Part shown: positions 1-64,000 of the stretch, in pieces
Numbering within the stretch: the stretch's first letter is position 1
Layout of the letters: each line of letters begins with the position of its first letter
Assembly: GCF_039645985.1 (NCBI RefSeq)
Contig: NZ_CP147919.1
Coordinates: 2,542,001-2,606,000, forward strand
Direction of reading: 5' to 3'
From: Sulfurimonas sp. HSL3-7
GTDB taxonomy: Bacteria; Campylobacterota; Campylobacteria; Campylobacterales; Sulfurimonadaceae
Length of the DNA: 64,000 nt
Translations under genes and position numbers: made by a program
The notes under the pieces: model-generated
The model's input: only the letters and a program-made list of their open reading frames with translations
Told to the model about the DNA's origin: nothing
Database searches by the model: none

Positions 1-134
1 ACAGATGTATTTGGATCGACGTCGGTGCTGGAAGCTGAAGGGGTTACATGCAGCAGATGTTTCTGGGTTGTCCCCTGGTCTGCATCTGCCGCAGTATTAA
101 ATAAGAGCAGACTCGAAAGTAGAAATTTAAACAT
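1..134 (-). CDS. N-terminus of an exported protein (truncated by window edge)
   Basis: Reading the minus strand from an ATG at 134, the frame stays open to the window edge (44 codons). The first residues, MFKFLLSSLLLFNTAADA, form a typical signal peptide: one lysine, then a Leu-rich core and an Ala-x-Ala-like end. An AAAGGA ribosome-binding site sits 8 nt before this ATG, which is why it is preferred over the in-frame ATG at 167. The visible mature part is Thr/Ser rich and not recognisable. It is transcribed away from the genes to its right. Function unknown. Confidence 0.55.
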   Translation of the reverse strand, partial: MFKFLLSSLLLFNTAADADQGTTQKHLLHVTPSASSTDVDPNTS

Positions 135-305
135 ATTAAGTTTCCTTTTGTTATCAAATATTTTCATAACAACTGTAAAAACTCACTTAATGGTGGCAAA
201 GCAGTAGATAGGGAAAAAGCTTGATTGCTTTAATGATCTTCTGGATTAGAAGAGCGGGAAGAAAGGTAAAAACAGGAAAAAGGTGTTTTCAGCACTTTGC
301 ATTCG

Positions 306-1634
306 TCAGTATTTCTCGATGTCCACCGTTTTGTAATCGGTGTAGTGGACGTTGGCGCCGTCTTGTATCTTCACATTGCGGCGCTGGGTGTAATCCACCA
401 GGTAGGTGCCGTTTTCGAACATAGTGAAGTCCACGCAGAGGCCGGCCGCTTCGTGGATGACGCTTTCGGGGATGTTCTTTTTGTCGGTCACCACGATAAC
501 ATGGGCGGAAGGGCGGTCGCGCATATGGAACCAGATATCCTTCGCCCTCGCCTGCTCCAGCAGTGCGATGTTCCCCTTTTCGCTTTTTCCCAGCAGCACC
601 TTGTAGCCTTCGACCCAGAAGACTTCGTACGATTCATTGGGCTTCTCTTTTTTCATCTGCTGTCTCGGCGGAAACAGCAGATTGATCGCGGCAACATCTT
701 TGGCATTTTCGATGATATTCAAAAAGTGTTTCAGGTGTTTGATCTTCCCATCAAGACTCTCGCGTTCGATGTGAAGATTTTTCGCTTTCTGCTTCGCTTT
801 TTTGGCCCGCTTGAAAAAGTAGTCCGAGTAGTGCGAAGGGGCGGCAACGGTGCCGTCCACCTCGACCTCGATCACGCTGCCGTCATAATCCGTCAGCTGC
901 AGCACCTTCTGGTAGGGCTTGATATTGTGCAGATTGCTCAGCACCAGGTTGCCGTAGTGCTGATCGGCCTCGACCTCCTGCCTGAGGACCTTCTCATCAT
1001 CCAGCCCGGCGTAAAGATGCTCGAGTTTGCGGAGTTTCTTCTCTATGAAGGCGGACTTCTGCTTTTTCAGGCTGTTGAGCCGCTGCTGCTGCTCTTTGTC
1101 GCAAGTCTCGTAGAGGAAAGCCTCCACATCCTCCAGCGGGTACTCTTTGGGTGCAAAAGGGAGCGGCGGCGGCGGAACCAGCTCCTGCCCCACCTTGACG
1201 ATGCGGTACGAACTGTAGGCGTCGACATGGCGCAGCGCCTCCAGGACGACCTCATCCTCGTCAAGGATGATGACATTGGTGGTCTTTCCGGTAAACTCCA
1301 GCTGCAGGACCGTGCTCTGCGACTTGTAGGCCCCGCTGACAGAGGCCTTGATGCGGATGATCTTGTCGCCCTGGTAGAGTTCGATGCTCTCCACCTGGGC
1401 GCGGTTGAAGCGCTTGGAGAGAATGACATCGAAAGGGGCGTTGTAGACCTTGGATCGCCGGATCTCCTTGGTGCATTTGGATATATAGGCGTCGCCCTTC
1501 TGCATATTGAAGTAGAAGATGTTGTCGCGGTCAAAGACGATCTTGATGACACTGTCGCCGATGCGGTGTATCGCATTGATATGCCGGACATCCTGCATAT
1601 GGTCAACGATCTGACGGAGATGGGAAAGCTTCAT
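306..1634 (-). CDS. rqcH: NFACT-family protein (RqcH/Rqc2-like, formerly FbpA)
   Basis: About 442 aa. The C-terminal part carries the NFACT-R signature DIWFHMRDRPSAHVIV, the RNA-binding domain of the Rqc2/RqcH/Tae2/FbpA family. The N-terminal half is the NFACT-N domain and the middle is a Lys/Glu-rich coiled coil (around residues 230-330). Family members bind obstructed 50S subunits and direct C-terminal alanine tailing of stalled nascent chains; older annotations call them fibronectin-binding proteins. It is shorter than Firmicutes RqcH (about 570 aa). The frame is open for 20 more codons upstream, but the ATG at 1634 (MKLSHLRQIV) has an AAGG box 6 nt before it and matches the family's usual start. 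Transcribed divergently from the small lipoprotein at 1769. Confidence 0.85.
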   Translation of the reverse strand: MKLSHLRQIVDHMQDVRHINAIHRIGDSVIKIVFDRDNIFYFNMQKGDAYISKCTKEIRRSKVYNAPFDVILSKRFNRAQVESIELYQGDKIIRIKASVSGAYKSQSTVLQLEFTGKTTNVIILDEDEVVLEALRHVDAYSSYRIVKVGQELVPPPPLPFAPKEYPLEDVEAFLYETCDKEQQQRLNSLKKQKSAFIEKKLRKLEHLYAGLDDEKVLRQEVEADQHYGNLVLSNLHNIKPYQKVLQLTDYDGSVIEVEVDGTVAAPSHYSDYFFKRAKKAKQKAKNLHIERESLDGKIKHLKHFLNIIENAKDVAAINLLFPPRQQMKKEKPNESYEVFWVEGYKVLLGKSEKGNIALLEQARAKDIWFHMRDRPSAHVIVVTDKKNIPESVIHEAAGLCVDFTMFENGTYLVDYTQRRNVKIQDGANVHYTDYKTVDIEKY

Positions 1635-1733
1635 GCGCATCCTTGGAGCTGCTGGCTGGATTTCGGGAGATGACAGACTCGAAGATTCCGTCACCGCAAT
1701 TATAGCGTAGGCTCTCTATTCGTACTGTTTTGT

Positions 1734-1739
1734 TATACT
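1734..1739 (+). promoter_or_regulatory. -10 box TATACT for the small lipoprotein gene
   Basis: TATACT lies 30 nt upstream of the ATG at 1769, in the gap between two divergent genes. No good -35 hexamer is visible at 17 nt, as is common for sigma-70 promoters in Campylobacterota. Confidence 0.5.
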
Positions 1740-1768
1740 TTGCCCGACAAAAACATTGAGGAATCATA

Positions 1769-1945
1769 ATGAAACAACTCTTTCTTATTGCCCTCGCGGG
1801 AGGTCTGCTTCTGCTCTCGGGATGCACCAAACATGAGACGAAACAGAACCTGCACAATGTGAATGAAGGGCTTAAAAGCACCTGGAAAAAGACCAAAAAG
1901 TCTTTCAGCGAAACGACCGAAGAGTTTAAAGAAAAGACAAAATAG
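1769..1945 (+). CDS. small lipoprotein, 58 aa
   Basis: Reads MKQLFLIALAGGLLLLSGC followed by a very polar tail rich in Lys, Thr and Glu, ending TAG. The lipobox LLSGC puts the lipidated cysteine at residue 19, so the mature product would be about 40 aa anchored in a membrane. The tail is entirely hydrophilic and looks helical. An in-frame GAGGAA box lies 7-10 nt before the ATG. It has its own -10 box and stands alone. Small entericidin-like or structural lipoproteins have this layout, but no family is recognised. Confidence 0.7.
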   Translation: MKQLFLIALAGGLLLLSGCTKHETKQNLHNVNEGLKSTWKKTKKSFSETTEEFKEKTK

Positions 1946-1980
1946 TCAGCTGGCACGACCAACATAGCAGGCAGTTTTGC

Positions 1981-1986
1981 TATAAT
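1981..1986 (+). promoter_or_regulatory. -10 box TATAAT ahead of the cobalamin operon
   Basis: A perfect TATAAT preceded by TTTTGC, 24 nt before the ATG at 2010. It is the only strong promoter-like sequence seen upstream of the btuB-cob gene run, so it may drive the whole operon. Confidence 0.5.
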
Positions 1987-2009
1987 TCGCAAAATGTCAA
2001 GGAGAGGCG

Positions 2010-2375
2010 ATGCGCGCACCCAAAGGTTTCGGTAAAAACTACTTCACCCTTGCCGCCATTCAGGCGACCGTAGTCCAGCACCACCTCAGCGCCACCTCCG
2101 TACGCGTACACGCTTCGCACCTCATCCGCACCGACTGGGAGCAGGAAGAGAGCGAAGACGAAGAGCTCGAGGAGCTGCTCTGCTCCTCCGTGTTTTCACT
2201 GCCCTCCCATGCCGGCCATTGCAACTGTTTCTACAAACGCATAACCCGCAACCGCATCCGCCAGAACCCCAGACCCCGACTCCATATCCAGCCCTACATC
2301 TACTCCAATTCAGTCGCATCGCCGCCTTTTTTTATATTCGGCCTAAGAGACAAAAAATTACACCACAGGATATAA
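2010..2375 (+). CDS. hypothetical protein, first gene of the B12 operon
   Basis: 121 aa, not recognised. The start is well supported: AAGGAG lies 6 nt before the ATG and a TATAAT lies just upstream. The first 75 residues look like a folded protein: MRAPKGFGKNYFTLAAIQ, a His-containing segment, then a long acidic run (EQEESEDEELEELL). A HAGHCNCFYKR motif could bind metal. The last 35 residues are low-complexity, Arg/Pro-rich and less protein-like, so the true end may have been lost to a frameshift. It stops one base before btuB, which suggests translational coupling. A regulatory or metal-binding role linked to B12 is only a guess from position. Confidence 0.5.
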   Translation: MRAPKGFGKNYFTLAAIQATVVQHHLSATSVRVHASHLIRTDWEQEESEDEELEELLCSSVFSLPSHAGHCNCFYKRITRNRIRQNPRPRLHIQPYIYSNSVASPPFFIFGLRDKKLHHRI

Positions 2376-2376
2376 A

Positions 2377-4227
2377 ATGGAAAAAAGATTTCTTTCACTC
2401 GCAGCTGTCGTCGCGATTGCTTCATCACTGCAGGCGGCCAACCAGTACACGCTCGAGAGCATCAGTGTCACCGCTGCCCAGAACACCGAGCTCAACAAAG
2501 AGGAGGTCCCTGACAGCGTCACGGTCATCACCAAAGAGGCGATCGAAGAGGCCCGCGTCACCACCCTTGCAGAGGCGCTCAACAAGCTTGGAAATATCGC
2601 AATGGCAAACAACGGCGGTCCAGGTAAAACAACCTCAATGTTTATACGGGGTATGAGCACGCAGCGGACACTTGTCCTCATTGATGGAGCAAGATATAAC
2701 AATGTGACCAGCTCAAACGGCGCGAATTATGCGCAACTGATGCTTTACAATGTCGAACAGATCGAGATTATCAAAGGCGCCCAATCGGGAATTTGGGGGG
2801 CTGATGCAAGTGCCGGTGTCATCAACATCGTCACATCGAAAGCAAAAAAGGGTCTCCACGGGACAGCTAATGTCGAATACGGATCGTTCGACACAAAGAC
2901 CGCTTCTCTTCAGGCTACCTATGCGGCCGACAAGTTTGATGCAGTGATAGGCGGTGTCGATTACGACACGGACGGTTTTTCAGCCTATGAGCCAAAGAAA
3001 ACAGACCCGGACTACGGAAAGCGCTATGATGAACTGGGGCTGGAAAAAGACCGATACGAAAATAAATCGCTCAATGCCAAACTGGGGTACAACGTCACGG
3101 AAAAGGACCGTATCGAAGCTTCGGTACAATCGATTAACGGCTATGTCATGTTTGACGGTTCAGGTGCGGACAAAACCAACAGCGATCTCGATTATTACGG
3201 CAACCCCTATTACACCAACAGTCAAGATCGCTTCTACCGCCTCGCGTTTAAACACAGTGGCACGACCAACGATATCAACGTTCAATATAACCTTTCAACC
3301 TTTGACAGAAGCGGAAACGGTGACTTCACTGGATCTGTAAGTGAGGTGAAACTCGATGATAAAATCACCTATACGGAGAATGCGTTTCTCCTCGTTGGCG
3401 CTTCTTACCAAAAATTCAAAAACGATAAAGCCAATGTCACCATCAACAAAGCGTACGATGCGACATCGGCCTTCGTTACCAACTATAACCATTTTACCGG
3501 CGTCAATACTATTCTTACCGAATCCATTCGCTATGACAGATACAGCGATTTCGACAACTCGTTAACGGGGAAATTTGGCATAAAGCAGTATATTACCGGC
3601 AGTCTGTATGCCAGTGCCAATGCAGGAACCGGCTACAATATTCCCAGTTCGTTCCAACTCTATGACGCGACATACGGCGATATCGGCCTTGAGCCCGAGA
3701 AGACGCAGACCTACGATGTGACCCTTGGAACAGAATCTCTCTGGATCACCGGGTTTTACAATAAGATCAATAATCTCATCGATTTCGATATGACGACGTA
3801 TCGTTATACCAATATCAAGGGAACTTCCGTATTAAAAGGGGTGGAAGTCGGCTATAAAGACTATTTTGCCGATACGCTAGGTATCACGGCAAACTACACC
3901 TATCTCAATGCCAAAGATGCCGACAGCAAAGACCTTGCGCGCCGTCCCAAGCACCAGCTCGACGCCTCTGTCGTCTACTACGCGACGGAGAACTTCGATC
4001 TCGGTCTCAACGGCCAGTATATCGGCGAGCGCTACGACAGAAGCGACAAAGAAGGCGCGCAGACCGGGAAATACGCTCTTGTCAACTTTGTCTACAACAT
4101 CAAGGTCAACGACTACCTCTCCGTTTATGGTAAAGTCGATAATATTACAGACAGATATTATCAGACCGTCGACGGGTACGCCACCGCAGGGCGCAGCCTC
4201 TACCTCGGCCTGAATGCCAGATATTAG
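2377..4227 (+). CDS. btuB: TonB-dependent outer-membrane receptor, BtuB-like
   Basis: 616 aa. A signal peptide ends near LQA (residue 20). A TonB-box-like segment (LESISVTAA) and a plug domain follow (PDSVTVITKEAIEE, MFIRGMSTQRTLVLIDG, VEQIEIIKGAQSGIWG, ASAGVINIVTS), then a beta-barrel of about 480 residues ending in the expected C-terminal aromatic (LGLNARY). BtuB-type receptors import cobalamins or cobinamides across the outer membrane using TonB energy. It heads an operon that also encodes the BtuFDC importer and the late steps of cobamide assembly, which makes a corrinoid substrate very likely. AGGA before the ATG lies inside the end of the preceding ORF. The start of the next gene lies 7 nt after the stop. 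Confidence 0.88.
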   Translation: MEKRFLSLAAVVAIASSLQAANQYTLESISVTAAQNTELNKEEVPDSVTVITKEAIEEARVTTLAEALNKLGNIAMANNGGPGKTTSMFIRGMSTQRTLVLIDGARYNNVTSSNGANYAQLMLYNVEQIEIIKGAQSGIWGADASAGVINIVTSKAKKGLHGTANVEYGSFDTKTASLQATYAADKFDAVIGGVDYDTDGFSAYEPKKTDPDYGKRYDELGLEKDRYENKSLNAKLGYNVTEKDRIEASVQSINGYVMFDGSGADKTNSDLDYYGNPYYTNSQDRFYRLAFKHSGTTNDINVQYNLSTFDRSGNGDFTGSVSEVKLDDKITYTENAFLLVGASYQKFKNDKANVTINKAYDATSAFVTNYNHFTGVNTILTESIRYDRYSDFDNSLTGKFGIKQYITGSLYASANAGTGYNIPSSFQLYDATYGDIGLEPEKTQTYDVTLGTESLWITGFYNKINNLIDFDMTTYRYTNIKGTSVLKGVEVGYKDYFADTLGITANYTYLNAKDADSKDLARRPKHQLDASVVYYATENFDLGLNGQYIGERYDRSDKEGAQTGKYALVNFVYNIKVNDYLSVYGKVDNITDRYYQTVDGYATAGRSLYLGLNARY

Positions 4228-4234
4228 GAAGATG

Positions 4235-5293
4235 ATGCCTATCTATAACCTCACCGACCATACAAAGACATCGCTGCCCGAGGGCAGAGCAGACTTTATG
4301 CTGGCCGCCTCGGTCACGCATACCTGCGAAATAGAAGGGATCACCCAGGCCGGCATCCCGGGCAAGATCCCGCTGACGCCGACGCTCGACGCCGAGTTTC
4401 TGGCCACGGGCCAGGTCTTCAGCCTCGAGAACCTGGCCGAGACGGCGACGGGCATCCCGACGCCCGGCCTGCTGACCCGTGCGGTACAGACACTCAGACC
4501 TTTCGCTGCCGTAAAGATTCTCGATCTCGGACTGACGGTCAAACCGCAAGGGTGTGAACTCGAATCGTTCGGCATTCCGCCGTCTCCGAGCATCACCGAC
4601 GAAACGCCTTTCGACGCCAAAGCCGTCTTCGAACAGGGGCGGCAGTTCGGGCGGCGCTACCGTCCGCAGGGCGACTACGTTATCGTCGGCGAGAGCACCC
4701 CTTCGGGCACGACGACGGCCCAGGCGGCGGTCGCGGCAATGGGGTTTGACAATGACGGCCTGTTTGCCTCATCATTCAAAGAGTCGCCGATTGCCATCAA
4801 GCAACAGGTGATCGGCAAAGCCCTGGCAAAACTGGAGAACAATATGGGACTCTTTGAAAAGCTCGGCCATACGGCCGACAACACCCTGATGTTTGTCGCC
4901 GGCTACGTCCTCGAAGCCTGCCGCCGCTACCCTGTCGTACTCGGCGGCGGTACCCAGATGGCCGCGGCACTGCTTATCGCCAACAAGATCAGCGGCCGCG
5001 ACGGCCTCCCGATGGACCCGCGCAAGATCACCCTCTGCACCACGCGGTGGATCGCACAGGACGGCGCGTCGAATATCACGGCACTGCTTGATCAGCTCGA
5101 TTTCCGTCCGAAAGCCGTCTATGCCGACTTTCTGTATGCCGATGCCAGGATACCTGTATTGAAACTCTATGACGAAGGCGAGGCCAAAGAGGGGGTCGGT
5201 GCCGGCGCCGCGGTCGCCTACGGCTATATGCAGGGGCTGAGACAGCCGGAGATCACTGAACGCGTCGAAGCGCTGATGAGAGGGGAGATGTAA
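4235..5293 (+). CDS. cobT: CobT-like nicotinate-nucleotide:benzimidazole phosphoribosyltransferase homologue
   Basis: 352 aa. It resembles the TIGR00303/UPF0284 family, an archaeal and cyanobacterial type of CobT homologue, rather than the classical E. coli CobT. Recognisable stretches are VIVGESTPSGTTTAQA and VLGGGTQMAAAL. The expected reaction activates the lower-ligand base to its alpha-ribotide for nucleotide-loop assembly. Two adjacent ATGs occur at 4232 and 4235; the second is 5 nt from AGGA and is preferred. The frame is open for a few codons further up, overlapping btuB. The role fits its place directly before cobU and cobS. Confidence 0.8.
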   Translation: MPIYNLTDHTKTSLPEGRADFMLAASVTHTCEIEGITQAGIPGKIPLTPTLDAEFLATGQVFSLENLAETATGIPTPGLLTRAVQTLRPFAAVKILDLGLTVKPQGCELESFGIPPSPSITDETPFDAKAVFEQGRQFGRRYRPQGDYVIVGESTPSGTTTAQAAVAAMGFDNDGLFASSFKESPIAIKQQVIGKALAKLENNMGLFEKLGHTADNTLMFVAGYVLEACRRYPVVLGGGTQMAAALLIANKISGRDGLPMDPRKITLCTTRWIAQDGASNITALLDQLDFRPKAVYADFLYADARIPVLKLYDEGEAKEGVGAGAAVAYGYMQGLRQPEITERVEALMRGEM

Positions 5294-5412
5294 ATGATGA
5301 ATGGTGAATGGAAAATGGCGAATAGAAAATGGAGAATGGAATACAAGGTTTTAACCGGCGCTTCTGCTCTTTTCACTATTTACCATTCACCATTGACGCA
5401 AAGGTCTTCAGT
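5294..5412. repeat. AT-rich intergenic element with inverted repeats, in the cob operon
   Basis: The spacer between cobT and cobU begins with short imperfect repeats of the form AATGGTGAATGG / GAAAATGG and ends with the exact inverse CCATTCACCATT (about 5384-5395). The transcript could fold into a long hairpin. Similar motifs (GTGAATGGAAAATCG, then GATTCACCATTTCCC) recur around 5911-6027 between cobU and cobS. Spacers of this size are out of place in an operon whose other genes overlap. It looks like a small dispersed hairpin element. Confidence 0.55.
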
Positions 5413-5910
5413 ATGAAGACCTTATTCATCGGCGGCATCAAAAGCGGCAAGTCCTACAGCGCCGAGCAGTATACCCTTGCGCTCGGCTCCGACCAAAAAC
5501 CGCACTATCTCGCCACCACCGAACTGCTCGACGATGAGATGAACGAGCGCATCTCCCTCCACCGCCGGCAGCGCGGCGGGGAATTCATCACACTCGAGGC
5601 GCCGCTTGAGCTCTACGGCACGCTCAAAACAACAGAGAGCCCCGTGCTGATCGAGTGCACCACGATGTGGATCAACAATATGCTCTACCACGGCCGTACC
5701 AATGAGCAGATTGTTGAACACATAGAGAAAGTGCTTGCCTTGCCAAATGACCTCGTCTTTGTCCACAACGACGTCGGCAGCGGCATCATCCCCGACAATC
5801 CCCTTGCCCGCCAGTATGTCGACATCAGCGGCGCGGTTTCGCAGCTGATCGCAAGCCGGTGCGACGAGGTCTACCACTGCATAGCCGGCATTGCGACAAA
5901 AATCAAGTAA
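5413..5910 (+). CDS. cobU: adenosylcobinamide kinase / guanylyltransferase
   Basis: 165 aa. The N-terminal P-loop GGIKSGKS (residues about 5-12) and the following YLATTE, HRRQRGGEF and VFVHNDVGSGIIP segments are typical of the CobU/CobP family. It phosphorylates adenosylcobinamide and transfers GMP to give adenosylcobinamide-GDP. The ATG at 5413 is chosen because the P-loop begins five residues later, as in the family, and an AAAGG box lies 8 nt upstream. The 28 extra codons available upstream are read from the hairpin-rich spacer. It lacks the well-conserved His next to the P-loop region only if the start were later; HRRQRGGEF supplies the expected His. Confidence 0.87.
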   Translation: MKTLFIGGIKSGKSYSAEQYTLALGSDQKPHYLATTELLDDEMNERISLHRRQRGGEFITLEAPLELYGTLKTTESPVLIECTTMWINNMLYHGRTNEQIVEHIEKVLALPNDLVFVHNDVGSGIIPDNPLARQYVDISGAVSQLIASRCDEVYHCIAGIATKIK

Positions 5911-5928
5911 GTGAATGGAAAATCGTAA

Positions 5929-6753
5929 ATGGTAAATAGTGGTAAAAAAAATAAGACACAAAATATCCGTCACTCTGAACCGGACTCAAAGTCTACTACT
6001 TTTCCCATTCCCGATTCACCATTTCCCCGCGCAGCGAAGGGTTTCGCTCTCGCCATCAACATGCTCACCATCCTCCCCTTTTTCAAAATACACGATTTCT
6101 TCAGGGGGATCAACGGCTACGCCGTGATGAGCTACCCCCTTGTCGGCGCGCTTCTCGGCGGCATACTCTGGCTTGTCTACATACTTTTGGCACCCTATTT
6201 TCCCGAGGCGCATCTGCATATTATCCTCTTCGCCCTCTGGGTCCTGCTGACCGGGGCCCTTCACCTCGACGGCTTCTCCGACACCGTCGACGGCCTCTTC
6301 GTCCCGACTGAGAGGGCCGAAGCCGTGATGAAGGATCCGCATGTCGGCGGGATGGGGATGATCTTCACCGCAGTTTTTCTGCTGCTGAAGGCCTCTTCGC
6401 TCTGGTTCCTGGAATCGCTCTGGCTGCTGCCGCTTCTGCTGATGCTCTCGCGTTTCAACGCCGTATTGGCCATCTACTTCTTCCCCTACATCCGCAAAGC
6501 GGGGATGAGCACCCTGGCCAAAGAGGAGTTCACGCGCAGCCAGCTTGCTGCGGCGGCACTAACGGTCCTCGCCGTCGTCGCCCTGAGCGGCGGCTGGCTT
6601 CTGCTGCTCTTCTCGCTTCTGGCACTGCTGTTGATCAAGGGCTTCTTTGTCCGGCGGCTCGGCGGTTTCAGCGGCGATATCTACGGCTTTACGATCGAGG
6701 TGACGGAGCTGCTGCTGCTCAACGTTCTCCTCTTCAAGGCCTCGGTATGCTGA
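5929..6753 (+). CDS. cobS: adenosylcobinamide-GDP ribazoletransferase (cobalamin synthase)
   Basis: 274 aa as read from the ATG at 5929. The CobS core is clear: LTILPFF, the GALHLDGFSDTVDGLF segment with the Asp-rich metal site, KDPHVGGMGMIF, and several membrane helices ending in a hydrophobic tail. CobS joins adenosylcobinamide-GDP and alpha-ribazole(-phosphate) at the inner membrane. Family members start about 10 residues before the LTxLP motif. Here there is no ATG, GTG or TTG at that point, so the protein appears to start about 35 residues earlier, inside the repeat-like spacer. The alternative ATG at 6061 would remove the start of the first helix. The end overlaps cobC by 7 nt. Confidence 0.85.
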   Translation: MVNSGKKNKTQNIRHSEPDSKSTTFPIPDSPFPRAAKGFALAINMLTILPFFKIHDFFRGINGYAVMSYPLVGALLGGILWLVYILLAPYFPEAHLHIILFALWVLLTGALHLDGFSDTVDGLFVPTERAEAVMKDPHVGGMGMIFTAVFLLLKASSLWFLESLWLLPLLLMLSRFNAVLAIYFFPYIRKAGMSTLAKEEFTRSQLAAAALTVLAVVALSGGWLLLLFSLLALLLIKGFFVRRLGGFSGDIYGFTIEVTELLLLNVLLFKASVC

Positions 6754-7331
6754 TCACCCTCGTTCGCCACGGCGAAGTCGAAACCGCCTACCGGCACTGC
6801 TATAACGGCCATAACTACATCGGTCTCTCGCCGAAGGGGAGAGCGCAGGCAAAAGAGCTGGCCCGCCGTCTCGAAGGAGAGACCTTCGATGCCGTCTACT
6901 GCTCCGACCTCAAGCGCTGCAGAGAGACCCTCGAACCCATTATCGAAGATACACGCCTGCAGACCGGCGATATAGTCTACACCCCGCAGCTGCGCGAGAA
7001 GTCCTGGGGAAGACACGAGGGGATGAGCTTCGATGCCATCACAGAGCAGGAGGGGCTGGAATATGAAGATTTCCTGCAGTGGATCAGGGCGCTCGACGGC
7101 GAGCCCTACGACGCCTACATCGCGCGCATCGAGACGTTTTTCACCCGCGATCTGCCACGGACACCGTGTGAGAAGGTGCTTGTCGTCACCCATGCCGGGG
7201 TGATCCGTGTCCTGATGCATCTGCTGCAGGGGATCGCTCTCGAAGCGGCTTTTAGCGTCGATTTTCCTTACAGTGCCTATACTACTCTAAACACATCCAC
7301 CTGGGAATTCGGAGCCGTGCAATGCGTCTGA
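6747..7331 (+). CDS. cobC: histidine phosphatase, probable alpha-ribazole-5'-phosphate phosphatase
   Basis: 194 aa. The N-terminal LVRHGEV is the catalytic RHG motif of the phosphoglycerate-mutase-like phosphatase superfamily. YCSDLKRCRET and VVTHAGVIRVLM supply the further conserved Arg and the second His. In a cob operon such proteins remove the phosphate from alpha-ribazole phosphate (or adenosylcobalamin phosphate) in nucleotide-loop assembly. The start overlaps the end of cobS by 7 nt and its end overlaps btuF, indicating tight co-translation. Confidence 0.85.
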   Translation: MLITLVRHGEVETAYRHCYNGHNYIGLSPKGRAQAKELARRLEGETFDAVYCSDLKRCRETLEPIIEDTRLQTGDIVYTPQLREKSWGRHEGMSFDAITEQEGLEYEDFLQWIRALDGEPYDAYIARIETFFTRDLPRTPCEKVLVVTHAGVIRVLMHLLQGIALEAAFSVDFPYSAYTTLNTSTWEFGAVQCV

Positions 7332-8122
7332 TCTGGCTGCTTCTTTTGTCACTGTCGCTCTTCGGCGCCGAGCGTATCGTCACCCTCAGCCCGGCCATCG
7401 CGGAGATCACGGCCGACCTCGGTGCCCTGGATGAGATCGTCGGAGTGAGCGAGTACACCTACTACCCCCAATCCCTGCGGGAACGTCCCAAGATCGGCGG
7501 CTACTTCTCCCTCTCCCTCGAGAGGATCATTTCCCTCAACCCCACCCTTGTGATCGGCCTCCCCCACCAGCAGGAGACGCTCGAAAAGCTTCAAGCCTTT
7601 CACATAAAGACCCTGCAGGTGGAGCTCGGGAAGATCGGCGAGATCAAGCGTTCCATTTCCGTCATCGCCGAAACACTCCGGAAAGAAGAGCGCGGCCGCC
7701 AACTCGTTGATGCAATAGAAAAGAACCAAAGAACCGCACCGAAACTCGAAAAGAAGAAGAGCGTGCTGATCGTCTTTGCCAACGCCAGCGGCATCGACAA
7801 GGGGGTCTATGTGGCGGGGCACAACCTCTATTTCGAGGAGATCCTCCACCTCTGCGGGGCAGAGAACGCCTACAAAGAGAGCTTCAACGCCCAGCCCGTT
7901 CTCAAGGCGGAAGGGCTGATCGCCACCGATCCCGACACCGTGCTGCTGCTCTTCGGGCCGCTTGACCGCTTCGACGCCGATGCCGTGATGCGCTCCTGGC
8001 AGCGGCTGCCGCTCAAGGCGGTCAGAAGCGGAAGCATCAAGATCATCCAAAGCGACTACCTCCTCATCCCGAGCCACCGCGTCGCCAAAAGCATCAAAAC
8101 CATCTGCGAGGCGATCCGATGA
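7322..8122 (+). CDS. btuF: periplasmic corrinoid-binding protein of the B12 ABC importer
   Basis: 266 aa. A signal peptide (MRLIWLLLLSLSLFGA) is followed by the BtuF/FhuD-type fold starting RIVTLSPAIAEI, with DEIVGVSEY and SLNPTLVIGL as family signatures. The class delivers cobalamin or cobinamide to BtuCD. The start overlaps cobC by 10 nt and the stop overlaps btuD by 4 nt, so the three importer genes are translationally linked. The neighbours make corrinoid the expected ligand, although sequence alone does not exclude a haem or siderophore ligand. Confidence 0.85.
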   Translation: MRLIWLLLLSLSLFGAERIVTLSPAIAEITADLGALDEIVGVSEYTYYPQSLRERPKIGGYFSLSLERIISLNPTLVIGLPHQQETLEKLQAFHIKTLQVELGKIGEIKRSISVIAETLRKEERGRQLVDAIEKNQRTAPKLEKKKSVLIVFANASGIDKGVYVAGHNLYFEEILHLCGAENAYKESFNAQPVLKAEGLIATDPDTVLLLFGPLDRFDADAVMRSWQRLPLKAVRSGSIKIIQSDYLLIPSHRVAKSIKTICEAIR

Positions 8123-8853
8123 TCAGCGTCAGCAACCTCTCCTGCGGCTACGACAAGACCGTTTTGAACGCGCTCAGCTTCTCCTGCGGGGAGAACCTCG
8201 CTGTCCTCGGCCCCAACGGCATCGGCAAAAGCACCCTGGCCAAGGCGCTCTGCGGCCTTCTCCCCTACGAGGGCGAGATCCTGATCAACGGCAGGCCCCT
8301 CGAAACGTACAGCTCCGGCGAACGGGCCAAGACCATCACCTACATCCCGCCCAAACTGACGAGTTTCGACGCCTATATCACCGTCGAGGAGTTCGTCCTG
8401 ATGGGGCGCTACCCCCACAAACCGGCGCTCAGCGGCTACACGGAAGAGGACAGACAGAGGGTCGCCGCGCTGCTGAGAGAGTCGGGGCTTGAGCCCGGGC
8501 ACGCCGTCACGGCGCTCAGTTCCGGCCAGCAACAGCTGCTGCTGATCGCCCAGGCCCTGCTGCAGGAGAGCAGCATCATCCTCTTCGACGAACCGACGGC
8601 CAATCTTGACCCGAAACACGCCCATGACTTCTACCGGGCCCTCAAAAAGCTCCCTCGGCAGACGCAGAAAGTCGTCATCACCCACGATCTTCACTTTGCC
8701 AAAGCGCTGGGCTACCCTCTCTTGTTCCTGCATGAAGAGGGTCTGCGCCTCTACAGGGAGCCCAAGGCGTTCTTCACCCCCGAGAACCTCGAGTCCTGCT
8801 ACGGCGTCGCGTTCCGGCCGGATGCGGAGAGCCCGGAGGTGGCCTATGATTAA
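8119..8853 (+). CDS. btuD: ATPase of the B12 ABC importer
   Basis: 244 aa. Walker A is GPNGIGKST (about residue 34), the signature motif is ALSSGQQQLLLIAQ and Walker B is IILFDEPTANLDP, followed by an H-loop (VVITHDLHF). The class matches FecE/BtuD-type ATPases. It is encoded between the binding protein and the permease and overlaps both. It should power corrinoid import across the inner membrane. Confidence 0.9.
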   Translation: MISVSNLSCGYDKTVLNALSFSCGENLAVLGPNGIGKSTLAKALCGLLPYEGEILINGRPLETYSSGERAKTITYIPPKLTSFDAYITVEEFVLMGRYPHKPALSGYTEEDRQRVAALLRESGLEPGHAVTALSSGQQQLLLIAQALLQESSIILFDEPTANLDPKHAHDFYRALKKLPRQTQKVVITHDLHFAKALGYPLLFLHEEGLRLYREPKAFFTPENLESCYGVAFRPDAESPEVAYD

Positions 8854-9808
8854 ACGGCTTCTTCTTGCCCTGCTGCTTCTGCTCACGCTGGCCTCCCCCT
8901 TCGTCGGCAGCGTCGCCATCGATCTCGGCAGCCTCGCCGACACCGGGACCGTCGGCCACCAGATTTTTTTCGAACTGCGGCTGCCGCGGCTGCTGCTCGC
9001 CTTTTTCAGCGGGGCGCTGCTGGCCTTGAGCGGCTGGCTCTTCCAGACCCTTTTTCGCAACGGCCTGATGACCCCCTACACGCTCGGCATCTCCGGCGGT
9101 GCGGTGCTGGGAACGGGGATCGCCACGGTGCTGGGGCTCAACACCCTTGTTGTCGGAATCAGCTTCGGCGCCTTCTTCGGCTTTGCGGGCGCCCTCTCTT
9201 CGGTGATGCTGCTGCTCTGGCTCTCGCGCTATATCCCCGACAAAGAGGGCAATTCCCTTCTACTGCTTGGGATCGCCCTCTCCTTCTTCTTCTCCGCCGC
9301 GCTGATGGTTCTCTTTGCTGTCGCCTCGGCAATGCAGAGCCACGCCATACTGCTCTACACCATGGGCTCGCTCTCGACCATGGGCTACGCGGAGGCAACC
9401 GCCGTCGCCCTGAGCTCCCTGGTACTGCTGCTCTTTCTCTATGCGAAACGTTTCGAGCTCGCCATCCTCGGCGTCAACGAGGAGCACGCCAGGCTCAAGG
9501 GGATCGATACCCGCCGCCTCACCGTCATACTGCTGGTGCTCAGTTCGCTGGTCATCGGCGTCGCCATCTCCGTGACCGGCCCCATCGGCTTTGTCGGGCT
9601 CATCGTCCCGCACATGGTCCGCAAGCTCTACCACAGGGCCAACCACCGGCTCATCGTCCCCGTCGCTCTCTACGGCGGCCTCTTCCTGGCCGCCTGCGAC
9701 ACCCTGTCGCGCCTGCCCCAGCTCCAGAGCGAGCTGCCCATCGGGATCGTCACCGCCTTTATCGGCGGCCCCTTCTTTATCTACCTTATCATCAAAGGAC
9801 GCTCATGA
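8846..9808 (+). CDS. btuC: permease of the B12 ABC importer
   Basis: 320 aa with about nine hydrophobic helices, starting MIKRLLLALLLLLTLASP. FecCD/BtuC family motifs include LRLPRLLLAFFSGALLALSG, TPYTLGISGGAVLG and the GPIGFVGLIVPHMVR loop, which contacts the ATPase. The frame extends 80 codons further upstream inside btuD, but the ATG at 8846 (8-nt overlap with btuD) gives the usual family length. Confidence 0.9.
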   Translation: MIKRLLLALLLLLTLASPFVGSVAIDLGSLADTGTVGHQIFFELRLPRLLLAFFSGALLALSGWLFQTLFRNGLMTPYTLGISGGAVLGTGIATVLGLNTLVVGISFGAFFGFAGALSSVMLLLWLSRYIPDKEGNSLLLLGIALSFFFSAALMVLFAVASAMQSHAILLYTMGSLSTMGYAEATAVALSSLVLLLFLYAKRFELAILGVNEEHARLKGIDTRRLTVILLVLSSLVIGVAISVTGPIGFVGLIVPHMVRKLYHRANHRLIVPVALYGGLFLAACDTLSRLPQLQSELPIGIVTAFIGGPFFIYLIIKGRS

Positions 9809-9977
9809 GTAATTATCATTGTGTACGCCAAAGGAGCAAAGCCCCTTTGCCTACGCTAACGCTAAGTTCGCTTACGACTCGGCATTTAGTGCCTCACATG
9901 CACTGCATTGTTGATGCTTGTCAACAGCGGGTTCACGCGCAGCCTTGCCGCGCTTTGTCTACAAAAAAGGATCTATC
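9809..9977. repeat. intergenic repeat segment between btuC and the Cys-rich gene
   Basis: This 169-nt gap contains a small hairpin (CAAAGG...CCTTTG near 9829-9849). It also contains a 24-nt string, TTACGACTCGGCATTTAGTG followed by CCTC (9872-9895), that recurs exactly at 54473-54496. The tract in between has an irregular GCTAACGCTAAG style and no convincing ORF. It is probably a dispersed intergenic repeat. Confidence 0.45.
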
Positions 9978-10424
9978 TTGAGTTACATCAAATGGTTCGA
10001 AGACCACGCCGCAAAACACAAAAAGGTGGTGCAGAAACTGCTGGCCGAAGGGCTGGACAAAGAGGCGATCATTTCCTATTTCGACTTTGAGAACATGGTC
10101 AAAAACGAGCCCGACTTCTGTCCGCTCTACAAAGAGGAGAACGAAGACGGGGGTATCGGCAAAAAGTGCCACGACATGGAACATCTCAACTGCTACCTCT
10201 GCGCCTGCCCCAACTTCCGCTTCAAAGACGAGGGGGTCGAGGAGAGAGAGGGCAAGACCGTCTACAGCTTCTGCGCCATCGACTCCAAAGAGGGGCGCCA
10301 GGGGGTCTACGGCGACAAGATCCACCAGGACTGCTCCCATTGCACCGTCCCGCACCACGTCAGCTATGTCCGAAAGCATTTTGACACGGAGTGGAAAAAG
10401 ATCATGAAAGCGTGCCGTCTCTAG
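9978..10424 (+). CDS. cysteine-rich putative metal-binding protein of cobalamin operons
   Basis: 148 aa from a TTG start at 9978. That codon has AAAAAAGG 7 nt upstream, and the sequence before it is repeat-like. It matches the Cys-rich small domain type (PF04071) seen next to B12 genes: FCPLY, KKCHDMEHLNCYLCACPNF, YSFCAID and HQDCSHCTVPHH give nine Cys and several His, enough for more than one metal centre. No biochemical role is established to my knowledge; cobalt handling or a redox role are guesses. The next gene's ATG directly follows its TAG. Confidence 0.75.
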   Translation: MSYIKWFEDHAAKHKKVVQKLLAEGLDKEAIISYFDFENMVKNEPDFCPLYKEENEDGGIGKKCHDMEHLNCYLCACPNFRFKDEGVEEREGKTVYSFCAIDSKEGRQGVYGDKIHQDCSHCTVPHHVSYVRKHFDTEWKKIMKACRL

Positions 10425-11252
10425 ATGGGGGTGAAGAGCGCACTTTCACTCGAGGAGGCCAACCGCCTTTTCGAAGGCCGTCGTTTCGAGAGGCTCGAAG
10501 CGACAACGGACGGCATCATCGACACGACTTATATCGCTCGCAGCGGAGCAACGGCCTACATTCTCAAGAAGTACGAGGAGGCCGGCAGGGAGAGAATCGA
10601 AGCGGAGCGCGCTCTTCTTGAGCGGTTTTCGCGCTGCGGTATCACAGTGCCGAGCCACCTTGCAAGCAGCGGCGAGTGGCACCTCTACAGCTGCCTCAAA
10701 GGCCGGAAAGTGACACAGGTAAACCACCTCCACCTTCAAAGCGTGGCGCGCACGCTCGCCAGAATGCACCGATGCACGCACAGCGGTCACCGCCCGATTT
10801 TCGACCCGGAAGAGACCGCCCTGCAGCTTCGCCGTCTCCGGGCTAAGGAGTACAGCAGCTACGTCCGGCTGCACCGTCTCCGCGACTACCGCCCAAAGAG
10901 GGAGGGGGTCATCCACGGGGACCTCTTTACGGACAACGCCCTCTTTGACGGAGGCCGTATCGGCGTCATCGACTTTATCGATGCGGGCGAAGGGAGCTTC
11001 GCCTTCGATCTCGGCGTAGCGGCCCTCGACTGGGCACTGCGCGGCAGAAACCTCGGCTACCTCAGACGCTTTCTGCGCGCCTACAACCAGCACGCGCCCC
11101 GCAAGATCGCCCTCCACAAGCTGATAGGGGAGATAAAGAACGCCGCCGCCTTCTACACGCTCAGCCGCATCGACAAGAAGGTGCGCTCCGCAGCCCACCA
11201 GAAAGCGCTGCTGAAAAGAACGAGACATCTGGAGTGGAGCCACCCATGCTGA
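10425..11252 (+). CDS. aminoglycoside-phosphotransferase-fold kinase (candidate L-threonine/serine kinase)
   Basis: 275 aa. The catalytic loop VIHGDLFTDN and the metal-binding IDFIDAGEG identify the APH/choline-kinase/type-II homoserine-kinase fold. The N-terminal lobe has TAYILKKYE, supplying the ATP-binding Lys. It starts right after the stop of the Cys-rich gene and ends overlapping cobD, so it belongs to the B12 operon. CobD uses L-threonine-O-phosphate (or serine phosphate), which PduX makes in Salmonella, and no PduX is seen here. Supply of that substrate by this kinase is an inference from position. A homoserine or sugar kinase role remains possible. Confidence 0.7.
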   Translation: MGVKSALSLEEANRLFEGRRFERLEATTDGIIDTTYIARSGATAYILKKYEEAGRERIEAERALLERFSRCGITVPSHLASSGEWHLYSCLKGRKVTQVNHLHLQSVARTLARMHRCTHSGHRPIFDPEETALQLRRLRAKEYSSYVRLHRLRDYRPKREGVIHGDLFTDNALFDGGRIGVIDFIDAGEGSFAFDLGVAALDWALRGRNLGYLRRFLRAYNQHAPRKIALHKLIGEIKNAAAFYTLSRIDKKVRSAAHQKALLKRTRHLEWSHPC

Positions 11253-12256
11253 AACGCCCTGACCACGGCGGCGACATCTACGCCGCCGCCGAAAGACTCG
11301 GCTGCCGCGCCGAGGAGATCACCGACTTCTCCTCCAACATCAACATCGTCGCACCGGCGGTCAAACTCGAGCTGACCCCTGCGCTTATAACCAGCTACGG
11401 CGACCCGCGATACAGTCTGCTTCGCAGCACTATCGCCCGACGCTACGCTCTTGAGACAGAGGAGATCGCCCTTTTCAACGGGGCATCGAGCGCCATTATG
11501 GAGCTCTTTCGCTCTCTGCGACCGAAACGGACCTGCCTCTACACCCCGATCTACGGCGAATATGTCAAAGCGTCCGAGCTCTACAGCCGGAAGACCCGGC
11601 TATTCGACCGTTTCACAGAACTCTACAAGAGACCGAAAAAAGGCTCGACCGTCGTCTTCGTCAACCCCTCCACGCCCGACGGCCGCCATTATGACCTCGA
11701 ACGCCTCTTTGCGATCTGGAGAGAGGCCCGATGCACCGTCATCATAGACGAATCCTTTCTGGAGTTCAGCAAGAAACCCTCGGTCAGGAAGATGATCAGG
11801 GAGTACAAGAAGCTCTATATCGTCCACTCCTTCACCAAGTTCTACGCCTGCGCGGGGCTGAGGGTCGGCGCCCTCTTTTCAAGCCCCGAAAACATCGACG
11901 CCCTCGCATTGCCTGCCTGGAACATCTCCTCTTTTGACGCCGCCTACGTCACGGCGCTGCTCAGCGATCCCGACCACCGGAGCCTTTCACTTAAAACCCA
12001 GAAGGAACAGTACCGGGAGCTGCGTTCCATACTCAAGGGCTCCGGGCTCTTCGAGAAGGTCTACAAAAGCGACGCCAACTTCATTTTGACCCGCTCCGAC
12101 AGGGCGCCTCTTATCTATGAAGCGCTCTTCAAAGCAAAGATACTGGTACGCGACTGCGCCAACTTCGACGGCCTCGACCGCCGCTACCTCCGCTTCGCCG
12201 TCAAGGGCAAAACTGCCCACAAACTTTTGAAAAAGGGCCTCCATGCACTCGCTTAG
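11246..12256 (+). CDS. cobD: threonine-phosphate decarboxylase-like aminotransferase fold enzyme
   Basis: 336 aa from the ATG at 11246, which has GGAG 6 nt upstream. PLP-dependent fold type I: HGGDIYAAAERLG at the N-terminus is typical of CobD/CobC, TVIIDESFLEF supplies the Asp that pairs with the PLP nitrogen, and HSFTKFYACAGLRVG contains the Schiff-base Lys and phosphate-binding Arg. CobD makes (R)-1-aminopropan-2-ol phosphate for attachment to cobyric acid; some Campylobacterota use serine phosphate to make norcobamides. Overlaps the kinase and, by 14 nt, cobQ. Confidence 0.87.
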   Translation: MLKRPDHGGDIYAAAERLGCRAEEITDFSSNINIVAPAVKLELTPALITSYGDPRYSLLRSTIARRYALETEEIALFNGASSAIMELFRSLRPKRTCLYTPIYGEYVKASELYSRKTRLFDRFTELYKRPKKGSTVVFVNPSTPDGRHYDLERLFAIWREARCTVIIDESFLEFSKKPSVRKMIREYKKLYIVHSFTKFYACAGLRVGALFSSPENIDALALPAWNISSFDAAYVTALLSDPDHRSLSLKTQKEQYRELRSILKGSGLFEKVYKSDANFILTRSDRAPLIYEALFKAKILVRDCANFDGLDRRYLRFAVKGKTAHKLLKKGLHALA

Positions 12257-13631
12257 TATCCTCGGCACAAGCTCCGACGCCGGCAAATCGACCCTCGCTT
12301 TCGCCATCACCTACCTGCTGCACCGCCGCGGCATCCGTGTCGCCCCTTTCAAGGCGCAGAACGTCTCCAACAACGCCCGCGTCTGCGACGACGGCGGGGA
12401 GATCGCCCAGTCGCAGTATTTCGCCGCGGAGTCGATCGGCCTCCCCATCGAGAGCGACTTCAACCCGGTGCTGCTCAAGTCCGGCCGCGGCAGCAGCGCC
12501 TCGCTGATCATCAACGGCCGGCCGGCCGGCGAACAGGACGTGCGGGAGTACTACGGCGGCATCGGCTCGCTGAAGCCCGTCGTCACCGACGCCTTCAGAC
12601 GGCTGCAGAAGCGTTTCGACGTGATCGTCGCCGAAGGGGCGGGCAGCCCGGTGGAGCTGAACCTGATGGACAAGGACCTCTCCAACATCACCATCGCCGA
12701 CACCTTCGATACGAAGATCATCCTCGTCGCCGATATCGAGCGCGGCGGGGTCTTCGCCTCCGTATGGGGCGTCTACAACCTACTGCCCGAAAAGCTGCGA
12801 CGCAATGTCATCGGGGTCATCATCAACAAGTTCCGCGGGGACATCACCCTCTTCGATGACGGGCGGAAAATCATCGAGGAGCAGTTCGGCATCCGCGTTC
12901 TGGGGGTCATCCCCTACAAACCGTTCAACCTCGGTTTCGAGGACAGCCAGTCGCTGGAGAACTACGTGCAAAGCTCGCAGCACGGCGCGATCCGTGCCGC
13001 GGTGATACGGCTGCCGCATATCAGCAACTACACCGATTTCGAACCGCTGATCGCCGACAACGAGGTGCATCTGGACTTTGCCCACTCCGCCGCGGCGCTT
13101 CAGGCCTACGACCTGGTCATCCTCCCCGGCACCAAGCGCACCGTCTCCGACCTACAATGGCTCAGAGAACACGGCTTCGAAGAGGCCCTGAACGATTTCA
13201 AGGGGACCCTCGTCGCCGTCTGCGGCGGGTATGAGATGATGTTCGGGTGCATCCTCGACCCCGACGGCATCGAATCGGAGGCGGGCACTGAAGTCAAAGG
13301 GTTCGGACGGCTGAAGGGCGATATCGTCTTCGAAAAAGAGAAACGGGCGGCCAAGGGATGCTATGAACTCTTCGGATTGGAGATCGAAGGGTACGAGATC
13401 CACCACGGCAAGTGCGACGCGATCGCTGCGGAAGAGGCGCGTTTCTTCGGCACCTTCGTCCACGGCCTCTTCGACAGCGATGCCTTTCGGGAGAAGCTCT
13501 TCAGAGGCATCGACCCGGCATACCGCGGCTACAACTTTGCCGCCTACAAGGCCAAAAAGATCGCCGATTTCGCCAGGCATGTCGGCAGCAGTCTCGACCT
13601 TGAGGCCGTCATCGGGGCCCTGCATGAGTAA
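12243..13631 (+). CDS. cobQ: cobyric acid synthase (glutamine-hydrolysing)
   Basis: 462 aa. The N-terminal synthetase domain begins LSILGTSSDAGKST (P-loop variant) with FKAQNVSNNA and VAEGAGSPVELNL, both CobQ/CbiP signatures. The C-terminal class I glutamine amidotransferase-like domain has VAVCGGYEMM with the nucleophilic Cys and GTFVHGLFDS with the His. It amidates side chains of adenosylcobyrinic acid a,c-diamide. Its presence shows the operon does more than cobinamide salvage. It overlaps cobD upstream and cbiB downstream by 14 and 8 nt. Confidence 0.92.
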   Translation: MHSLSILGTSSDAGKSTLAFAITYLLHRRGIRVAPFKAQNVSNNARVCDDGGEIAQSQYFAAESIGLPIESDFNPVLLKSGRGSSASLIINGRPAGEQDVREYYGGIGSLKPVVTDAFRRLQKRFDVIVAEGAGSPVELNLMDKDLSNITIADTFDTKIILVADIERGGVFASVWGVYNLLPEKLRRNVIGVIINKFRGDITLFDDGRKIIEEQFGIRVLGVIPYKPFNLGFEDSQSLENYVQSSQHGAIRAAVIRLPHISNYTDFEPLIADNEVHLDFAHSAAALQAYDLVILPGTKRTVSDLQWLREHGFEEALNDFKGTLVAVCGGYEMMFGCILDPDGIESEAGTEVKGFGRLKGDIVFEKEKRAAKGCYELFGLEIEGYEIHHGKCDAIAAEEARFFGTFVHGLFDSDAFREKLFRGIDPAYRGYNFAAYKAKKIADFARHVGSSLDLEAVIGALHE

Positions 13632-14538
13632 CCTTCTCGTCGCCTTTCTCGCCTACCTGATCGACCGGCGTTTCGGGGAGTTCGCCTACATCAAGCACCC
13701 TGTCATCGTCATCGGCGAACTGATCAGCTGGTTCGAAGAGAAGTTTTACAAGGAGAGCGTATGGCGCGGGGGGCTGCTGCTGCTCTTCACCCTCACCGTC
13801 GTGGGCATCTTCGCCTTTGCCCTGAGCCGCTTTCTTGCCTATCTTCCCCTGCTGCTCAACCTCGCCGCCTCCGCCCTCATCGCCTCAATGTTTCTGGCCC
13901 ACCGCATGCTCTATGACACTGTGCTGGCCGTCATCGAGAGCGAAGAGCCCACAGCGGCGCTCCGTATGCTGGTGAGCCGCGACACCGAGACGCTGAGCGA
14001 AAGCGAGATCAACAAGGCTGCTGTCGAGACCTACGCCGAGAACCTCAGCGACGGGGTGATCGCCCCGCTCTTTTACCTGCTGCTCTTCGGGCTCCCCGGC
14101 ATCATCCTCTACAAGAGCGTCAACACCCTCGACTCGATGGTCGGCTACCGAACGGAACGCTACGAAAAGTTCGGCAAAGCAAGCGCGAAGCTCGACGACC
14201 TGCTCAACTATATCCCGGCCCGACTGACGGCGCTGCTGATCATGTTCCTCAGCCAGACAAGACCGCTGCTGGGCTTCTATCAAAACGGCCGCCTGCACGA
14301 TAGCCCCAACGCCGGCCACCCCATCACCGCCATGGCCCTCGCCCTCGGCCTCACGCTCGGCGGCGACACCCGCTACTTCGGCGTACTGAAAAAAAAGGCC
14401 GCTTTCGGCAGCGGCAGCGAAAGTATCACTAAAGAAGATGTACGCAAAGCCTTGGCCATGCGAGAGAAGATCGACCGCTTCGTGCTCTTTCTTCTTGGAA
14501 TTGGTGCCATTATCGCTCTTGCATTAAGCACACTATAA
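13624..14538 (+). CDS. cbiB: adenosylcobinamide-phosphate synthase
   Basis: 304 aa, an inner-membrane protein of the CbiB/CobD(Pseudomonas) family. Conserved stretches include AYLIDRRFGE, IKHPVIVIGELISW, AVETYAENLSDGVIAPLFY, NTLDSMVGYR, RLTALLI and SPNAGHPITAMA. It condenses adenosylcobyric acid with the aminoalcohol phosphate made by CobD. The ATG at 13624 overlaps cobQ by 8 nt. It is the last gene of the B12 operon; a tRNA follows 34 nt later. Confidence 0.9.
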   Translation: MSNLLVAFLAYLIDRRFGEFAYIKHPVIVIGELISWFEEKFYKESVWRGGLLLLFTLTVVGIFAFALSRFLAYLPLLLNLAASALIASMFLAHRMLYDTVLAVIESEEPTAALRMLVSRDTETLSESEINKAAVETYAENLSDGVIAPLFYLLLFGLPGIILYKSVNTLDSMVGYRTERYEKFGKASAKLDDLLNYIPARLTALLIMFLSQTRPLLGFYQNGRLHDSPNAGHPITAMALALGLTLGGDTRYFGVLKKKAAFGSGSESITKEDVRKALAMREKIDRFVLFLLGIGAIIALALSTL

Positions 14539-14572
14539 CGAAGAGTCGACTATACTTTCGTTCTCTAAACAT

Positions 14573-14660
14573 GGACGGCTGGCCGAGTGGTCGAAGGCGC
14601 TCGCCTGGAACGCGGGTATAGGGCAACCTATCTAGGGTTCGAATCCCTAGCCGTCCACCA
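14573..14660 (+). tRNA. tRNA-Ser (GGA)
   Basis: An 88-nt class II tRNA with encoded CCA. The acceptor stem is GGACGGC with GCCGTCC, the D-arm region reads TGGCCGAGTGG, the anticodon loop is CTGGAAC, a long variable arm (GTATAGGGCAACCTATC) is present, and the T-loop is GGTTCGAATCC. The anticodon GGA and long variable arm identify serine. A TATACT lies about 18 nt upstream. Confidence 0.95.
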
Positions 14661-15020
14661 TCAAAAAACTCCCAAATACATTACAGTACTCACTTAAGCA
14701 GAAAACATACTATCCTGATCTCATGACATGACAAAAATGCCTGCAAGCGTGTTATGCCGTCATAATAGTGATTCCTTCCAACCGTCAACGTTGCCGATAC
14801 GGTAAAGAACAAGACAAAGAGACCACTTTTATGGTCGAAATATCATAAAATTTAATTTTGTGGTTGTATTGTAATAAAAAACAGGTATACTACGCTTGAT
14901 GAAAGATGAGGCTCGAGTTCATCTTTAGTGTGTAACGAAGTAATTCTGCTAGACCTGAAGACTCCCCCGATTTTGATTCCGCTTCATTAAGAAGTGTATT
15001 TTTCCCTAAGAGGTATTACA
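14661..15020 (+). promoter_or_regulatory. intergenic region with promoter and long 5' leader of the cold-shock gene
   Basis: After tRNA-Ser the first 200 nt show no gene. A good promoter follows: TTGTAT (14864-14869), a 16-nt spacer, and TATACT (14886-14891). Transcription from about 14898 would give a leader of about 120 nt before the ATG at 15021. The leader opens with a perfect 8-bp hairpin, AAAGATGA (14902-14909) against TCATCTTT (14919-14926). Long structured leaders are the known thermoregulatory feature of cspA-type mRNAs; whether this one acts that way is inference. Confidence 0.65.
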
Positions 15021-15239
15021 ATGGCAGAATTGCTAAACGGATCTGTAAAATGGTTCAACGATGAAAAAGGTTATGGATTTATCCAACAAGATAATGGCGG
15101 AGCAGATGTATTTGTTCACTTCCGTCAAGTAAACAACACTGGTCACGGCCGTGTTACACTGGCAGAAGGTCAAAAAGTAACTTTCGAGATCGGTGAAGGT
15201 CAAAAAGGCCCACAAGCAGAGAACGTTACACCACTGTAA
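15021..15239 (+). CDS. cspA: cold-shock domain protein
   Basis: 72 aa. A single cold-shock domain with RNP1 KGYGFIQ and RNP2 DVFVHF, preceded by GSVKWFNDE. Such proteins bind single-stranded RNA or DNA and melt mRNA structure in the cold or during adaptation. AAGAGGT lies 8 nt before the ATG; the nine upstream in-frame codons are therefore not used. Single gene with its own promoter and terminator. Confidence 0.95.
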
Positions 15240-15249
15240 GTTCTACCCC

Positions 15250-15295
15250 ATACAGGCTTCGGCCTGTATTCTGATCGCTCCCTTTTATTTTTCAA
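15250..15295 (+). terminator. intrinsic terminator after cspA
   Basis: A perfect 8-bp stem ATACAGGC / GCCTGTAT closed by a TTCG tetraloop (15250-15269), followed within 20 nt by T-rich TTTTATTTTTC. Confidence 0.8.
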
Positions 15296-15420
15296 CCCCA
15301 ACTTAACATCCACTCTATTTTTTATAAACCCCCTCTACGAAAATCTATAACACTACCATCATTGAAACTTTCTTCTACAGTCGGCTATAATTAAAGGGTA
15401 CCTCTACACAGGAAAAAAGT

Positions 15421-16029
15421 ATGAACAGTCATCATGAGCTCTCTGTCTATCTGCAACGACGCGGGGTGCTTGTCTCACCTCTGCTGATCGAGAGCTTCAA
15501 TACCATTGACCGAAAAGATTTTGTCCCCCCAAGCATGCAAGATGAGGCCTATGAAGACTATCCGCTCTTCATCGGTGCAGGCCAGACGATCTCCCAGCCC
15601 TACACCGTCGCTTTTATGCTTGAGCTCCTGGAGCTTAAAGAGAGTGACACTATCCTGGACATCGGCTGCGGTTCGGGATGGACGACGGCACTTCTTGCCC
15701 AGACGGCCGGATCAGGTTTTGTGACAGGTATTGAACGCATTCCCCAGCTTCTGGATCTTGCCCGAAGCAATCTCAAAAAATATCACTTTGCCAACATCAG
15801 ACTGAAGATCGCCGGCAAAACACTCGGCATTCCGGAGGAGACTTTCGACAAGATCCTTGTCTCTGCCGCCGCAGAAGAGCTTCCTCTTGAACTGGTCCGC
15901 CAACTCAATCCCGGCGGCATCATGGTGATCCCCATCCAAAACGAGGTCGCAGTGATCAATAAAGGCGAAGACGGCAGCTTCGACAGAAGAGATTTCTACG
16001 GCTTTCGTTTCGTACCGCTTATCTACTGA
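15421..16029 (+). CDS. pcm: protein-L-isoaspartate O-methyltransferase family protein
   Basis: 202 aa. PCMT-type methyltransferase: DRKDFVPPSM and GAGQTISQPYTVAFMLELL are the family's substrate-binding hallmarks, and ILDIGCGSGWTTALLA is the SAM-binding motif I. It repairs isoaspartyl residues in aged proteins using SAM. AGGA lies 7 nt before the ATG. Monocistronic; a small stem CTCCCT/AGGGAG (16056-16070) follows the stop. Confidence 0.88.
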   Translation: MNSHHELSVYLQRRGVLVSPLLIESFNTIDRKDFVPPSMQDEAYEDYPLFIGAGQTISQPYTVAFMLELLELKESDTILDIGCGSGWTTALLAQTAGSGFVTGIERIPQLLDLARSNLKKYHFANIRLKIAGKTLGIPEETFDKILVSAAAEELPLELVRQLNPGGIMVIPIQNEVAVINKGEDGSFDRRDFYGFRFVPLIY

Positions 16030-16104
16030 GAACTTCTTTATGAGAGGAGAGTCCACTCCCTATCAGGGAGGCAAAGACGGGAATTAAGTAGATAGCCAAA
16101 AGTG

Positions 16105-16560
16105 CTACTCCTTGGAGAATTGACGCTCAGACATAGCACTGACACGTTTCTCAAGAGTGTCAAGCTTCTGCAGCAGCTCATACGTTATCTTTTGAAGATC
16201 GTTAAAATAGGCTTTCGCTTTGTCCTGCTGCAGTGTATCGACTTTCGGCTTGCCGCCGGTAAACCTTGCAAACAGCCCCTTTTTGGCTTGACCGTAATAG
16301 ATCTCGTAGATCTTTTGGTAGGCGGTATGCCAAATGATATGCTGCTGTTCGATCTCTTCGAAGCTTTTTGATCCGATCAGTTTGCGCAGCTGCTCTTCAT
16401 CCCCATATATCCAGCTGCCGAAACCGCACGCTTTGTAACTGACAGGCGTCGGATCCTCTTTCAGCGGTACCCCTTCTACCAAAAATTTGATTTTTTGTAT
16501 CTGGTAGTTATGTGACTGGCGCGCACTTTTGATTTTCTTTTGCATATCCTCTTTTGTCAT
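16105..16560 (-). CDS. stand-alone CZB (chemoreceptor zinc-binding) domain protein
   Basis: 151 aa. It has the CZB pattern (PF13682): an early His (SHNYQIQK), then CGFGSWIYG with the zinc Cys and conserved Gly-Trp, and HIIWHTAYQ with the HxxxH-type zinc His residues. CZB domains sense zinc or hypochlorous acid, usually at the end of a chemoreceptor or diguanylate cyclase. Here there is no signalling domain. AAGGAG lies well placed before the ATG. It is divergent from a PAS protein, which suggests a two-part taxis sensor, but that is inference. Confidence 0.75.
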   Translation of the reverse strand: MTKEDMQKKIKSARQSHNYQIQKIKFLVEGVPLKEDPTPVSYKACGFGSWIYGDEEQLRKLIGSKSFEEIEQQHIIWHTAYQKIYEIYYGQAKKGLFARFTGGKPKVDTLQQDKAKAYFNDLQKITYELLQKLDTLEKRVSAMSERQFSKE

Positions 16561-16671
16561 GGAACCGCTCCTTATTTGACGTATTATATAGAAAAAGCGC
16601 TACAACCTTGTTTGGATTGTTCGCTTTTTTTGATATTAAGCTGATAAATATTATTTATATGAAAACAATAA

Positions 16672-16677
16672 TATAAT
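16672..16677 (+). promoter_or_regulatory. -10 box TATAAT for the PAS-domain gene
   Basis: A perfect TATAAT 26 nt before the ATG at 16704 in a very AT-rich divergent intergenic region. Confidence 0.55.
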
Positions 16678-16703
16678 TGCAATTATTTTACATTAGGAAG
16701 ACC

Positions 16704-17261
16704 ATGCCAACACCTGTAGACCAAGAGATCAAACTTGATCCGAAACGTTATATTGTCAGCAAGACAGACGCCAAGGGAATCATTGAGTACGGCAACGACT
16801 ACTTTGTTGAGATAAGCGGCTACAAAGAGAGTGAATTGATAGGCAAGCCCCATAACATTGTACGTCACCCGGACATGCCGAAAGTGGCCTTCAAACTGAT
16901 GTGGGAACATATCTCAAAAGGCGACAATTTTGTGGCTATCGTGAAAAACATGGCCAAAGACGGGCGCTACTATTGGGTATTTACCGAGTTTGAACCCAAA
17001 GTCGATGCGCTCACCAACGAAATAACAGGCTATACGGCATTCCGTAAGGCTGCGCCGAAAAAAGCCGTCGATACCATTGCCCCCATCTATAAGAAACTTC
17101 TCGAGATCGAAGAGGAAGGAGGCGTAGAGGCATCCGAAAAGCACTTCAAAGGCCTCTTTGAAGAGAAGGGAATGACCTATGACGAGTTCGTTAATGACCT
17201 TGTCGGCAACAAAGGCCTTTTCAAGGCCTTCTTTTCCGCGATGAAAAAACTTTTCTCGTAA
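16704..17261 (+). CDS. PAS-domain protein of the Aer/CetB type
   Basis: 185 aa. A PAS_3-like domain covers about residues 15-110, including YIVSKTDAKGIIEYGN, GKPHNIVRHPDMPK and DGRYYWVFTEFEP. The NIVRHPDMP signature is typical of Aer and CetB, where the PAS domain binds FAD and reports redox state to a partner chemoreceptor. No HAMP or MCP signalling domain follows; the C-terminal 75 residues are helical and charged. AGGAAG lies 3-8 nt before the ATG. The neighbouring CZB protein supports a taxis-related role. Confidence 0.8.
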   Translation: MPTPVDQEIKLDPKRYIVSKTDAKGIIEYGNDYFVEISGYKESELIGKPHNIVRHPDMPKVAFKLMWEHISKGDNFVAIVKNMAKDGRYYWVFTEFEPKVDALTNEITGYTAFRKAAPKKAVDTIAPIYKKLLEIEEEGGVEASEKHFKGLFEEKGMTYDEFVNDLVGNKGLFKAFFSAMKKLFS

Positions 17262-17319
17262 ACTTCCCGACGGCCTTTACGGGCTAAAACTTCTACCGCT
17301 CTTTTACAGCAGCCTTTTC

Positions 17320-17562
17320 CTACAGGCGGGCTTCAAAATAGTCCGTCATATGCTCAAGCGTATCCACCTGGGCATAATCGGTTTCGGGGACATCCACCCC
17401 AAGCTTTTCATTCAATGCCGTCAGCACTTTCAAAAAATCGAACGAGTCGATCTCCAGCGAGCGCTGCAGGTTTGCACTCGGCTCGATCTCCTCTTCCTCG
17501 ATATCCGGAGCGACCATCACTATCTGTTCAATAATCGTCTGTTTGATCTCTTCTTTCGTCAT
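17320..17562 (-). CDS. acyl carrier protein-like protein, last gene of the PDH operon
   Basis: 80 aa. An acidic four-helix carrier with EIDSFDFLKVL, where the Ser would carry 4'-phosphopantetheine. The usual DSLD is DSFDF here, so it is not the housekeeping AcpP. A strong AAGGA box precedes the ATG. It lies 83 nt downstream of the E2 gene in the same direction. A dedicated octanoyl or acyl donor for lipoylation of the E2, or for the AMP-forming synthetase upstream, is plausible but not shown. Confidence 0.8.
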   Translation of the reverse strand: MTKEEIKQTIIEQIVMVAPDIEEEEIEPSANLQRSLEIDSFDFLKVLTALNEKLGVDVPETDYAQVDTLEHMTDYFEARL

Positions 17563-17645
17563 AAAAATTCCTTCTGATAAATTCTCTTCGTCTCAAAAAA
17601 GCGTCCCGATACAGTTGACGCTGCGGCAGGCGAAACAACGCCGTT

Positions 17646-18827
17646 TCAGAGCAGCTCCTGCGGGTTTTGCAGAAAATGGTCCAGCCGCTCCAGAAAGAGT
17701 GCGCCCGTTCTGCCGTCGGTCGCACGGTGATCGCCGGCTATCGTCGCCTGCATCACCTTGCGCACGCTCAGCGCATCGCCCTCCGCCCATGGTGCGTCGA
17801 TAATGCGGCCCAGCCCGACTATGGCCACCTGCGGCGGGTAGATGACGCCGTAGACACGCTCAACGCCGAGATCACCCAGGTTGGTGATGGTAACGGTCTG
17901 CTGCGTCATCTCGCTGCCGCGCAGTCTGCCGCTGCGGGTACGGGTGATCAGGTCGTCGAGCGAATGCATCGTCTCGTCAAGGTTCATCGTCTCTGCACTG
18001 AGCAGTGCCGGGGTGATGAGCCCTCCCTTGCGAAGCGCTATGGCGATACCCGGATTGACCGTTTTGCTTATGCTGTGGCGCTCCTCCTGCCAGAATCCGT
18101 TGAGTTCGGGCACTGCCTCCAGGGCTTTGACGACGGCGCGTATCAGCAGCGCAGCCGGCAAAATACGCTCTTTTATGCTCCGTTTGGCATTCAGTGCTGC
18201 GAGCCACGCCAGTGCCGGCGTCATATTGACCGAAGTAGAGAGGTAGTAGTGGGGGATCTCCGCATTGGAGCGGCTCATCGCCCTGGCAATGGCCTGACGC
18301 ATCCCGTCGGCCTCGGGGGCTTTGGCCGCCGTTTCGGCCGCAGCCTCCACCGCATCGAGCTGTATCCCTCTGTCCGATCCGGCTGCGAGCGCCGCCAGGT
18401 CGACACCCAGTTCCCGGGCCTTTCGCCGTGCCGCCGGCGAAGCTTTGACGCGCTCTGCAGGCTCTGCTGCGGGGCGCTCTTCTTCCTGAGGTTCCGGCTT
18501 GAGAGGCTCCTCTTTTGAAGGCGGCTCGGGCTGCGGCGGAACTTTTTCGGGTTCTGCCGCAGCTTCGGCAACCGCCTCTTCCCTGCCTTCACCCTCCGAA
18601 GCGATCAGGGCCAGCGGCGTCCCTACGGCGCACTCGGTCTCCTCTTCGACAAGGATCTTCTCCACGACGCCCGTTTCGAAGACCTCGATCTCGATCACCC
18701 CTTTGCTGGTCTCCACCTCGGCGATCACCTGCCCCTTCGTCACATGATCGCCCTCTTTGACCTTCCACTCCATCAGTACGGCCGACTCCATGTCGGCGCC
18801 GAGACTCGGCATCTTGAATTCGCTCAT
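17646..18827 (-). CDS. pdhC: dihydrolipoamide acyltransferase (E2) of the pyruvate dehydrogenase complex
   Basis: 393 aa. The N-terminal lipoyl domain spans about residues 2-75, with the lipoylated Lys in [13 protein letters not shown] Glu/Pro-rich linker follows, then an E3/E1-binding peripheral domain ([17 protein letters not shown]) and the catalytic core ending [16 protein letters not shown], which carries the HxxxDG active site. One lipoyl domain only. E2 transfers the acetyl group from lipoamide to CoA. The start overlaps the E1-beta stop by 4 nt. Confidence 0.88.
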
Positions 18828-19807
18828 ATCGCCTCCATCAACCGGCGCGCCATCGCGACGATCTTGTCGGGCTGCGGAATAACCGCATCTTCGAGATGCT
18901 TGGCGTAAGGGATCGGTACTTCCATGCTGCAGACCCTTCCCATCGGGGCGTCCAGCTCAAAGAAAGCCTGCTCGTTGATACGCGCCATGATCTCGGCGGA
19001 GATGCTGCCCGACTTCCACCCTTCGTCGACGACCATCACCCTATGCGTTTTTCTCAGCGAGGCCATGATGGCCGCATCGTCAAGCGGCCGCAGCGAGCGC
19101 AGGTCGATCACTTCGGCCTCGATCCCCTCTTTCGAGAGCGTTTCGGCAGCCTCCAGCGCCTTGAAGAGGTTGATGCCGTAGGCCAGGATCGTCAGATCCT
19201 TCCCCTCCCGGTGCACCAACGCTTTGCCGATTGGCAGCGGCGCTGCCGCTGTGTCGAGCTCCCCCTTGGCATTGTAGAGCAGCGCATTCTCGAAGATCAG
19301 CACCGGGTCCGGGTCGGCCAACGCCAGGCCGATCATGTCGCGGGCGTCCTGCACCGTCGCGGGGGTCAGCACTTTGAGCCCCGGAATATGGGCAAACCAC
19401 CCCTCCAGAGAGTGCGAATGCTGGGCGGCGAGCTGCTTGCCGCCGCCGGTCGCCATACGGATGACAAGCGGGACGTTGAACTGGCCGCCCGACATGTGCA
19501 GCAGGGTCGCGGCGTTGTTCATGATCTGGTCAAGCGCCAGCAGACTGAAGTTCACGGTCATGATCTCCACGATGGGGCGCATGCCGTTGAGAGCGGCCCC
19601 GACCCCCGCACCGGTAAAGGCCGATTCGCTCAGCGGCGTGTCGATGATGCGCTGAGGGCCGAACTGCTCCTGCAGCCCCATACTGACGGCGTAACAGCCG
19701 CCGTAACGGCCGACGTCCTCGCCCATCATAAAGACCCGTTCATCCTTTTCCATCGCCTCGCTGATCCCCAGGCGTACCGCTTCGCGGTAGGTCATCTTCT
19801 CGCTCAT
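18824..19807 (-). CDS. pdhB: pyruvate dehydrogenase E1 component, beta subunit
   Basis: 327 aa. Transketolase central and C-terminal domains: [54 protein letters not shown] and [15 protein letters not shown] are typical of PdhB/AcoB/BkdB. With the alpha subunit it forms the thiamine-dependent heterotetramer that decarboxylates the 2-oxoacid. Overlaps its neighbours by 4 nt on both sides. Confidence 0.88.
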
Positions 19808-20778
19808 TGTGCCGCCTCCTCTGAATAGACGAATTTTTCAAGATCACTGAGAGATTCAAGTGTCCCGTTCTCCGCAAATGCGACCGCCTCGTCGACGATT
19901 GCCGAGACCTCCTCTTCGAGTTCATCCGCATTGAGCTGCGCCCAGAGCCCCGCCGTTTCGGCCCGCATTTTCAAAACAGCCAAAGGGTCTTTCTGCTTCC
20001 ACTCCGCCACCTCCGTCTTTTCGCGGTAGAGCTCCGCATCGAACATCGAGTGGGCGCGGAAACGGTAGGTGAGGCACTCCAGAAAAAGCGGCCTTTTTGC
20101 GGCCCGTACCTCGGCGATTGCCTCTTCGGCAGCTTCGGCCACCGCCACAACATCCATGCCGTCGACCTGCCTTGAGACAATCTTGTAGGCCGCCGCCTTG
20201 TTGGCAAGGTTTGTCTCCGATTCGGTCAACTCCAGTGCGGTGCCCATCGCGTAGCGGTTGTTTTCGCAGACGAAGAGCACCGGCAGCTGCCAGAGGGCAG
20301 CAAGGTTCATCGATTCGTGGAACGCCCCTTCGGCCACGGCGCCGTCGCCGAAAAAAGCGACCGTCACGCGGTCGCGTTTCATCATCTTGTCCGCAAGCGC
20401 CATACCGATAGCCAGCGGCAGACCGCCGCCGACAATGGCACTGCCGCCGTAAAAGCGTGTTTCGGCGTCAAAAAGGTGCATGGAGCCGCCCCGCCCGCGG
20501 GAACACCCCTCAACCTTTCCGTACATCTCGGCCATGATGCGCTTTGCCGGGATGCCGCGGGCAAGGGCATGGCCGTGCTCGCGGTAGGTAGAGAGCACCG
20601 AATCGTCCGCCCCCAATGCCTGCATGACCCCCGTCGCTATCGCCTCTTCGCCGATATAGAGATGCAGAAAGCCGCGGATCTTCTGATTGCTGTAGAGCTC
20701 CACGCACTTCTCTTCAAAGCGCCGGATCAGCAGCATCTGGCGGTAAAATTCCCTGGCCAGGGTGATGTCCAATTCCAT
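19804..20778 (-). CDS. pdhA: pyruvate dehydrogenase E1 component, alpha subunit
   Basis: 324 aa. The thiamine-diphosphate motif starts [15 protein letters not shown] and ends [42 protein letters not shown] and the phosphorylation-loop-like [16 protein letters not shown] are all typical of PDH E1-alpha. The last motif favours pyruvate over acetoin as substrate, though an acetoin or branched-chain role is not excluded. First gene of the pdhA-B-C-acp run and preceded by the 84-bp repeat array. A GAGGAGTC box lies just before the ATG. Confidence 0.87.
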
Positions 20779-20800
20779 GTCTGACTCCTCTTTTTATATT

Positions 20801-21090
20801 AATCTCACAGTCTCTGAACAAGTCCAGAGACTGTTCAGTCACTAAAGCTTTGCCTGTCGGCAAGAGGTGCTGTTAGCACCGATCAATCTCACAGTCTCTG
20901 AACAAGTCCAGAGACTGTTCAGTCACTAAAGCTTTGCCTGTCGGCAAGAGGTGCTGTTGGCACCGATCAATCTCACAGTCTCTGAACAAGTCCAGAGACT
21001 GTTCAGTCACTAAAGCTTTGCCTGTCGGCAAGAGGTGCTGTTGGCACCGATCAATCTCACAGTCTCTGAAACTTTGCCTCTCGGTAAAAG
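20801..21090. repeat. 84-bp tandem repeat array (3 full copies plus a decayed copy)
   Basis: Copies begin at 20801, 20885, 20969 and 21053, each with AATCTCACAGTCTCTG. The three full units are nearly identical; one visible difference is TGTTAGCACC against TGTTGGCACC. Each unit holds three hairpins: a perfect 9-bp stem CAGTCTCTG / CAGAGACTG, TTGCC / GGCAA, and GGTGC / GCACC. The fourth copy is degenerate and runs into the end of acs. There are no variable spacers. It fills the whole gap between acs and pdhA and would be transcribed with them if they form one operon. Confidence 0.9.
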
Positions 21091-21097
21091 GCGCCGT

Positions 21098-22849
21098 CTA
21101 CGCCTCCAGTGTCGAGGTGTCGCCCTCGGGCAGTCCCATCTCCCGGGCCTTCAGCAGCCTGCGCATGATCTTGCCGCTTCGGGTCTTGGGGAGGTTCTCC
21201 GTGAACTCCAGCTCCTTGGGCGCCACGGCCGCACCCAGTCGCTTGCGGGCAAAACCGATCAGTTCGCGTTTGAGCTCCTCGCCCGCCTCAAAGCCGCTTT
21301 TGAGTGATACAAAGGCCTTGACCAGCTGCCCGATCAGCGGGTCGGGCTTGCCGATGACGCCCGCTTCCGCCACCGCGGGGTGCTCCATCAAAGCGCTTTC
21401 GACCTCGAAAGGGCCCACCATGTGACCGGAGGTCTTGATGATGTCATCCGCGCGGCCGACGAACCAGAAATAGCCGTCTTCGTCTCTGTAGGCGAGGTCG
21501 CCCGAGAGGTACCATCCTCCGGCAAAACTTTTCCTGTACTTCTCTTCGTTGTGGAGGTAGCCGCGGAACATCGAGGGCCAGCCGGGCCGGAGAGCAAGGT
21601 CTCCCTCTTTGCGGGGCTCGGTGACCTCCGTGACGCTGCCGTCGTCGTTTTGATGCACGATCCCCGCTTCGATGCCCGGCAGAGGCCTGCCCATCGAGCC
21701 GGGCCGCACCGTCTGCGAGATCAGGTTGGCGATCATGATCGCGCCCGTCTCCGTCTGCCACCAGTTGTCGTGTATGGGCATCTTCAGCTTCTCTACGCCC
21801 CAGAGCACCGCTTCGGGATTGAGCGGTTCGCCGACGCTCTGTACCAGGCGCAGGGCGGAGAGGTCATACGCCTCCGTCGGCTCGTTGTCGATGCGCATCA
21901 GGCGCCGTATCGCTGTCGGAGCGGTGTACCAGACGCTCACCTTCTCCTCCTGCAAAATACCGTACCACCGCTCGGCATTGAACTCCGCCTCGTCGACGAT
22001 GTTGGTGACACCGTGGACCCAGGGCGCGATGATGCCGTAGGAGGTACCGGTGACCCAGCCGGGATCGGCGGTACACCAGTAGTTGTCATCCCTGTGCAGA
22101 TCAAGGACATAGGCCCCGCTCAGCCAGTGGGCGTAGACGGCCTTATGCACATGCACCACCCCTTTGGGCATCCCGGTGGTGCCGCTGGTAAAATGGAGTA
22201 CGGACATATCTTCGGGGTCGGTCGGCTCTATCTCGAAAGTGTCGGAGGCCTGCGCCATCAGCCGCGGAAGCGAGCGGACCCGATCGCTCTCGTCCTCCTC
22301 GGCATCGATCAGCAGGACATGCCGGAGCTCGGGAAGCTGCGCCAGAAGGGGACGCACCTTTTTGTCAAAAAGTCTTTTCGTCGTCAGCAGCGCCCGGGCA
22401 TCGCCGCGCTGCATGCGCTGCAGGATGGGTTCGGGACCGAACTGCGAAAAGAGGGGACAGATGACACTGCGGTTTTTGAGGATGCCGATGGCGCCGATAT
22501 AGAGTTCGGGCAGCCGCGTGGAGAGGGTGAAGATGCGCTCCCCTTTTGAAAATCCCAGGGTTTTGAGCACGTTGGCGAACCGGGCACTCTCGCTTTTCAT
22601 CTGCGCAAAGGTGAACGCCCTTTTTTCGCCGCTCTCGCCCAGCCAGAGCAGCGCGGTCTTCTCTGCCAGCGGGCCGTCAGCATGGCGGTCGATCGCTTCA
22701 TGGGCGATGTTGAGCCCGCCGGAGGGAAGGCCGTCAAATTCCTGGCCCACCTCTTCCCAGCTGAAGCGCCCGTAGGCCGCTTCATAGTCCGTCAGGTTCG
22801 GGGTGACCTTAAAATCCTCACTCTTTTTTTCGATCCACTTCTCTTCCAT
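21098..22849 (-). CDS. acsA: acetyl-CoA synthetase / AMP-forming acyl-CoA ligase
   Basis: 583 aa. Adenylate-forming enzyme: the P-loop-like [24 protein letters not shown] (A5), [32 protein letters not shown] read as motifs A7-A8 in pieces, and the catalytic Lys in [10 protein letters not shown]. Closest in style to Bacillus-type AcsA. It makes acetyl-CoA (or another short acyl-CoA) from the acid, ATP and CoA; the Lys in KTRSGK is the usual target of acetylation control. The start at 22849 has AAAAGG 7 nt upstream; 18 extra codons are open upstream. It is transcribed toward pdhABC, so acetate and pyruvate routes to acetyl-CoA sit side by side. Confidence 0.85.
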
Positions 22850-22955
22850 TTCCCATCCTTTTACAAAGTATGTTTCAGGTTCGACACGCGTATAAACCAT
22901 CATAAGATAAAGTATATTTTAGATTGCTTATGAAACAATGACCCAAAGGGTAAAT

Positions 22956-23750
22956 ATGATCACAGCAAAAAGATGGCGGCTCATCGAGAGCGGAGAGGGT
23001 TCCGCCGCATGGAACATGGCGGTCGACGAAGCGCTTCTGGAGAGTTTCAAAGAGGGTGACATGCCCATTCTCCGTCTCTACGGATGGGAACCCGCCCTCA
23101 CGCTCGGCCGCTTTTCCGGTGCCGGCAGAAGCGTCGACCTTGAAAGTACTGAAGCCCAGGGAATTGCCTGCGTACGCCGCATCAGCGGCGGCGGCATCCT
23201 GGTCCACGGCGGCGACCTCTCCTACTCGCTGATCCTTCCGCGCAACCTTCTGAGGCACAGAGGGGTAAAGGAGAGCTACCGCTACCTCTGCGGATTTCTC
23301 GTCAATCTTTACGAGAAACTGGGGCAGAAGGCCTCTTTTGCGCAGGAGCTTCAGCTCGAGAGGGAAAGCACCAATGTCTGTTTGGCAGGCAATGAGCCCT
23401 ATGACCTTCTGATCGGCGGCAGAAAGATGGGCGGCAACGCCCAGCGCCACACCTCCGGGGCGCTCTTTCAGCACGGCACCATTCCCATCTCGCTGGATGA
23501 GGAGCGTTTCGGCCCGCTTTTCCTGGAGGAGTCGGGGCTCTCAACTGCGGCAACGCTGGAGAGGCTCGGTATCGAAGTGAGCATCGATGCGCTCTCAGAA
23601 CTGCTCAAGGAGAGCTTCTGCGAAAGCTTCGGGGTCCGTTTCGTCAGCGGCGCCCTGAGGGTGTCGGAAGCGCAGCGTGCCGGAGAGCTTCTGGCGCAGA
23701 AATACAGCCAAGAGAGGTGGAATCTCCATGCAGAACACGATCAGACGTAA
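22956..23750 (+). CDS. lipoate/octanoate transferase family protein (LipM- or LplA-like)
   Basis: 264 aa of the BPL/LplA/LipB fold: RRISGGGILVHGGDLSYS (substrate loop) and LIGGRKMGGNAQRH with the conserved Lys. A Cys sits in TNVCLAGNEPYDLLIGG, where LipM octanoyltransferases have their catalytic Cys and ATP-dependent LplA enzymes do not. That favours transfer of octanoate from an acyl carrier protein, with LipA (next gene) then inserting sulfur. The ATG at 22956 has AAAGGG 5 nt upstream. Divergent from acs/pdh, and overlaps lipA by 23 nt. Confidence 0.8.
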   Translation: MITAKRWRLIESGEGSAAWNMAVDEALLESFKEGDMPILRLYGWEPALTLGRFSGAGRSVDLESTEAQGIACVRRISGGGILVHGGDLSYSLILPRNLLRHRGVKESYRYLCGFLVNLYEKLGQKASFAQELQLERESTNVCLAGNEPYDLLIGGRKMGGNAQRHTSGALFQHGTIPISLDEERFGPLFLEESGLSTAATLERLGIEVSIDALSELLKESFCESFGVRFVSGALRVSEAQRAGELLAQKYSQERWNLHAEHDQT

Positions 23751-24600
23751 ACCGGAGTGGCTTCGCAAGAAGATCACCCCGAGTTCCCACAAAGCGATGG
23801 AGGCCCTGATGGGCGAACGGCATCTCCACACGGTCTGCGAGGAGGCGATCTGCCCCAATATCAGCGAATGTTTCCGCCAGAAGGTGGCGACCTTCATGAT
23901 TTTGGGCGCCCTCTGCACCCGCGCCTGCACCTTCTGTGCCGTCAGCAAGGGAAGACCCGCGGCGCCCGATGCGCAGGAGCCCGAAAATGTGGCGCAGGCG
24001 GTCCGGCGGCTCGGGCTCAGGCACGTGGTGATCACCAGCGTGACCCGCGACGACCTGAATGACGGCGGTGCCGCCCACTTCTGCGAGACGGTGCGCGCGG
24101 TCAAGGCCCTTGACGAAAGCATCGTTGTGGAGCTGCTGATCCCCGACCTCAAAGAGAACCAAGCCGCGCTCGAAGCCGTCGCCCGAAGCGGCGCCGAGAT
24201 CATCGGCCACAACGTGGAGACGGTGCCGCGCCTCTACCACGTGCGCAAAGGGGCCGACTACGAACGCTCGCTGCGGGTACTGAAGATGCTTTCCGATACC
24301 AACCCCGCCGTCGCGACAAAGAGCGGCATCATGCTCGGTTTGGGCGAACGCGAAGAGGAGGTGCTCGCCCTGATGCGGGATCTTCTGGATGTCGGCTGCC
24401 GGTATCTGAGCATCGGCCAGTACCTTGCCCCCGCTAGCGGGTATGCCGAAGTGGTGGAGTACCTGCCGCCGGAGCGGTTCGAGTTTTTCCGCAGCGCCGG
24501 CATGGAGATGGGCTTTGACTACATCAAGAGCTCACCCTATACCCGCAGCAGCTACATGGCGCACGAGTATCGCAAGCGCAGTGACAACAAGGAGGCCTGA
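23728..24600 (+). CDS. lipA: lipoyl synthase
   Basis: 290 aa radical-SAM enzyme. It has both iron-sulfur cluster motifs of LipA: CEEAICPNISEC (CX4CX5C, auxiliary cluster) and CTRACTFC (CX3CX2C, SAM cluster). It also has HNVETVPRLY and the C-terminal RSSYMA, whose Ser ligates the auxiliary cluster. It inserts two sulfurs into protein-bound octanoyl chains, here presumably on the E2 encoded on the other side of the divergent promoter. The start at 23728 follows a GAGGTGG box. Confidence 0.94.
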   Translation: MQNTIRRKPEWLRKKITPSSHKAMEALMGERHLHTVCEEAICPNISECFRQKVATFMILGALCTRACTFCAVSKGRPAAPDAQEPENVAQAVRRLGLRHVVITSVTRDDLNDGGAAHFCETVRAVKALDESIVVELLIPDLKENQAALEAVARSGAEIIGHNVETVPRLYHVRKGADYERSLRVLKMLSDTNPAVATKSGIMLGLGEREEEVLALMRDLLDVGCRYLSIGQYLAPASGYAEVVEYLPPERFEFFRSAGMEMGFDYIKSSPYTRSSYMAHEYRKRSDNKEA

Positions 24601-24602
24601 AG

Positions 24603-25949
24603 ATGAAAAGCTATAACACGGTGGTGATCGGCGGCGGTCCCGGCGGCTACGAGGCGGCGATCGGGCTCGCCAAAGCGGGCGTCGAGACCCTGCTGATCGA
24701 GAAGAGCAAAGCGCGCCTCGGCGGCACCTGCCTTAACGAGGGGTGCACCCCCGCGAAGAACTACATAGAGAGCGCCGGCTGCGCGCTGCGGGTCTCCCAT
24801 TTCAGGGAGAACGGCCTCGGCCTGGAGTACACTGGGCTCGACCTCGGCAAGCTCAGGGAGCGGACCTTTGAACTGGTCGACGAGCTCCGCTCCGGGGTCT
24901 CATGGCTGCTCGACCAGGCCGGCGTGGAGCTGCTCTACGGCACGGCCCTCTTCAAAGACGCCCACACCCTCGAGGTCGACGGCGAGACGATCGCTTTCGA
25001 AAAGTGCATCATCGCGACGGGCTCGCAGCTGCGGCAGGTGGCGCAGCTGCCGATCGACGGCGAGCGTATCATCTCCAGCAGGGAGGTGTTCGAGCTGACG
25101 AAACTGCCGGCCTCGCTCGCCATCGTCGGCGGCGGCCCCATCGGCTGCGAGTTTGCGAACTTCTTTGCCGCCTTCGGCGTCGACGTGACGCTGATCTCCC
25201 GGGGGAAGCGTCTCCTCTCCGGCGAAGACGAGGAGCTCTCCAAAGTGCTGCTGCGCGCTTTCAAGAAGCGCGGTATCCGTGTCATCACCGCATCGACCGT
25301 ACAGCAAGCCGAGGTGAGCGGAGACGGCGTAGAAGTGACTCTTGAAGGCGAGAGCCGGGAGACAATCGCCTGCGAAACGGTGCTCTGCGCCGCCGGCCGC
25401 ACGCCCAACACAAGAGAGCTTTCGCTTGAGAAGGCGGGCGTGGAACTGGGCCCGAAAGGGTTCGTCGAGGTCAACGCCGCGTTCCGGACCAGCCAGCCGC
25501 ACATCTACGCGCTCGGCGACTGTATCAACACCCCCGCCTACGCCCACACCGCCTACGCCGAAGCGAGGATCGCGGCCCGCAACATCGCCGCCGGGAAGAC
25601 GCTGGCCAACACCGCCCTCTCCCCCTCCGCCATCTTCACCCATCCGGCCGTCGCGAGCTGCGGCCTCAAAGAGAGCGAGGCCCAGGCGAAAGGGGTCGCC
25701 GTGGAGGTCAGGAAGGCCTACTTCAAGGCCAACGCCAGGGCGAAGATACTCGGCGACGATGCGGGCTTCGCCAAGATCGTCGTCTCGGCCGAGAGCGGCG
25801 TGATCCTCGGCGCCTCGGTCATCGGGGCGGAGGCGACGGAGATCATCCATGAGCTGCTGCTGGCCGTCGAGCAGAAAATGACGGCCGACGAACTCAAAAC
25901 GATGATCCATGCCCATCCGACGGTTTCGGAGATCATCAGCTTTCTGTAG
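24603..25949 (+). CDS. lpdA: dihydrolipoamide dehydrogenase (E3)
   Basis: 448 aa. FAD site VIGGGPGGYEAA, redox-active disulfide GGTCLNEGCTPAK, NAD site IVGGGPIGCEFANF, second FAD motif IYALGDC, and the C-terminal dimer-interface HAHPTVSE with the catalytic His-Glu pair. It reoxidises the E2 lipoamide with NAD+. There is no N-terminal lipoyl domain. It begins 2 nt after lipA and ends the plus-strand lipoylation/E3 operon. Confidence 0.92.
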   Translation: MKSYNTVVIGGGPGGYEAAIGLAKAGVETLLIEKSKARLGGTCLNEGCTPAKNYIESAGCALRVSHFRENGLGLEYTGLDLGKLRERTFELVDELRSGVSWLLDQAGVELLYGTALFKDAHTLEVDGETIAFEKCIIATGSQLRQVAQLPIDGERIISSREVFELTKLPASLAIVGGGPIGCEFANFFAAFGVDVTLISRGKRLLSGEDEELSKVLLRAFKKRGIRVITASTVQQAEVSGDGVEVTLEGESRETIACETVLCAAGRTPNTRELSLEKAGVELGPKGFVEVNAAFRTSQPHIYALGDCINTPAYAHTAYAEARIAARNIAAGKTLANTALSPSAIFTHPAVASCGLKESEAQAKGVAVEVRKAYFKANARAKILGDDAGFAKIVVSAESGVILGASVIGAEATEIIHELLLAVEQKMTADELKTMIHAHPTVSEIISFL

Positions 25950-26030
25950 AGCCGAAAAGGGCTTTTAAGCTTCCCTGCTCTATGATAAACAGTAGGCATC
26001 GGCCTATAGACCAAAAAAAGAGGTACAACA

Positions 26031-26165
26031 ATGAAAAAGAAAAAAGTAAAAAAGATCGTTAAAAAAGAGCTCAAGAACCTGCTCAAAAAAGAGCTTAGAC
26101 AGCAGATCAAAAAAGATGTAAAGTCCTACAAAAAAAAGGAGAAAGCGGAAAAAAAGGGCTCCTAG
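26031..26165 (+). CDS. lysine-rich small protein, 44 aa
   Basis: Begins MKKKKVKKIVKKELKNLLKK and continues in the same style; about 20 of 44 residues are Lys, with regularly spaced Leu/Ile/Val that would form an amphipathic helix. AGAGG lies 7 nt before the ATG, and a hairpin terminator follows 37 nt after the stop, so a dedicated transcript is likely. It could bind nucleic acid or acidic membrane surfaces. No family recognised. Confidence 0.6.
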   Translation: MKKKKVKKIVKKELKNLLKKELRQQIKKDVKSYKKKEKAEKKGS

Positions 26166-26202
26166 TAGAGATGGAGCTCTACAAAAATCTCTATAAACTC
26201 CA

Positions 26203-26228
26203 TACAGGGCTGTAAACCCTGTACTTTT
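26203..26228 (+). terminator. intrinsic terminator
   Basis: Stem TACAGGG (26203-26209) with CCCTGTA (26217-26223), 7-nt loop, followed by CTTTT. It closes the Lys-rich small gene. Confidence 0.65.
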
Positions 26229-26267
26229 GACACCCTTCCAATCTCCTCCCGAACCGCCACGCAAAGA

Positions 26268-27350
26268 TCAGCAGCAACGCATCCCATCTGAACCGATAGC
26301 CCGGTACTCCAAGACGTTGTGCTTGCCGTTTATCTTGACCCGGTACATGGCGATGTCGGCATATTTTTTCAGAAAGAAGACATCTTCCGCATCTTCGGGG
26401 TAATAGCTGATACCGATGCTCGCCGATATCGAGACCGTCGTGCCGTTGTCGCGGTAGGGTTGCGAAAGCAGTGCGATGATACTGTATGAGAGCGCCTTGG
26501 CCTCGTCGGGCCTTTTTACGATGACCACGAACTCGTCGCCGCCGAGACGTGCCGCCATGTCCCCTGCAGCGGTGACCTCCTGCAGGCGCAGCGCGGCTTC
26601 GCGCAAAATGGTGTCCCCTCTTTCATGGCCGTAGGTGTCGTTGATCTTTTTAAACCCGTCGAGGTCGATGAAAAGAAGGGCGAACGGCGCTTTGCATTCG
26701 ACCAAACGTTCGAGTTCGCTTTCAAAATAGTAGCGGTTCGGCAGTCTGGTCAGGCTGTCATGTCTTGACTGGTGCTGCGTCGAGCGGAGCAGGCACTCGA
26801 GGGCATCGTTTTTGTACTTAATGCGGTTTAAGAGCGCAAGGTAATACAACGGCAGCAGTATGATTGCCATGGAGAGCGCCGCGACCGTCTGCCAGTTCGC
26901 ATGCCAGTAGCCGCTCAGGAAAAAGACGGAAGCGATAACCCCCAGCGCTACAGCGACCGAGATATAGAAGTATTTCGGACCGAAGAGCATGCCGTTGCCG
27001 ATGATGATCCAGAGGAACATCGGGCTGTAGAGGATGCCGAACTCTTCCATGTAATAAAAAAAAGCCCCCACAACGACCATATCGACGGTGATGATGACCA
27101 CTTTTCTGAGCATGAAGTTCTTTTGGGGGAAGCGCTGTATGGCGAAGAGGTGAAATAATGTCGCAAAAGTGAAACCGCCCAACAGGCTCGCAAGCAGCCC
27201 GAAATCGGCGTTGAGTCGACTGGAAAAAAAGAAGTAGCTCGCCAAAGCCGGCACCAGAAAAACGAGCCGTGCATAGGCCTGGCGTACCTCTTCTGCAACA
27301 TAGATCTCAATAACACAGTCGTGCTGTAAACTTCTCCGTTGTTCGTTCAT
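26268..27350 (-). CDS. membrane-anchored GGDEF diguanylate cyclase
   Basis: 360 aa. Five to six hydrophobic helices (about residues 27-180) form a membrane sensor region. A GGDEF domain follows, starting HDSLTRLPNRYYFESEL, with the active site ARLGGDEFVVIV and metal-binding FIDLDGFKKIND. The site is intact, so it should make cyclic di-GMP. The inhibitory RxxD before GGDEF is not evident. No ribosome-binding site precedes the ATG; instead an extended -10 box sits 6 nt before it, so the mRNA may be leaderless. Confidence 0.88.
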   Translation of the reverse strand: MNEQRRSLQHDCVIEIYVAEEVRQAYARLVFLVPALASYFFFSSRLNADFGLLASLLGGFTFATLFHLFAIQRFPQKNFMLRKVVIITVDMVVVGAFFYYMEEFGILYSPMFLWIIIGNGMLFGPKYFYISVAVALGVIASVFFLSGYWHANWQTVAALSMAIILLPLYYLALLNRIKYKNDALECLLRSTQHQSRHDSLTRLPNRYYFESELERLVECKAPFALLFIDLDGFKKINDTYGHERGDTILREAALRLQEVTAAGDMAARLGGDEFVVIVKRPDEAKALSYSIIALLSQPYRDNGTTVSISASIGISYYPEDAEDVFFLKKYADIAMYRVKINGKHNVLEYRAIGSDGMRCC

Positions 27351-27356
27351 GCATTA

Positions 27357-27362
27357 ATTATA
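27357..27362 (-). promoter_or_regulatory. extended -10 promoter, TGCTATAAT, for a leaderless GGDEF mRNA
   Basis: On the minus strand the order is TGC-TATAAT, six bases, then ATG. Normal initiation 6-7 nt after a -10 box would place the first base of the transcript on the A of the start codon. Confidence 0.55.
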
Positions 27363-27518
27363 GCACCATACAACTGATTTAATTGGATTATAACAGCGAA
27401 CAACTTTATACTGAGAGGAACAAGGTCGGCTGCCGCAAGGGGTAGAAGGCATCATCCCGCGCCTCCCCTTTTATCTGTTTGAAACCCTGTTGACGATGGA
27501 TTCTAACAGTACATCCCA

Positions 27519-28016
27519 CTATCTTTTGTCACCATGGAACACTTCATTGTGTCCTTCGTAATAGGTGGCGCCACGGGGAATGCCGGGCCAGTTAAAATAA
27601 ACACGCATAGCAGCTTCGTTCGTATACTCACTTGAATATGCCCACCATCCTTCAAGCCTGTCCCCTATTTCCGTGAAACTGGCATTTAGCTGCGCATCGT
27701 CAAAATAAAAGAAATTGACGTTGCTCCCTTCGAGTATGATCGATTCGACAGTGAATTCTATCTGGCCGTATATGTTGTCGTACATCTTGTCGGGCGCTTT
27801 GGTATATGTAAATGTACCGCTGACGGTGAAGTTGCGCCCATCGATTGTGTTCGGGAAATTTATCAATGTAAAATGGCCGTCCGAATCGAGTTCTATGTAG
27901 TTTTCACTTGATTCATATACACCGATAGGGAGTGACGATCCCCCACCCTCATCACCACATCCGAGCAGTACAAGTGTAACAGCAAGCATAGAGAAGAACC
28001 ATTTCAGTTTTTTCAT
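27519..28016 (-). CDS. lipoprotein of unknown function, 165 aa
   Basis: The lipoprotein signal MKKLKWFFSMLAVTLVLLGC puts the lipid Cys at residue 20, followed by a Gly/Ser linker. The rest (LPIGVYESSENYIELDSDGHFTLI and similar) is beta-rich with many aromatic residues and resembles a small lipocalin-like or META-like barrel, but no family is certain. AAAGGAG precedes the ATG. Faces away from a second lipoprotein gene to the right. Confidence 0.75.
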   Translation of the reverse strand: MKKLKWFFSMLAVTLVLLGCGDEGGGSSLPIGVYESSENYIELDSDGHFTLINFPNTIDGRNFTVSGTFTYTKAPDKMYDNIYGQIEFTVESIILEGSNVNFFYFDDAQLNASFTEIGDRLEGWWAYSSEYTNEAAMRVYFNWPGIPRGATYYEGHNEVFHGDKR

Positions 28017-28429
28017 TTAGACTCCTTTTATTTATTTATAATGCAAAATAACTTTTCACATCATTAAACACCTCTGTTTTCTGATTGTTTTCATCTGAGC
28101 GGATGCAGTGTAAAAACGATGGATTATCAAACTTGTACAGGATTGCATCAACAGGGTTTCCGGTGCGGCAGACCGTGTTCCCCCTGCGCAAAGCGGCGCG
28201 ATCGTTTCCGGCTGCCGAAACTATTATTATCTGTTTTTAATCATTTTATTATCATAATTAAAGTGTGTTACAGCTGTTTACTATTTGTTTCTATTAGCTC
28301 GACAGAAGCCGGCGTATTTGCCATTCTGAACGAAAAGCTCTGCAGTTTTCAGGATGGCCGGGTTGATCGTATTTATGTTCCAACTGCATGGAAATCAAGA
28401 ATGATCTGTGATCATGAAGGAGTGACAAC
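28017..28429. other. 413-nt intergenic region between divergent lipoprotein genes
   Basis: No convincing gene. An open frame at 28119-28433 on the plus strand has no ribosome-binding site and an unstructured Cys/Arg-rich composition. The region is AT-rich near both gene starts, as expected for divergent promoters, and has a GC-rich centre around 28150-28220 with no clear hairpin. Confidence 0.5.
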
Positions 28430-30544
28430 ATGAAGTTATCAAAGCTTTTCTTGCCCATTTTAGTGTTAGGGCTGTTTTTCACCGGCTGCAGCGGGGGCGG
28501 GGGCGGAGACTCCGATACTGCGTCAACAGATTTGGCCCAATATGTCGGCGAATATGAAGGAACCTTCAGCGGCGACGATTCAGGGACCTGGAGTGGCACG
28601 ATCAACAGTAACGGTACATTTAGCGGTATTATTAATTCCAACACCATTGGTACCTATACGCTTAGCGGGACTATAGACGGCACCGGTGAAATCAATGCGA
28701 TAGTCGGAGAAGCCGGCAACGGCTCTTATTTCAGAGGCACCGTCGATGCGTCAGGAAATATCAGCGGCGAATGGTTTGACCCTTATCAGGACAACCACGG
28801 TACTTTTACAGGGCATAAAACAGGCGATACAACGGCACCTGAACAGGTGAGCAATCTCACTGCAAACGCCGTCACGAGTACGCAAATCGATATCAACTGG
28901 TCTGAGGCATCTGATAACGTTGGCGTCACAGCCTATAAAATATACCGTGATGGCACTTATCTAAAGCAAGTCAGCAGTAATTACGCTTCTGATGTCGGGT
29001 TATCGGAAAGTACACAATACTGCTATGAAGTGACAGCACTAGATGCCGCAGGCAATGAATCGGCAAAGAGTTCATCAGTATGTGCGACTACAAATCCTGC
29101 AGAACAGACCGTACCCAGCGCGCCGAGCAGCCTAACCGCCAATACGGACGGAAGCCCGCAGATCATTCTGAATTGGACAGACAACGCCTCCAATGAGACA
29201 GGTTTCCGTGTTGAGCGAAGTACTTCGGAATTCAGCGGCTTTATCAAAGTGGCTGATACGGCAGCCAACGTCACAAGTTATACCGACGGTTTCGGTATCG
29301 AAGCCTCCGCAACTTATTATTACCGTGTGGTGGCCATCAATCCCGCTGGCGAATCTTCCTATTCCAATACCGCCAACGCCACTACCGCCGCGCTCCCGAC
29401 AGTCCCTTCGGCCCCAACCGGTTTGAACGCCGGTACAGATTCCAGTTCGCAGATCACTTTGAACTGGACGGATAACTCCTCGGATGAAACAGGTTTTGTC
29501 GTCGAGCGAAGTCTCTCCGAAAGTAGTGGTTTCAGCACGATTGCAACAGCGCCGGTGGGTACCACATCCTACACGGACACGTCACTCAATGCATCGACGA
29601 TGTACTATTACCGGGTCGCAGCGGTCAACGATGTGGGCATTTCGGCCTATACCAATACCGCTTCAGCAACCACCGATGCTTCCCCTACCAGCATCACGCT
29701 TGAGCTTACGTCCAATGTGAGCGGAAGCATCACATTAACCTGGACGTATACTTGGGGGATCTTCGGTTCAAGCAACGACGGGTACCAACTTGAAGAGTCC
29801 GTTACATCCTCTTCAACCGGATACACGACCATATATGATACGACATTTACAGGGGACCGCGAATCACCGAAAAGCTACACTCTCTCCCGGCAAGCTGGCA
29901 CTTATTACTACCGTGTACGTGCTATGACGCAATCGGGCTATACTTCTTACAGCAACGTTGTCACGGTAACGGTTACTCAGACCCAGATCACAAAAACATA
30001 TCTGGTGGCTGCCGACAATTTGATTATGGTTCAGAGCAATGACGCGAGCACAGCGAATACATCTTACCCGAGTGCCTACAACTCGGTAGGCTGTAACTGG
30101 TCACACGGACTCTATTTCACCGACTATCTTTGTGGTGCGAGTTTGATGTACTTCGATGTCGGTACAGATATCAGCGGGAAAACCATCCACAAGGCAACGC
30201 TGACTCTCTATCCCGTCATATTGGCCGGTGATTTTTCTGAAAGTTACAATTACAAGGTAGCCGCAATCTACGATAACTGGTTTGCAAATGTAACATGGAA
30301 CACGCAGCCAAACTATTACGCTTCCGGCACAAAGACCTTCCCGCGACCGATATCAACCCTGCCGGTAGAGGTCGATGTCACCCAGATAGTACAGAATTGG
30401 GCGAGTAACTATTTTTCCAACTATGGGTTCTACCTCATGCCAGAGAATTTCTTAGACCCGGGCTATACGTCATTAAGAGCAACAGATTTCTATAATAAGG
30501 AGGAGGGAGCCGACCTGCCGAAACTTGAAATCACCTACGAATAG
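28430..30544 (+). CDS. surface lipoprotein with fibronectin type III repeats and a DNRLRE-type C-terminal domain
   Basis: 704 aa. Lipobox FFTGC at residue 20. Residues about 30-135 are a Gly/Thr-rich beta domain with repeated GTWSGTINSNGTFSG-like turns. Three clear FN3 domains follow, with hallmark VPSAPSSLTAN and YYYRVVAIN segments; a fourth, more diverged one begins near SITLELTSNVSG. The last 180 residues (LVAADNLIMVQSNDAST to LPKLEITYE) resemble the DNRLRE beta-sandwich found at the ends of secreted cell-surface proteins. An adhesion or polysaccharide-binding role is plausible. AAGGAG lies 8 nt before the ATG. A hairpin follows the stop. Confidence 0.8.
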   Translation: MKLSKLFLPILVLGLFFTGCSGGGGGDSDTASTDLAQYVGEYEGTFSGDDSGTWSGTINSNGTFSGIINSNTIGTYTLSGTIDGTGEINAIVGEAGNGSYFRGTVDASGNISGEWFDPYQDNHGTFTGHKTGDTTAPEQVSNLTANAVTSTQIDINWSEASDNVGVTAYKIYRDGTYLKQVSSNYASDVGLSESTQYCYEVTALDAAGNESAKSSSVCATTNPAEQTVPSAPSSLTANTDGSPQIILNWTDNASNETGFRVERSTSEFSGFIKVADTAANVTSYTDGFGIEASATYYYRVVAINPAGESSYSNTANATTAALPTVPSAPTGLNAGTDSSSQITLNWTDNSSDETGFVVERSLSESSGFSTIATAPVGTTSYTDTSLNASTMYYYRVAAVNDVGISAYTNTASATTDASPTSITLELTSNVSGSITLTWTYTWGIFGSSNDGYQLEESVTSSSTGYTTIYDTTFTGDRESPKSYTLSRQAGTYYYRVRAMTQSGYTSYSNVVTVTVTQTQITKTYLVAADNLIMVQSNDASTANTSYPSAYNSVGCNWSHGLYFTDYLCGASLMYFDVGTDISGKTIHKATLTLYPVILAGDFSESYNYKVAAIYDNWFANVTWNTQPNYYASGTKTFPRPISTLPVEVDVTQIVQNWASNYFSNYGFYLMPENFLDPGYTSLRATDFYNKEEGADLPKLEITYE

Positions 30545-30555
30545 GCAGAAGTTCG

Positions 30556-30574
30556 ACCGGGTGGTATACCCGGT
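30556..30574 (+). terminator. hairpin after the FN3 lipoprotein gene
   Basis: Perfect 7-bp stem ACCGGGT / ACCCGGT with a 5-nt loop, 12 nt after the stop codon. The following sequence, TAAATACTC, is not a clean T-tract, so termination is likely but not certain. Confidence 0.5.
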
Positions 30575-30730
30575 TAAATACTCTGCTTTATCATAGGGAC
30601 GTTTACTGGAAGCAAACGGTGGACCCGAAGTGATGCAAATGCCCCAATGACGTTCAGGTGAACGCACTTGCGAAAACAACGTTACGCCAATACGGATTTT
30701 CTTTGGCTTTATGAAACAACGTACAGTAGG

Positions 30731-30872
30731 CAGATCAAAGCCGGTATGACAAATAATGCATCTGTTGAATACTTGGAGAATCGTTTTAACAATTGTAAGA
30801 ATCAAATGTGTGGGAAAAATTATTGAAAGAGTGGTGCGCCCGGAGCGATTCGAACGCCCGACCGCTGGTACC
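30731..30872. repeat. left copy of a 142-bp duplication containing a tRNA-Arg 3' half
   Basis: Matches 32017-32158 base for base in length, with about 90% identity. The last 41 bases (30832-30872) are identical to the 3' part of the intact tRNA-Arg, from CCA through the T-arm into the anticodon arm, and then identity stops abruptly. The rest of the repeat is sequence downstream of the tRNA. This is the usual footprint of integration at the 3' half of a tRNA gene, although no integrase gene is present between the copies. Confidence 0.85.
30832..30872 (-). pseudogene. tRNA-Arg 3' fragment
   Basis: Contains CCA, the acceptor 3' strand, the complete T-arm (GTTCGAATC) and the variable loop of the tRNA at 32118-32194, but not the anticodon or the D-arm. 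It cannot give a functional tRNA. Confidence 0.85.
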
Positions 30873-30942
30873 ATTACTCATAAAAAGTGGTGATAAAATA
30901 GAATTGACTCACTCTTCGTTTCTATTATTGACCAACCTGTAT

Positions 30943-31779
30943 CTATTCACAACTATAAGTATCTAATTGGGAATATGTCGTTGTATTACCTTCAGCTGTT
31001 ATCACAGTGAATGTATCATTGCTATTGAATTCTATAGTCGTATCATTCACTTTAATGATACCTTTAGTGATATTGGTTTCTGTACTTCCGTGTTGAAGAT
31101 CTTCTATCGTCTCGTACACATAACTTCCACTTTGACAATCAACATTACCTAGTCTATCGTGAATGTCATATACTACTTGTCCATCAAGCGCTGTCACATA
31201 TCCATGATCTCCCATGTGTGTATATAAACTAGTCACAACAAAATTACTATAATCAATGCCCATTACAGACCAAACTACTTGAACACCATCTTGAGTCCCA
31301 TAATCTTCACGATAAATGGAACCATCATACGTTTTCTTAGCTTCTTCTATAATTTGTGTAGTCGTGGTGTTGTAATCTACAGTAGTTTTATAGCTATTTT
31401 CTATTTCGTCTATGAAATCATATTCAGAAGCAACAGATGTACTAGCATTAAATATTGTTCCGGTCATCTTTTTACCTGTTGCTGCTAAACAATTATCATA
31501 GACCCAATGATAATTACCATCAGAACGCTCGACGAATTCCTTATAACCACCTTCTGAACAAGATTCATTCGAGTCATATTGATTTAAAAAAATACTATCA
31601 GGTGTATTTGTCCAAATGTAAAAAATTCTTTTTAATGCGATAACGTCCTTGCTGACTTTGATTGCTGTAGTATCAATCTCTACTTCTGAATCTGATGTCG
31701 AATCTGAATCACTGCTCCCACAACCACTAAAACCTAAAATAATCGCCGTAGCAAATGCCAATGTAAATTGTAATTTCAT
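30943..31779 (-). CDS. lipoprotein of unknown function, 278 aa
   Basis: MKLQFTLAFATAIILGFSGC is a lipoprotein signal, followed by a Ser/Asp-rich linker (SSDSDSTSDSEVEID). The remaining 230 residues are rich in Thr, Asp, Asn and Tyr and are not recognised. The start at 31779 has AAGGAG 8 nt upstream; 14 further codons are open. It is AT-rich compared with the genes to the left and is the only gene between the two tRNA-Arg-derived repeats, so it was probably brought in with, or moved by, that duplication. Confidence 0.72.
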   Translation of the reverse strand: MKLQFTLAFATAIILGFSGCGSSDSDSTSDSEVEIDTTAIKVSKDVIALKRIFYIWTNTPDSIFLNQYDSNESCSEGGYKEFVERSDGNYHWVYDNCLAATGKKMTGTIFNASTSVASEYDFIDEIENSYKTTVDYNTTTTQIIEEAKKTYDGSIYREDYGTQDGVQVVWSVMGIDYSNFVVTSLYTHMGDHGYVTALDGQVVYDIHDRLGNVDCQSGSYVYETIEDLQHGSTETNITKGIIKVNDTTIEFNSNDTFTVITAEGNTTTYSQLDTYSCE

Positions 31780-32117
31780 GTACCATCTCCTTATATACAG
31801 TGGATTATAGTTAATTTTCACTAAAATCTATGCATACCAAAATCACTACTGAAAATTTGAAGATTAATCAACAAGAAAAATCGCAAGAAAATAGTTCATC
31901 TATCCATATGCCCTAGTACTGGATATGAATTAAAAATGGGGCAACAGTACCCTGTACACTGATGCTGTAAAGTAGTCGTTGATTTTCTAAAACATTATGA
32001 AGTAACTTACTTTAGCCAAATCAAGATCGGTATGACAAATAATGCATCTGTTGAATAGTTGGAGAATCGTTTTAACATTGGTAAAATCAGATTGTGTGGG
32101 AAAAATTATTGAAAGAG
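31780..32117. other. AT-rich intergenic region beside the tRNA cluster
   Basis: No gene seen. The left part holds the upstream region of the lipoprotein at 31779; the right part (from 32017) is the right-hand 142-bp repeat, including the sequence immediately downstream of tRNA-Arg. Confidence 0.5.
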
Positions 32118-32158
32118 TGGTGCGCCCGGAGCGATTCGAACGCCCGACCGCTGGTACC
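32017..32158. repeat. right copy of the 142-bp duplication (overlaps intact tRNA-Arg)
   Basis: Partner of 30731-30872. Beyond 32158 the tRNA continues here but not in the left copy. The two copies are offset by exactly 1286 bp without indels. Confidence 0.85.
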
Positions 32159-32194
32159 GCAAACCAGTGCTCTATCCAGCTGAGCTACGAGCGC
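32118..32194 (-). tRNA. tRNA-Arg (GCG)
   Basis: 77 nt with encoded CCA on the minus strand. Acceptor GCGCTCG / CGGGCGC, D-arm AGCTCAGCTGGATAGAGC with the Arg-typical A20, anticodon stem CTGGT / ACCAG around loop TTGCGGT (anticodon GCG), and T-loop GTTCGAATC. Confidence 0.9.
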
Positions 32195-32203
32195 GCACAT
32201 AAA

Positions 32204-32288
32204 TGGTGGTGAGACCAGGAGTCGAACCTGGGAACCCATAGGGAGCAGATTTACAGTCTGCCGTCGTTGGCCACTTGACTATCTCACC
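32204..32288 (-). tRNA. tRNA-Tyr (GTA)
   Basis: 85-nt class II tRNA on the minus strand. Acceptor GGTGAGA / TCTCACC, anticodon loop CTGTAAA (GTA), a long variable arm, T-loop GGTTCGACTCC, CCA encoded. 9 nt upstream of tRNA-Arg. Confidence 0.94.
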
Positions 32289-32318
32289 GTCTGTTGTGTT
32301 AAAAAGATCCGAAATCGA

Positions 32319-32395
32319 TGGTGCCGACACGAGGATTTGAACCCCGGGCCTGCTGATTACAAATCAGCTGCTCTAGCCAACTGAGCTATGTCGGC
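32319..32395 (-). tRNA. tRNA-Thr (TGT)
   Basis: 77 nt on the minus strand. Acceptor GCCGACA / TGTCGGC, anticodon stem CTGAT / ATCAG around TTTGTAA (anticodon TGT), T-loop GGTTCAAATCC, CCA encoded. First of a Thr-Tyr-Arg tRNA cluster. Confidence 0.94.
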
Positions 32396-32481
32396 ATCTG
32401 AAATCGGAGCGCAAGTATAATTTGGTTGTTGTTAAAAGTAGCTAAAACGGGAAAGGAATTTTCAAAGAGATGAAAAGCTAG

Positions 32482-33252
32482 CTATTCTTGAGTTGAACGG
32501 ATATAGCGCGAAAGATGATTTGAAATAAGTTTCACATCTTCATCGGTTAGAATCTCTTTTTTCCCCATAATGAACTTATCCAGATTCCTTGGATTGAGCA
32601 TCCAGATATCACTTTTGTACTCATTTGTCATTCTCACATACCATCCTGGAAAAACTACGGCTGGCTGCACCTCAACTTCTTTCGCGGTCAGCTCTTCGAT
32701 GAGATCTCTAAGCCATTTCGATGAGCCTTTAACCTGAATCAAAATGTCATCATTGAATCTATACCCATTTTTGATAATCGTTTGCCCATTAAAAGTAATT
32801 TCTGTTTTGCCTTTCATAGGCTTAGAATAGGTTTTTGTTTCAACCAGAAAAACACCTCTTGTTGAGACAACGACGTGATCAATATTGAAATTTTCTCCGA
32901 CGATGTCATGGAAAACTTTCATCTTCGCTTCACGATAAAAATTCAGCATCTCTGCCACAGCTTTTTCGCCGTCTCTTCCTTGGCGTAATGCTACAAGCTT
33001 TTTTCTCAAAGGGACAATCTTGTAGACACTAAATACCGCAACAATTAAAGCCATAATAGTCATTGTCCATGGAGAAGGAGGAACAGCCATATACCACTTG
33101 TACCATTCCATTATCGCCAATATAATAAAAAAAATAGGTGCTAGCAAATACGTCAAAGCTTGATCATCAATGATTTTGTTTATCTCTTCGTCTAGTGATT
33201 GTCCGGGAGTGCGTAGCAGTTTTTCTTTTAATGGTGACTTTGTATTTTTCAT
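32482..33252 (-). CDS. NERD-domain membrane protein
   Basis: 256 aa from the ATG at 33252. Two hydrophobic helices (about residues 35-85) precede a nuclease-related NERD domain: GRDGEKAVAEML, FHDIVGENFNIDHVVVSTRGVFLVETKTYS, and VQPAVVFPG. The D...ExK pattern (NIDHVV...VETKT) is that of a PD-(D/E)XK-like fold. NERD proteins are thought to process DNA, and several are linked to defence or plasmid functions; function here unknown. The frame extends 20 codons further up, but TGCTATACT sits exactly 6 nt before the ATG at 33252, indicating a leaderless start there. Confidence 0.8.
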   Translation of the reverse strand: MKNTKSPLKEKLLRTPGQSLDEEINKIIDDQALTYLLAPIFFIILAIMEWYKWYMAVPPSPWTMTIMALIVAVFSVYKIVPLRKKLVALRQGRDGEKAVAEMLNFYREAKMKVFHDIVGENFNIDHVVVSTRGVFLVETKTYSKPMKGKTEITFNGQTIIKNGYRFNDDILIQVKGSSKWLRDLIEELTAKEVEVQPAVVFPGWYVRMTNEYKSDIWMLNPRNLDKFIMGKKEILTDEDVKLISNHLSRYIRSTQE

Positions 33253-33258
33253 GGCGTG

Positions 33259-33264
33259 AGTATA
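33259..33264 (-). promoter_or_regulatory. extended -10 promoter, TGCTATACT, for a leaderless NERD-gene mRNA
   Basis: Same arrangement as at 27357: TGC, TATACT, six bases, ATG, and no ribosome-binding site. Confidence 0.5.
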
Positions 33265-33507
33265 GCAAATGAATGGTGATAGTGGTTTTTGGAGAGGACT
33301 GTTTTGATGCATTGAAAGTAGAAAAAAGTTTTGTCTATGAATTTTAACTTTTAAAAGTGACCTTTTATTATATTTTTCTATTTTTCAAACCATCTGGAAT
33401 AAATATCATCTTCCCAGAAGATTTAAGTATTACTTGTGTCGGAAATATGTTTGAAAGGGGATGATGAACATAAAATTCAATCTGAAATAACATTTCGAAC
33501 TTTCTAC

Positions 33508-34458
33508 TCAGATAGATATAAAATATTTTTCTACTGTTTTGTCCCATTTATCATTGTTCAATACCTGATCAAAAGGATTTTGAATCATTATAGGTTTATA
33601 CCCTTCTTTATTCATTTCAGATCTATTGACTAAATATAAGTAATAGTCATCCTTTTTTATTTTAGCTACTTCCATTTCATTTTTTGACCAATAAAAAGAC
33701 TCCTTCCCATCATACGATTTTACCTCGATATATTTATCCAAAAATATAGAGGTATCTGTTTGATAAGATAAAATATCATAACCAGCACTTGTATCAACTT
33801 CAGATATGATTTTTATATTCTCTTGTTTAGGATGTTCTTTTCTCTGCACCTTTTCAAACTCTAATACAAACTCTTCAGCTTCTATCCCAATTATTTTTTG
33901 CTTTTTCTGTAGATTTTCTAAATTTATTAATGAGCAATTCCTAATTTTAGACTGTTCAATAAGAGGTATCGCAACTTCAAAAAACCATTCTATAAAGTCC
34001 TTATGCAATACAAGATGATTTTCGATCAAGTCATCTCTAAAGAATACTCCTAGACTCATCAATAGGTTTCTCAATGATGAAAACTCGAGTCTTATCAAAT
34101 TATTCATAATGAAGATCAATTCAGAGTTTTGGTCATAAACAAAATTGTTATTGTTAATAAAGTTATGTAGTTCTTTATCTTGTGAAAGCCTTGAGAATAA
34201 TAATGTGGTGAAATCTTTTGCAAAATCATCTGAATCAAAAAGCTTAACTACAGACAACACACCGTTTCTTTTAATGATTCCTAGATATTCCAGTAAAACA
34301 ATTGCACCTTTAAATGAAGTGCTAAAGGAATATTCTTGTGATGAACAAGCATGACGTAAATCTTCATAACTTGCTGCTCCATTTGAAAGAAGTCCTATAA
34401 TATATAATATCTGACTTTTAGTTCCTAGTCTATCCTGATCTAGCAGTTTTTCTATCAT
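33508..34458 (-). CDS. DUF3883-like putative nuclease, last gene of the defence operon
   Basis: 316 aa. The N-terminal 70 residues (KSQILYIIGLLSNGAASYEDL) look like a winged helix. The C-terminal 100 residues match the DUF3883 / NO VEIN C-terminal type: AGYDILSYQ supplies the Asp and DKYIEVKSYDGK the ExK of a PD-(D/E)XK nuclease, followed by FYWSKNEMEVAKIKKDDYYLYLVNR. It is the best candidate for the DNA-cutting subunit. The start overlaps the helicase by 29 nt and is preceded by AAGGGA. AT-rich codon use unlike the core genes. Confidence 0.72.
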   Translation of the reverse strand: MIEKLLDQDRLGTKSQILYIIGLLSNGAASYEDLRHACSSQEYSFSTSFKGAIVLLEYLGIIKRNGVLSVVKLFDSDDFAKDFTTLLFSRLSQDKELHNFINNNNFVYDQNSELIFIMNNLIRLEFSSLRNLLMSLGVFFRDDLIENHLVLHKDFIEWFFEVAIPLIEQSKIRNCSLINLENLQKKQKIIGIEAEEFVLEFEKVQRKEHPKQENIKIISEVDTSAGYDILSYQTDTSIFLDKYIEVKSYDGKESFYWSKNEMEVAKIKKDDYYLYLVNRSEMNKEGYKPIMIQNPFDQVLNNDKWDKTVEKYFISI

Positions 34459-36439
34459 GATAGTCCCTTATTATTGCTCTAATATCATCCTCATCACCAT
34501 CGCTTGAGTCCTCCATATTCAAATTCAACAATGGAATGTCTTCACCCTCAATCAGCTCTAACATTCTTTTTTCTTTTTCTAATATCCTACTATGTATAGT
34601 CTGATCAACAGTGTCTGTAGAAAGAAGATAATAATAGTTGACTACATCTTCTTGATCAAGACCATATCTATGGACCCTATCTTTTGATTGCATATACATA
34701 GATGCATTGAAGTTTTTTTCTAAATAGATTGCATTGTGACAAGCCTTATGCAAAGAGATAGACTCACCTACTGCAAATGGATTTGCAATAATTACTTTAA
34801 AAGGACAATCTGACCTATGAAACCTTTCAATAATCTTTTCACGTGTCAATATCTCTTCTGGAGTATCATCATTTTCATTCGGAGTACCCCCAAAGAGCAA
34901 TTCACATTCAATACCTAGGTCCTTCAGATAATCTTTTAAATCAAAAATGTTCTGAACAAAGATAGTCCAAATTATCACTTTTCCATCTGCACCATCTTTT
35001 AAAAATATTTTATTTAGAAGTTCTTTGATTGCTAGGAACTTTGGAGGTATCTCATCCTGCGGGTTATATGATTTAATCAACTTCATGACTTCTTTGTCAT
35101 CAACATTTAAATTACTCGACAATCCCTCTTCATCTAAATAACTATCTAATGCCTTATTCAGTAGTTTTGGATTGGTAACACACTGCATCAAACGAACTAA
35201 TTTAGCTTTTTGTAATTTGTTTATAAAACTATCTGTACTTGTCTCTTGCTCAAAATAATCAATATACTTTTTTTCTATATATTCATATATCACTTTTTGA
35301 CTTTTACTCATTGAGACCATAATCGGTTCATTCTCAATTGGATCCGGTAAATTAAGGTCAGACTTTTTTACCCTAATAAAGAATGGAGAGATATTCTCTA
35401 TCAATATTTTTATATCTTGCAATGCCTTAGGTGTCTTTTCCTCTGATAACATCTGTAAATAATTAACGGGAAAACCAATAACATTTTTAGATGGCCAAAT
35501 AAACTTATAAAGATTATATAAGTCTTGATAACCATTAGGTGCGGGTGTCCCTGTCAACACAACTCTAGCCGTAGCATACTTTGCAATAGAAAGAATAGCT
35601 TCTGCTTGCTTTCCACCCGTCACATTTTTGATTTTATGTGCTTCATCCAGTACTACCATCACCTTGTTACGGTTCAAGTAAGCTTTGATATTCTCAATAT
35701 CTGATTCACTTGATGCACTCTGGTATGATATTAATGTTATCTCTGTATAGTCATCTGAATAAAAATGTGCTTTTCTATCATAAGGTGCTACACCAACTAA
35801 TTCACGTACTGATGTCCCTTTACCAAAACACTCAACGTATTCATTTTTCCAAGGAGCAAAGGCCGCTAATGGACAAATAATCAATAGTCTATCAACGTGC
35901 TTACTATTCGTGATGGGAAGGCTTTTAAGGTAAGCATATGCACTATAGACGATTGATGTCTTTCCCGCACCCGGGACTGAAAAATTACAAGCATTCTGTG
36001 AGTATGCTAAATGGTAACCTGAAAGTAACTGTAGATCATATAGCTCACGTTTTAACTTACTTTCAATAACATTGGTGAAATTTTCAAAGTCATCATCCCC
36101 ATGTTCGTTGTTTCGGATTCTTTTTGCTTTGATAGAAAACTTGTTAAAGTTGTCATTTTCCCGATCCATATCATGCACAAGATCCTGAGCTTTGTCTGTC
36201 TTTTGATAAGGGATACTAAATTTATCTAATAACCTCAATACTGCAGCATATTGTTTCTCTTCATCATCATATTCGTTTGGATATTTTTCTGTACTAAAAG
36301 GAATTACTATTTGATTTACATCATTAAAAGAAGCACCAATACTTTCAAAATTAGACCTTGCTCTGCGTTTATTCTTAATAGCTTCCAAATCACCTTTTAA
36401 AACAAAAGCATTATCGAGAACATCAATTTGTATATTCAT
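34430..36439 (-). CDS. SNF2-family DNA translocase/helicase
   Basis: 669 aa. Superfamily 2 motifs in order: I FSVPGAGKTSIVYSA, II VVLDEAHKIKN, III LTGTPAPN, then IANPFAVGESISLHKA (V) and QSKDRVHRYGLDQ (VI), which is the SNF2 form (QxxxRxHRxG). The N-terminal 130 residues are unassigned and may recognise the target. Such enzymes move along DNA using ATP, and in restriction systems they drive cleavage by a partner. It lies 4 nt after the ParB-like gene and overlaps the nuclease gene. Confidence 0.85.
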   Translation of the reverse strand: MNIQIDVLDNAFVLKGDLEAIKNKRRARSNFESIGASFNDVNQIVIPFSTEKYPNEYDDEEKQYAAVLRLLDKFSIPYQKTDKAQDLVHDMDRENDNFNKFSIKAKRIRNNEHGDDDFENFTNVIESKLKRELYDLQLLSGYHLAYSQNACNFSVPGAGKTSIVYSAYAYLKSLPITNSKHVDRLLIICPLAAFAPWKNEYVECFGKGTSVRELVGVAPYDRKAHFYSDDYTEITLISYQSASSESDIENIKAYLNRNKVMVVLDEAHKIKNVTGGKQAEAILSIAKYATARVVLTGTPAPNGYQDLYNLYKFIWPSKNVIGFPVNYLQMLSEEKTPKALQDIKILIENISPFFIRVKKSDLNLPDPIENEPIMVSMSKSQKVIYEYIEKKYIDYFEQETSTDSFINKLQKAKLVRLMQCVTNPKLLNKALDSYLDEEGLSSNLNVDDKEVMKLIKSYNPQDEIPPKFLAIKELLNKIFLKDGADGKVIIWTIFVQNIFDLKDYLKDLGIECELLFGGTPNENDDTPEEILTREKIIERFHRSDCPFKVIIANPFAVGESISLHKACHNAIYLEKNFNASMYMQSKDRVHRYGLDQEDVVNYYYLLSTDTVDQTIHSRILEKEKRMLELIEGEDIPLLNLNMEDSSDGDEDDIRAIIRDYHDRKTARSG

Positions 36440-36443
36440 TCTT

Positions 36444-37730
36444 TTAATCTCTTATATCGACAATTTTAATAAATCCCTCTGCTAGTTTTCTAATTTCATG
36501 ACTTATTTCCCTGATTTCTTTTCCTCTAAAAGCATCGATATCTGTATTGACTGATTGCAAAGTCCGTCTTGCTCTCTCTAGTAATTCCATTGGTGAATTT
36601 GCCTCTTTCTGATCATCAAGGTCTCTTTTTGTTCTACCTATATTTTCTTTCATTGAAGGCTCGACTTTTGACTTCCAGTCACTATCTCTCCCTCTTATGA
36701 TATCTTCTATTTCTTCACCTGGTCTTTCAGACCTAAGTTCTTCCAAAGACTTTTCTTGATCATTTATTGGGTCAATCCGTTCATCGTATCTTTTCACAAA
36801 TTCTCGCCAAACTTTTTCATGGCTAAAAAAACCTTGTCCTTTCGCAGGATTACCTATATCTCTTATATTGTGAGCTGTTCTAAAACCTGCCCTAATATAA
36901 TCAAAATAAATATTTTTGAGATCATCGATATCATCTTTTTCAGGTTGCCAATCCCTTCCTCGTATTCCCTTTCCAGTTGTCTGTGTTTCCAAATATCCTC
37001 TTAAATCCACAAAAGGACCTTCTACAGTTTCTTCATTTAACCTAGTATACATACCACCGTAACCATATGCTTCTAAATATTCTTCCATAAGTGCAAGAAT
37101 CTCTAAGTAATTCTTTATATCTGAAGGCTTTTTACCCATCATCTTCGCAATCTCTTCATTTGAAAAGTCCTGAGAAAGTTCACTACACTTTAAATATTGT
37201 TCGATAGCATTGTAGTCTACTTTTTCATCGACCCCCATTTGATACATCGTCTCAAGTTTTCTGATTTCTTTTGGATTGGATTGTAATGTTTCATCGAGGA
37301 CAATAGCTTTAAAGTAGGTTGGTGTGCTTTTTGTTTCCTCAGCGATTTTTTTAAGTAACATACATCGTCGGTTTCCATCTATAACTACCCCATCTTTAGT
37401 AACAATTCCGAACTCAAGCTGACCATTTTCAATAATATTTTTCTTGGTCTCTTTGTTCCTGTTTACTTTAGAGTTCCATAAAAAATCAACTATTAGTTTT
37501 TCACCCTTTTTCGTTGTGGCATCTATTGGTCCATGTTGTTTTTCATATGTTTTTACAAAGGTCCCTATTCGACCATTATATTGATTAAATATCAATAGCT
37601 CAACAGGAATCTCAAAAACTGGTAGTTTTTGAACTTTATCCATATATCTTATCTCTTTACTTGAATAAGGATTGTCCTTTTTTCTATCCATTAGTTCCTG
37701 AATCTTTTGTGTTCTTAATTTTGCATCCAT
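36444..37730 (-). CDS. ParB/Srx-fold protein in the defence operon
   Basis: 428 aa. The segment ENGQLEFGIVTKDGVVIDGNRRCMLLKKI matches the ParB N-terminal (ParB/sulfiredoxin) core, in which GNRR replaces GERR. An HTH-like part follows (FSNEEIAKMMGKKPSDIKNYL), then a charged helical C-terminal region. In chromosome partition ParB-fold domains bind CTP and DNA; related folds also occur in phosphorothioate and restriction operons. No ParA is nearby, so partition is unlikely. TAGGGA precedes the ATG. Confidence 0.72.
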   Translation of the reverse strand: MDAKLRTQKIQELMDRKKDNPYSSKEIRYMDKVQKLPVFEIPVELLIFNQYNGRIGTFVKTYEKQHGPIDATTKKGEKLIVDFLWNSKVNRNKETKKNIIENGQLEFGIVTKDGVVIDGNRRCMLLKKIAEETKSTPTYFKAIVLDETLQSNPKEIRKLETMYQMGVDEKVDYNAIEQYLKCSELSQDFSNEEIAKMMGKKPSDIKNYLEILALMEEYLEAYGYGGMYTRLNEETVEGPFVDLRGYLETQTTGKGIRGRDWQPEKDDIDDLKNIYFDYIRAGFRTAHNIRDIGNPAKGQGFFSHEKVWREFVKRYDERIDPINDQEKSLEELRSERPGEEIEDIIRGRDSDWKSKVEPSMKENIGRTKRDLDDQKEANSPMELLERARRTLQSVNTDIDAFRGKEIREISHEIRKLAEGFIKIVDIRD

Positions 37731-37779
37731 CTATCATCCCTATTTATTAGTAAATATATGTATTGTAACTAAATAGTTT

Positions 37780-39414
37780 TCATCTGTTTATATAAATTAT
37801 CTTGAGTTCATTTAAAACATAAAAACCTACAGCAATAACATAAGGAAGACCTGTCAACTCATTATCTATAAAGATATTTTTATTAAAGTCCTCTTCCACA
37901 ATATTATTATCAATAAACTCACGTATCAAGTTAAGCAATTCGTACGGTCCAATATCGTTATTTATTTTTCTTTCTTTCTCAGTCTTACAATGATTTTCTT
38001 GAAGACGAGTTGCATCCGTCAATTTGTATTTGAAGGACTCAATAAAGCTTTGCATTACTTTTTGATGTTCAATATTAAACATTTCTAATACAATTTTAGG
38101 CCTATATACTTTTGCTCTAGGACCTTGACTTCTATGTATTTCAACTTCCCATTTAAAGCTACTATTTTCAAAGTCAGAGTTATAGTTTGTTAGCTCCACT
38201 CGAAACACATTACGTATAAGATAGGGGATATGATATTTGAATTTTGCAGTAATTTTTTTGGGCTTTTCTATATTCAAATGGAAAATATCTAAATTCAAGT
38301 TCATAAAGTCATCAAGAGCTTTATCATTAAATTTAATAGGAATATAAGTTGTCGGGACTTCACACAAATTGTATTCTGCAATGGACTTCGCAATCGCAAA
38401 TGACATTTTTGGAGGTACGGAATTTCCTACTAGTTTGTATTTAATACTTTTACTCTTCCCATAAAATCTGTAATCTAAGGGATAGCTCATAATACAACCT
38501 ATTTCTCTCACTGTCGGTACTCTATATCTATTTTCCTCTGGAATGTAAGGGTATATAATAGACTCTCGAGCGCATGAAGACATTGTTGCCATAATAGTTC
38601 TTGATGGCTTATCTAAATTTTCAGGAAAAGACATCTTTCCCATATACCCTTTATCTTGTTTCAGCCTTTTTGCTTTTTTCCATTCAAAATCCGCAACTTC
38701 CATTACATAGTGATGATCAGTGATATCTTTAGATACCAAGTCGAAGTCATTATAATTAGGATCTTGTATTGTTTCTTCTAAATTATTTTTAGGAGGTTTT
38801 AGAAATTTCAAAACATCATTTACTGTTCTTGTATCTTCATCATTGACTATGGTTTGTTCAGGTTCCGGAAAGTCACCACAAAAGTACCTTTTTCTATTTG
38901 AAGCAACACCAAAATATTTTGAATTATAAACTTTTGATGATGGATATTTCACCTTCAGTTTGCCCTCACTATCTATCCCTAATTCTTCGTATGTGTACTC
39001 ATCTTTTATATATGAAACAACATTAGGTACATTTTCTAAAACCCAATGCTTCAGTATTGAGTCTTTCTTCATCTTTTTTCTTGCAATAATTCTTAGATAA
39101 GCCTCAATTAATTGTATACCTAACGACTTGTCAGCTTTACCTGATCTATTAGAATTTGAGAAAGATGTACATGGCGGAGAGCCTATAATCACTTCCGTAT
39201 CTGGAATAAGTTGATGGAATTCATCATCAGGAAGGTTAGAAATTTGTATTACATCACCTAGATATGTATTTGCATTTGGATGGTTAGCATGATGCGTTGT
39301 CACTGCTGGTTGCCATCGATCCACAGCAAATACAACCTCAAAGCCCGCTAATTTAAAGCCTTCTGAAAAGCCCCCTCCACCACAAAAAAAGTCTGCTACC
39401 TTATATTTTTTCAA
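37780..39414 (-). CDS. dcm: DNA (cytosine-5)-methyltransferase
   Basis: 544 aa. C5-methylase motifs: I ADFFCGGGGFSEGFKLAG, IV IGSPPCTSFSNSNRSG with the catalytic Cys, VI VLENVPNV, VIII-like FGVASNRKRYF, and X YKLVGNSVPP. A C-terminal extension of about 180 residues after motif X is not recognised and might bind partner proteins. It begins at a TTG codon. Unlike a type II pair, no simple restriction endonuclease is next to it; a Vsr gene is upstream and the ParB-like gene 49 nt downstream. Confidence 0.9.
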   Translation of the reverse strand: MKKYKVADFFCGGGGFSEGFKLAGFEVVFAVDRWQPAVTTHHANHPNANTYLGDVIQISNLPDDEFHQLIPDTEVIIGSPPCTSFSNSNRSGKADKSLGIQLIEAYLRIIARKKMKKDSILKHWVLENVPNVVSYIKDEYTYEELGIDSEGKLKVKYPSSKVYNSKYFGVASNRKRYFCGDFPEPEQTIVNDEDTRTVNDVLKFLKPPKNNLEETIQDPNYNDFDLVSKDITDHHYVMEVADFEWKKAKRLKQDKGYMGKMSFPENLDKPSRTIMATMSSCARESIIYPYIPEENRYRVPTVREIGCIMSYPLDYRFYGKSKSIKYKLVGNSVPPKMSFAIAKSIAEYNLCEVPTTYIPIKFNDKALDDFMNLNLDIFHLNIEKPKKITAKFKYHIPYLIRNVFRVELTNYNSDFENSSFKWEVEIHRSQGPRAKVYRPKIVLEMFNIEHQKVMQSFIESFKYKLTDATRLQENHCKTEKERKINNDIGPYELLNLIREFIDNNIVEEDFNKNIFIDNELTGLPYVIAVGFYVLNELKIIYINR

Positions 39415-39436
39415 TTATTAAATCCATTTACTTTAA

Positions 39437-39892
39437 CTATTTATTAGAAGTATCTAACATCTCTCGTATTTTAGCGACAAATATCATAGGATCTTGTTTT
39501 AGTTGACATTCCCAAATAACTAATGTCCTCCAATCATCTTTTTCCAACTGTTCTAACTTCTTTTTATCTCGTTCTACATTCTTTTTGAATTTATCTTCCC
39601 AGAATTCAATATGTACTTTCGGCATAGACGGATTGCAATGTGGACACCTATGCCAAAAACAGCCATTAATAAAAATTGCAATTTTTTTCCCCGGAAAAGC
39701 AATATCAGGTCTTCCCGGAGCCTTCTTCCAATGTAGTCTGTATCCTCTTATTCCATTATGCCAAAGCGCTTTTCTTAAAAGTAACTCTGGCTTTGTATTT
39801 TTTGCTTTAATCGCACTCATGTTTTTTGAAATTTGTTCATTTTTAGGAATTGGAGCTCGACCATCTCTAGAGTATTTCTTTTTACTATTCAT
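39437..39892 (-). CDS. vsr: Vsr-type very short patch repair endonuclease
   Basis: 151 aa. Vsr hallmarks are NMSAIKAKNTKPELLLRK, GYRLHWKKAPGRPDIAFPGKK with the catalytic Asp, and INGCFWHRCPHC with the zinc ligands. Vsr nicks T:G mismatches left by deamination of 5-methylcytosine, so it normally travels with a C5 methylase, as here. ATG at 39892; an upstream TTG two codons earlier is also possible. First gene of the operon. Confidence 0.9.
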   Translation of the reverse strand: MNSKKKYSRDGRAPIPKNEQISKNMSAIKAKNTKPELLLRKALWHNGIRGYRLHWKKAPGRPDIAFPGKKIAIFINGCFWHRCPHCNPSMPKVHIEFWEDKFKKNVERDKKKLEQLEKDDWRTLVIWECQLKQDPMIFVAKIREMLDTSNK

Positions 39893-40061
39893 TTGCAAAT
39901 AATAACATTTTAAGTAAAAAAACCAACGAACCCATAGTAAGATATGAACTTGATTATTAAATCATAAGAGATATTATGAAAATTGAAAAAAGAGGACAGT
40001 TGCCTGAGGAAAAGGGGACAGGCTACTTTTTCTAAAAAAGTGGCAAGAAAACTATGTTTCT

Positions 40062-40173
40062 CATTCTTTTCTTTTTCACAAGAAAAGAACCAAAAGAAAA
40101 TCGTCGTTGCGCGAATCGCTCGCTGCTCCCGGCTTTTTGCCTCCGCAGCGGCTTTCAAGGCACGCTTAACGAC
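40062..40173. repeat. 112-bp direct repeat, copy 1
   Basis: Begins CATTCTTTTCTTTTTC, contains the inverted repeat TTCTTTTCTT / AAGAAAAGAA, and ends GCACGCTTAACGAC. Differs from copy 2 (40417-40528) at two positions that I can see (CAC against CGT near its start). Confidence 0.9.
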
Positions 40174-40416
40174 CTTCTGTCTATTGATTTATCCGCTAGC
40201 TAATTAGAGTTTAAGAGCTTCGACACGTCGAAACGCATCAATAAAATGGACCTTTGGGTCTTGAGCGCGATCCTTGTAAGCCATCCCGGAGGCAGTAGTG
40301 CCGGGAGGGATGAGCGTTTCGCGAAAGGCCGCTTTTTACGCTACTTTTTTTAAAAAAGTGGCAGAAAACAATTTGCTTTACAAAAGCAGATTCATCTGTA
40401 GATGAAACAGATTGTT

Positions 40417-40528
40417 CATTCTTTTCTTTTTCGTAAGAAAAGAACCAAAAGAAAATCGTCGTTGCGCGAATCGCTCGCTGCTCCCGGCTTTTTGCCTCCG
40501 CAGCGGCTTTCAAGGCACGCTTAACGAC
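40417..40528. repeat. 112-bp direct repeat, copy 2
   Basis: Same orientation and length as 40062-40173, 355 bp away. Lies just downstream of the stop of the RhuM-like gene. The repeats probably belong to a dispersed intergenic family. Confidence 0.9.
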
Positions 40529-40573
40529 ATTCTGCCACTTGAATTAATGCGCTTCGGTATACCGAAGCGGTGA

Positions 40574-41422
40574 TCAGCTGTAGATCTCCTTCACCCGCTC
40601 CGTTAGCGCCAGCGAGTCCTTCTCCATCTTTGAAAAAGCAAACCATTTCCTGCCCAAGTCTTTCAGTGAAGCGCCGATGTGATAGACCTCATCGTCATCG
40701 ATGATGAGAAACCTGTCATGCGCATCCGCAAACTTCCGGATCTCTATAGCGGGATACTGGGCATTGTGCTTTTTCAGATCAAGCGCCAGTTTTTTCGGGA
40801 CGCTTTTCGTGTAGATAACGGCACTGCACCCCTTGGCGCGTTTGTCCAGCATGGTCAGCACCGATTCGTCGACATAGTTGTCGATGAGCACGATGGAGCG
40901 TTCAGCACTTTTGATGAGATTGGAAACGAACACATAGGCATCAAAGATCTGCCCGTCGTAGAAGATGCCCTGCTTTGGTCTGAGGGATTGATTTTCCATC
41001 GCGTTAAATACCTGTTCTAACTTTTTGTCGGTCAAAACCTGTTTCTCTTCCAGCACATCCAAGCGTTTTTGATCTAACGTATACCCTTTTAAAAGATGCT
41101 GTTTCAATACACTTGTCGCCCAGATACGAAACTGAACACCCTGCTTTGATTTCACTCTATATCCAACGGAGATAATGACATCAAGATTATAACTATTGAC
41201 ATTATACGATTTGCCATCGCTCGCAGTTGTCCGGAAATTCCGGACAACTGCATCTTTCTCCAATTCACCCTCTTTAAATATATTATTGATATGTTCCGAA
41301 ATGGTCTTTTTGCTCTTGCCAAAAAGTTCTTCCATCTGTTTTTGATTTAACCAGACGGTTTCATCTTCCATCGTTGCATCTAAAACCACCAAACCATCAT
41401 CATACATGATAATGTCACTCAC
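40574..41422 (-). CDS. RhuM-family protein with a PLD-like C-terminus
   Basis: 282 aa. The N-terminal 120 residues are the RhuM (virulence RhuM) type: VWLNQKQMEELFGKSKKTISEHINNIFKE, VVRNFRTTASDGKSYNV, YNLDVIISVGYRVKS, FRIWATSVLKQHL. The C-terminal part has KFADAHDRFLIIDDDEVYHIGASLKDLGRKWFAF read in pieces, a single phospholipase-D-like HxR...D motif. RhuM proteins are typical of genomic islands; function unproven, DNA-related activity likely. Probable GTG start at 41422, overlapping the stop of the radC remnant; ATG at 41407 is the alternative. Confidence 0.82.
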   Translation of the reverse strand: MSDIIMYDDGLVVLDATMEDETVWLNQKQMEELFGKSKKTISEHINNIFKEGELEKDAVVRNFRTTASDGKSYNVNSYNLDVIISVGYRVKSKQGVQFRIWATSVLKQHLLKGYTLDQKRLDVLEEKQVLTDKKLEQVFNAMENQSLRPKQGIFYDGQIFDAYVFVSNLIKSAERSIVLIDNYVDESVLTMLDKRAKGCSAVIYTKSVPKKLALDLKKHNAQYPAIEIRKFADAHDRFLIIDDDEVYHIGASLKDLGRKWFAFSKMEKDSLALTERVKEIYS

Positions 41423-41508
41423 AATATCCCCTCTTTACTCAAGATCACATGGTCCAGCAGCTTTTCCCTGGGTTTGTCATGCCGGTAGAGATCGTTTATA
41501 GTTTTCAT
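41419..41508 (-). pseudogene. truncated radC (N-terminal 29 codons)
   Basis: Reads MKTINDLYRHDKPREKLLDH, continues a few codons and stops. The DKPREKLL motif is the conserved start of RadC/JAB-domain proteins, which normally run to about 220 aa. The stop overlaps the GTG of the RhuM-like gene, so the stub may now act as a translational lead-in for it. RadC genes are common in mobile islands. Confidence 0.6.
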
Positions 41509-41690
41509 TTAAACATTATATATTAATATTTTTCAACATTAATAAATGCAGTACTGTTAAAAACTCTATTCAGCTCATGCTTAACGCTGTCGGCGATTTT
41601 CAACACGGCATGGCTTTACCTCATCTTCTTTGAAAACCTTCTCGAAAAAGCTAAGTACTTTCATTAATAATTTTTTTATGTAGATAGCTC
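41509..41690. other. AT-rich intergenic region before the first structured RNA element
   Basis: Nothing coding seen. AT-rich tracts around 41509-41550 include an imperfect palindrome (AATATTTTTCAACATTAATAA). Confidence 0.4.
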
Positions 41691-41696
41691 TATACT
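41691..41696 (+). promoter_or_regulatory. -10 box TATACT of structured RNA element, copy 1
   Basis: TATACT occurs at the same distance from the conserved AGTACGTACG start in both copies (compare 44115-44120), while the sequence further upstream has diverged. Conservation of just this box supports an active promoter. Confidence 0.55.
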
Positions 41697-41702
41697 AGTT
41701 AT

Positions 41703-42185
41703 TAAGTACGTACGGTTATTTGAACAAAGGTACCTGAAAAGGAAGCCCATGATACAAAAACGCGTTTTGACGGTTTTGGGTCTGGAGACGCTGATGGAAG
41801 CAACCCCTAACAGAGAGTTGGGATTGAGAGAAAGAGCGACGAAAGATCGGGTGAAAAGGTAAGATGGCCTCTGTGAAGAGCTGAAGGCAGGTCCATGCAG
41901 GTTGACTGCGGGGTGCGCACGACAATGTTGCACCTGTTACGAGGCCTTATGCGCTTTGGCATTCACAGACAAGATGGCTGGCAGGCCCATTTCTTAATCA
42001 GAAACGTCGCACCGAAGAGCGGCTTGCGACAACTGCGAGGCCCTATGCCCCTTCGGGTCCGCCATCTGGCAAGTGTTGTTAACACCGCCTGCGACCATAA
42101 ACCGCCTCAGGGAGCATGAGTGCTCCCGGGATGCCGCGTGAAGCGGCATCTTCAATCCACTTCTCCACGTTTTCCCCTGTTTTTA
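41703..42185 (+). ncRNA. candidate structured non-coding RNA, copy 1 (about 480 nt)
   Basis: Homologous over its length to 44127-44610. Stems are conserved while loops vary. GTCGCACCG / CGG-CT-TGCGAC (42006-42030) has loop AAGAG here and ACTAA in copy 2. GCAG / CTGC has loop GTTGA against CTCTA. GTGTT / AACAC (42073-42085) corresponds to GGTGTC / GACGCC in copy 2, with compensatory changes. GGGAGCA / TGCTCCC (42110-42127) is followed by GATGCCGC / GCGGCATC (42130-42150). The element ends in a pyrimidine-rich tract (TTTTCCCCTGTTTTTAC). The gene to its right is on the other strand. No known RNA family recognised. Confidence 0.7.
41749..41862 (+). CDS. conserved short ORF (37 aa) inside structured RNA copy 1
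   Basis: AAAAGGAAGCCC precedes the ATG at good spacing. The product begins MIQKRVLTVLGLETLMEA and contains TPNRELG. Copy 2 has an ORF in the same place with TVLGLExLxxAxPNRELG in common. In the shared core, five of eight base differences I count fall at third codon positions, which suggests, weakly, protein-level conservation. Confidence 0.4.
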   Translation: MIQKRVLTVLGLETLMEATPNRELGLRERATKDRVKR

Positions 42186-42274
42186 CTTACTGACCAAGTT
42201 TGACCTCAAACCCTTTGGAGCGGATGATTTTCCGAACTTCTGCGATAAAAGGGCACCCGTATGGCGGCAGGCGG

Positions 42275-43801
42275 TCAGCACGCCTCCCCGCTGCAGGGAA
42301 TGCGGATCGTAAAGAGGGCACCGCTTTTGTCGTTTTTCACCGAGATCGATCCGTTGAACTTCTGCTCGATGATCTGCTTCGTCATGTAGAGCCCCAGCCC
42401 GGTCCCCTGGCTTTTATGCTTGGTCGTAAAATAGGGGTCGAATACCTTATCGATGATCGCTTCGTCGATGCCGCCGCCGTTGTCGCAGATCTCGATGACA
42501 TAGTCCGATCCCTCGATGAACCCCCGGCATTTGATGGCCCCCTCTTCGACCCTGTTCTTCTTGATGGCATTGGCCGCATTTGAATAGATGTTGATCAGCG
42601 CCTGCTTGAGGTTGTTCAGATAACCGCTGATCAGTACATTTTTCAGATCGGTCTCGTAACGGATATGGTTGCCCATGATAGAGCTTTTGACGAGGATCTG
42701 CAGTGATCTGTCCATGTCACGCATGCAGAACGTGTTGTGCCCGTCATCCTCCTGGTAATAGAAGCGGAAATCGTCGATCGTGTCGGAGAGGTACTGGATG
42801 ATCTCGCTGCAGTGGGCCTGAAATGCTTCAAAATCGTGCGCACGGTCCCCGCTTTTTTCCATCATCATCTTGACCGTCATGTCGGTCAGCAGCAGCCCCA
42901 GGGTGTTAAGGGGCTGGCGCCACTGGTGTGCGATGTTGCTGATCATCTCTCCCATCGCCGCAAACTTGTTCTGCTGGTAGAGCATATTGTCCTTTTGGCG
43001 GCTCGCCTCGATCTCCTTTGAGATCCGCTCTTCGAGCTCCCTGTTGATCGATTCGAGCTTCCTCTCCGCTTCGAGCTGTTCCGTCATATCGAGACTGAGG
43101 CCGACCAGACCGCTGACACCGTGCTCTTCGTCTTCGACCCGCGTCTTTACGATCAGGACTTCGTGCACTTTGCCGTCGACAAAAGGGATCTTCTCATACG
43201 AGAGGTGAGGTTCACTCTGCTGCAGGGCCGCTTCATCCGAGCGCATGCAGCTTTGCGCGGTTTCCGGAGGGTAGAGCGGTTCGTAATGGGGGACGGAGAG
43301 GAAGGTCTCCTCTCTGATGCCGATGGCATCGCAGAAGGCCTTGTTGACAAACTGAAGTCTCCCGGACGCATCCTGTGACCAGATGCCGATGGGCGCCGTA
43401 TCGAGGATCGTCCGGAAGGTGAGGCGTTCATGCGGGGCCATGATCTCTCTTGCACGCGCTTCCTGCACCCCCGTGCAGCGTGAAACGATCTGGCCGCCGG
43501 AGAGTCTGTAGAGGTAGCCCTCCTGCCACTGCCTGGCGTAACCGACGCAGGGGACCAGGGTGATCTCCTGCGGTTCTCCCGTACGGTAGACCTCTTTGAA
43601 CAGATCAAGCAGGGACCTCGTTGCATTGACCGGGAAAAGTGTGGACAACGCTTCGGATACAGACTCTCCCTCGGCAAAGTTGCAAAGGCCCTTTGCTTTT
43701 TCATTGAGGTAGACGACTTTAAAGTCATCGCCCTTTTCGAGCGGTTCGTAGACAGTGATCCCGACATCGATCAGGCCAAAAAGTTCTTCAAAATTGAACA
43801 T
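42275..43801 (-). CDS. PAS-domain sensor histidine kinase (cytoplasmic)
   Basis: 508 aa from the ATG at 43801 (AAGGAG 4 nt upstream; 44 open codons further up are not used). Two PAS-like domains span about residues 1-110 and 125-245. A coiled coil follows, then a phospho-acceptor domain with FAAMGEMISNIAHQWRQPLN (His in the H-box) and an ATPase domain with the N-box (IYSNAANAI), G1 (DNGGGID), F (DPYFTTK) and G2 (GTGLGLYM). No membrane helices. The IAHQWRQPL type is common in Campylobacterota orphan kinases. No response regulator is adjacent; instead the two RNA elements flank it. Confidence 0.88.
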   Translation of the reverse strand: MFNFEELFGLIDVGITVYEPLEKGDDFKVVYLNEKAKGLCNFAEGESVSEALSTLFPVNATRSLLDLFKEVYRTGEPQEITLVPCVGYARQWQEGYLYRLSGGQIVSRCTGVQEARAREIMAPHERLTFRTILDTAPIGIWSQDASGRLQFVNKAFCDAIGIREETFLSVPHYEPLYPPETAQSCMRSDEAALQQSEPHLSYEKIPFVDGKVHEVLIVKTRVEDEEHGVSGLVGLSLDMTEQLEAERKLESINRELEERISKEIEASRQKDNMLYQQNKFAAMGEMISNIAHQWRQPLNTLGLLLTDMTVKMMMEKSGDRAHDFEAFQAHCSEIIQYLSDTIDDFRFYYQEDDGHNTFCMRDMDRSLQILVKSSIMGNHIRYETDLKNVLISGYLNNLKQALINIYSNAANAIKKNRVEEGAIKCRGFIEGSDYVIEICDNGGGIDEAIIDKVFDPYFTTKHKSQGTGLGLYMTKQIIEQKFNGSISVKNDKSGALFTIRIPCSGEAC

Positions 43802-44114
43802 GGGACTCCTTGTGTGACATTTTAACGTATAAGTAAAAAATATAGAACACCTCGAAATACCCTGAATCGGCATCTGCTCTGCGTTTATTCCAACGGGGAG
43901 AGGCCGCTTTTTCGTACTGACGAATCCGATCACCCTTATCCCTGCTCTTTTCGGCCTTTAAGCGAAAAGCTTCCCTTTCCCTCTTCTCAGCCCTTTTCAG
44001 AAAAACGGGTCTTTCGCCGCCGCAAAATGGCTTCTCAGATGTCAGTTGTCGCAAAATTACCACTTATAGATAGAAAATTTTTTCCATTTAAACATTTATT
44101 CAGATTTCCCGATC

Positions 44115-44120
44115 TATACT
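44115..44120 (+). promoter_or_regulatory. -10 box TATACT of structured RNA element, copy 2
   Basis: Counterpart of 41691-41696, followed by ACCTATAGTACGTACG. Confidence 0.55.
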
Positions 44121-44126
44121 ACCTAT

Positions 44127-44610
44127 AGTACGTACGATACTTTGAGACAAGGTACCTAAAAGGAAGCCGATGAAACACAAATGTTTTATGACGGTTTTGG
44201 GTCTTGAGCCGCTGACAGATGCAGCCCCTAATAGAGAGTTGGGGTATGGGCAGATGCGCTGCGAGAGATCGGGTAAAAACGTGAGATGTCCTCTGTAAAG
44301 AGATGAAGGCAGGTCAACGCAGCTCTACTGCAATGGTGCACACCGGGAGTGATGTACCGATAATGAGACCATGTGCGTTTCACCGATTTTCAGACAAGAG
44401 GATTGGCAGGTCCATTTCATAAACTTGAAACGTCGCACCGACTAACGGCTTGCGACAACTGCGAGACCGGATGCCGCTTCGGGTTACGCCATCTTACAAG
44501 GTGTCTAAGACGCCGCCTGCGACCATAAACCGCCGCAGGGAGCAACCGTGCTCCCCAGATGCCGCATGAGACGGCATCTTCAATCCACTCTTCTGCATTT
44601 TCCCCGTTTT
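44127..44610 (+). ncRNA. candidate structured non-coding RNA, copy 2 (about 480 nt)
   Basis: Second copy of the element at 41703. Conserved stems: 44432-44456 (GTCGCACCG with CGG-CT-TGCGAC), 44500-44514 (GGTGTC / GACGCC), 44538-44555 (GGGAGCA / TGCTCCC, loop ACCG instead of TGAG) and 44558-44578 (GATGCCG / CGGCATC, loop CATGAGA instead of a longer stem with GTGAA). It ends in the same CTTCAATCCACT and TTTTCCCCGTTTTCACTTA. The adjoining sequence between 43802 and 44114 shows no gene. Confidence 0.7.
44170..44298 (+). CDS. conserved short ORF (42 aa) inside structured RNA copy 2
   Basis: AAAAGGAAGCCG precedes the ATG. The product begins MKHKCFMTVLGLEPLTDA and contains APNRELG. The C-terminal part differs from copy 1 and includes Cys residues. 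Overlap with structured RNA means the sequence could also be conserved for folding. Confidence 0.4.
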   Translation: MKHKCFMTVLGLEPLTDAAPNRELGYGQMRCERSGKNVRCPL

Positions 44611-44667
44611 CACTTATTCACATCGCAATCAAAGGACAACCGGCAAGTGTCAAACAGAGGTGACTGG

Positions 44668-45255
44668 CTATCGTTTTGCTTTCTTGTACGTCCCGACCAG
44701 CTCGCAACGCTCAATGACATGCCCCTGCATCGCCGCTTCGACCTCAGCCTTCGTCGGATAGTCCCTGAAGGCCAGCGATCTGTCGAGGGCATAGAGCTTG
44801 AAGAAGTAGCGGTGGCGCCCGATAGGCGGGCAGGGGCCGTCGTACCCGCTCCTTATCCAGTCGTTGAGCCCCTCTTTTGCCCCGTTAGGAAGATCTCTGA
44901 AGGTCGTCCCTTCGGAGAGACCGTCGATGCCGGAGGGCAGGTTGTAGAGGACCCAGTGGACCCATGTCGTCTTCGGCGCCTTCGGGTCCGGCGCGTCCGG
45001 ATCGTCGACGATCAGCACCAGACTTTCGGCCTTCTCAGGCACCCCTTCCCAGTGTAGCGGCGGGGAGAGGTCTTCTGCTTCGCAGGTATGTTTTGAGGGA
45101 ATTTCATCGCCGTGGGCGAACGCTGTTGAGCTCAGTGTAAGTGACATAGTCTCCTCCGCATGCAGCCAGCCGGTGGCTGTTGAGATAATGAAGCCGAGCA
45201 GCAAGAGCATCAGCGCATGATGGTTAGAATTGCCTGATCGCTCCTCTTGCTTCAT
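44668..45255 (-). CDS. YbhB/YbcL-type PEBP (Raf-kinase-inhibitor-like) protein, exported
   Basis: 195 aa. A signal peptide covers about residues 15-33. The PEBP fold has PSKHTCEAEDLSPPLHWEGVP, VLIVDDPDAPDPKAP, TTWVHWVLYNLP and GYDGPCPPIGRHRYFFKLYAL read as the family's ligand-binding DPDAP and GPxPPxGxHRY motifs. Bacterial members are periplasmic or cytosolic and of unclear function. Well-placed AAGG before the ATG. Confidence 0.87.
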   Translation of the reverse strand: MKQEERSGNSNHHALMLLLLGFIISTATGWLHAEETMSLTLSSTAFAHGDEIPSKHTCEAEDLSPPLHWEGVPEKAESLVLIVDDPDAPDPKAPKTTWVHWVLYNLPSGIDGLSEGTTFRDLPNGAKEGLNDWIRSGYDGPCPPIGRHRYFFKLYALDRSLAFRDYPTKAEVEAAMQGHVIERCELVGTYKKAKR

Positions 45256-45316
45256 GTAAACACCTTAACCTTATCGTTTATAACCATTCTACCATGTAAA
45301 GTGCTCAAAACAGTGA

Positions 45317-46353
<1,037 letters not shown>

Positions 46354-46548
46354 GGCTTCTCCTTTTCGAAGACTGTTTTATCAACAGATTATGCAGATTT
46401 CATTAAGCATACCATTTCACACTGTTTTGATCCATAAAATCTGTGCCCTACCCAAGGAGAGCCTCTTCTACGAAACCGCTCCGAAATCAAAGCATTAATC
46501 TCTTCTGCGATATGATAGAATAATCATATATGAATCAAAGGAACTACT

Positions 46549-46896
46549 ATGGCAACAATAGATTATCAGGAATTTGAACTCAAACTTGAGAAGATGAAAG
46601 AGGAGCTCGAAGAGAGCATTGCCCGTTTGACGGAGGAGATGGAGGCGATCGTCACCGATGACAGCAGCACCGACATGGAGGACCTCGCATCGCTGGAGAG
46701 TGACAGCATGCACCATAATGCACTGCTGCAACAGCAGCGCAGCGAGCTAGCCGAAGTCATCCATGCCCTCGGCAAGATCAAAGACGGCAGCTACGGCATC
46801 TGCGAAGAGAGCGGCGACCTCATCTCAGTCGAACGCCTGCGCGCCGAACCGCATACCCGCTACTGCGTCGACGATGCGAAAAAAGTCGGAAAGTAG
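46549..46896 (+). CDS. DksA/TraR-family protein with degenerate zinc finger, paralogue 1
   Basis: 115 aa. The N-terminal coiled coil is followed by DMEDLASLESDSM, then YGICEESGDLISVERLRAEPHTRYCVDD. The canonical finger is CxxC-x17-CxxC; here the second and fourth Cys are Ser and Asp (CEES, CVDD), leaving two Cys. DksA-type proteins enter the RNA polymerase secondary channel. It is closely similar to the gene at 53623. AAAGGA precedes the ATG. Confidence 0.85.
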   Translation: MATIDYQEFELKLEKMKEELEESIARLTEEMEAIVTDDSSTDMEDLASLESDSMHHNALLQQQRSELAEVIHALGKIKDGSYGICEESGDLISVERLRAEPHTRYCVDDAKKVGK

Positions 46897-46916
46897 CGAA
46901 CAGCCTCTCCGCCTCC

Positions 46917-46945
46917 GGCGGCAACACTGCCGCCCTCTCTTTCAT
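46917..46945 (+). terminator. intrinsic terminator after DksA-like gene 1
   Basis: Perfect 7-bp stem GGCGGCA / TGCCGCC with loop ACAC, followed by CTCTCTTTCAT. Confidence 0.6.
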
Positions 46946-47039
46946 ACTGAAAATTATCTGGATCCTATTTTCTAATGTCGTAAGGGGAAATCCGGCACGC
47001 CTGCTGAGAGCGTGGCGGTTCTGCAGGGTTTAGACTCTA

Positions 47040-47519
47040 TTACTCAAAATGGGAAAGAAGTTTGTTTCTGTCGATCTTGGTCAGATCTGCGGCTACATTC
47101 TTTTTCAGGGTCTTTTTGACCTGCTGGTTCAGTTTTTCGTTGAGTTTGTTGTTGAGCGCTTTCGGGAAGGCAAGGTGCCACATCGACGGCGACTCTTTTT
47201 CGATGAGCGAGGCGATATCGTCGCTGATCTGTTTTAGCATACTGCCCTCTTTGGCAAGCCCCGTGTTGTGCGGCTCGCCTGTCGAGTTGCCCTTTTTGCC
47301 CGTTTTGTCACTCATCTGCTCGGAGATTCTGCCGTGCGCCTCAAGATAGTCGATGTCAAGAAGAGGCTCGAGTACCGTAGACTCTTTAACGGTACCGCGG
47401 TTTTGTGCATGACTCACCTGCATACTTTCCTGTCTGTCAACACCTGTTATATTTGAGACCCGGTACGCTTTCAGCTGCCCAAGATCACCCACAACCACAA
47501 TATGTCCGTTATAATTCAT
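47040..47519 (-). CDS. host-attachment-family protein
   Basis: 159 aa. VVVGDLGQLKAYRV at the N-terminus and LAFPKALNNKLNEKLNQQVKKTLKKNVAADLTKID at the end (quoted in part) fit the AtsE/host-attachment family (PF10116), a Rossmann-like alpha/beta protein named after a plant-attachment gene. A nucleotide-binding or ribonuclease-H-like fold is suspected but the function is unknown. AAAGGAG precedes the ATG. Single gene. Confidence 0.75.
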   Translation of the reverse strand: MNYNGHIVVVGDLGQLKAYRVSNITGVDRQESMQVSHAQNRGTVKESTVLEPLLDIDYLEAHGRISEQMSDKTGKKGNSTGEPHNTGLAKEGSMLKQISDDIASLIEKESPSMWHLAFPKALNNKLNEKLNQQVKKTLKKNVAADLTKIDRNKLLSHFE

Positions 47520-47671
47520 CGTATCTCCTTTGATTGTTACTATAGGGTAATATTTATCATACTCCCAAATCCTTTAAATTTCTTTTGAAGATCAGCATAA
47601 AAAAAATTGCTTCCTTGTCCATAACCCTTCTATGGAATAGCAAAACCCCGTTTGAGCGGTATCAGCGCACT

Positions 47672-49105
47672 TTATCCTTTGATGCAGACCTTCGGGCGCA
47701 AAAAGGCAACGCGGCGGGCGAGCCCCGCCTTCTCTGTCACCTTCGCCACTTCGTGCACATCCTTGTAGGCCTCCGGGGCCTCCTCTGCGATACCGCGCAT
47801 CGAGTCGGAACGGATGTGGATACCCTCGCCTTCGAGCTTACGAAGCACCTCCGTTCCCCGCCACAGTTTTTTCGCCTGGTGGCGGCTCATGGAGCGTCCC
47901 GCGCCGTGGCTGGCCGAGGCGAAGGAGCGCGCTTCGGAGGTGTCGCTGCCGGCAAGAATATAGGAGCCCGTTCCCATGCTGCCGCCGATGATGACCGGCT
48001 GGCCGACCTTCCGGTACGCTGAAGGAAGCTGGCTGTGTCCCGGACCGAAAGCCCGGGTCGCCCCTTTGCGGTGCACCCACAGGGTGCGCTCTTCGCCGTC
48101 GACGACATGGCGCTCCTCCTTGCAGGTGTTATGCGAGACATCGTAGAGGGTCTCGACGCTGCTGCCGGCAAAAAGAGAGCCGAACGCCTCCCGCGTCAGG
48201 TGCGTCAGTATCTGGCGGTTGGCCAGGGCGCAGTTGATCCCCGCGTTCATCGCGCCGATGTAACGCTGCCCCTCTTTTGAGAGGATCGGTGCGCAGGCAA
48301 GCTCCCGGTCGGGCAGCGCGATGCCGAGGCGTCCCGCCTCTTTCGCAAGGGTGACCATATAGTCGCTGCCGATCTGGTGGCCGAGCCCGCGCGAACCGCA
48401 GTGGATCGAGACAAGCAGCTGCCCTTCGCTGATGCCGAAAGCGCGGGCGGCCTCGGCGTCGTAGATCGTGTCGACCACCTGCACTTCGAGGTAGTGGTTC
48501 CCCGAACCCAGCGTCCCCATCTCGCCGCGCTGCCGTTTTTTGGCCAGTTCGGAGACGAAGTCGGGCTCGGCATTCTCCATGCAGCCCCCCTCTTCGATAA
48601 AGGCGAGGTCATCTTCGCGGCCGTACCCCTTTTGTACGGCCCACTTCGCCCCTTTGCGAAGCACCTCGTCGAGCTGCGACACCGTCAGATGCAGATGGCC
48701 GGTGGTACCAAGTCCTGCGGGGATCCGGGCATAAAGCAGATCGGCAAGCGTTTCAAGCTCGCCCGTTATCTCGTGGAGCATCAGATCGGTGCGGAGGCAG
48801 CGGATGCCGCAGGAGATGTCAAACCCGACCCCGCCTGCCGAGATGACGCCGCCCTGCTCCGCGTCAAAAGCCGCGACGCCGCCGATGGGAAAACCGTAGC
48901 CCCAGTGGGCGTCGGGCATCGCCATCGCCGGCCCGACAAGCCCCGGCAGATTTGCGACGTTGCGGATCTGCTCAAGCACCTTCTCGTCCATCGTCTCAAG
49001 AAGCGTCTCTGAGCCGTAGAGCAGCACCTCCGAGCGTTTCTCATCCGCGGTACGGGGGAGCCGCCAGCTATAACTGTCGATCTGTTCAAGTTGCGCAATA
49101 TTCAT
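47672..49105 (-). CDS. rtcB: RNA-splicing ligase RtcB
   Basis: 477 aa. RtcB signatures: PDAHWGYGFPIGGVAAFD, GGVGFDISCGIR with the Mn-binding Asp-Cys, GTLGSGNHYLEVQ (the conserved NHxxE), SIHCGSRGLGHQIG, SHNTCKEE, and GSMGTGSYIL. The guanylylated His lies in ASHGAGRSMSR. It joins 2',3'-cyclic phosphate or 3'-phosphate RNA ends to 5'-OH ends using GTP. It starts at 49105 (GAAGGA upstream), 11 nt after the archease stop. Confidence 0.94.
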   Translation of the reverse strand: MNIAQLEQIDSYSWRLPRTADEKRSEVLLYGSETLLETMDEKVLEQIRNVANLPGLVGPAMAMPDAHWGYGFPIGGVAAFDAEQGGVISAGGVGFDISCGIRCLRTDLMLHEITGELETLADLLYARIPAGLGTTGHLHLTVSQLDEVLRKGAKWAVQKGYGREDDLAFIEEGGCMENAEPDFVSELAKKRQRGEMGTLGSGNHYLEVQVVDTIYDAEAARAFGISEGQLLVSIHCGSRGLGHQIGSDYMVTLAKEAGRLGIALPDRELACAPILSKEGQRYIGAMNAGINCALANRQILTHLTREAFGSLFAGSSVETLYDVSHNTCKEERHVVDGEERTLWVHRKGATRAFGPGHSQLPSAYRKVGQPVIIGGSMGTGSYILAGSDTSEARSFASASHGAGRSMSRHQAKKLWRGTEVLRKLEGEGIHIRSDSMRGIAEEAPEAYKDVHEVAKVTEKAGLARRVAFLRPKVCIKG

Positions 49106-49116
49106 AATAGATTCCT

Positions 49117-49527
49117 TCAAACATCCACAATGCAGCGCGCCTCCCAAAGGCCCGCCTTCTCTTCAACGCAGAGCATCGTCAGCGTCGCCCCCTTGACCTC
49201 GACACCGCGCACGATCGCCTTGCTCCAGGGAACACCCCACGCCTTTGCCCGCCAGAACGATCCGTCGCGACGAAGTTCAAACCGTCCCAGTATGACCGAA
49301 CGGCTCTGAGCATGAGCGATCAGGTAGTTGAGCCAGCGCACCAGGGCAAATTCGACATCCTCCTCTTCAAACTCGAAGTTGAGTTCCACCTCCAGAGGTT
49401 CCGGGAGCGTTTCGGCCATAATGGCGAACATCGCTTTCGCCGCCGATTCGAAGGCGGACTCAAGTGTCGCACCCCTGCCGATGATACCGATATCCGCGTC
49501 GTGGTCAAAATAGCTAAACTCTTCCAT
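49117..49527 (-). CDS. archease (RtcB activator)
   Basis: 136 aa. FSYFDHDADIGIIGRGATLESAFESAAKAMF is the archease N-terminal signature (quoted in part), with the metal-binding Asp in HDADIG. The C-terminus has AKAWGVPWSKA and VKGATLTML. Archease speeds RtcB guanylylation and multiple turnover. Directly upstream of rtcB, in one operon. Confidence 0.93.
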   Translation of the reverse strand: MEEFSYFDHDADIGIIGRGATLESAFESAAKAMFAIMAETLPEPLEVELNFEFEEEDVEFALVRWLNYLIAHAQSRSVILGRFELRRDGSFWRAKAWGVPWSKAIVRGVEVKGATLTMLCVEEKAGLWEARCIVDV

Positions 49528-49668
49528 AGAACTATCTTAACCGTTTTCACGCTGCAATGCAAACCCTGTTAGTATCTGAAAACAGAGCTGACAGTAAAAT
49601 CAATACTTAACACGTCTTTAAGCAACAGATACAGTACAATAGATAATATCAAAAAATGGAGGTTTATC

Positions 49669-50100
49669 ATGTTTCTAACAAAATACGATCCGTTCAAAGA
49701 GTTGAAAGATTTTGAGGATCGTTTCAAAGATGCTTTTAAGATCACCCCGCCGGAAGGTGCCCTTACCGCTTTCTCACCCTCTGTCAATACCCGTGAGGGC
49801 GAATTTGCCTACCACATCGAGGTCGATCTTCCCGGCGTTAAAAAAGAGGATATCCATGTTGATGTCAGTGAAGACAATGTGCTGACCATATCGGGCGAGC
49901 GCAAGACAAAAGAGGAGGTAAAAGAAAAGGACTACTACAAATGCGAAAGCAGCTACGGCAAGTTCTCCAGAAGTTTCACGCTGCCTTCGAATGCCGATGC
50001 GGAGAGTATCTCTGCCAACTCCGAAGACGCCGTACTTGAGGTCGTCATCCCCAAACTAAAAGAAGCGAAAACAGCCTCTCGCAAGATCGCTGTCAAATAG
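49669..50100 (+). CDS. small heat-shock protein (Hsp20/alpha-crystallin)
   Basis: 143 aa. The alpha-crystallin domain spans about residues 40-135: YHIEVDLPGVKKEDIHVDV, LTISGERK, YGKFSRSFTLP and the closing AVLEVVIPK. It is an ATP-independent holdase that forms oligomers. GGAGG lies 6 nt before the ATG. It converges on the dnaK-dnaJ operon, forming a compact heat-shock cluster. Confidence 0.92.
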   Translation: MFLTKYDPFKELKDFEDRFKDAFKITPPEGALTAFSPSVNTREGEFAYHIEVDLPGVKKEDIHVDVSEDNVLTISGERKTKEEVKEKDYYKCESSYGKFSRSFTLPSNADAESISANSEDAVLEVVIPKLKEAKTASRKIAVK

Positions 50101-50118
50101 AGAGCGCCACGAAAAGAC

Positions 50119-51222
50119 TCACCCTTTTGCGTGGAGCCTGCGCAGTTTTGTGTAGAGCTCCCGCTCCTCATCACTGAGATAGTCCGGAATATGGACATTG
50201 AGACGAAGATAGAGATCGCCCCGTTTCGTATCCCCAAAATGCGGCAGCCCCTTGTCAGCCAGACGCAGCACCGAGTTCGGCTGGGTTCCCTGCGGGACCG
50301 TGACACTCACCGACCCCTCCAGCGTTGAGACCTTAAGCTCCGTACCCAAAACCGCATCGGTCAGCTCGATCGTCTCTGCATGCCAAAGATCGGCACCGAC
50401 CCGTTTGAAATCCGGGTCATAGGCCGTACGGACGATCACCAGCAGGTCGCCGGGCTTTCCTTCGGGTTTGGAGCTCGGCCTTCCGTGCGATGGGACTCTC
50501 AGAACCATCCCCTCTTCGGCACCGACAGGTATCGTTATCGTCAATCTTTCGGGCTCATCGATCCTTCCGCTTCCGTGGCACTTGGGGCAGGGCTTGTCGA
50601 TGAACCTGCCCCTTCCCCCGCAGTCCGGGCAGGGCCTGATCTCCTGGTAGGAGACGTTCCCCTCCTGCCTTGTATTGATCAGCTTGCCTGTCCCCTTGCA
50701 GGTTTGACAGACACGGATATCCTTTTCAGAAGCAGCACCCGTTCCGTGGCAGACCGGGCAGACCCTCGGGTGGGAGATCTGTACCTCTTCGTCCCCGCCG
50801 GTCACGATCTTTCGAAGCGGAACGACGATCTCCATTCGGATATCTTCGCCCCGCATTCCGCCCCGGTGTCCCCGCTGGAAAAAGGTGTCAAAAATCCCGC
50901 CGCCGAAACCGCCGAGGTCAAACCCGAAACCGCCGCCGCCGAAGATCTCATCGAAATTGATACCGCCGAAAAGATCTTCCTGCGAAAATCCGGAGACACC
51001 GGCGAAACCCCTGTTATCATACTCTTTGCGCTTCTTTGGGTCCGAGAGCACCGCATACGCCTCTGCGATCTCCTTGAACTTCTCTTCGGCGTCCGGCTCT
51101 TTGTTCCGGTCGGGATGGTACTTTAGCGCCAGTTTCCGGAAGCTGTCCTTGATCTCTTTCTGGTCGGCATCTTTTTTGACGCCGAGGACTTCATAATAGT
51201 CGCGTTTGTTTGCCGTTTCTAT
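50119..51222 (-). CDS. dnaJ: chaperone DnaJ (apparent AUA start)
   Basis: 367 aa if read from ATA at 51222. The J-domain is intact ([22 protein letters not shown] with [15 protein letters not shown]), then a Gly/Phe region, four CxxCxGxG repeats ([32 protein letters not shown]) and C-terminal substrate domains. An in-frame TAG lies two codons before the ATA, and no ATG, GTG or TTG occurs between it and the J-domain. The ATA sits 7 nt after AAGGGG, where an ATG would be expected, 10 nt after the dnaK stop. An internal GTG at 51051 would remove the J-domain. Confidence 0.88.
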
Positions 51223-51232
51223 GGCCTACCCC

Positions 51233-53074
51233 TTAGGTGGTCTCGCGGTAGTCCGCATCCACAACGCGTTCATACGGCTCTTCGCCGCCGCTGCTTTCCG
51301 TACCCTGATAGCTCGTCTGAGCGGTTTTGGCACCCTCTCCCTGCGACTGTGCATAGACCGCACTGCCCGCCTTTTTCAGAAGCTCTTTGAGCGCATCGGA
51401 ACGTTCGCCTGCCGATGCGACGTCACGGTTCTGCACCGCCTCTTTCGTCATTTTGAGCTGGGCCTCTATCTTGGCGCGAAGCTCGGTCTCAAGCTTGTCG
51501 CCGTAGTCGGCCAGCAGCCGTTCCGCCTCGTAGCAGACCGCATCGGCTGTGTTGAGCTTGTCCGCCTCCTCTTTTCTCTTTTTGTCCTCTTCGGCATACT
51601 TCTCCGCCTCTTCGACCATTCTCTCCTTCTGTTCGTTGGAGAGGCGCGTCGATGCGGTGATCTTGATGGACTGGCTTTTGCCGGTGGCGACATCTTTGGC
51701 GGTGACGTTCAGGATGCCGCTTGCATCGATATCGAAGGTGACGTCGATCTTCGGTATGCCACGCGGCGCCGGGACCAGACCGTCGAGGTTGAACTGCCCG
51801 AGCGAGGTGTTGTCGGCGGCCATCGGCCGCTCGCCCTGGACAACGTGGACCGTCACAGCGGTCTGCATGTCCGCCGCCGTCGTAAAGGTCTCCGTATGCT
51901 TGACCGGGATCGGGGAGTTGCGGGCTATCAGCGTGCTCACGACGCCCCCGAGCGTCTCGACGCCGAGACTCAGCGGCGTGACGTCAACCAGTACGATATC
52001 GCCCACTTCACCGGAGAGGACACCCGCCTGAATCGCCGCACCGCTGGCCACACACTCCATCGGATCGACGCCCCCTTCGGCCTTTCTTCCGAGAAGTTCC
52101 TCAAAATATTCGCGTACGACAGGCATCCTCGTCGGCCCGCCGACAAAGACGATACGGTCGACATCTTTGGCCCCTATTCCCGCATCGCTCAGCGCCTGTT
52201 CTATCGGCCCTTTACAACGCTCGACGACAGGCCGCACAAGCCGTTCAAGTTCGGTGCGCGTCAGATCGAGCTCAAGGTGCTTGTCGGCCGCGATATAGGG
52301 GAGAGAGATGTGCGTTGTCGTGCTCGTCGTCAGCTCGATCTTGGCCATCTCCGCCGCTTCGATCAACCGCGCGGATGCTTTGCGGTCCGCTTTGATATCG
52401 AAACCGCTCTGTTCCTTGAACTTTTCAGCAAGGTGATCAAAGATCTTCTCGTTCATATCGGTACCGCCGAGCTGTGTATCGCCGCTTGTGGATTTGACCT
52501 CAAAAACCCCCTTACCGAACTCCATGATGGTGACGTCGAGCGTTCCGCCGCCGAAATCGATAACGGCGATCTTGAGATCCTCGCCGCTGCGGTCAAGACC
52601 GTAGGCCAGCGCAGCAGCCGTCGGCTCGTTGACAAGGCGGACAACCTCGAGACCCGCGATCTTGCAGGCATCTTTTGTCGCACTTCGCTGGTTGTCGTCA
52701 AAATAGGCCGGTACGGTGACGACCGCCTTCTCGACCGGTTCGCCCAGATAGGCCTCGGCATCGTTCTTTATCTTCTGAAGCAGAAAAGCCGAAAGCTGTT
52801 CCGGGGTGAACTCTTTGTCTCGCAGACGGACCCTCTCGCGTCTTCCCATTCTTCTTTTAAACGCCTTGGCCGTCCCTTCCGGGTTCTCCGCCGCCTGTCT
52901 GCGGGCAGGCTCGCCTACAAGCTTGCTGCCGTCGGCCGTAATTGCCACGTAACTCGGAAACGCCTTGCCGCTCATGCTGATGCCCTCGGTACTCGGGATA
53001 ATAACCGGTTTGCCGCCGCGAAGCACCGCCGCTGCAGAGTTTGACGTTCCAAGATCTATACCTATAATTGCCAT
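51233..53074 (-). CDS. dnaK: chaperone DnaK (Hsp70), probably a second paralogue
   Basis: 613 aa. Hsp70 motifs: IGIDLGTSNSAAAVL, VVTVPAYFDDNQRSATKDA, IAVIDFGGGTLDVTI, IVFVGGPTRMPVV, and VTPLSLGVETLGG with the substrate-binding domain. The C-terminal lid is shorter than usual and ends VVDADYRETT. The phosphate loop reads GTSNS instead of the GTTNS of housekeeping DnaK. No grpE or hrcA is adjacent, unlike the usual Campylobacterota hrcA-grpE-dnaK locus, so this is likely an extra copy. AAAGG precedes the ATG. It forms an operon with dnaJ. Confidence 0.9.
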   Translation of the reverse strand: MAIIGIDLGTSNSAAAVLRGGKPVIIPSTEGISMSGKAFPSYVAITADGSKLVGEPARRQAAENPEGTAKAFKRRMGRRERVRLRDKEFTPEQLSAFLLQKIKNDAEAYLGEPVEKAVVTVPAYFDDNQRSATKDACKIAGLEVVRLVNEPTAAALAYGLDRSGEDLKIAVIDFGGGTLDVTIMEFGKGVFEVKSTSGDTQLGGTDMNEKIFDHLAEKFKEQSGFDIKADRKASARLIEAAEMAKIELTTSTTTHISLPYIAADKHLELDLTRTELERLVRPVVERCKGPIEQALSDAGIGAKDVDRIVFVGGPTRMPVVREYFEELLGRKAEGGVDPMECVASGAAIQAGVLSGEVGDIVLVDVTPLSLGVETLGGVVSTLIARNSPIPVKHTETFTTAADMQTAVTVHVVQGERPMAADNTSLGQFNLDGLVPAPRGIPKIDVTFDIDASGILNVTAKDVATGKSQSIKITASTRLSNEQKERMVEEAEKYAEEDKKRKEEADKLNTADAVCYEAERLLADYGDKLETELRAKIEAQLKMTKEAVQNRDVASAGERSDALKELLKKAGSAVYAQSQGEGAKTAQTSYQGTESSGGEEPYERVVDADYRETT

Positions 53075-53365
53075 GTTATACCTTTCTCTCTGTTGTTAAA
53101 ACTATTTTCTTTCAGGTTAAAAACGCTTCATCCAAGAGGGCCAAAGCACTACCATAAGAACCATACCGCGGCAGTAATAGTAAAGATAATAGCATAGATG
53201 GAGTGAAGTTGTATTAAAAATCGTTCTTCCAAAAATTTTGTCAGAAATACGGCTGCCTCCTCTATTCCTGTATACCTCTCTTCCGCAAGCCTGTTACAGA
53301 TTGGATTTATTTTATACCTGTAATATGATAAGATAGTTCAAATGCGACAAACAAGGAGATCTGAA

Positions 53366-53611
53366 ATGAAAATATATACCTACAATTCGGATATCGGGAC
53401 TTTTGAGATTAGAGAGGTCGGCCATGAGCAGTATGAGCTTTGGCTGGAAGAGGAGCGGCTCGGCGATTACGCCAGTGCCGAACTTGCAGCGCAGGACGTA
53501 GCGAACTTCAACACCGACTATCCCGAGTGGGACCGCTTCAAAAACGAGCTTGAGAAATTTCCCGCCACGCTGAGAGAGTGGTCCAGCGTCAAAGAAGAGA
53601 CACCCCTATAA
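53366..53611 (+). CDS. small conserved-looking protein, 81 aa
   Basis: Starts MKIYTYNSDIGTFEIREVG with AAGGAG 7 nt upstream. It is acidic, with an alpha/beta appearance (YELWLEEERLGDYASAELAAQDVANF) and no membrane segment or signal. Not recognised. It lies 11 nt before DksA-like paralogue 2 and is probably co-transcribed with it. Confidence 0.7.
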   Translation: MKIYTYNSDIGTFEIREVGHEQYELWLEEERLGDYASAELAAQDVANFNTDYPEWDRFKNELEKFPATLREWSSVKEETPL

Positions 53612-53622
53612 AAGGAGAAGAG

Positions 53623-53970
53623 ATGGCAGCGATAGATTATCAGGAGTTTGAAGAGCGCCTGCAGGCGATGAAAGTGGAGCTCGAGTCCAGCATCGCACGT
53701 TTGACAGAGGAGATGGAAGCTATCGTCACGGATGACAATATCAATGATATGGAAGATCTGGCATCGCTGGAGAGTGACAGCATGCACCATACGGCACTGC
53801 TCAAACAGCAGCGCCATGAACTTGCCGAAGTCATCCATGCCCTGGAAAAACTCGATGACAGTACCTACGGCATCTGCGAAGAGAGCGGCGATACCATCCC
53901 CATCGAACGTCTCCGCGCCGAACCGCACACCCGATACTGCCTTGAAGATGCAAGAAGAATCGGAAAGTAA
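53623..53970 (+). CDS. DksA/TraR-family protein with degenerate zinc finger, paralogue 2
   Basis: 115 aa from the ATG at 53623 (AAAGGAGAAG upstream). Nearly the same as the gene at 46549: AAIDYQEFEERL, ARLTEEMEAIVTDD, YGICEESGDTIPIERLRAEP, YCLEDARRIGK. The same two finger Cys are missing. The two copies keep the same length and finger loss, so the change predates the duplication and the fold is probably stable without full zinc coordination. Confidence 0.85.
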   Translation: MAAIDYQEFEERLQAMKVELESSIARLTEEMEAIVTDDNINDMEDLASLESDSMHHTALLKQQRHELAEVIHALEKLDDSTYGICEESGDTIPIERLRAEPHTRYCLEDARRIGK

Positions 53971-54486
53971 TTACCCTTCAAGAAGCAATAAAAACTGCTT
54001 CATCATCCCCGGCAGGGCCTGCGGATCGCGGGCGGTGATGAGGCTGCCGTCTTGCTCGACACTTCTGCCCGTATAGTCCGCCCCGGCATTCTCAATATCG
54101 TCTTTTATCGAAGCATAGGCCGTCACCTTTTTACCTTCGAGAACGCCTGCCGAGATAAGCAGAGAGGGGCCGTGGCAGACGGCGCAGAGAGGCTTTCCCG
54201 CCTCAAAGAGGGATTTGACCAAGGCGACCATCGCCGGTTCCCTGCGCAGACGGTCCGGGGCATAGCCGCCGGGAATATAAAGGGCGTCATACTTATCACT
54301 CTCAATAGCATGGATACGGTGTGTTGCTTTTGCCGTCGTGCCGTGTTTGCCTCTGTAGGCTCTCTTTTCCTGCCCGACGACATCAACGTCCATCCCCGCT
54401 TCGAGCAGGCGGTAGTAGGGGTAGATAAACTCCGAATCCTCGAACATATCGTCGATCAGTATCGCTATCTTTTTACGACTCGGCAT
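53971..54486 (-). CDS. DJ-1/PfpI-family protein
   Basis: 171 aa. IAILIDDMFEDSEFIYPYYRLLEAG, YDALYIPGGYAPDRLRR and LCAVCHGPSLLISAG, with the nucleophile-elbow Cys, are PfpI/YhbO-type hallmarks. Such proteins act as glyoxalases or deglycases and protect against stress, though activities differ between members. The start codon and first residues (MPSRK) lie inside a 24-nt repeat also found at 9872-9895. It converges on DksA-like paralogue 2 with no gap. Confidence 0.88.
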   Translation of the reverse strand: MPSRKKIAILIDDMFEDSEFIYPYYRLLEAGMDVDVVGQEKRAYRGKHGTTAKATHRIHAIESDKYDALYIPGGYAPDRLRREPAMVALVKSLFEAGKPLCAVCHGPSLLISAGVLEGKKVTAYASIKDDIENAGADYTGRSVEQDGSLITARDPQALPGMMKQFLLLLEG

Positions 54487-54496
54487 TTAGTGCCTC
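54473..54496. repeat. 24-nt repeat covering the start of the PfpI gene
   Basis: Identical to 9872-9895. A shorter part of it (TACGACTCGGCATTT) recurs again at 54521-54535. Confidence 0.75.
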
Positions 54497-54824
54497 CCTG
54501 TATTGAGCTGTTGGTTCCGATACGACTCGGCATTTTGGAGAAACATCGCTTTGCGAGCGGTGCCCTTGTTTTCGGAGAAACATCGCCTTGCGAGCGGTAC
54601 CCTTGTTTTCGTAGAAATGGCAGCAGGCTGAGCGTTATACTCATTTTGCGGCTCGCTGTATTGCACTGTCGCTTCTTGGCATCTCCGCACTCCTTGTGGC
54701 GTATCTGAAACTATTGTAACACAGCCGAGGCTCAGGGCGCATCTAATACGCAATCTGGTATGATTATTTTAAAGGCCCTCTGTTCCAAGAGGCTGCAAGA
54801 CAGTGCAATAGTAAGGAACTTCTT
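54487..54824. other. 338-nt intergenic region with short repeats before the ACP-ligase-PlsC gene
   Basis: No gene seen. It contains the third TACGACTCGGCATTT motif, a 37-bp tandem duplication at 54537-54610 and, further right, the upstream region of the plus-strand gene at 54825 (TATGAT at about 54758). Confidence 0.5.
54537..54610. repeat. two tandem copies of a 37-bp repeat
   Basis: Copies at 54537-54573 and 54574-54610 both begin GGAGAAACATCGC and end CCCTTGTTTTC, with two differences between them. A third, decayed start (GTAGAAATGG) follows. Confidence 0.85.
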
Positions 54825-57644
54825 ATGCAGCAAGATCCATCGCAAATCAGTTCTCAAAAGCTCCTGGGGCTGCTTAGGTCGCTTGTCGCCGAGGTACGTC
54901 CGGAGCTTGACCTCGAAAAGATCACCCTGGAGAGCAGCTTTGAGAAAGAGCTTGGGCTCGACAGCCTCTCCCGCGTCGAGCTGATCTCGCGCATCGAGAG
55001 AGCCTTCGGTCTCGCTCTGCCCGAAAGCACCTTTGTGGAGGCAGAGAACGGCCTGGACCTGCTCCGTGTGCTCACAACACTCAGACCCCACCTCGCCGAC
55101 CTTGTATCCGCCGCCGAAGCCCGACCGCGCAGCGAAACAGCAACCCTGCCTGAACGTGCCCGTACCCTTGTCGAGATGCTCGAATGGCATGCAGGCCACC
55201 ATGGAGAGCGTGTCCATATACAGCTCTACCAGGATGACGGCAGAGGCGGGACGATCACCTACGAACAGCTCAAAACCGGCGCACAGAACTTCGCCGGTGC
55301 CCTGCAGCAGCTCGGCCTGGAGAAGGCTCAGCCCGTCGTGATCATGCTGCCGACAGGTGCGGACTACTTCTTCACCTTTTTCGGCATTCTGATGGCCGGG
55401 GGCATTCCTGTTCCGATCTACCCGCCGGCGCGCCCCTCCCAGATCGAAGAGCATATGCGCCGCCATGCGCGGATCCTGGAGAACTGCCGGGCCGAGATCC
55501 TTGTCACCCTTGAGGAGGGCAAACGCGCCGCACAGCTTCTGAAGGGGCTCTCCCCTTCGCTCAGGCAGATCGTCACCGCAGCCGAGTTGCGGCTTTTTAC
55601 AGGCCGAAGCACTACGGTGGAGATCAGGCCCGATGACATCGCCTTTCTGCAGTATACCTCGGGGAGTACGGGCAATCCGAAAGGGGTCATGCTCACCCAT
55701 GCCAATCTGCTTGCCAACATACGGGCGATGGGTAAAGCCGTCGACGCCTCCCCCGAAGATGTCTTTGTCAGCTGGCTGCCGCTCTACCACGACATGGGGC
55801 TTATCGGCGCATGGCTGGGCAGCCTCTACTACGCCGCCCTTTTCGTCGTCATGTCACCGCTGAGCTTTCTCGCCAGGCCCGAGCGCTGGCTCAGGGCGAT
55901 AACACGCCACAAAGGGACCCTCACCGCCTCACCGAACTTCGGGTACGAATACTGCCTCCACCGCCTGGAGGATCTTGCGCTCGACGGCATTGACCTCGGC
56001 TCCCTCCGCGCCGCCTTCAACGGGGCCGAAGCGGTCAATCCGACGACGATCGAACGCTTCGCCGAGCATTTTGCCCGCTACGGTTTCGACAGGAGGGCGA
56101 TGACCCCGGTCTACGGCCTTGCCGAATCCTCCGTCGGCGTCACCTTTCCGCTGCTCGGACGCGGCGCGGTTATAGAGAGGGTCGAACGCGACACCTTTAT
56201 GCAGCGCCACGAGGCCGTTCCGGCGGAAGCGGAAGAGCCCCATGTGCTCCACTTCGTCTCCAGCGGCCTTCCGCTCACGGATCACCAGATCAGGGTCGTC
56301 GACGCGGCCGGACACGAACTTCCCGAACGCCGGGAGGGGCGGCTCGAGTTTCGCGGTCCCTCCGCGACCTCCGGCTATTACCGCGACGCCGAAAAGACGC
56401 GCCGCCTCTTCGACGGCGAATGGCTTGACAGCGGCGACCTCGCCTATATCGCCGAAGGCGAGCTCTACATCACCGGCCGCATCAAAGACATCATCATCCG
56501 TGCCGGCCGCAATATCTATCCCGATGAGCTGGAAAAGGCGATCGGCGACATAGAGGGGATTCGCAAAGGATGTGTCGCGATCTTCGGTTCCGGTGATCCG
56601 CAGACCGCCACGGAGCGCCTGATCGTACTGGCAGAGACCCGCAGTGAAGAGCCCCAGGAGCGTCGCAGGCTGCAGCAGCAGGTCAACGCGCTGGCGACCG
56701 ACCTCATCGGCACACCGCCCGACGAGGTCCTGCTGGCACCGCCGGGCAGCGTGCTCAAGACCTCCAGCGGAAAGATACGCCGCAGTGCGAGCCGACAGAT
56801 GTATGAGGAGGGAAAGATCGGGCAGAGAGGCCGCGCGCTCATATGGCAGATCGGCGGGCTTCTTGTGAGCAGCCTCGCCGTGCAGAGGCACCGTATAACG
56901 GAACTTCTCAAAGCCTCGGTTTTCGCCCTTTACAGCTGGTCCTGCTTTGTACTGCTGGTCCCTTTCGCCTGGCTCGGCGCAGTCTTGATGCCGAACTTCC
57001 GCCTGCGTTTCAAGGCCATACGCACGGTGGCACAGCTCTTTGCCAGGGCGACACGCACGCCTTTGAAAGTGGTCGGCTCGGAACACCTCCGCGGTATTGC
57101 CGGCCCCTGCGTCATCGTGGTCAACCACGCCAGCTATCTTGACAGTTTCGTCCTGGCCGCGGCGCTCCCCGAGCCCTTTCGTTTCGTCGCCAAGGCGGAG
57201 TTCTCCCGGCGGCTGATCACCCGGCTGCCGCTTGAGAAGCTGCAGGGGGAGTTTGTCGAACGGTTCGACACCGGCAAAAGCGTCGATGACGCCGCGCGCC
57301 TTTTGGACGCCCTTAAAGGCGGAAGTCCCCTGCTCTTTTTTGCCGAAAGCACCTTTACCCGTATTCCCGGCCTGCAGCCCTTTTACATGGGGGCATTCAA
57401 AACGGCCGCCGATGCGGCTCTTCCCGTCGTTCCCGTTGCCGTACGCGGTACCCGCTCCATTTTACGTGACGGTTCCTGGTTCCCCCACCGCGGTTCGATC
57501 ACCGTGACGATCGGTGAGATGATCGACCCGGCGAAGATAGCGCAGGAGAGCGGCAAAGAGAGTGCATGGGACATTGCCGTCGCACTGCGAGACAGGGCCC
57601 GAGGTTTTATACTCCGCCACTGCGGCGAACCGGACCTTTCCTAA
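54825..57644 (+). CDS. fused acyl carrier protein - acyl-AMP ligase - PlsC acyltransferase
   Basis: 939 aa with three domains. Residues about 10-90 form an acyl carrier domain with the phosphopantetheine Ser in GLDSLSRVEL (Ser47). Residues about 110-680 form an adenylation domain of the fatty-acyl-AMP ligase type (QYTSGSTGNPKGVML, WLPLYHDMGLIG, YGLAESSVG, DSGDLAYI, GRIKDIIIRAGRNIYP). Residues about 700-930 hold hydrophobic segments and a PlsC acyltransferase (NHASYLDS = NHx4D; FFAESTFTR as the block III equivalent). The likely cycle is: activate a free fatty acid, load it on the built-in carrier, and transfer it to a lipid acceptor. This resembles Aas, but with reversed order and its own ACP. 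AAGGA precedes the ATG. Confidence 0.85.
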   Translation: MQQDPSQISSQKLLGLLRSLVAEVRPELDLEKITLESSFEKELGLDSLSRVELISRIERAFGLALPESTFVEAENGLDLLRVLTTLRPHLADLVSAAEARPRSETATLPERARTLVEMLEWHAGHHGERVHIQLYQDDGRGGTITYEQLKTGAQNFAGALQQLGLEKAQPVVIMLPTGADYFFTFFGILMAGGIPVPIYPPARPSQIEEHMRRHARILENCRAEILVTLEEGKRAAQLLKGLSPSLRQIVTAAELRLFTGRSTTVEIRPDDIAFLQYTSGSTGNPKGVMLTHANLLANIRAMGKAVDASPEDVFVSWLPLYHDMGLIGAWLGSLYYAALFVVMSPLSFLARPERWLRAITRHKGTLTASPNFGYEYCLHRLEDLALDGIDLGSLRAAFNGAEAVNPTTIERFAEHFARYGFDRRAMTPVYGLAESSVGVTFPLLGRGAVIERVERDTFMQRHEAVPAEAEEPHVLHFVSSGLPLTDHQIRVVDAAGHELPERREGRLEFRGPSATSGYYRDAEKTRRLFDGEWLDSGDLAYIAEGELYITGRIKDIIIRAGRNIYPDELEKAIGDIEGIRKGCVAIFGSGDPQTATERLIVLAETRSEEPQERRRLQQQVNALATDLIGTPPDEVLLAPPGSVLKTSSGKIRRSASRQMYEEGKIGQRGRALIWQIGGLLVSSLAVQRHRITELLKASVFALYSWSCFVLLVPFAWLGAVLMPNFRLRFKAIRTVAQLFARATRTPLKVVGSEHLRGIAGPCVIVVNHASYLDSFVLAAALPEPFRFVAKAEFSRRLITRLPLEKLQGEFVERFDTGKSVDDAARLLDALKGGSPLLFFAESTFTRIPGLQPFYMGAFKTAADAALPVVPVAVRGTRSILRDGSWFPHRGSITVTIGEMIDPAKIAQESGKESAWDIAVALRDRARGFILRHCGEPDLS

Positions 57645-57669
57645 GCGGATCCCATCGGAAAGGGCCGTT

Positions 57670-59349
<1,680 letters not shown>

Positions 59350-59396
59350 AACACACCTCCGTTTCAACTATCTTAACACAAAAGAGGTCCACTCTC

Positions 59397-60269
59397 TTAC
59401 AGAAGCTCCTCCAGCCTGGGAATCGAGTCCGCCGCCCCTTTGCGTGTCACACAGATGGCCGAGGCTTTGACACCTCTCTGCAGGCATTTTTCGATGGCGC
59501 TGCCGCGGGAGAGTTCCGCCAGAAAGTAGCCGATGAAGGTGTCCCCGGCACCCGTGGTGTCGACCGCTTTGACTTTCAGGGCAGCCACTTCGATGCGCTG
59601 CTTTTCATCGGCATAGATGACGCCCGCCTTGCCCCGCGTCAAAACCGTACGGCTTTTCGGGTAGCGCTTGAGCATCGCATCAAGTATCGCCTCGGGGTCG
59701 TTTTCAGCGCTGAGTGCTTCGCCTTCGATCTCGTTGACGATAAAGATGTCGACAAGTTCCAAAGGATAACTTTTAACACTCTTCGTCATCGGGGCCGGAT
59801 TAAAAACGACGGTCACCCCTTTTCCTTTTGCCTTTTGAAGCACCCTCTCCAGCGCGTTGATCTCGTTTTGCAGCAGTAGATAATCGCCTGCCTCGGCCTG
59901 CTCAAGCACCTTTTCAATGTCCGCATCGCTGACGGTACGGTTCGCCCCGCCGTAGATGATGATGGCATTCTCCCCCTCTTTGTTGACCTGGATGATGGCA
60001 TGGCCCGTCGGGGCATCGACGACTTTGACCAGAGAGACATCCACACCGTTCTCCTGCAGCTTCTCCTTCAGCCAGGCCCCCTCCGGCCCGACCTTTCCCG
60101 CATGCATCACCGCCGCCCCGGCCCGTGCGAGGGCGAAGGACTGGTTCGCCCCCTTCCCGCCTGAAAAGATGCGGTAGCTTCCACTCTCGAGCGTTTCGCC
60201 GGGGCGCACGAAATGGTCGACGCCGTAGACATGGTCGATGTTGATCGAACCGAAATTGATGATCTTCAT
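59397..60269 (-). CDS. rbsK: PfkB-family sugar kinase, probable ribokinase
   Basis: 290 aa. It begins INFGSINIDHVYGVDHFVRPGET, then FSGGKGANQSFALARAGA (ribokinase N-terminal signature) and AVDTTGAGDTFIGYFLAEL, with the catalytic Asp and anion hole (PfkB signature 2). It phosphorylates ribose or a related sugar with ATP. No ribose transporter is seen nearby, so the substrate is uncertain. Lies 12 nt downstream of the methyltransferase gene. Confidence 0.87.
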   Translation of the reverse strand: MKIINFGSINIDHVYGVDHFVRPGETLESGSYRIFSGGKGANQSFALARAGAAVMHAGKVGPEGAWLKEKLQENGVDVSLVKVVDAPTGHAIIQVNKEGENAIIIYGGANRTVSDADIEKVLEQAEAGDYLLLQNEINALERVLQKAKGKGVTVVFNPAPMTKSVKSYPLELVDIFIVNEIEGEALSAENDPEAILDAMLKRYPKSRTVLTRGKAGVIYADEKQRIEVAALKVKAVDTTGAGDTFIGYFLAELSRGSAIEKCLQRGVKASAICVTRKGAADSIPRLEELL

Positions 60270-60281
60270 AGACTCCCCTTC

Positions 60282-60854
60282 TTAATTGAGCTCTGCATGG
60301 ATGGTATAGCGCCAGCCGTACCGGTTGACCGATACAAAAAATCCGTGTTTTTCAAGCATCTCTTTCAGCACCTCAGGCGCAAAAAAATGACCCGGCTCGC
60401 CGAGCAGCTTCTCCGCTATGCAGAGGCTTCTTCCCATAAAAGTGCTCGGGTCGAACTCGTAGATGAAGAGTCTTCCACCGCGCCTGAGCACCCGTACGAT
60501 CTCTGCCATTGCACGTTCCGGCGACTGAAAATGGTGCAGTGCCTCGCCGATGAGGACCACCTCGAAACTCGATGCTTCAAAGGGGAGTGCCTCGGCCCTG
60601 GCCGTGTGGGTCCGGACATACTCGGGCGAGAACTTCAGCATCCCCTCGGCAGGATCAAGGGCGACGAACGCAAAATCTTTCCGGCAGCTGTAGGCAAATT
60701 CGCTCAGGACACCCGTCCCCGAACCGAGGTCAAGAAGCGGGGCATTCGCCGCGACAGGACGCAGAAAGTCGCAGAGCGCCTCAATCGCCCCTTTCGGATA
60801 GGCGACAGGCCCGAGGTACTTGAAAAACCATCCCAGATGGTTGAAAGGTATCAT
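60282..60854 (-). CDS. class I SAM-dependent methyltransferase
   Basis: 190 aa from the ATG at 60854 (GGGAGG 7 nt upstream; a GTG two codons earlier is also possible). Motif I PLLDLGSGTGVLSEFA, motif II around FVALDPAEGML, and EALHHFQSPERAMAEIVRVLRRGGRLFIYEF (quoted in part) are the UbiE/Methyltransf_11 type. The C-terminal half resembles small-molecule methyltransferases; substrate unknown. Probably an operon with rbsK. Confidence 0.82.
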   Translation of the reverse strand: MIPFNHLGWFFKYLGPVAYPKGAIEALCDFLRPVAANAPLLDLGSGTGVLSEFAYSCRKDFAFVALDPAEGMLKFSPEYVRTHTARAEALPFEASSFEVVLIGEALHHFQSPERAMAEIVRVLRRGGRLFIYEFDPSTFMGRSLCIAEKLLGEPGHFFAPEVLKEMLEKHGFFVSVNRYGWRYTIHAELN

Positions 60855-61150
60855 CCTCACGCCTCCCTTTTTTATCTTCTATAGAACCATTATACAAATT
60901 TACAGCAGGATTTCAAACGGTTGCAGGCATAGGAATGCGCGGCATGTTGATAGAGAAGGGGATCTGAACAAAGAGGACGGCATCGGAAAATGTGCAGTCG
61001 AAAAAATGTTTTGCCGTTTCTCAATCAAATGATGAAAATCTTAGAAAGGCGCCTCTATCACTTTATCAGGCTCAAAAATGCAATTTGATAATCAATACCG
61101 CCTCTGCCTTTTATAGACTATAATAGTGGAAGAAAAAAGAGGAGACCGTT

Positions 61151-61654
61151 ATGAAAATAATCAAGATCGCAGGAATACTCCTGCTTGGGGCATCGGCTCT
61201 GATGGCAGGCGATGTGGTGAAGATCGAACGCATGAGCCTGGAGCTGGCGACAGAAGTGGCCAAGCGCTCGGTGGAGGCGTGTCGTGCTCAGGGGTACTGG
61301 GTAAGTGCGGTCGTGGTTGACCGCAGCGCCAATGTGCAGGTGGCGATGCGAGACACCTACGCACCTCGCTTTACGATGCAGATCGCAGAGCAAAAAGCCA
61401 ATGCCGTGATCATGGCGGGAACCGATTCGGCCGCTTTTGTCGCTGGCCGCGCCGACATCCGAAACGAACTGAACAACATTGACGGGCTGATCATGATGGG
61501 CGGTGCTTTAGCGGTGAAATCGGGCGATGTCATGCTCGGTGCCGTCGGTGTCAGCGGTGCACCCGGCGGCGATCTTGACGCTGCCTGTGCGGCCAAAGCG
61601 CTCAAATCTCTCGAAGAGCGCCTTGCTTTTGCGCTGATGGGAGACGAAGAGTAA
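61151..61654 (+). CDS. HbpS/GlcG-family exported protein
   Basis: 167 aa. A signal peptide ends near LMAG (residue 20). The HbpS-like fold has LELATEVAKRSVEACRAQG, VSAVVVDRSANVQVAMRD, APRFTMQIAEQKANAVI and GAVGVSGAPGGDLDAACAAKAL. Family members bind haem or act with redox sensors in the periplasm; the GlcG name is historical. GGAG precedes the ATG. Single gene. Confidence 0.85.
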   Translation: MKIIKIAGILLLGASALMAGDVVKIERMSLELATEVAKRSVEACRAQGYWVSAVVVDRSANVQVAMRDTYAPRFTMQIAEQKANAVIMAGTDSAAFVAGRADIRNELNNIDGLIMMGGALAVKSGDVMLGAVGVSGAPGGDLDAACAAKALKSLEERLAFALMGDEE

Positions 61655-61708
61655 CCCTTTTGTCAACGGCACTTCTGTTACTCAGACAAGCAACAAACGA
61701 TAGTAATA

Positions 61709-62377
61709 CTAGATCTTGTCTGCAACGGCGATCATATCCCTTCGGCTTTGTTCAAACCACCCTTCCGTCAATTCGACCGGCGGCAGTATCTCGATATGGA
61801 CCGTACCTTTTTTAGAAAGTTTTTTGCCTTCGTTGTAATACCGGCTGAGATCTTTGATCACGATCGGCTGCACCTTAAGAGAAAGTTTTTCCGCAACGAT
61901 CTTGGCCCCTGCTTCGAACGCCTGTATCTCTCCTGTCATCGAGCGGGTCCCTTCGGGGAAAATAACCACTTTCTTCCCTTTTTTTGCCTTGACCTCTTTT
62001 AAGAGTTTGACACCCGATCGTCTGTCGTTACGATCGATCGTTATGTGGCCGATAGCGTTGACGACCAGACCGACGGGCCAGACATCCATGATCCCCTTTC
62101 GTCCGACAAAACGGATGTCGGATCCCACATGCGATTCCAAAAGAAAGATATCCATCATCGATTGGTGGTTCGCAATGATGAGATCCGTATCATCCTCGAG
62201 ATACCCTTTGACTTCATATTTCAATCCTGCGGAGCGCAGGACCATTCGGCTGATCCACAGACGCAGCCGGTTGACTCGATCCATGTTATCCCTGTTCAGA
62301 TGCACCAGTGTCGATCCGACAGCGATAACCAAGTGGGCAAAAAATGTCCGTATGCGAAAAATTATAAGATTCAGCAT
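61709..62377 (-). CDS. plsC: 1-acylglycerol-3-phosphate O-acyltransferase
   Basis: 222 aa. One N-terminal membrane segment, then block I ANHQSMMDIFLLE (NHx4D), block II FVGRKGIMD, block III VVIFPEGTRSM and block IV VQPIVIKDL. It acylates lysophosphatidate to phosphatidate. ATG at 62377 with a purine-rich AGAAGAAGAG upstream; a GTG one codon earlier is also open. Being complete and canonical, it may be the housekeeping PlsC, with the fused protein at 54825 having another role. Confidence 0.87.
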   Translation of the reverse strand: MLNLIIFRIRTFFAHLVIAVGSTLVHLNRDNMDRVNRLRLWISRMVLRSAGLKYEVKGYLEDDTDLIIANHQSMMDIFLLESHVGSDIRFVGRKGIMDVWPVGLVVNAIGHITIDRNDRRSGVKLLKEVKAKKGKKVVIFPEGTRSMTGEIQAFEAGAKIVAEKLSLKVQPIVIKDLSRYYNEGKKLSKKGTVHIEILPPVELTEGWFEQSRRDMIAVADKI

Positions 62378-62541
62378 CACTCTTCTTCTAAAAATAAATG
62401 TCTACCATTTTACAAAAAAGAGGTCCTATTTTCCCTTGTAACCTGACTGCAACAAAGCTATTGTAATTTTCCACAGCTGTTTGACAGATATTCCCCTGTA
62501 TAATAAAGAACAATTTAACACTATAAATAAGGATTCAACGT

Positions 62542-62985
62542 ATGTCTAATCATTTAAGAACCTCAAGCCGCAGGGCTTTCTCGTTGATGGAGCTGATGAT
62601 CGTCATTATTATCCTGGGGCTTTTAGCCTCTTTGGTACTTCCGAACCTTATGGGCAAAGGCGAAGAGGCCAAACGTAAACTCGTCTGCGTTCAGATGAAA
62701 GGAATCGGTGAGACCCTCAAGATGTTTAAACTCGACAACGGTGTCTACCCGACGACAGAGGAGGGGCTGCAGGCGCTTATCACCAACCCGAGTGAAGAGG
62801 CCTACCCTGCGTATGCCCCGAATGCCTATTTTGAAGGCAAAAACCTGCCGAAAGACTCTTGGAAAAATGAGTTTATCTACATCAATAACGGCACTGATTT
62901 TGACCTGATCTCTCTGGGTGCCGACCGTAAAGAGGGTGGCGAAGGCGATGCCGCCGATATCCGTTTCAGCGAGTGTAAGTTCTAA
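62542..62985 (+). CDS. gspG: type II secretion major pseudopilin GspG
   Basis: 147 aa. A prepilin signal RRAFSLMELMIVIIILGLLASLVLPNLMG has the cleavage site before Ser/Phe-Ser (A-FSLMELM), with Glu at +5. GVYPTTEEGLQALI and the C-terminal DFDLISLGADRKEGGEGDAADI, with the Ca-binding Asp residues, are diagnostic of GspG. It forms the pseudopilus of the type II system. AAGGA precedes the ATG. First gene of an operon continuing past the window. Confidence 0.92.
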   Translation: MSNHLRTSSRRAFSLMELMIVIIILGLLASLVLPNLMGKGEEAKRKLVCVQMKGIGETLKMFKLDNGVYPTTEEGLQALITNPSEEAYPAYAPNAYFEGKNLPKDSWKNEFIYINNGTDFDLISLGADRKEGGEGDAADIRFSECKF

Positions 62986-62992
62986 CCGGTCA

Positions 62993-63523
62993 ATGATGCA
63001 GAGAAGAGCTTTTACACTGCTGGAGCTTTTACTTGTTGTCGTGATCATCGGTGTCATCTATGGCCTTGTGATCAATTCCATGCAAAAGATCAACGACAAA
63101 GAGTCGGCTCTCGGATTTGAAAGCCTGCCATCGTTTGTGCAGACATTTCATCAGCGCAACCACGTCGCATTGATCTGCACCGATAACTGCAAGGCCTGTG
63201 CCCTCTATGTCGACGGCGAAAAGGTCAAAGACGATATCGATCCTTTTATGGAAAAAGAGCGTGTTCTCCGTTTTTGGTCTTACAACACCAATACAGGAAC
63301 ACAGGAACTCCGCTTCACACCGATCTTTGATGAAGATGACAGGGAGTTCGATGTCTGTTTTAAATATGAAATTTTTGAAGACGGGAGCAGTTCGGAAATG
63401 ATCATCGAGACACAGAAACATAGTTATGATTATCGCGGTCTTTTAAAACCGCCGGCACGCTACTCCTCCCTTCAGGCTCTCGAAGAGAGCCGTCAGGAAG
63501 AGATTCAGGAGCTCTTGCAATGA
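62993..63523 (+). CDS. minor pseudopilin-like protein (GspH/GspI type)
   Basis: 176 aa from the ATG at 62993. RRAFTLLELLLVVVIIGVIYGLV is a type IV pilin-like signal. The remainder (SFVQTFHQRNHVALICTDNC, VLRFWSYNTNTGTQELRF) is a divergent globular domain without clear subfamily. It starts 7 nt after gspG and its stop overlaps the gspF ATG, so it is part of the secretion operon. Confidence 0.8.
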   Translation: MMQRRAFTLLELLLVVVIIGVIYGLVINSMQKINDKESALGFESLPSFVQTFHQRNHVALICTDNCKACALYVDGEKVKDDIDPFMEKERVLRFWSYNTNTGTQELRFTPIFDEDDREFDVCFKYEIFEDGSSSEMIIETQKHSYDYRGLLKPPARYSSLQALEESRQEEIQELLQ

Positions 63524-64000
63524 TCTTCGCCTATAAAGGAATCGATGCTGCCGGCAAGAAAGTCAGCGATAAACTCGAGGCCGCTTCGCTTGAAGAGGCA
63601 AAAAGCAAACTCAAAGCACAGAAGATCATCTACAAAAGTATCAAAGAAGAGTTGCCTTCTGTCTTCAGCGGGATCCATTTCACCCGCCGTTATCGCATTT
63701 CGCCCAATGAGCTCTCACAACTCAGCCGCGAACTCGCCATGTATATCCGCTCAGGGATCAGCATCGTCGGTGCCCTCAAGATCATCCAGAACCAGTATAT
63801 GCACAAAAAAAAGATCTACCTCTTCCTGAAAACCGTCAGCACCTATCTTGACGAGGGTAAAAATTTTTATGCCGCTTTGGAAGAGCAGAAGATCGTCATC
63901 CTGCCCGAATTTTTCAAACAGTCCATCAAGGTGAGCGAATCCGGCGGTATCCTTGACCAGGTACTATTAGAGCTTTCGCGGTTTCTGAAAGAGCAGGACC
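63520..64000 (+). CDS. gspF: type II secretion inner-membrane platform protein GspF (truncated by window edge)
   Basis: First 160 residues of a longer protein. FAYKGIDAAGKKVSDKLEAASLEEAKSKLKAQKI is the GspF/PilC N-terminal domain (quoted in part), then ISPNELSQLSRELAMYIRSGISIVGALKII and FFKQSIKVSESGGILDQVLLELSRFL are the first T2SF domain. It anchors the assembly ATPase to the pseudopilus. The ATGA overlap with the preceding gene shows translational coupling. Confidence 0.9.
   Translation, partial: MIFAYKGIDAAGKKVSDKLEAASLEEAKSKLKAQKIIYKSIKEELPSVFSGIHFTRRYRISPNELSQLSRELAMYIRSGISIVGALKIIQNQYMHKKKIYLFLKTVSTYLDEGKNFYAALEEQKIVILPEFFKQSIKVSESGGILDQVLLELSRFLKEQD

What the first reader, a model, noticed from the sequence alone, without database searches (positions are those of the whole stretch)
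41691..44610. Two diverged copies of a roughly 480-nt structured RNA element, each with its own -10 box
41703-42185 and 44127-44610 are homologous along their length. Their differences concentrate in loops while stems are kept, and some stem positions change in a compensatory way (GTGTT/AACAC against GGTGTC/GACGCC). At least five hairpins can be paired by eye in both. A TATACT sits at the same place before each copy, and both end with the same double hairpin and pyrimidine tract. I do not recognise a known family: no RNase P, tmRNA, 6S, SRP, group I core or group II domain V signature. This is the best candidate in the window for something undescribed.
Basis: partly seen in the sequence, partly recalled or inferred. 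Interest (0 to 1): 0.86.

Follow-up and report, generated by a model that had tools for sequence, protein, structure and literature searches.

The report
Peptide-coding structured RNA family, Sulfurimonadaceae
The two repeats are copies of an undescribed, roughly 450-nucleotide folded RNA that also carries a conserved gene for a peptide of about 40 amino acids, with that gene's start signal locked inside the fold; it occurs only in one family of sulfur-oxidising bacteria and its job is not yet known.

Summary
Two + strand copies (41706-42150 and 44128-44578, 78% identical) belong to a full-length family found in 18 of 228 genomes of the window's family, in 6 of 18 genera, and in no other Campylobacterota sampled. 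Nothing in Rfam matches. Helices are supported by two-sided compensatory changes. They include a long-range helix pairing the last codons of a short ORF with the 3' domain in 13 homologues across six genera (all 10 pairs change on both sides).

The missed part is the ORF. Every homologue with an intact 5' part has a Shine-Dalgarno sequence, a start codon and 33-45 codons, with purifying selection in that frame only (pN/pS 0.35, p=1.6e-5). The SD sequence pairs with codons 8-11. The RNA starts at or just before an 8-12 nt palindrome whose centre changes symmetrically (GTACGTAC to GTAGCTAC).

Best reading: a free-standing RNA that encodes a small peptide and restrains its own translation by folding, with a structured 3' domain that probably has its own function. 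This resembles the lock of Helicobacter aapA toxin mRNAs, but the peptide family is new and the window copies show no antisense promoter. Peptide function and expression are untested.

The parts
41691..41696 (+). -10 box TATACT of copy 1
   Evidence: direct reading; every homologue has a -10-like hexamer 6-9 nt before the 5' palindrome, up to 2 mismatches to TATAAT
41706..42150 (+). copy 1 of the structured RNA (palindrome to end of terminal hairpin)
   Evidence: R2 143.6 bits
41706..41713 (+). 5'-end palindrome GTACGTAC, copy 1
   Evidence: GTAGCTAC in L074, L075 and L077
41742..41777 (+). SD hairpin, copy 1: GAAGCC 41742-41747 pairs with GGTTTT 41772-41777, start codon in the loop
   Evidence: the isolated 57-nt fold of copy 1 prefers another local pairing
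41749..41862 (+). short ORF of copy 1, 37 codons: MIQKRVLTVLGLETLMEATPNRELGLRERATKDRVKR; C-terminal part frame-shifted relative to copy 2
41859..41868 (+). 5' arm of long-range helix H4, copy 1 (last codons of ORF and stop region)
42061..42070 (+). 3' arm of long-range helix H4, copy 1
42130..42150 (+). terminal hairpin GATGCCGC/GCGGCATC, copy 1
   Evidence: helix 18, two-sided changes
44115..44120 (+). -10 box TATACT of copy 2
   Evidence: direct reading
44128..44578 (+). copy 2 of the structured RNA
   Evidence: R2 155.3 bits
44128..44135 (+). 5'-end palindrome GTACGTAC, copy 2
44163..44198 (+). SD hairpin, copy 2: GAAGCC 44163-44168 pairs with GGTTTT 44193-44198, start codon in the loop
44170..44298 (+). 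short ORF of copy 2, 42 codons: MKHKCFMTVLGLEPLTDAAPNRELGYGQMRCERSGKNVRCPL
44200..44270 (+). helix H2 within the ORF (GGTCTTGAGCCGC 44200-44212 with GCTGCGAGAGATC 44258-44270), enclosing hairpin CCCC/GGGG 44225-44228 with 44241-44244
   Evidence: 8 of 18 pairs with two-sided changes, 21 such cells against 6.7 in shuffles
44281..44290 (+). 5' arm of H4, copy 2 (codons before the stop)
   Evidence: all 10 pairs with two-sided changes over 13 homologues
44488..44497 (+). 3' arm of H4, copy 2
44558..44578 (+). terminal hairpin of copy 2, terminator-like

Best explanation
This is an undescribed family of free-standing RNAs of about 390-470 nt that are both mRNA and structured RNA. Transcription starts at or next to a self-complementary 8-12 nt sequence (inferred from the -10 box, not measured). 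The 5' third encodes a conserved peptide of 33-45 residues with a good Shine-Dalgarno sequence. The primary transcript folds so that the SD pairs with codons 8-11 (H1), the middle of the ORF is buried in H2, and its last codons are pinned to the 3' domain by long-range helix H4. I infer that translation and the closed fold exclude each other: a translating ribosome must open H1, H2 and H4. So the RNA restrains its own translation and releases the peptide when processing, a ligand or a partner opens it. The 3' domain of about 300 nt keeps compensatory changes outside the coding part, so it probably has a function of its own besides controlling the peptide. Shown: family, covarying fold, coding selection, promoter-like -10. 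Inferred: expression, lock and release, action of the peptide and of the 3' domain.
For: Homologues of the whole element in 6 genera. Model R3, built without any window sequence, still finds copy 1 and genera g5, g8 and g10. Covariation: 5' domain 21 two-sided cells against 6.7 shuffled; H4 34 against 11.0, all 10 pairs; 98-pair structure 58 against 20.1. Coding: SD, start codon and ORF in every homologue with an intact 5' part (23 codons only in truncated L027); pN/pS 0.35 in frame 0 (Fisher 1.6e-5) against 1.26 and 0.86 in the other frames, third codon positions most variable at 35 against 18 and 15. The peptide is recognisable even where the RNA motifs change (L072, L074, L075, L077). Standalone: neighbours differ between genera and downstream genes are often convergent. 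Precedent in the same phylum for SD-sequestering hairpins in small-peptide mRNAs (PMC6733600).
Against: No expression or translation data. The SD hairpin itself varies on one side only (GGTTTT/GGCTTT), so it rests on conservation rather than covariation; in L075 it must shift register (reading). Isolated folds of copy 1 and the g10 copies prefer other local pairings that also cover parts of the SD-start region. In copy 1 the ORF's C-terminal part is frame-shifted. The release signal is unknown. AlphaFold gives no confident fold for the peptide (mean pLDDT 65).
Confidence: 0.5

Rival explanations
1. Type I toxin mRNA. The peptide is a growth-inhibiting toxin, the fold keeps the full-length mRNA inert as in aapA or hok, and an antisense RNA or other RNA antitoxin controls it.
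For: Same lock logic as aapA mRNAs of the same phylum, which use SD-sequestering hairpins with early codons and a long-distance interaction (PMC6733600). Peptide size 33-45 aa with an N-terminal hydrophobic stretch in several genera, best 15-residue Kyte-Doolittle mean 1.6-2.1 in g7 and g8. Duplicated in one genome. A TATTAT hexamer lies on the opposite strand exactly at the stop codon in 4 genera.
Against: The antisense -10 is missing in both window copies, in g10 and in L022/L023. The peptides of g10, g1 and g9 are only weakly hydrophobic (0.35-1.1). Conserved structure far beyond the ORF is more than a lock needs. Kept at one copy per genome in all other carriers.
Confidence: 0.2
2. Dual-function trans-acting regulator of the RNAIII, SgrS or VcdRP kind. 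The 3' domain base-pairs with target mRNAs and the peptide is a second output.
For: Own promoter, intergenic position, peptide plus conserved non-coding domain. Other dual-function RNAs are known, e.g. VcdRP with a 29 aa protein (PMC8672173).
Against: No conserved unpaired seed was identified. At 390-470 nt with long-range helices it is larger and more folded than most such regulators (general knowledge).
Confidence: 0.18
3. Functional structured non-coding RNA (scaffold or ribozyme-like). The ORF is incidental or only attracts ribosomes.
For: Strong covariation along the whole length. Much of the conserved protein pattern overlaps conserved RNA motifs (GGYTTTGGGT, GATCGGGT).
Against: Frame-specific purifying selection. 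SD and start codon are kept in all homologues, and the frame stays open in L077 although the GATCGGGT motif is lost.
Confidence: 0.1
4. Decayed insertion sequence or other mobile repeat.
For: Two copies in direct orientation flank a histidine-kinase gene.
Against: Single intergenic copy in all other genomes, same neighbours within subgroups (ilvC side in L020/L025/L028), no transposase, no phage or plasmid match, covariation and coding selection.
Confidence: 0.02

Closest known systems
aapA/IsoA type I toxin-antitoxin mRNAs of Helicobacter (same phylum)
   Same: Short peptide ORF; SD sequence paired with early codons; long-distance interaction between the 5' coding part and the 3' part; standalone transcript (PMC6733600, PMC8322730).
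   Different: No relation of the peptides is known (not compared directly); RNA has a covarying 3' domain of about 300 nt; the long-range arm pairs with the last codons, not with the SD; no conserved antisense promoter found; toxicity untested.
hok/Sok type I system
   Same: Highly folded mRNA of about 400 nt for a peptide of about 50 aa, with long-range pairing (from general knowledge).
   Different: No Rfam hit over the element; no overlapping second frame like mok was looked for.
Dual-function RNAs (RNAIII, SgrS, VcdRP)
   Same: RNA with both a small ORF and a conserved non-coding part.
   Different: No Rfam match; targets unknown; different lineage.
Large ornate RNAs OLE, ROOL, GOLLD
   Same: Hundreds of nt, conserved intricate fold; those RNAs form homo-oligomers (PMC12286853), which the 5' palindrome here might allow.
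   Different: No Rfam match in the window or in the homologues tested; this RNA carries a conserved coding ORF and is shorter.

Membership tests
Any Rfam 15 family | Match to a covariance model | tested here: not met
   Searches (window; seven homologous loci, E up to 1): none over the element
Type I toxin-antitoxin (aapA/IsoA-like) | Short ORF whose SD is sequestered by mRNA structure | tested here: met
   SD hairpin conserved, mostly by sequence rather than covariation; predicted, not probed
Type I toxin-antitoxin (aapA/IsoA-like) | Antisense RNA gene overlapping the toxin mRNA | tested here: inconclusive
   antisense TATTAT at the stop codon in 4 genera, absent in both window copies, g10 and L022/L023
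Type I toxin-antitoxin (aapA/IsoA-like) | Hydrophobic, membrane-acting toxic peptide | tested here: inconclusive
   moderately hydrophobic N-terminus mainly in g7 and g8; toxicity not testable here
Type I toxin-antitoxin (aapA/IsoA-like) | Homology to AapA peptides | not tested
   no AapA sequence was compared; no Pfam or NCBIfam hit at a meaningful E-value
Dual-function sRNA | Translated ORF | tested here: inconclusive
   coding selection shown; translation not testable with these tools
Dual-function sRNA | Base-pairing regulation of target mRNAs | not testable with these tools
   needs expression data
OLE / ROOL / GOLLD | Covariance-model match | tested here: not met
Insertion sequence | Transposase or mobile repeat in many sites per genome | tested here: not met
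Cis-acting leader (riboswitch or attenuator) | Conserved downstream gene on the same strand | tested here: not met
   downstream genes differ and are often convergent

The most novel reading that the evidence does not exclude
An ornate RNA that dimerises through its self-complementary 5' end and encodes its own small protein partner: the peptide made from the RNA binds the folded RNA (or its dimer), so translation, folding and assembly are coupled in one molecule. The symmetric GTACGTAC to GTAGCTAC change is what a homodimer would need, but a palindromic operator at the start site would explain it too.
Probability: 0.1. Interest if true: 0.87.

Novelty: new variant of a known kind. Interest (0 to 1): 0.67.

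Why it matters
New bacterial RNA families with this much covariation are uncommon, and one that keeps a peptide-coding frame inside its fold lets two questions be tested in one molecule: how an RNA structure and a reading frame evolve under joint constraint, and how translation is held back until the RNA is opened. If the peptide is toxic, this would be a further type I toxin family in a free-living group of the phylum of Helicobacter and Campylobacter. If it is not, it is a new kind of peptide-coding structured RNA.

Tried and rejected
Rfam at gathering score and at relaxed E-values: nothing over the element. Phage, plasmid and IMG/VR searches by DNA, by peptide and by pattern: chance matches only. 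Phylum hits L017 and L018 and order hit L064 are chance matches on AT-rich sequence or ordinary genes. The palindrome as a genome-wide operator: the other ten GTACGTAC sites in the genome lie in open frames, none with a promoter-like setting. Intramolecular partner for the palindrome: none consistent. Duplex folding of the ORF end against the whole 3' region was not significant for most sequences; the H4 evidence is the covariation in a common register, with arms chosen by hand. Pfam, NCBIfam and PDB searches of the peptide: nothing. AlphaFold of the peptide: low confidence. A vacant-site comparison in the genus failed because the surrounding genes are not shared.

Full report
OBSERVATION. The two stretches are homologous over their whole length at 78% identity and are the only two copies in the 2.87 Mb genome. 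Each starts at a GTACGTAC palindrome, 9 nt (copy 1) or 7 nt (copy 2) after a TATACT box, and ends in a hairpin GATGCCGC/GCGGCATC. Copy 1 is 41706-42150 and copy 2 is 44128-44578, both on the + strand, on either side of a histidine-kinase gene on the - strand. Rfam has no match over them, even at relaxed thresholds.

HOMOLOGUES. Blastn over 200 genomes of the family found partial hits in six other genomes. After orienting them, the similarity runs from the palindrome to the terminal hairpin. A covariance model of the 5' 150 nt (R1) and a pattern scan of 85,000 species genomes gave more, all in Campylobacterales metagenome assemblies labelled Sulfurimonadaceae, Sulfurimonas, Arcobacter, Helicobacteraceae or Campylobacterales. 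A second model (R2) over 228 family genomes gave 18 genomes in 6 of 18 genera. A third model (R3), built only from genera g7 and g9 and so containing no window sequence, again found g5, g8, g10 and copy 1 of the window. I take that as independent support for one family. Searches over about 400 phylum or order genomes with R1, R2 and R3 found nothing credible outside this family. Phages, plasmids and viral contigs gave only chance matches. Within subgroups the neighbours are conserved (for example beside ilvC in three assemblies), between genera they differ, and downstream genes are often convergent. The element is therefore a free-standing intergenic RNA gene, not a leader and not an insertion sequence.

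STRUCTURE. RNAalifold on eight homologues gives 98 pairs, 28 with two-sided changes. Against shuffles the two-sided cells are 58 to 20.1, and sliding the partners by 1-3 columns drops pairing from 90.9% to about 40%; the structure was derived from the same alignment, so the slide control is biased in its favour. On ten more diverse sequences the 5' domain (SD hairpin H1, helix H2, an ORF hairpin) has 21 two-sided cells against 6.7. The clearest helix is H4, between the last codons of the short ORF and a segment about 200 nt downstream. In 13 homologues from six genera it is 90.8% paired, all ten pairs have two-sided changes, and there are 34 such cells against 11.0 in shuffles. I chose the H4 arms by hand from the alignment, which favours pairing; a plain duplex search from the ORF end was not significant for most sequences.

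THE SHORT ORF. Every homologue with an intact 5' part has an AAGGA-type SD, a start codon and an open frame of 33-45 codons (L027 is truncated, 23 codons). Examples: copy 2 MKHKCFMTVLGLEPLTDAAPNRELGYGQMRCERSGKNVRCPL; L022 MIIKIILSALGLGSFVKARSRKKLSVIWLESETRSGEKRRDLL; L072 MIKLIFMALGLDSFFKVHSREWSVIALYNENRSGEYRRDFL; L077 (TTG start) MIKTFSQALRSFIEAHSNQKLSAIKLYNEPNFFKIDRFL. Pooled over six close pairs, pN/pS is 0.35 in the ORF frame (Fisher 1.6e-5) and about 1 in the other two frames; differences fall 18, 15 and 35 on codon positions 1, 2 and 3. Conserved RNA structure would by itself not be expected to produce this frame dependence. The peptide matches nothing in Pfam, NCBIfam or the PDB and has no confident predicted fold. 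In copy 1 a one-base difference shifts the frame in the C-terminal part, so copy 1 may be diverging.

5' END. A -10-like hexamer stands 6-9 nt before the palindrome in all 17 sequences checked, so the RNA should begin at or just before GUACGUAC. In L074, L075 and L077 it is GUAGCUAC, again a palindrome. It has no consistent partner inside the RNA, and the ten other GTACGTAC sites in the genome lie in open frames without a promoter-like setting. A homodimer of the RNA and a DNA operator at the start site both remain possible.

MECHANISM. Shown: a family, a covarying fold, a selected reading frame, a conserved -10. Inferred: the closed fold holds back translation, because the SD pairs with codons 8-11, H2 lies in the ORF, and H4 pins its last codons. 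The same logic is documented for aapA mRNAs of Helicobacter, where SD-sequestering hairpins and a long-distance interaction keep a toxin mRNA inert (PMC6733600). Whether this peptide is a toxin is open. It is moderately hydrophobic in some genera and not in others, and an antisense -10 candidate at the stop codon is absent in the window copies. The covarying 3' domain suggests a further RNA function. I therefore call it a peptide-coding structured RNA that controls its own translation, with type I toxin and trans-acting dual-function RNA as the main sub-hypotheses.

NOVELTY. No described family was found in Rfam, and the paper searches made here found no description of it. The kind (small-peptide mRNA with a translational lock, or dual-function RNA) is known; the family, the peptide and the ORF-end to 3'-domain helix are new to the evidence available here.

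Noticed in passing
34430-41422: Likely defence island next to copy 1: SNF2-type helicase, ParB-like nuclease-domain protein, DNA cytosine methyltransferase, Vsr-type endonuclease and a RhuM-like gene (names from reading the translations), with a tRNA cluster at 32121-32395.
   Followed up: no
39910-40513: Two ORFs on the - strand begin with nearly the same 25 residues (KAAAEAKSREQRAIRATTIFFWFFS), pointing to a repeated intergenic sequence in two copies.
   Followed up: no
L027:1020-1150: A g10 relative carries a copy cut after about 130 nt and running into a patatin-like gene region: a decaying copy, so the element can be lost.
   Followed up: partly
L024 and L075: In two different genera the element lies within a few kb of an mnmH/selU-like gene; possibly a trace of an ancestral location.
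   Followed up: no
L004:758-1171: An ArfB-like ribosome-rescue gene lies close to the element in g10; not conserved elsewhere.
   Followed up: no
L004, L024, L072 upstream of the element: Imperfect dyads over the -10 box (e.g. AGTAAACTTACT in L072, GAGTTATCATGACTC in L004) may be a regulator site.
   Followed up: no
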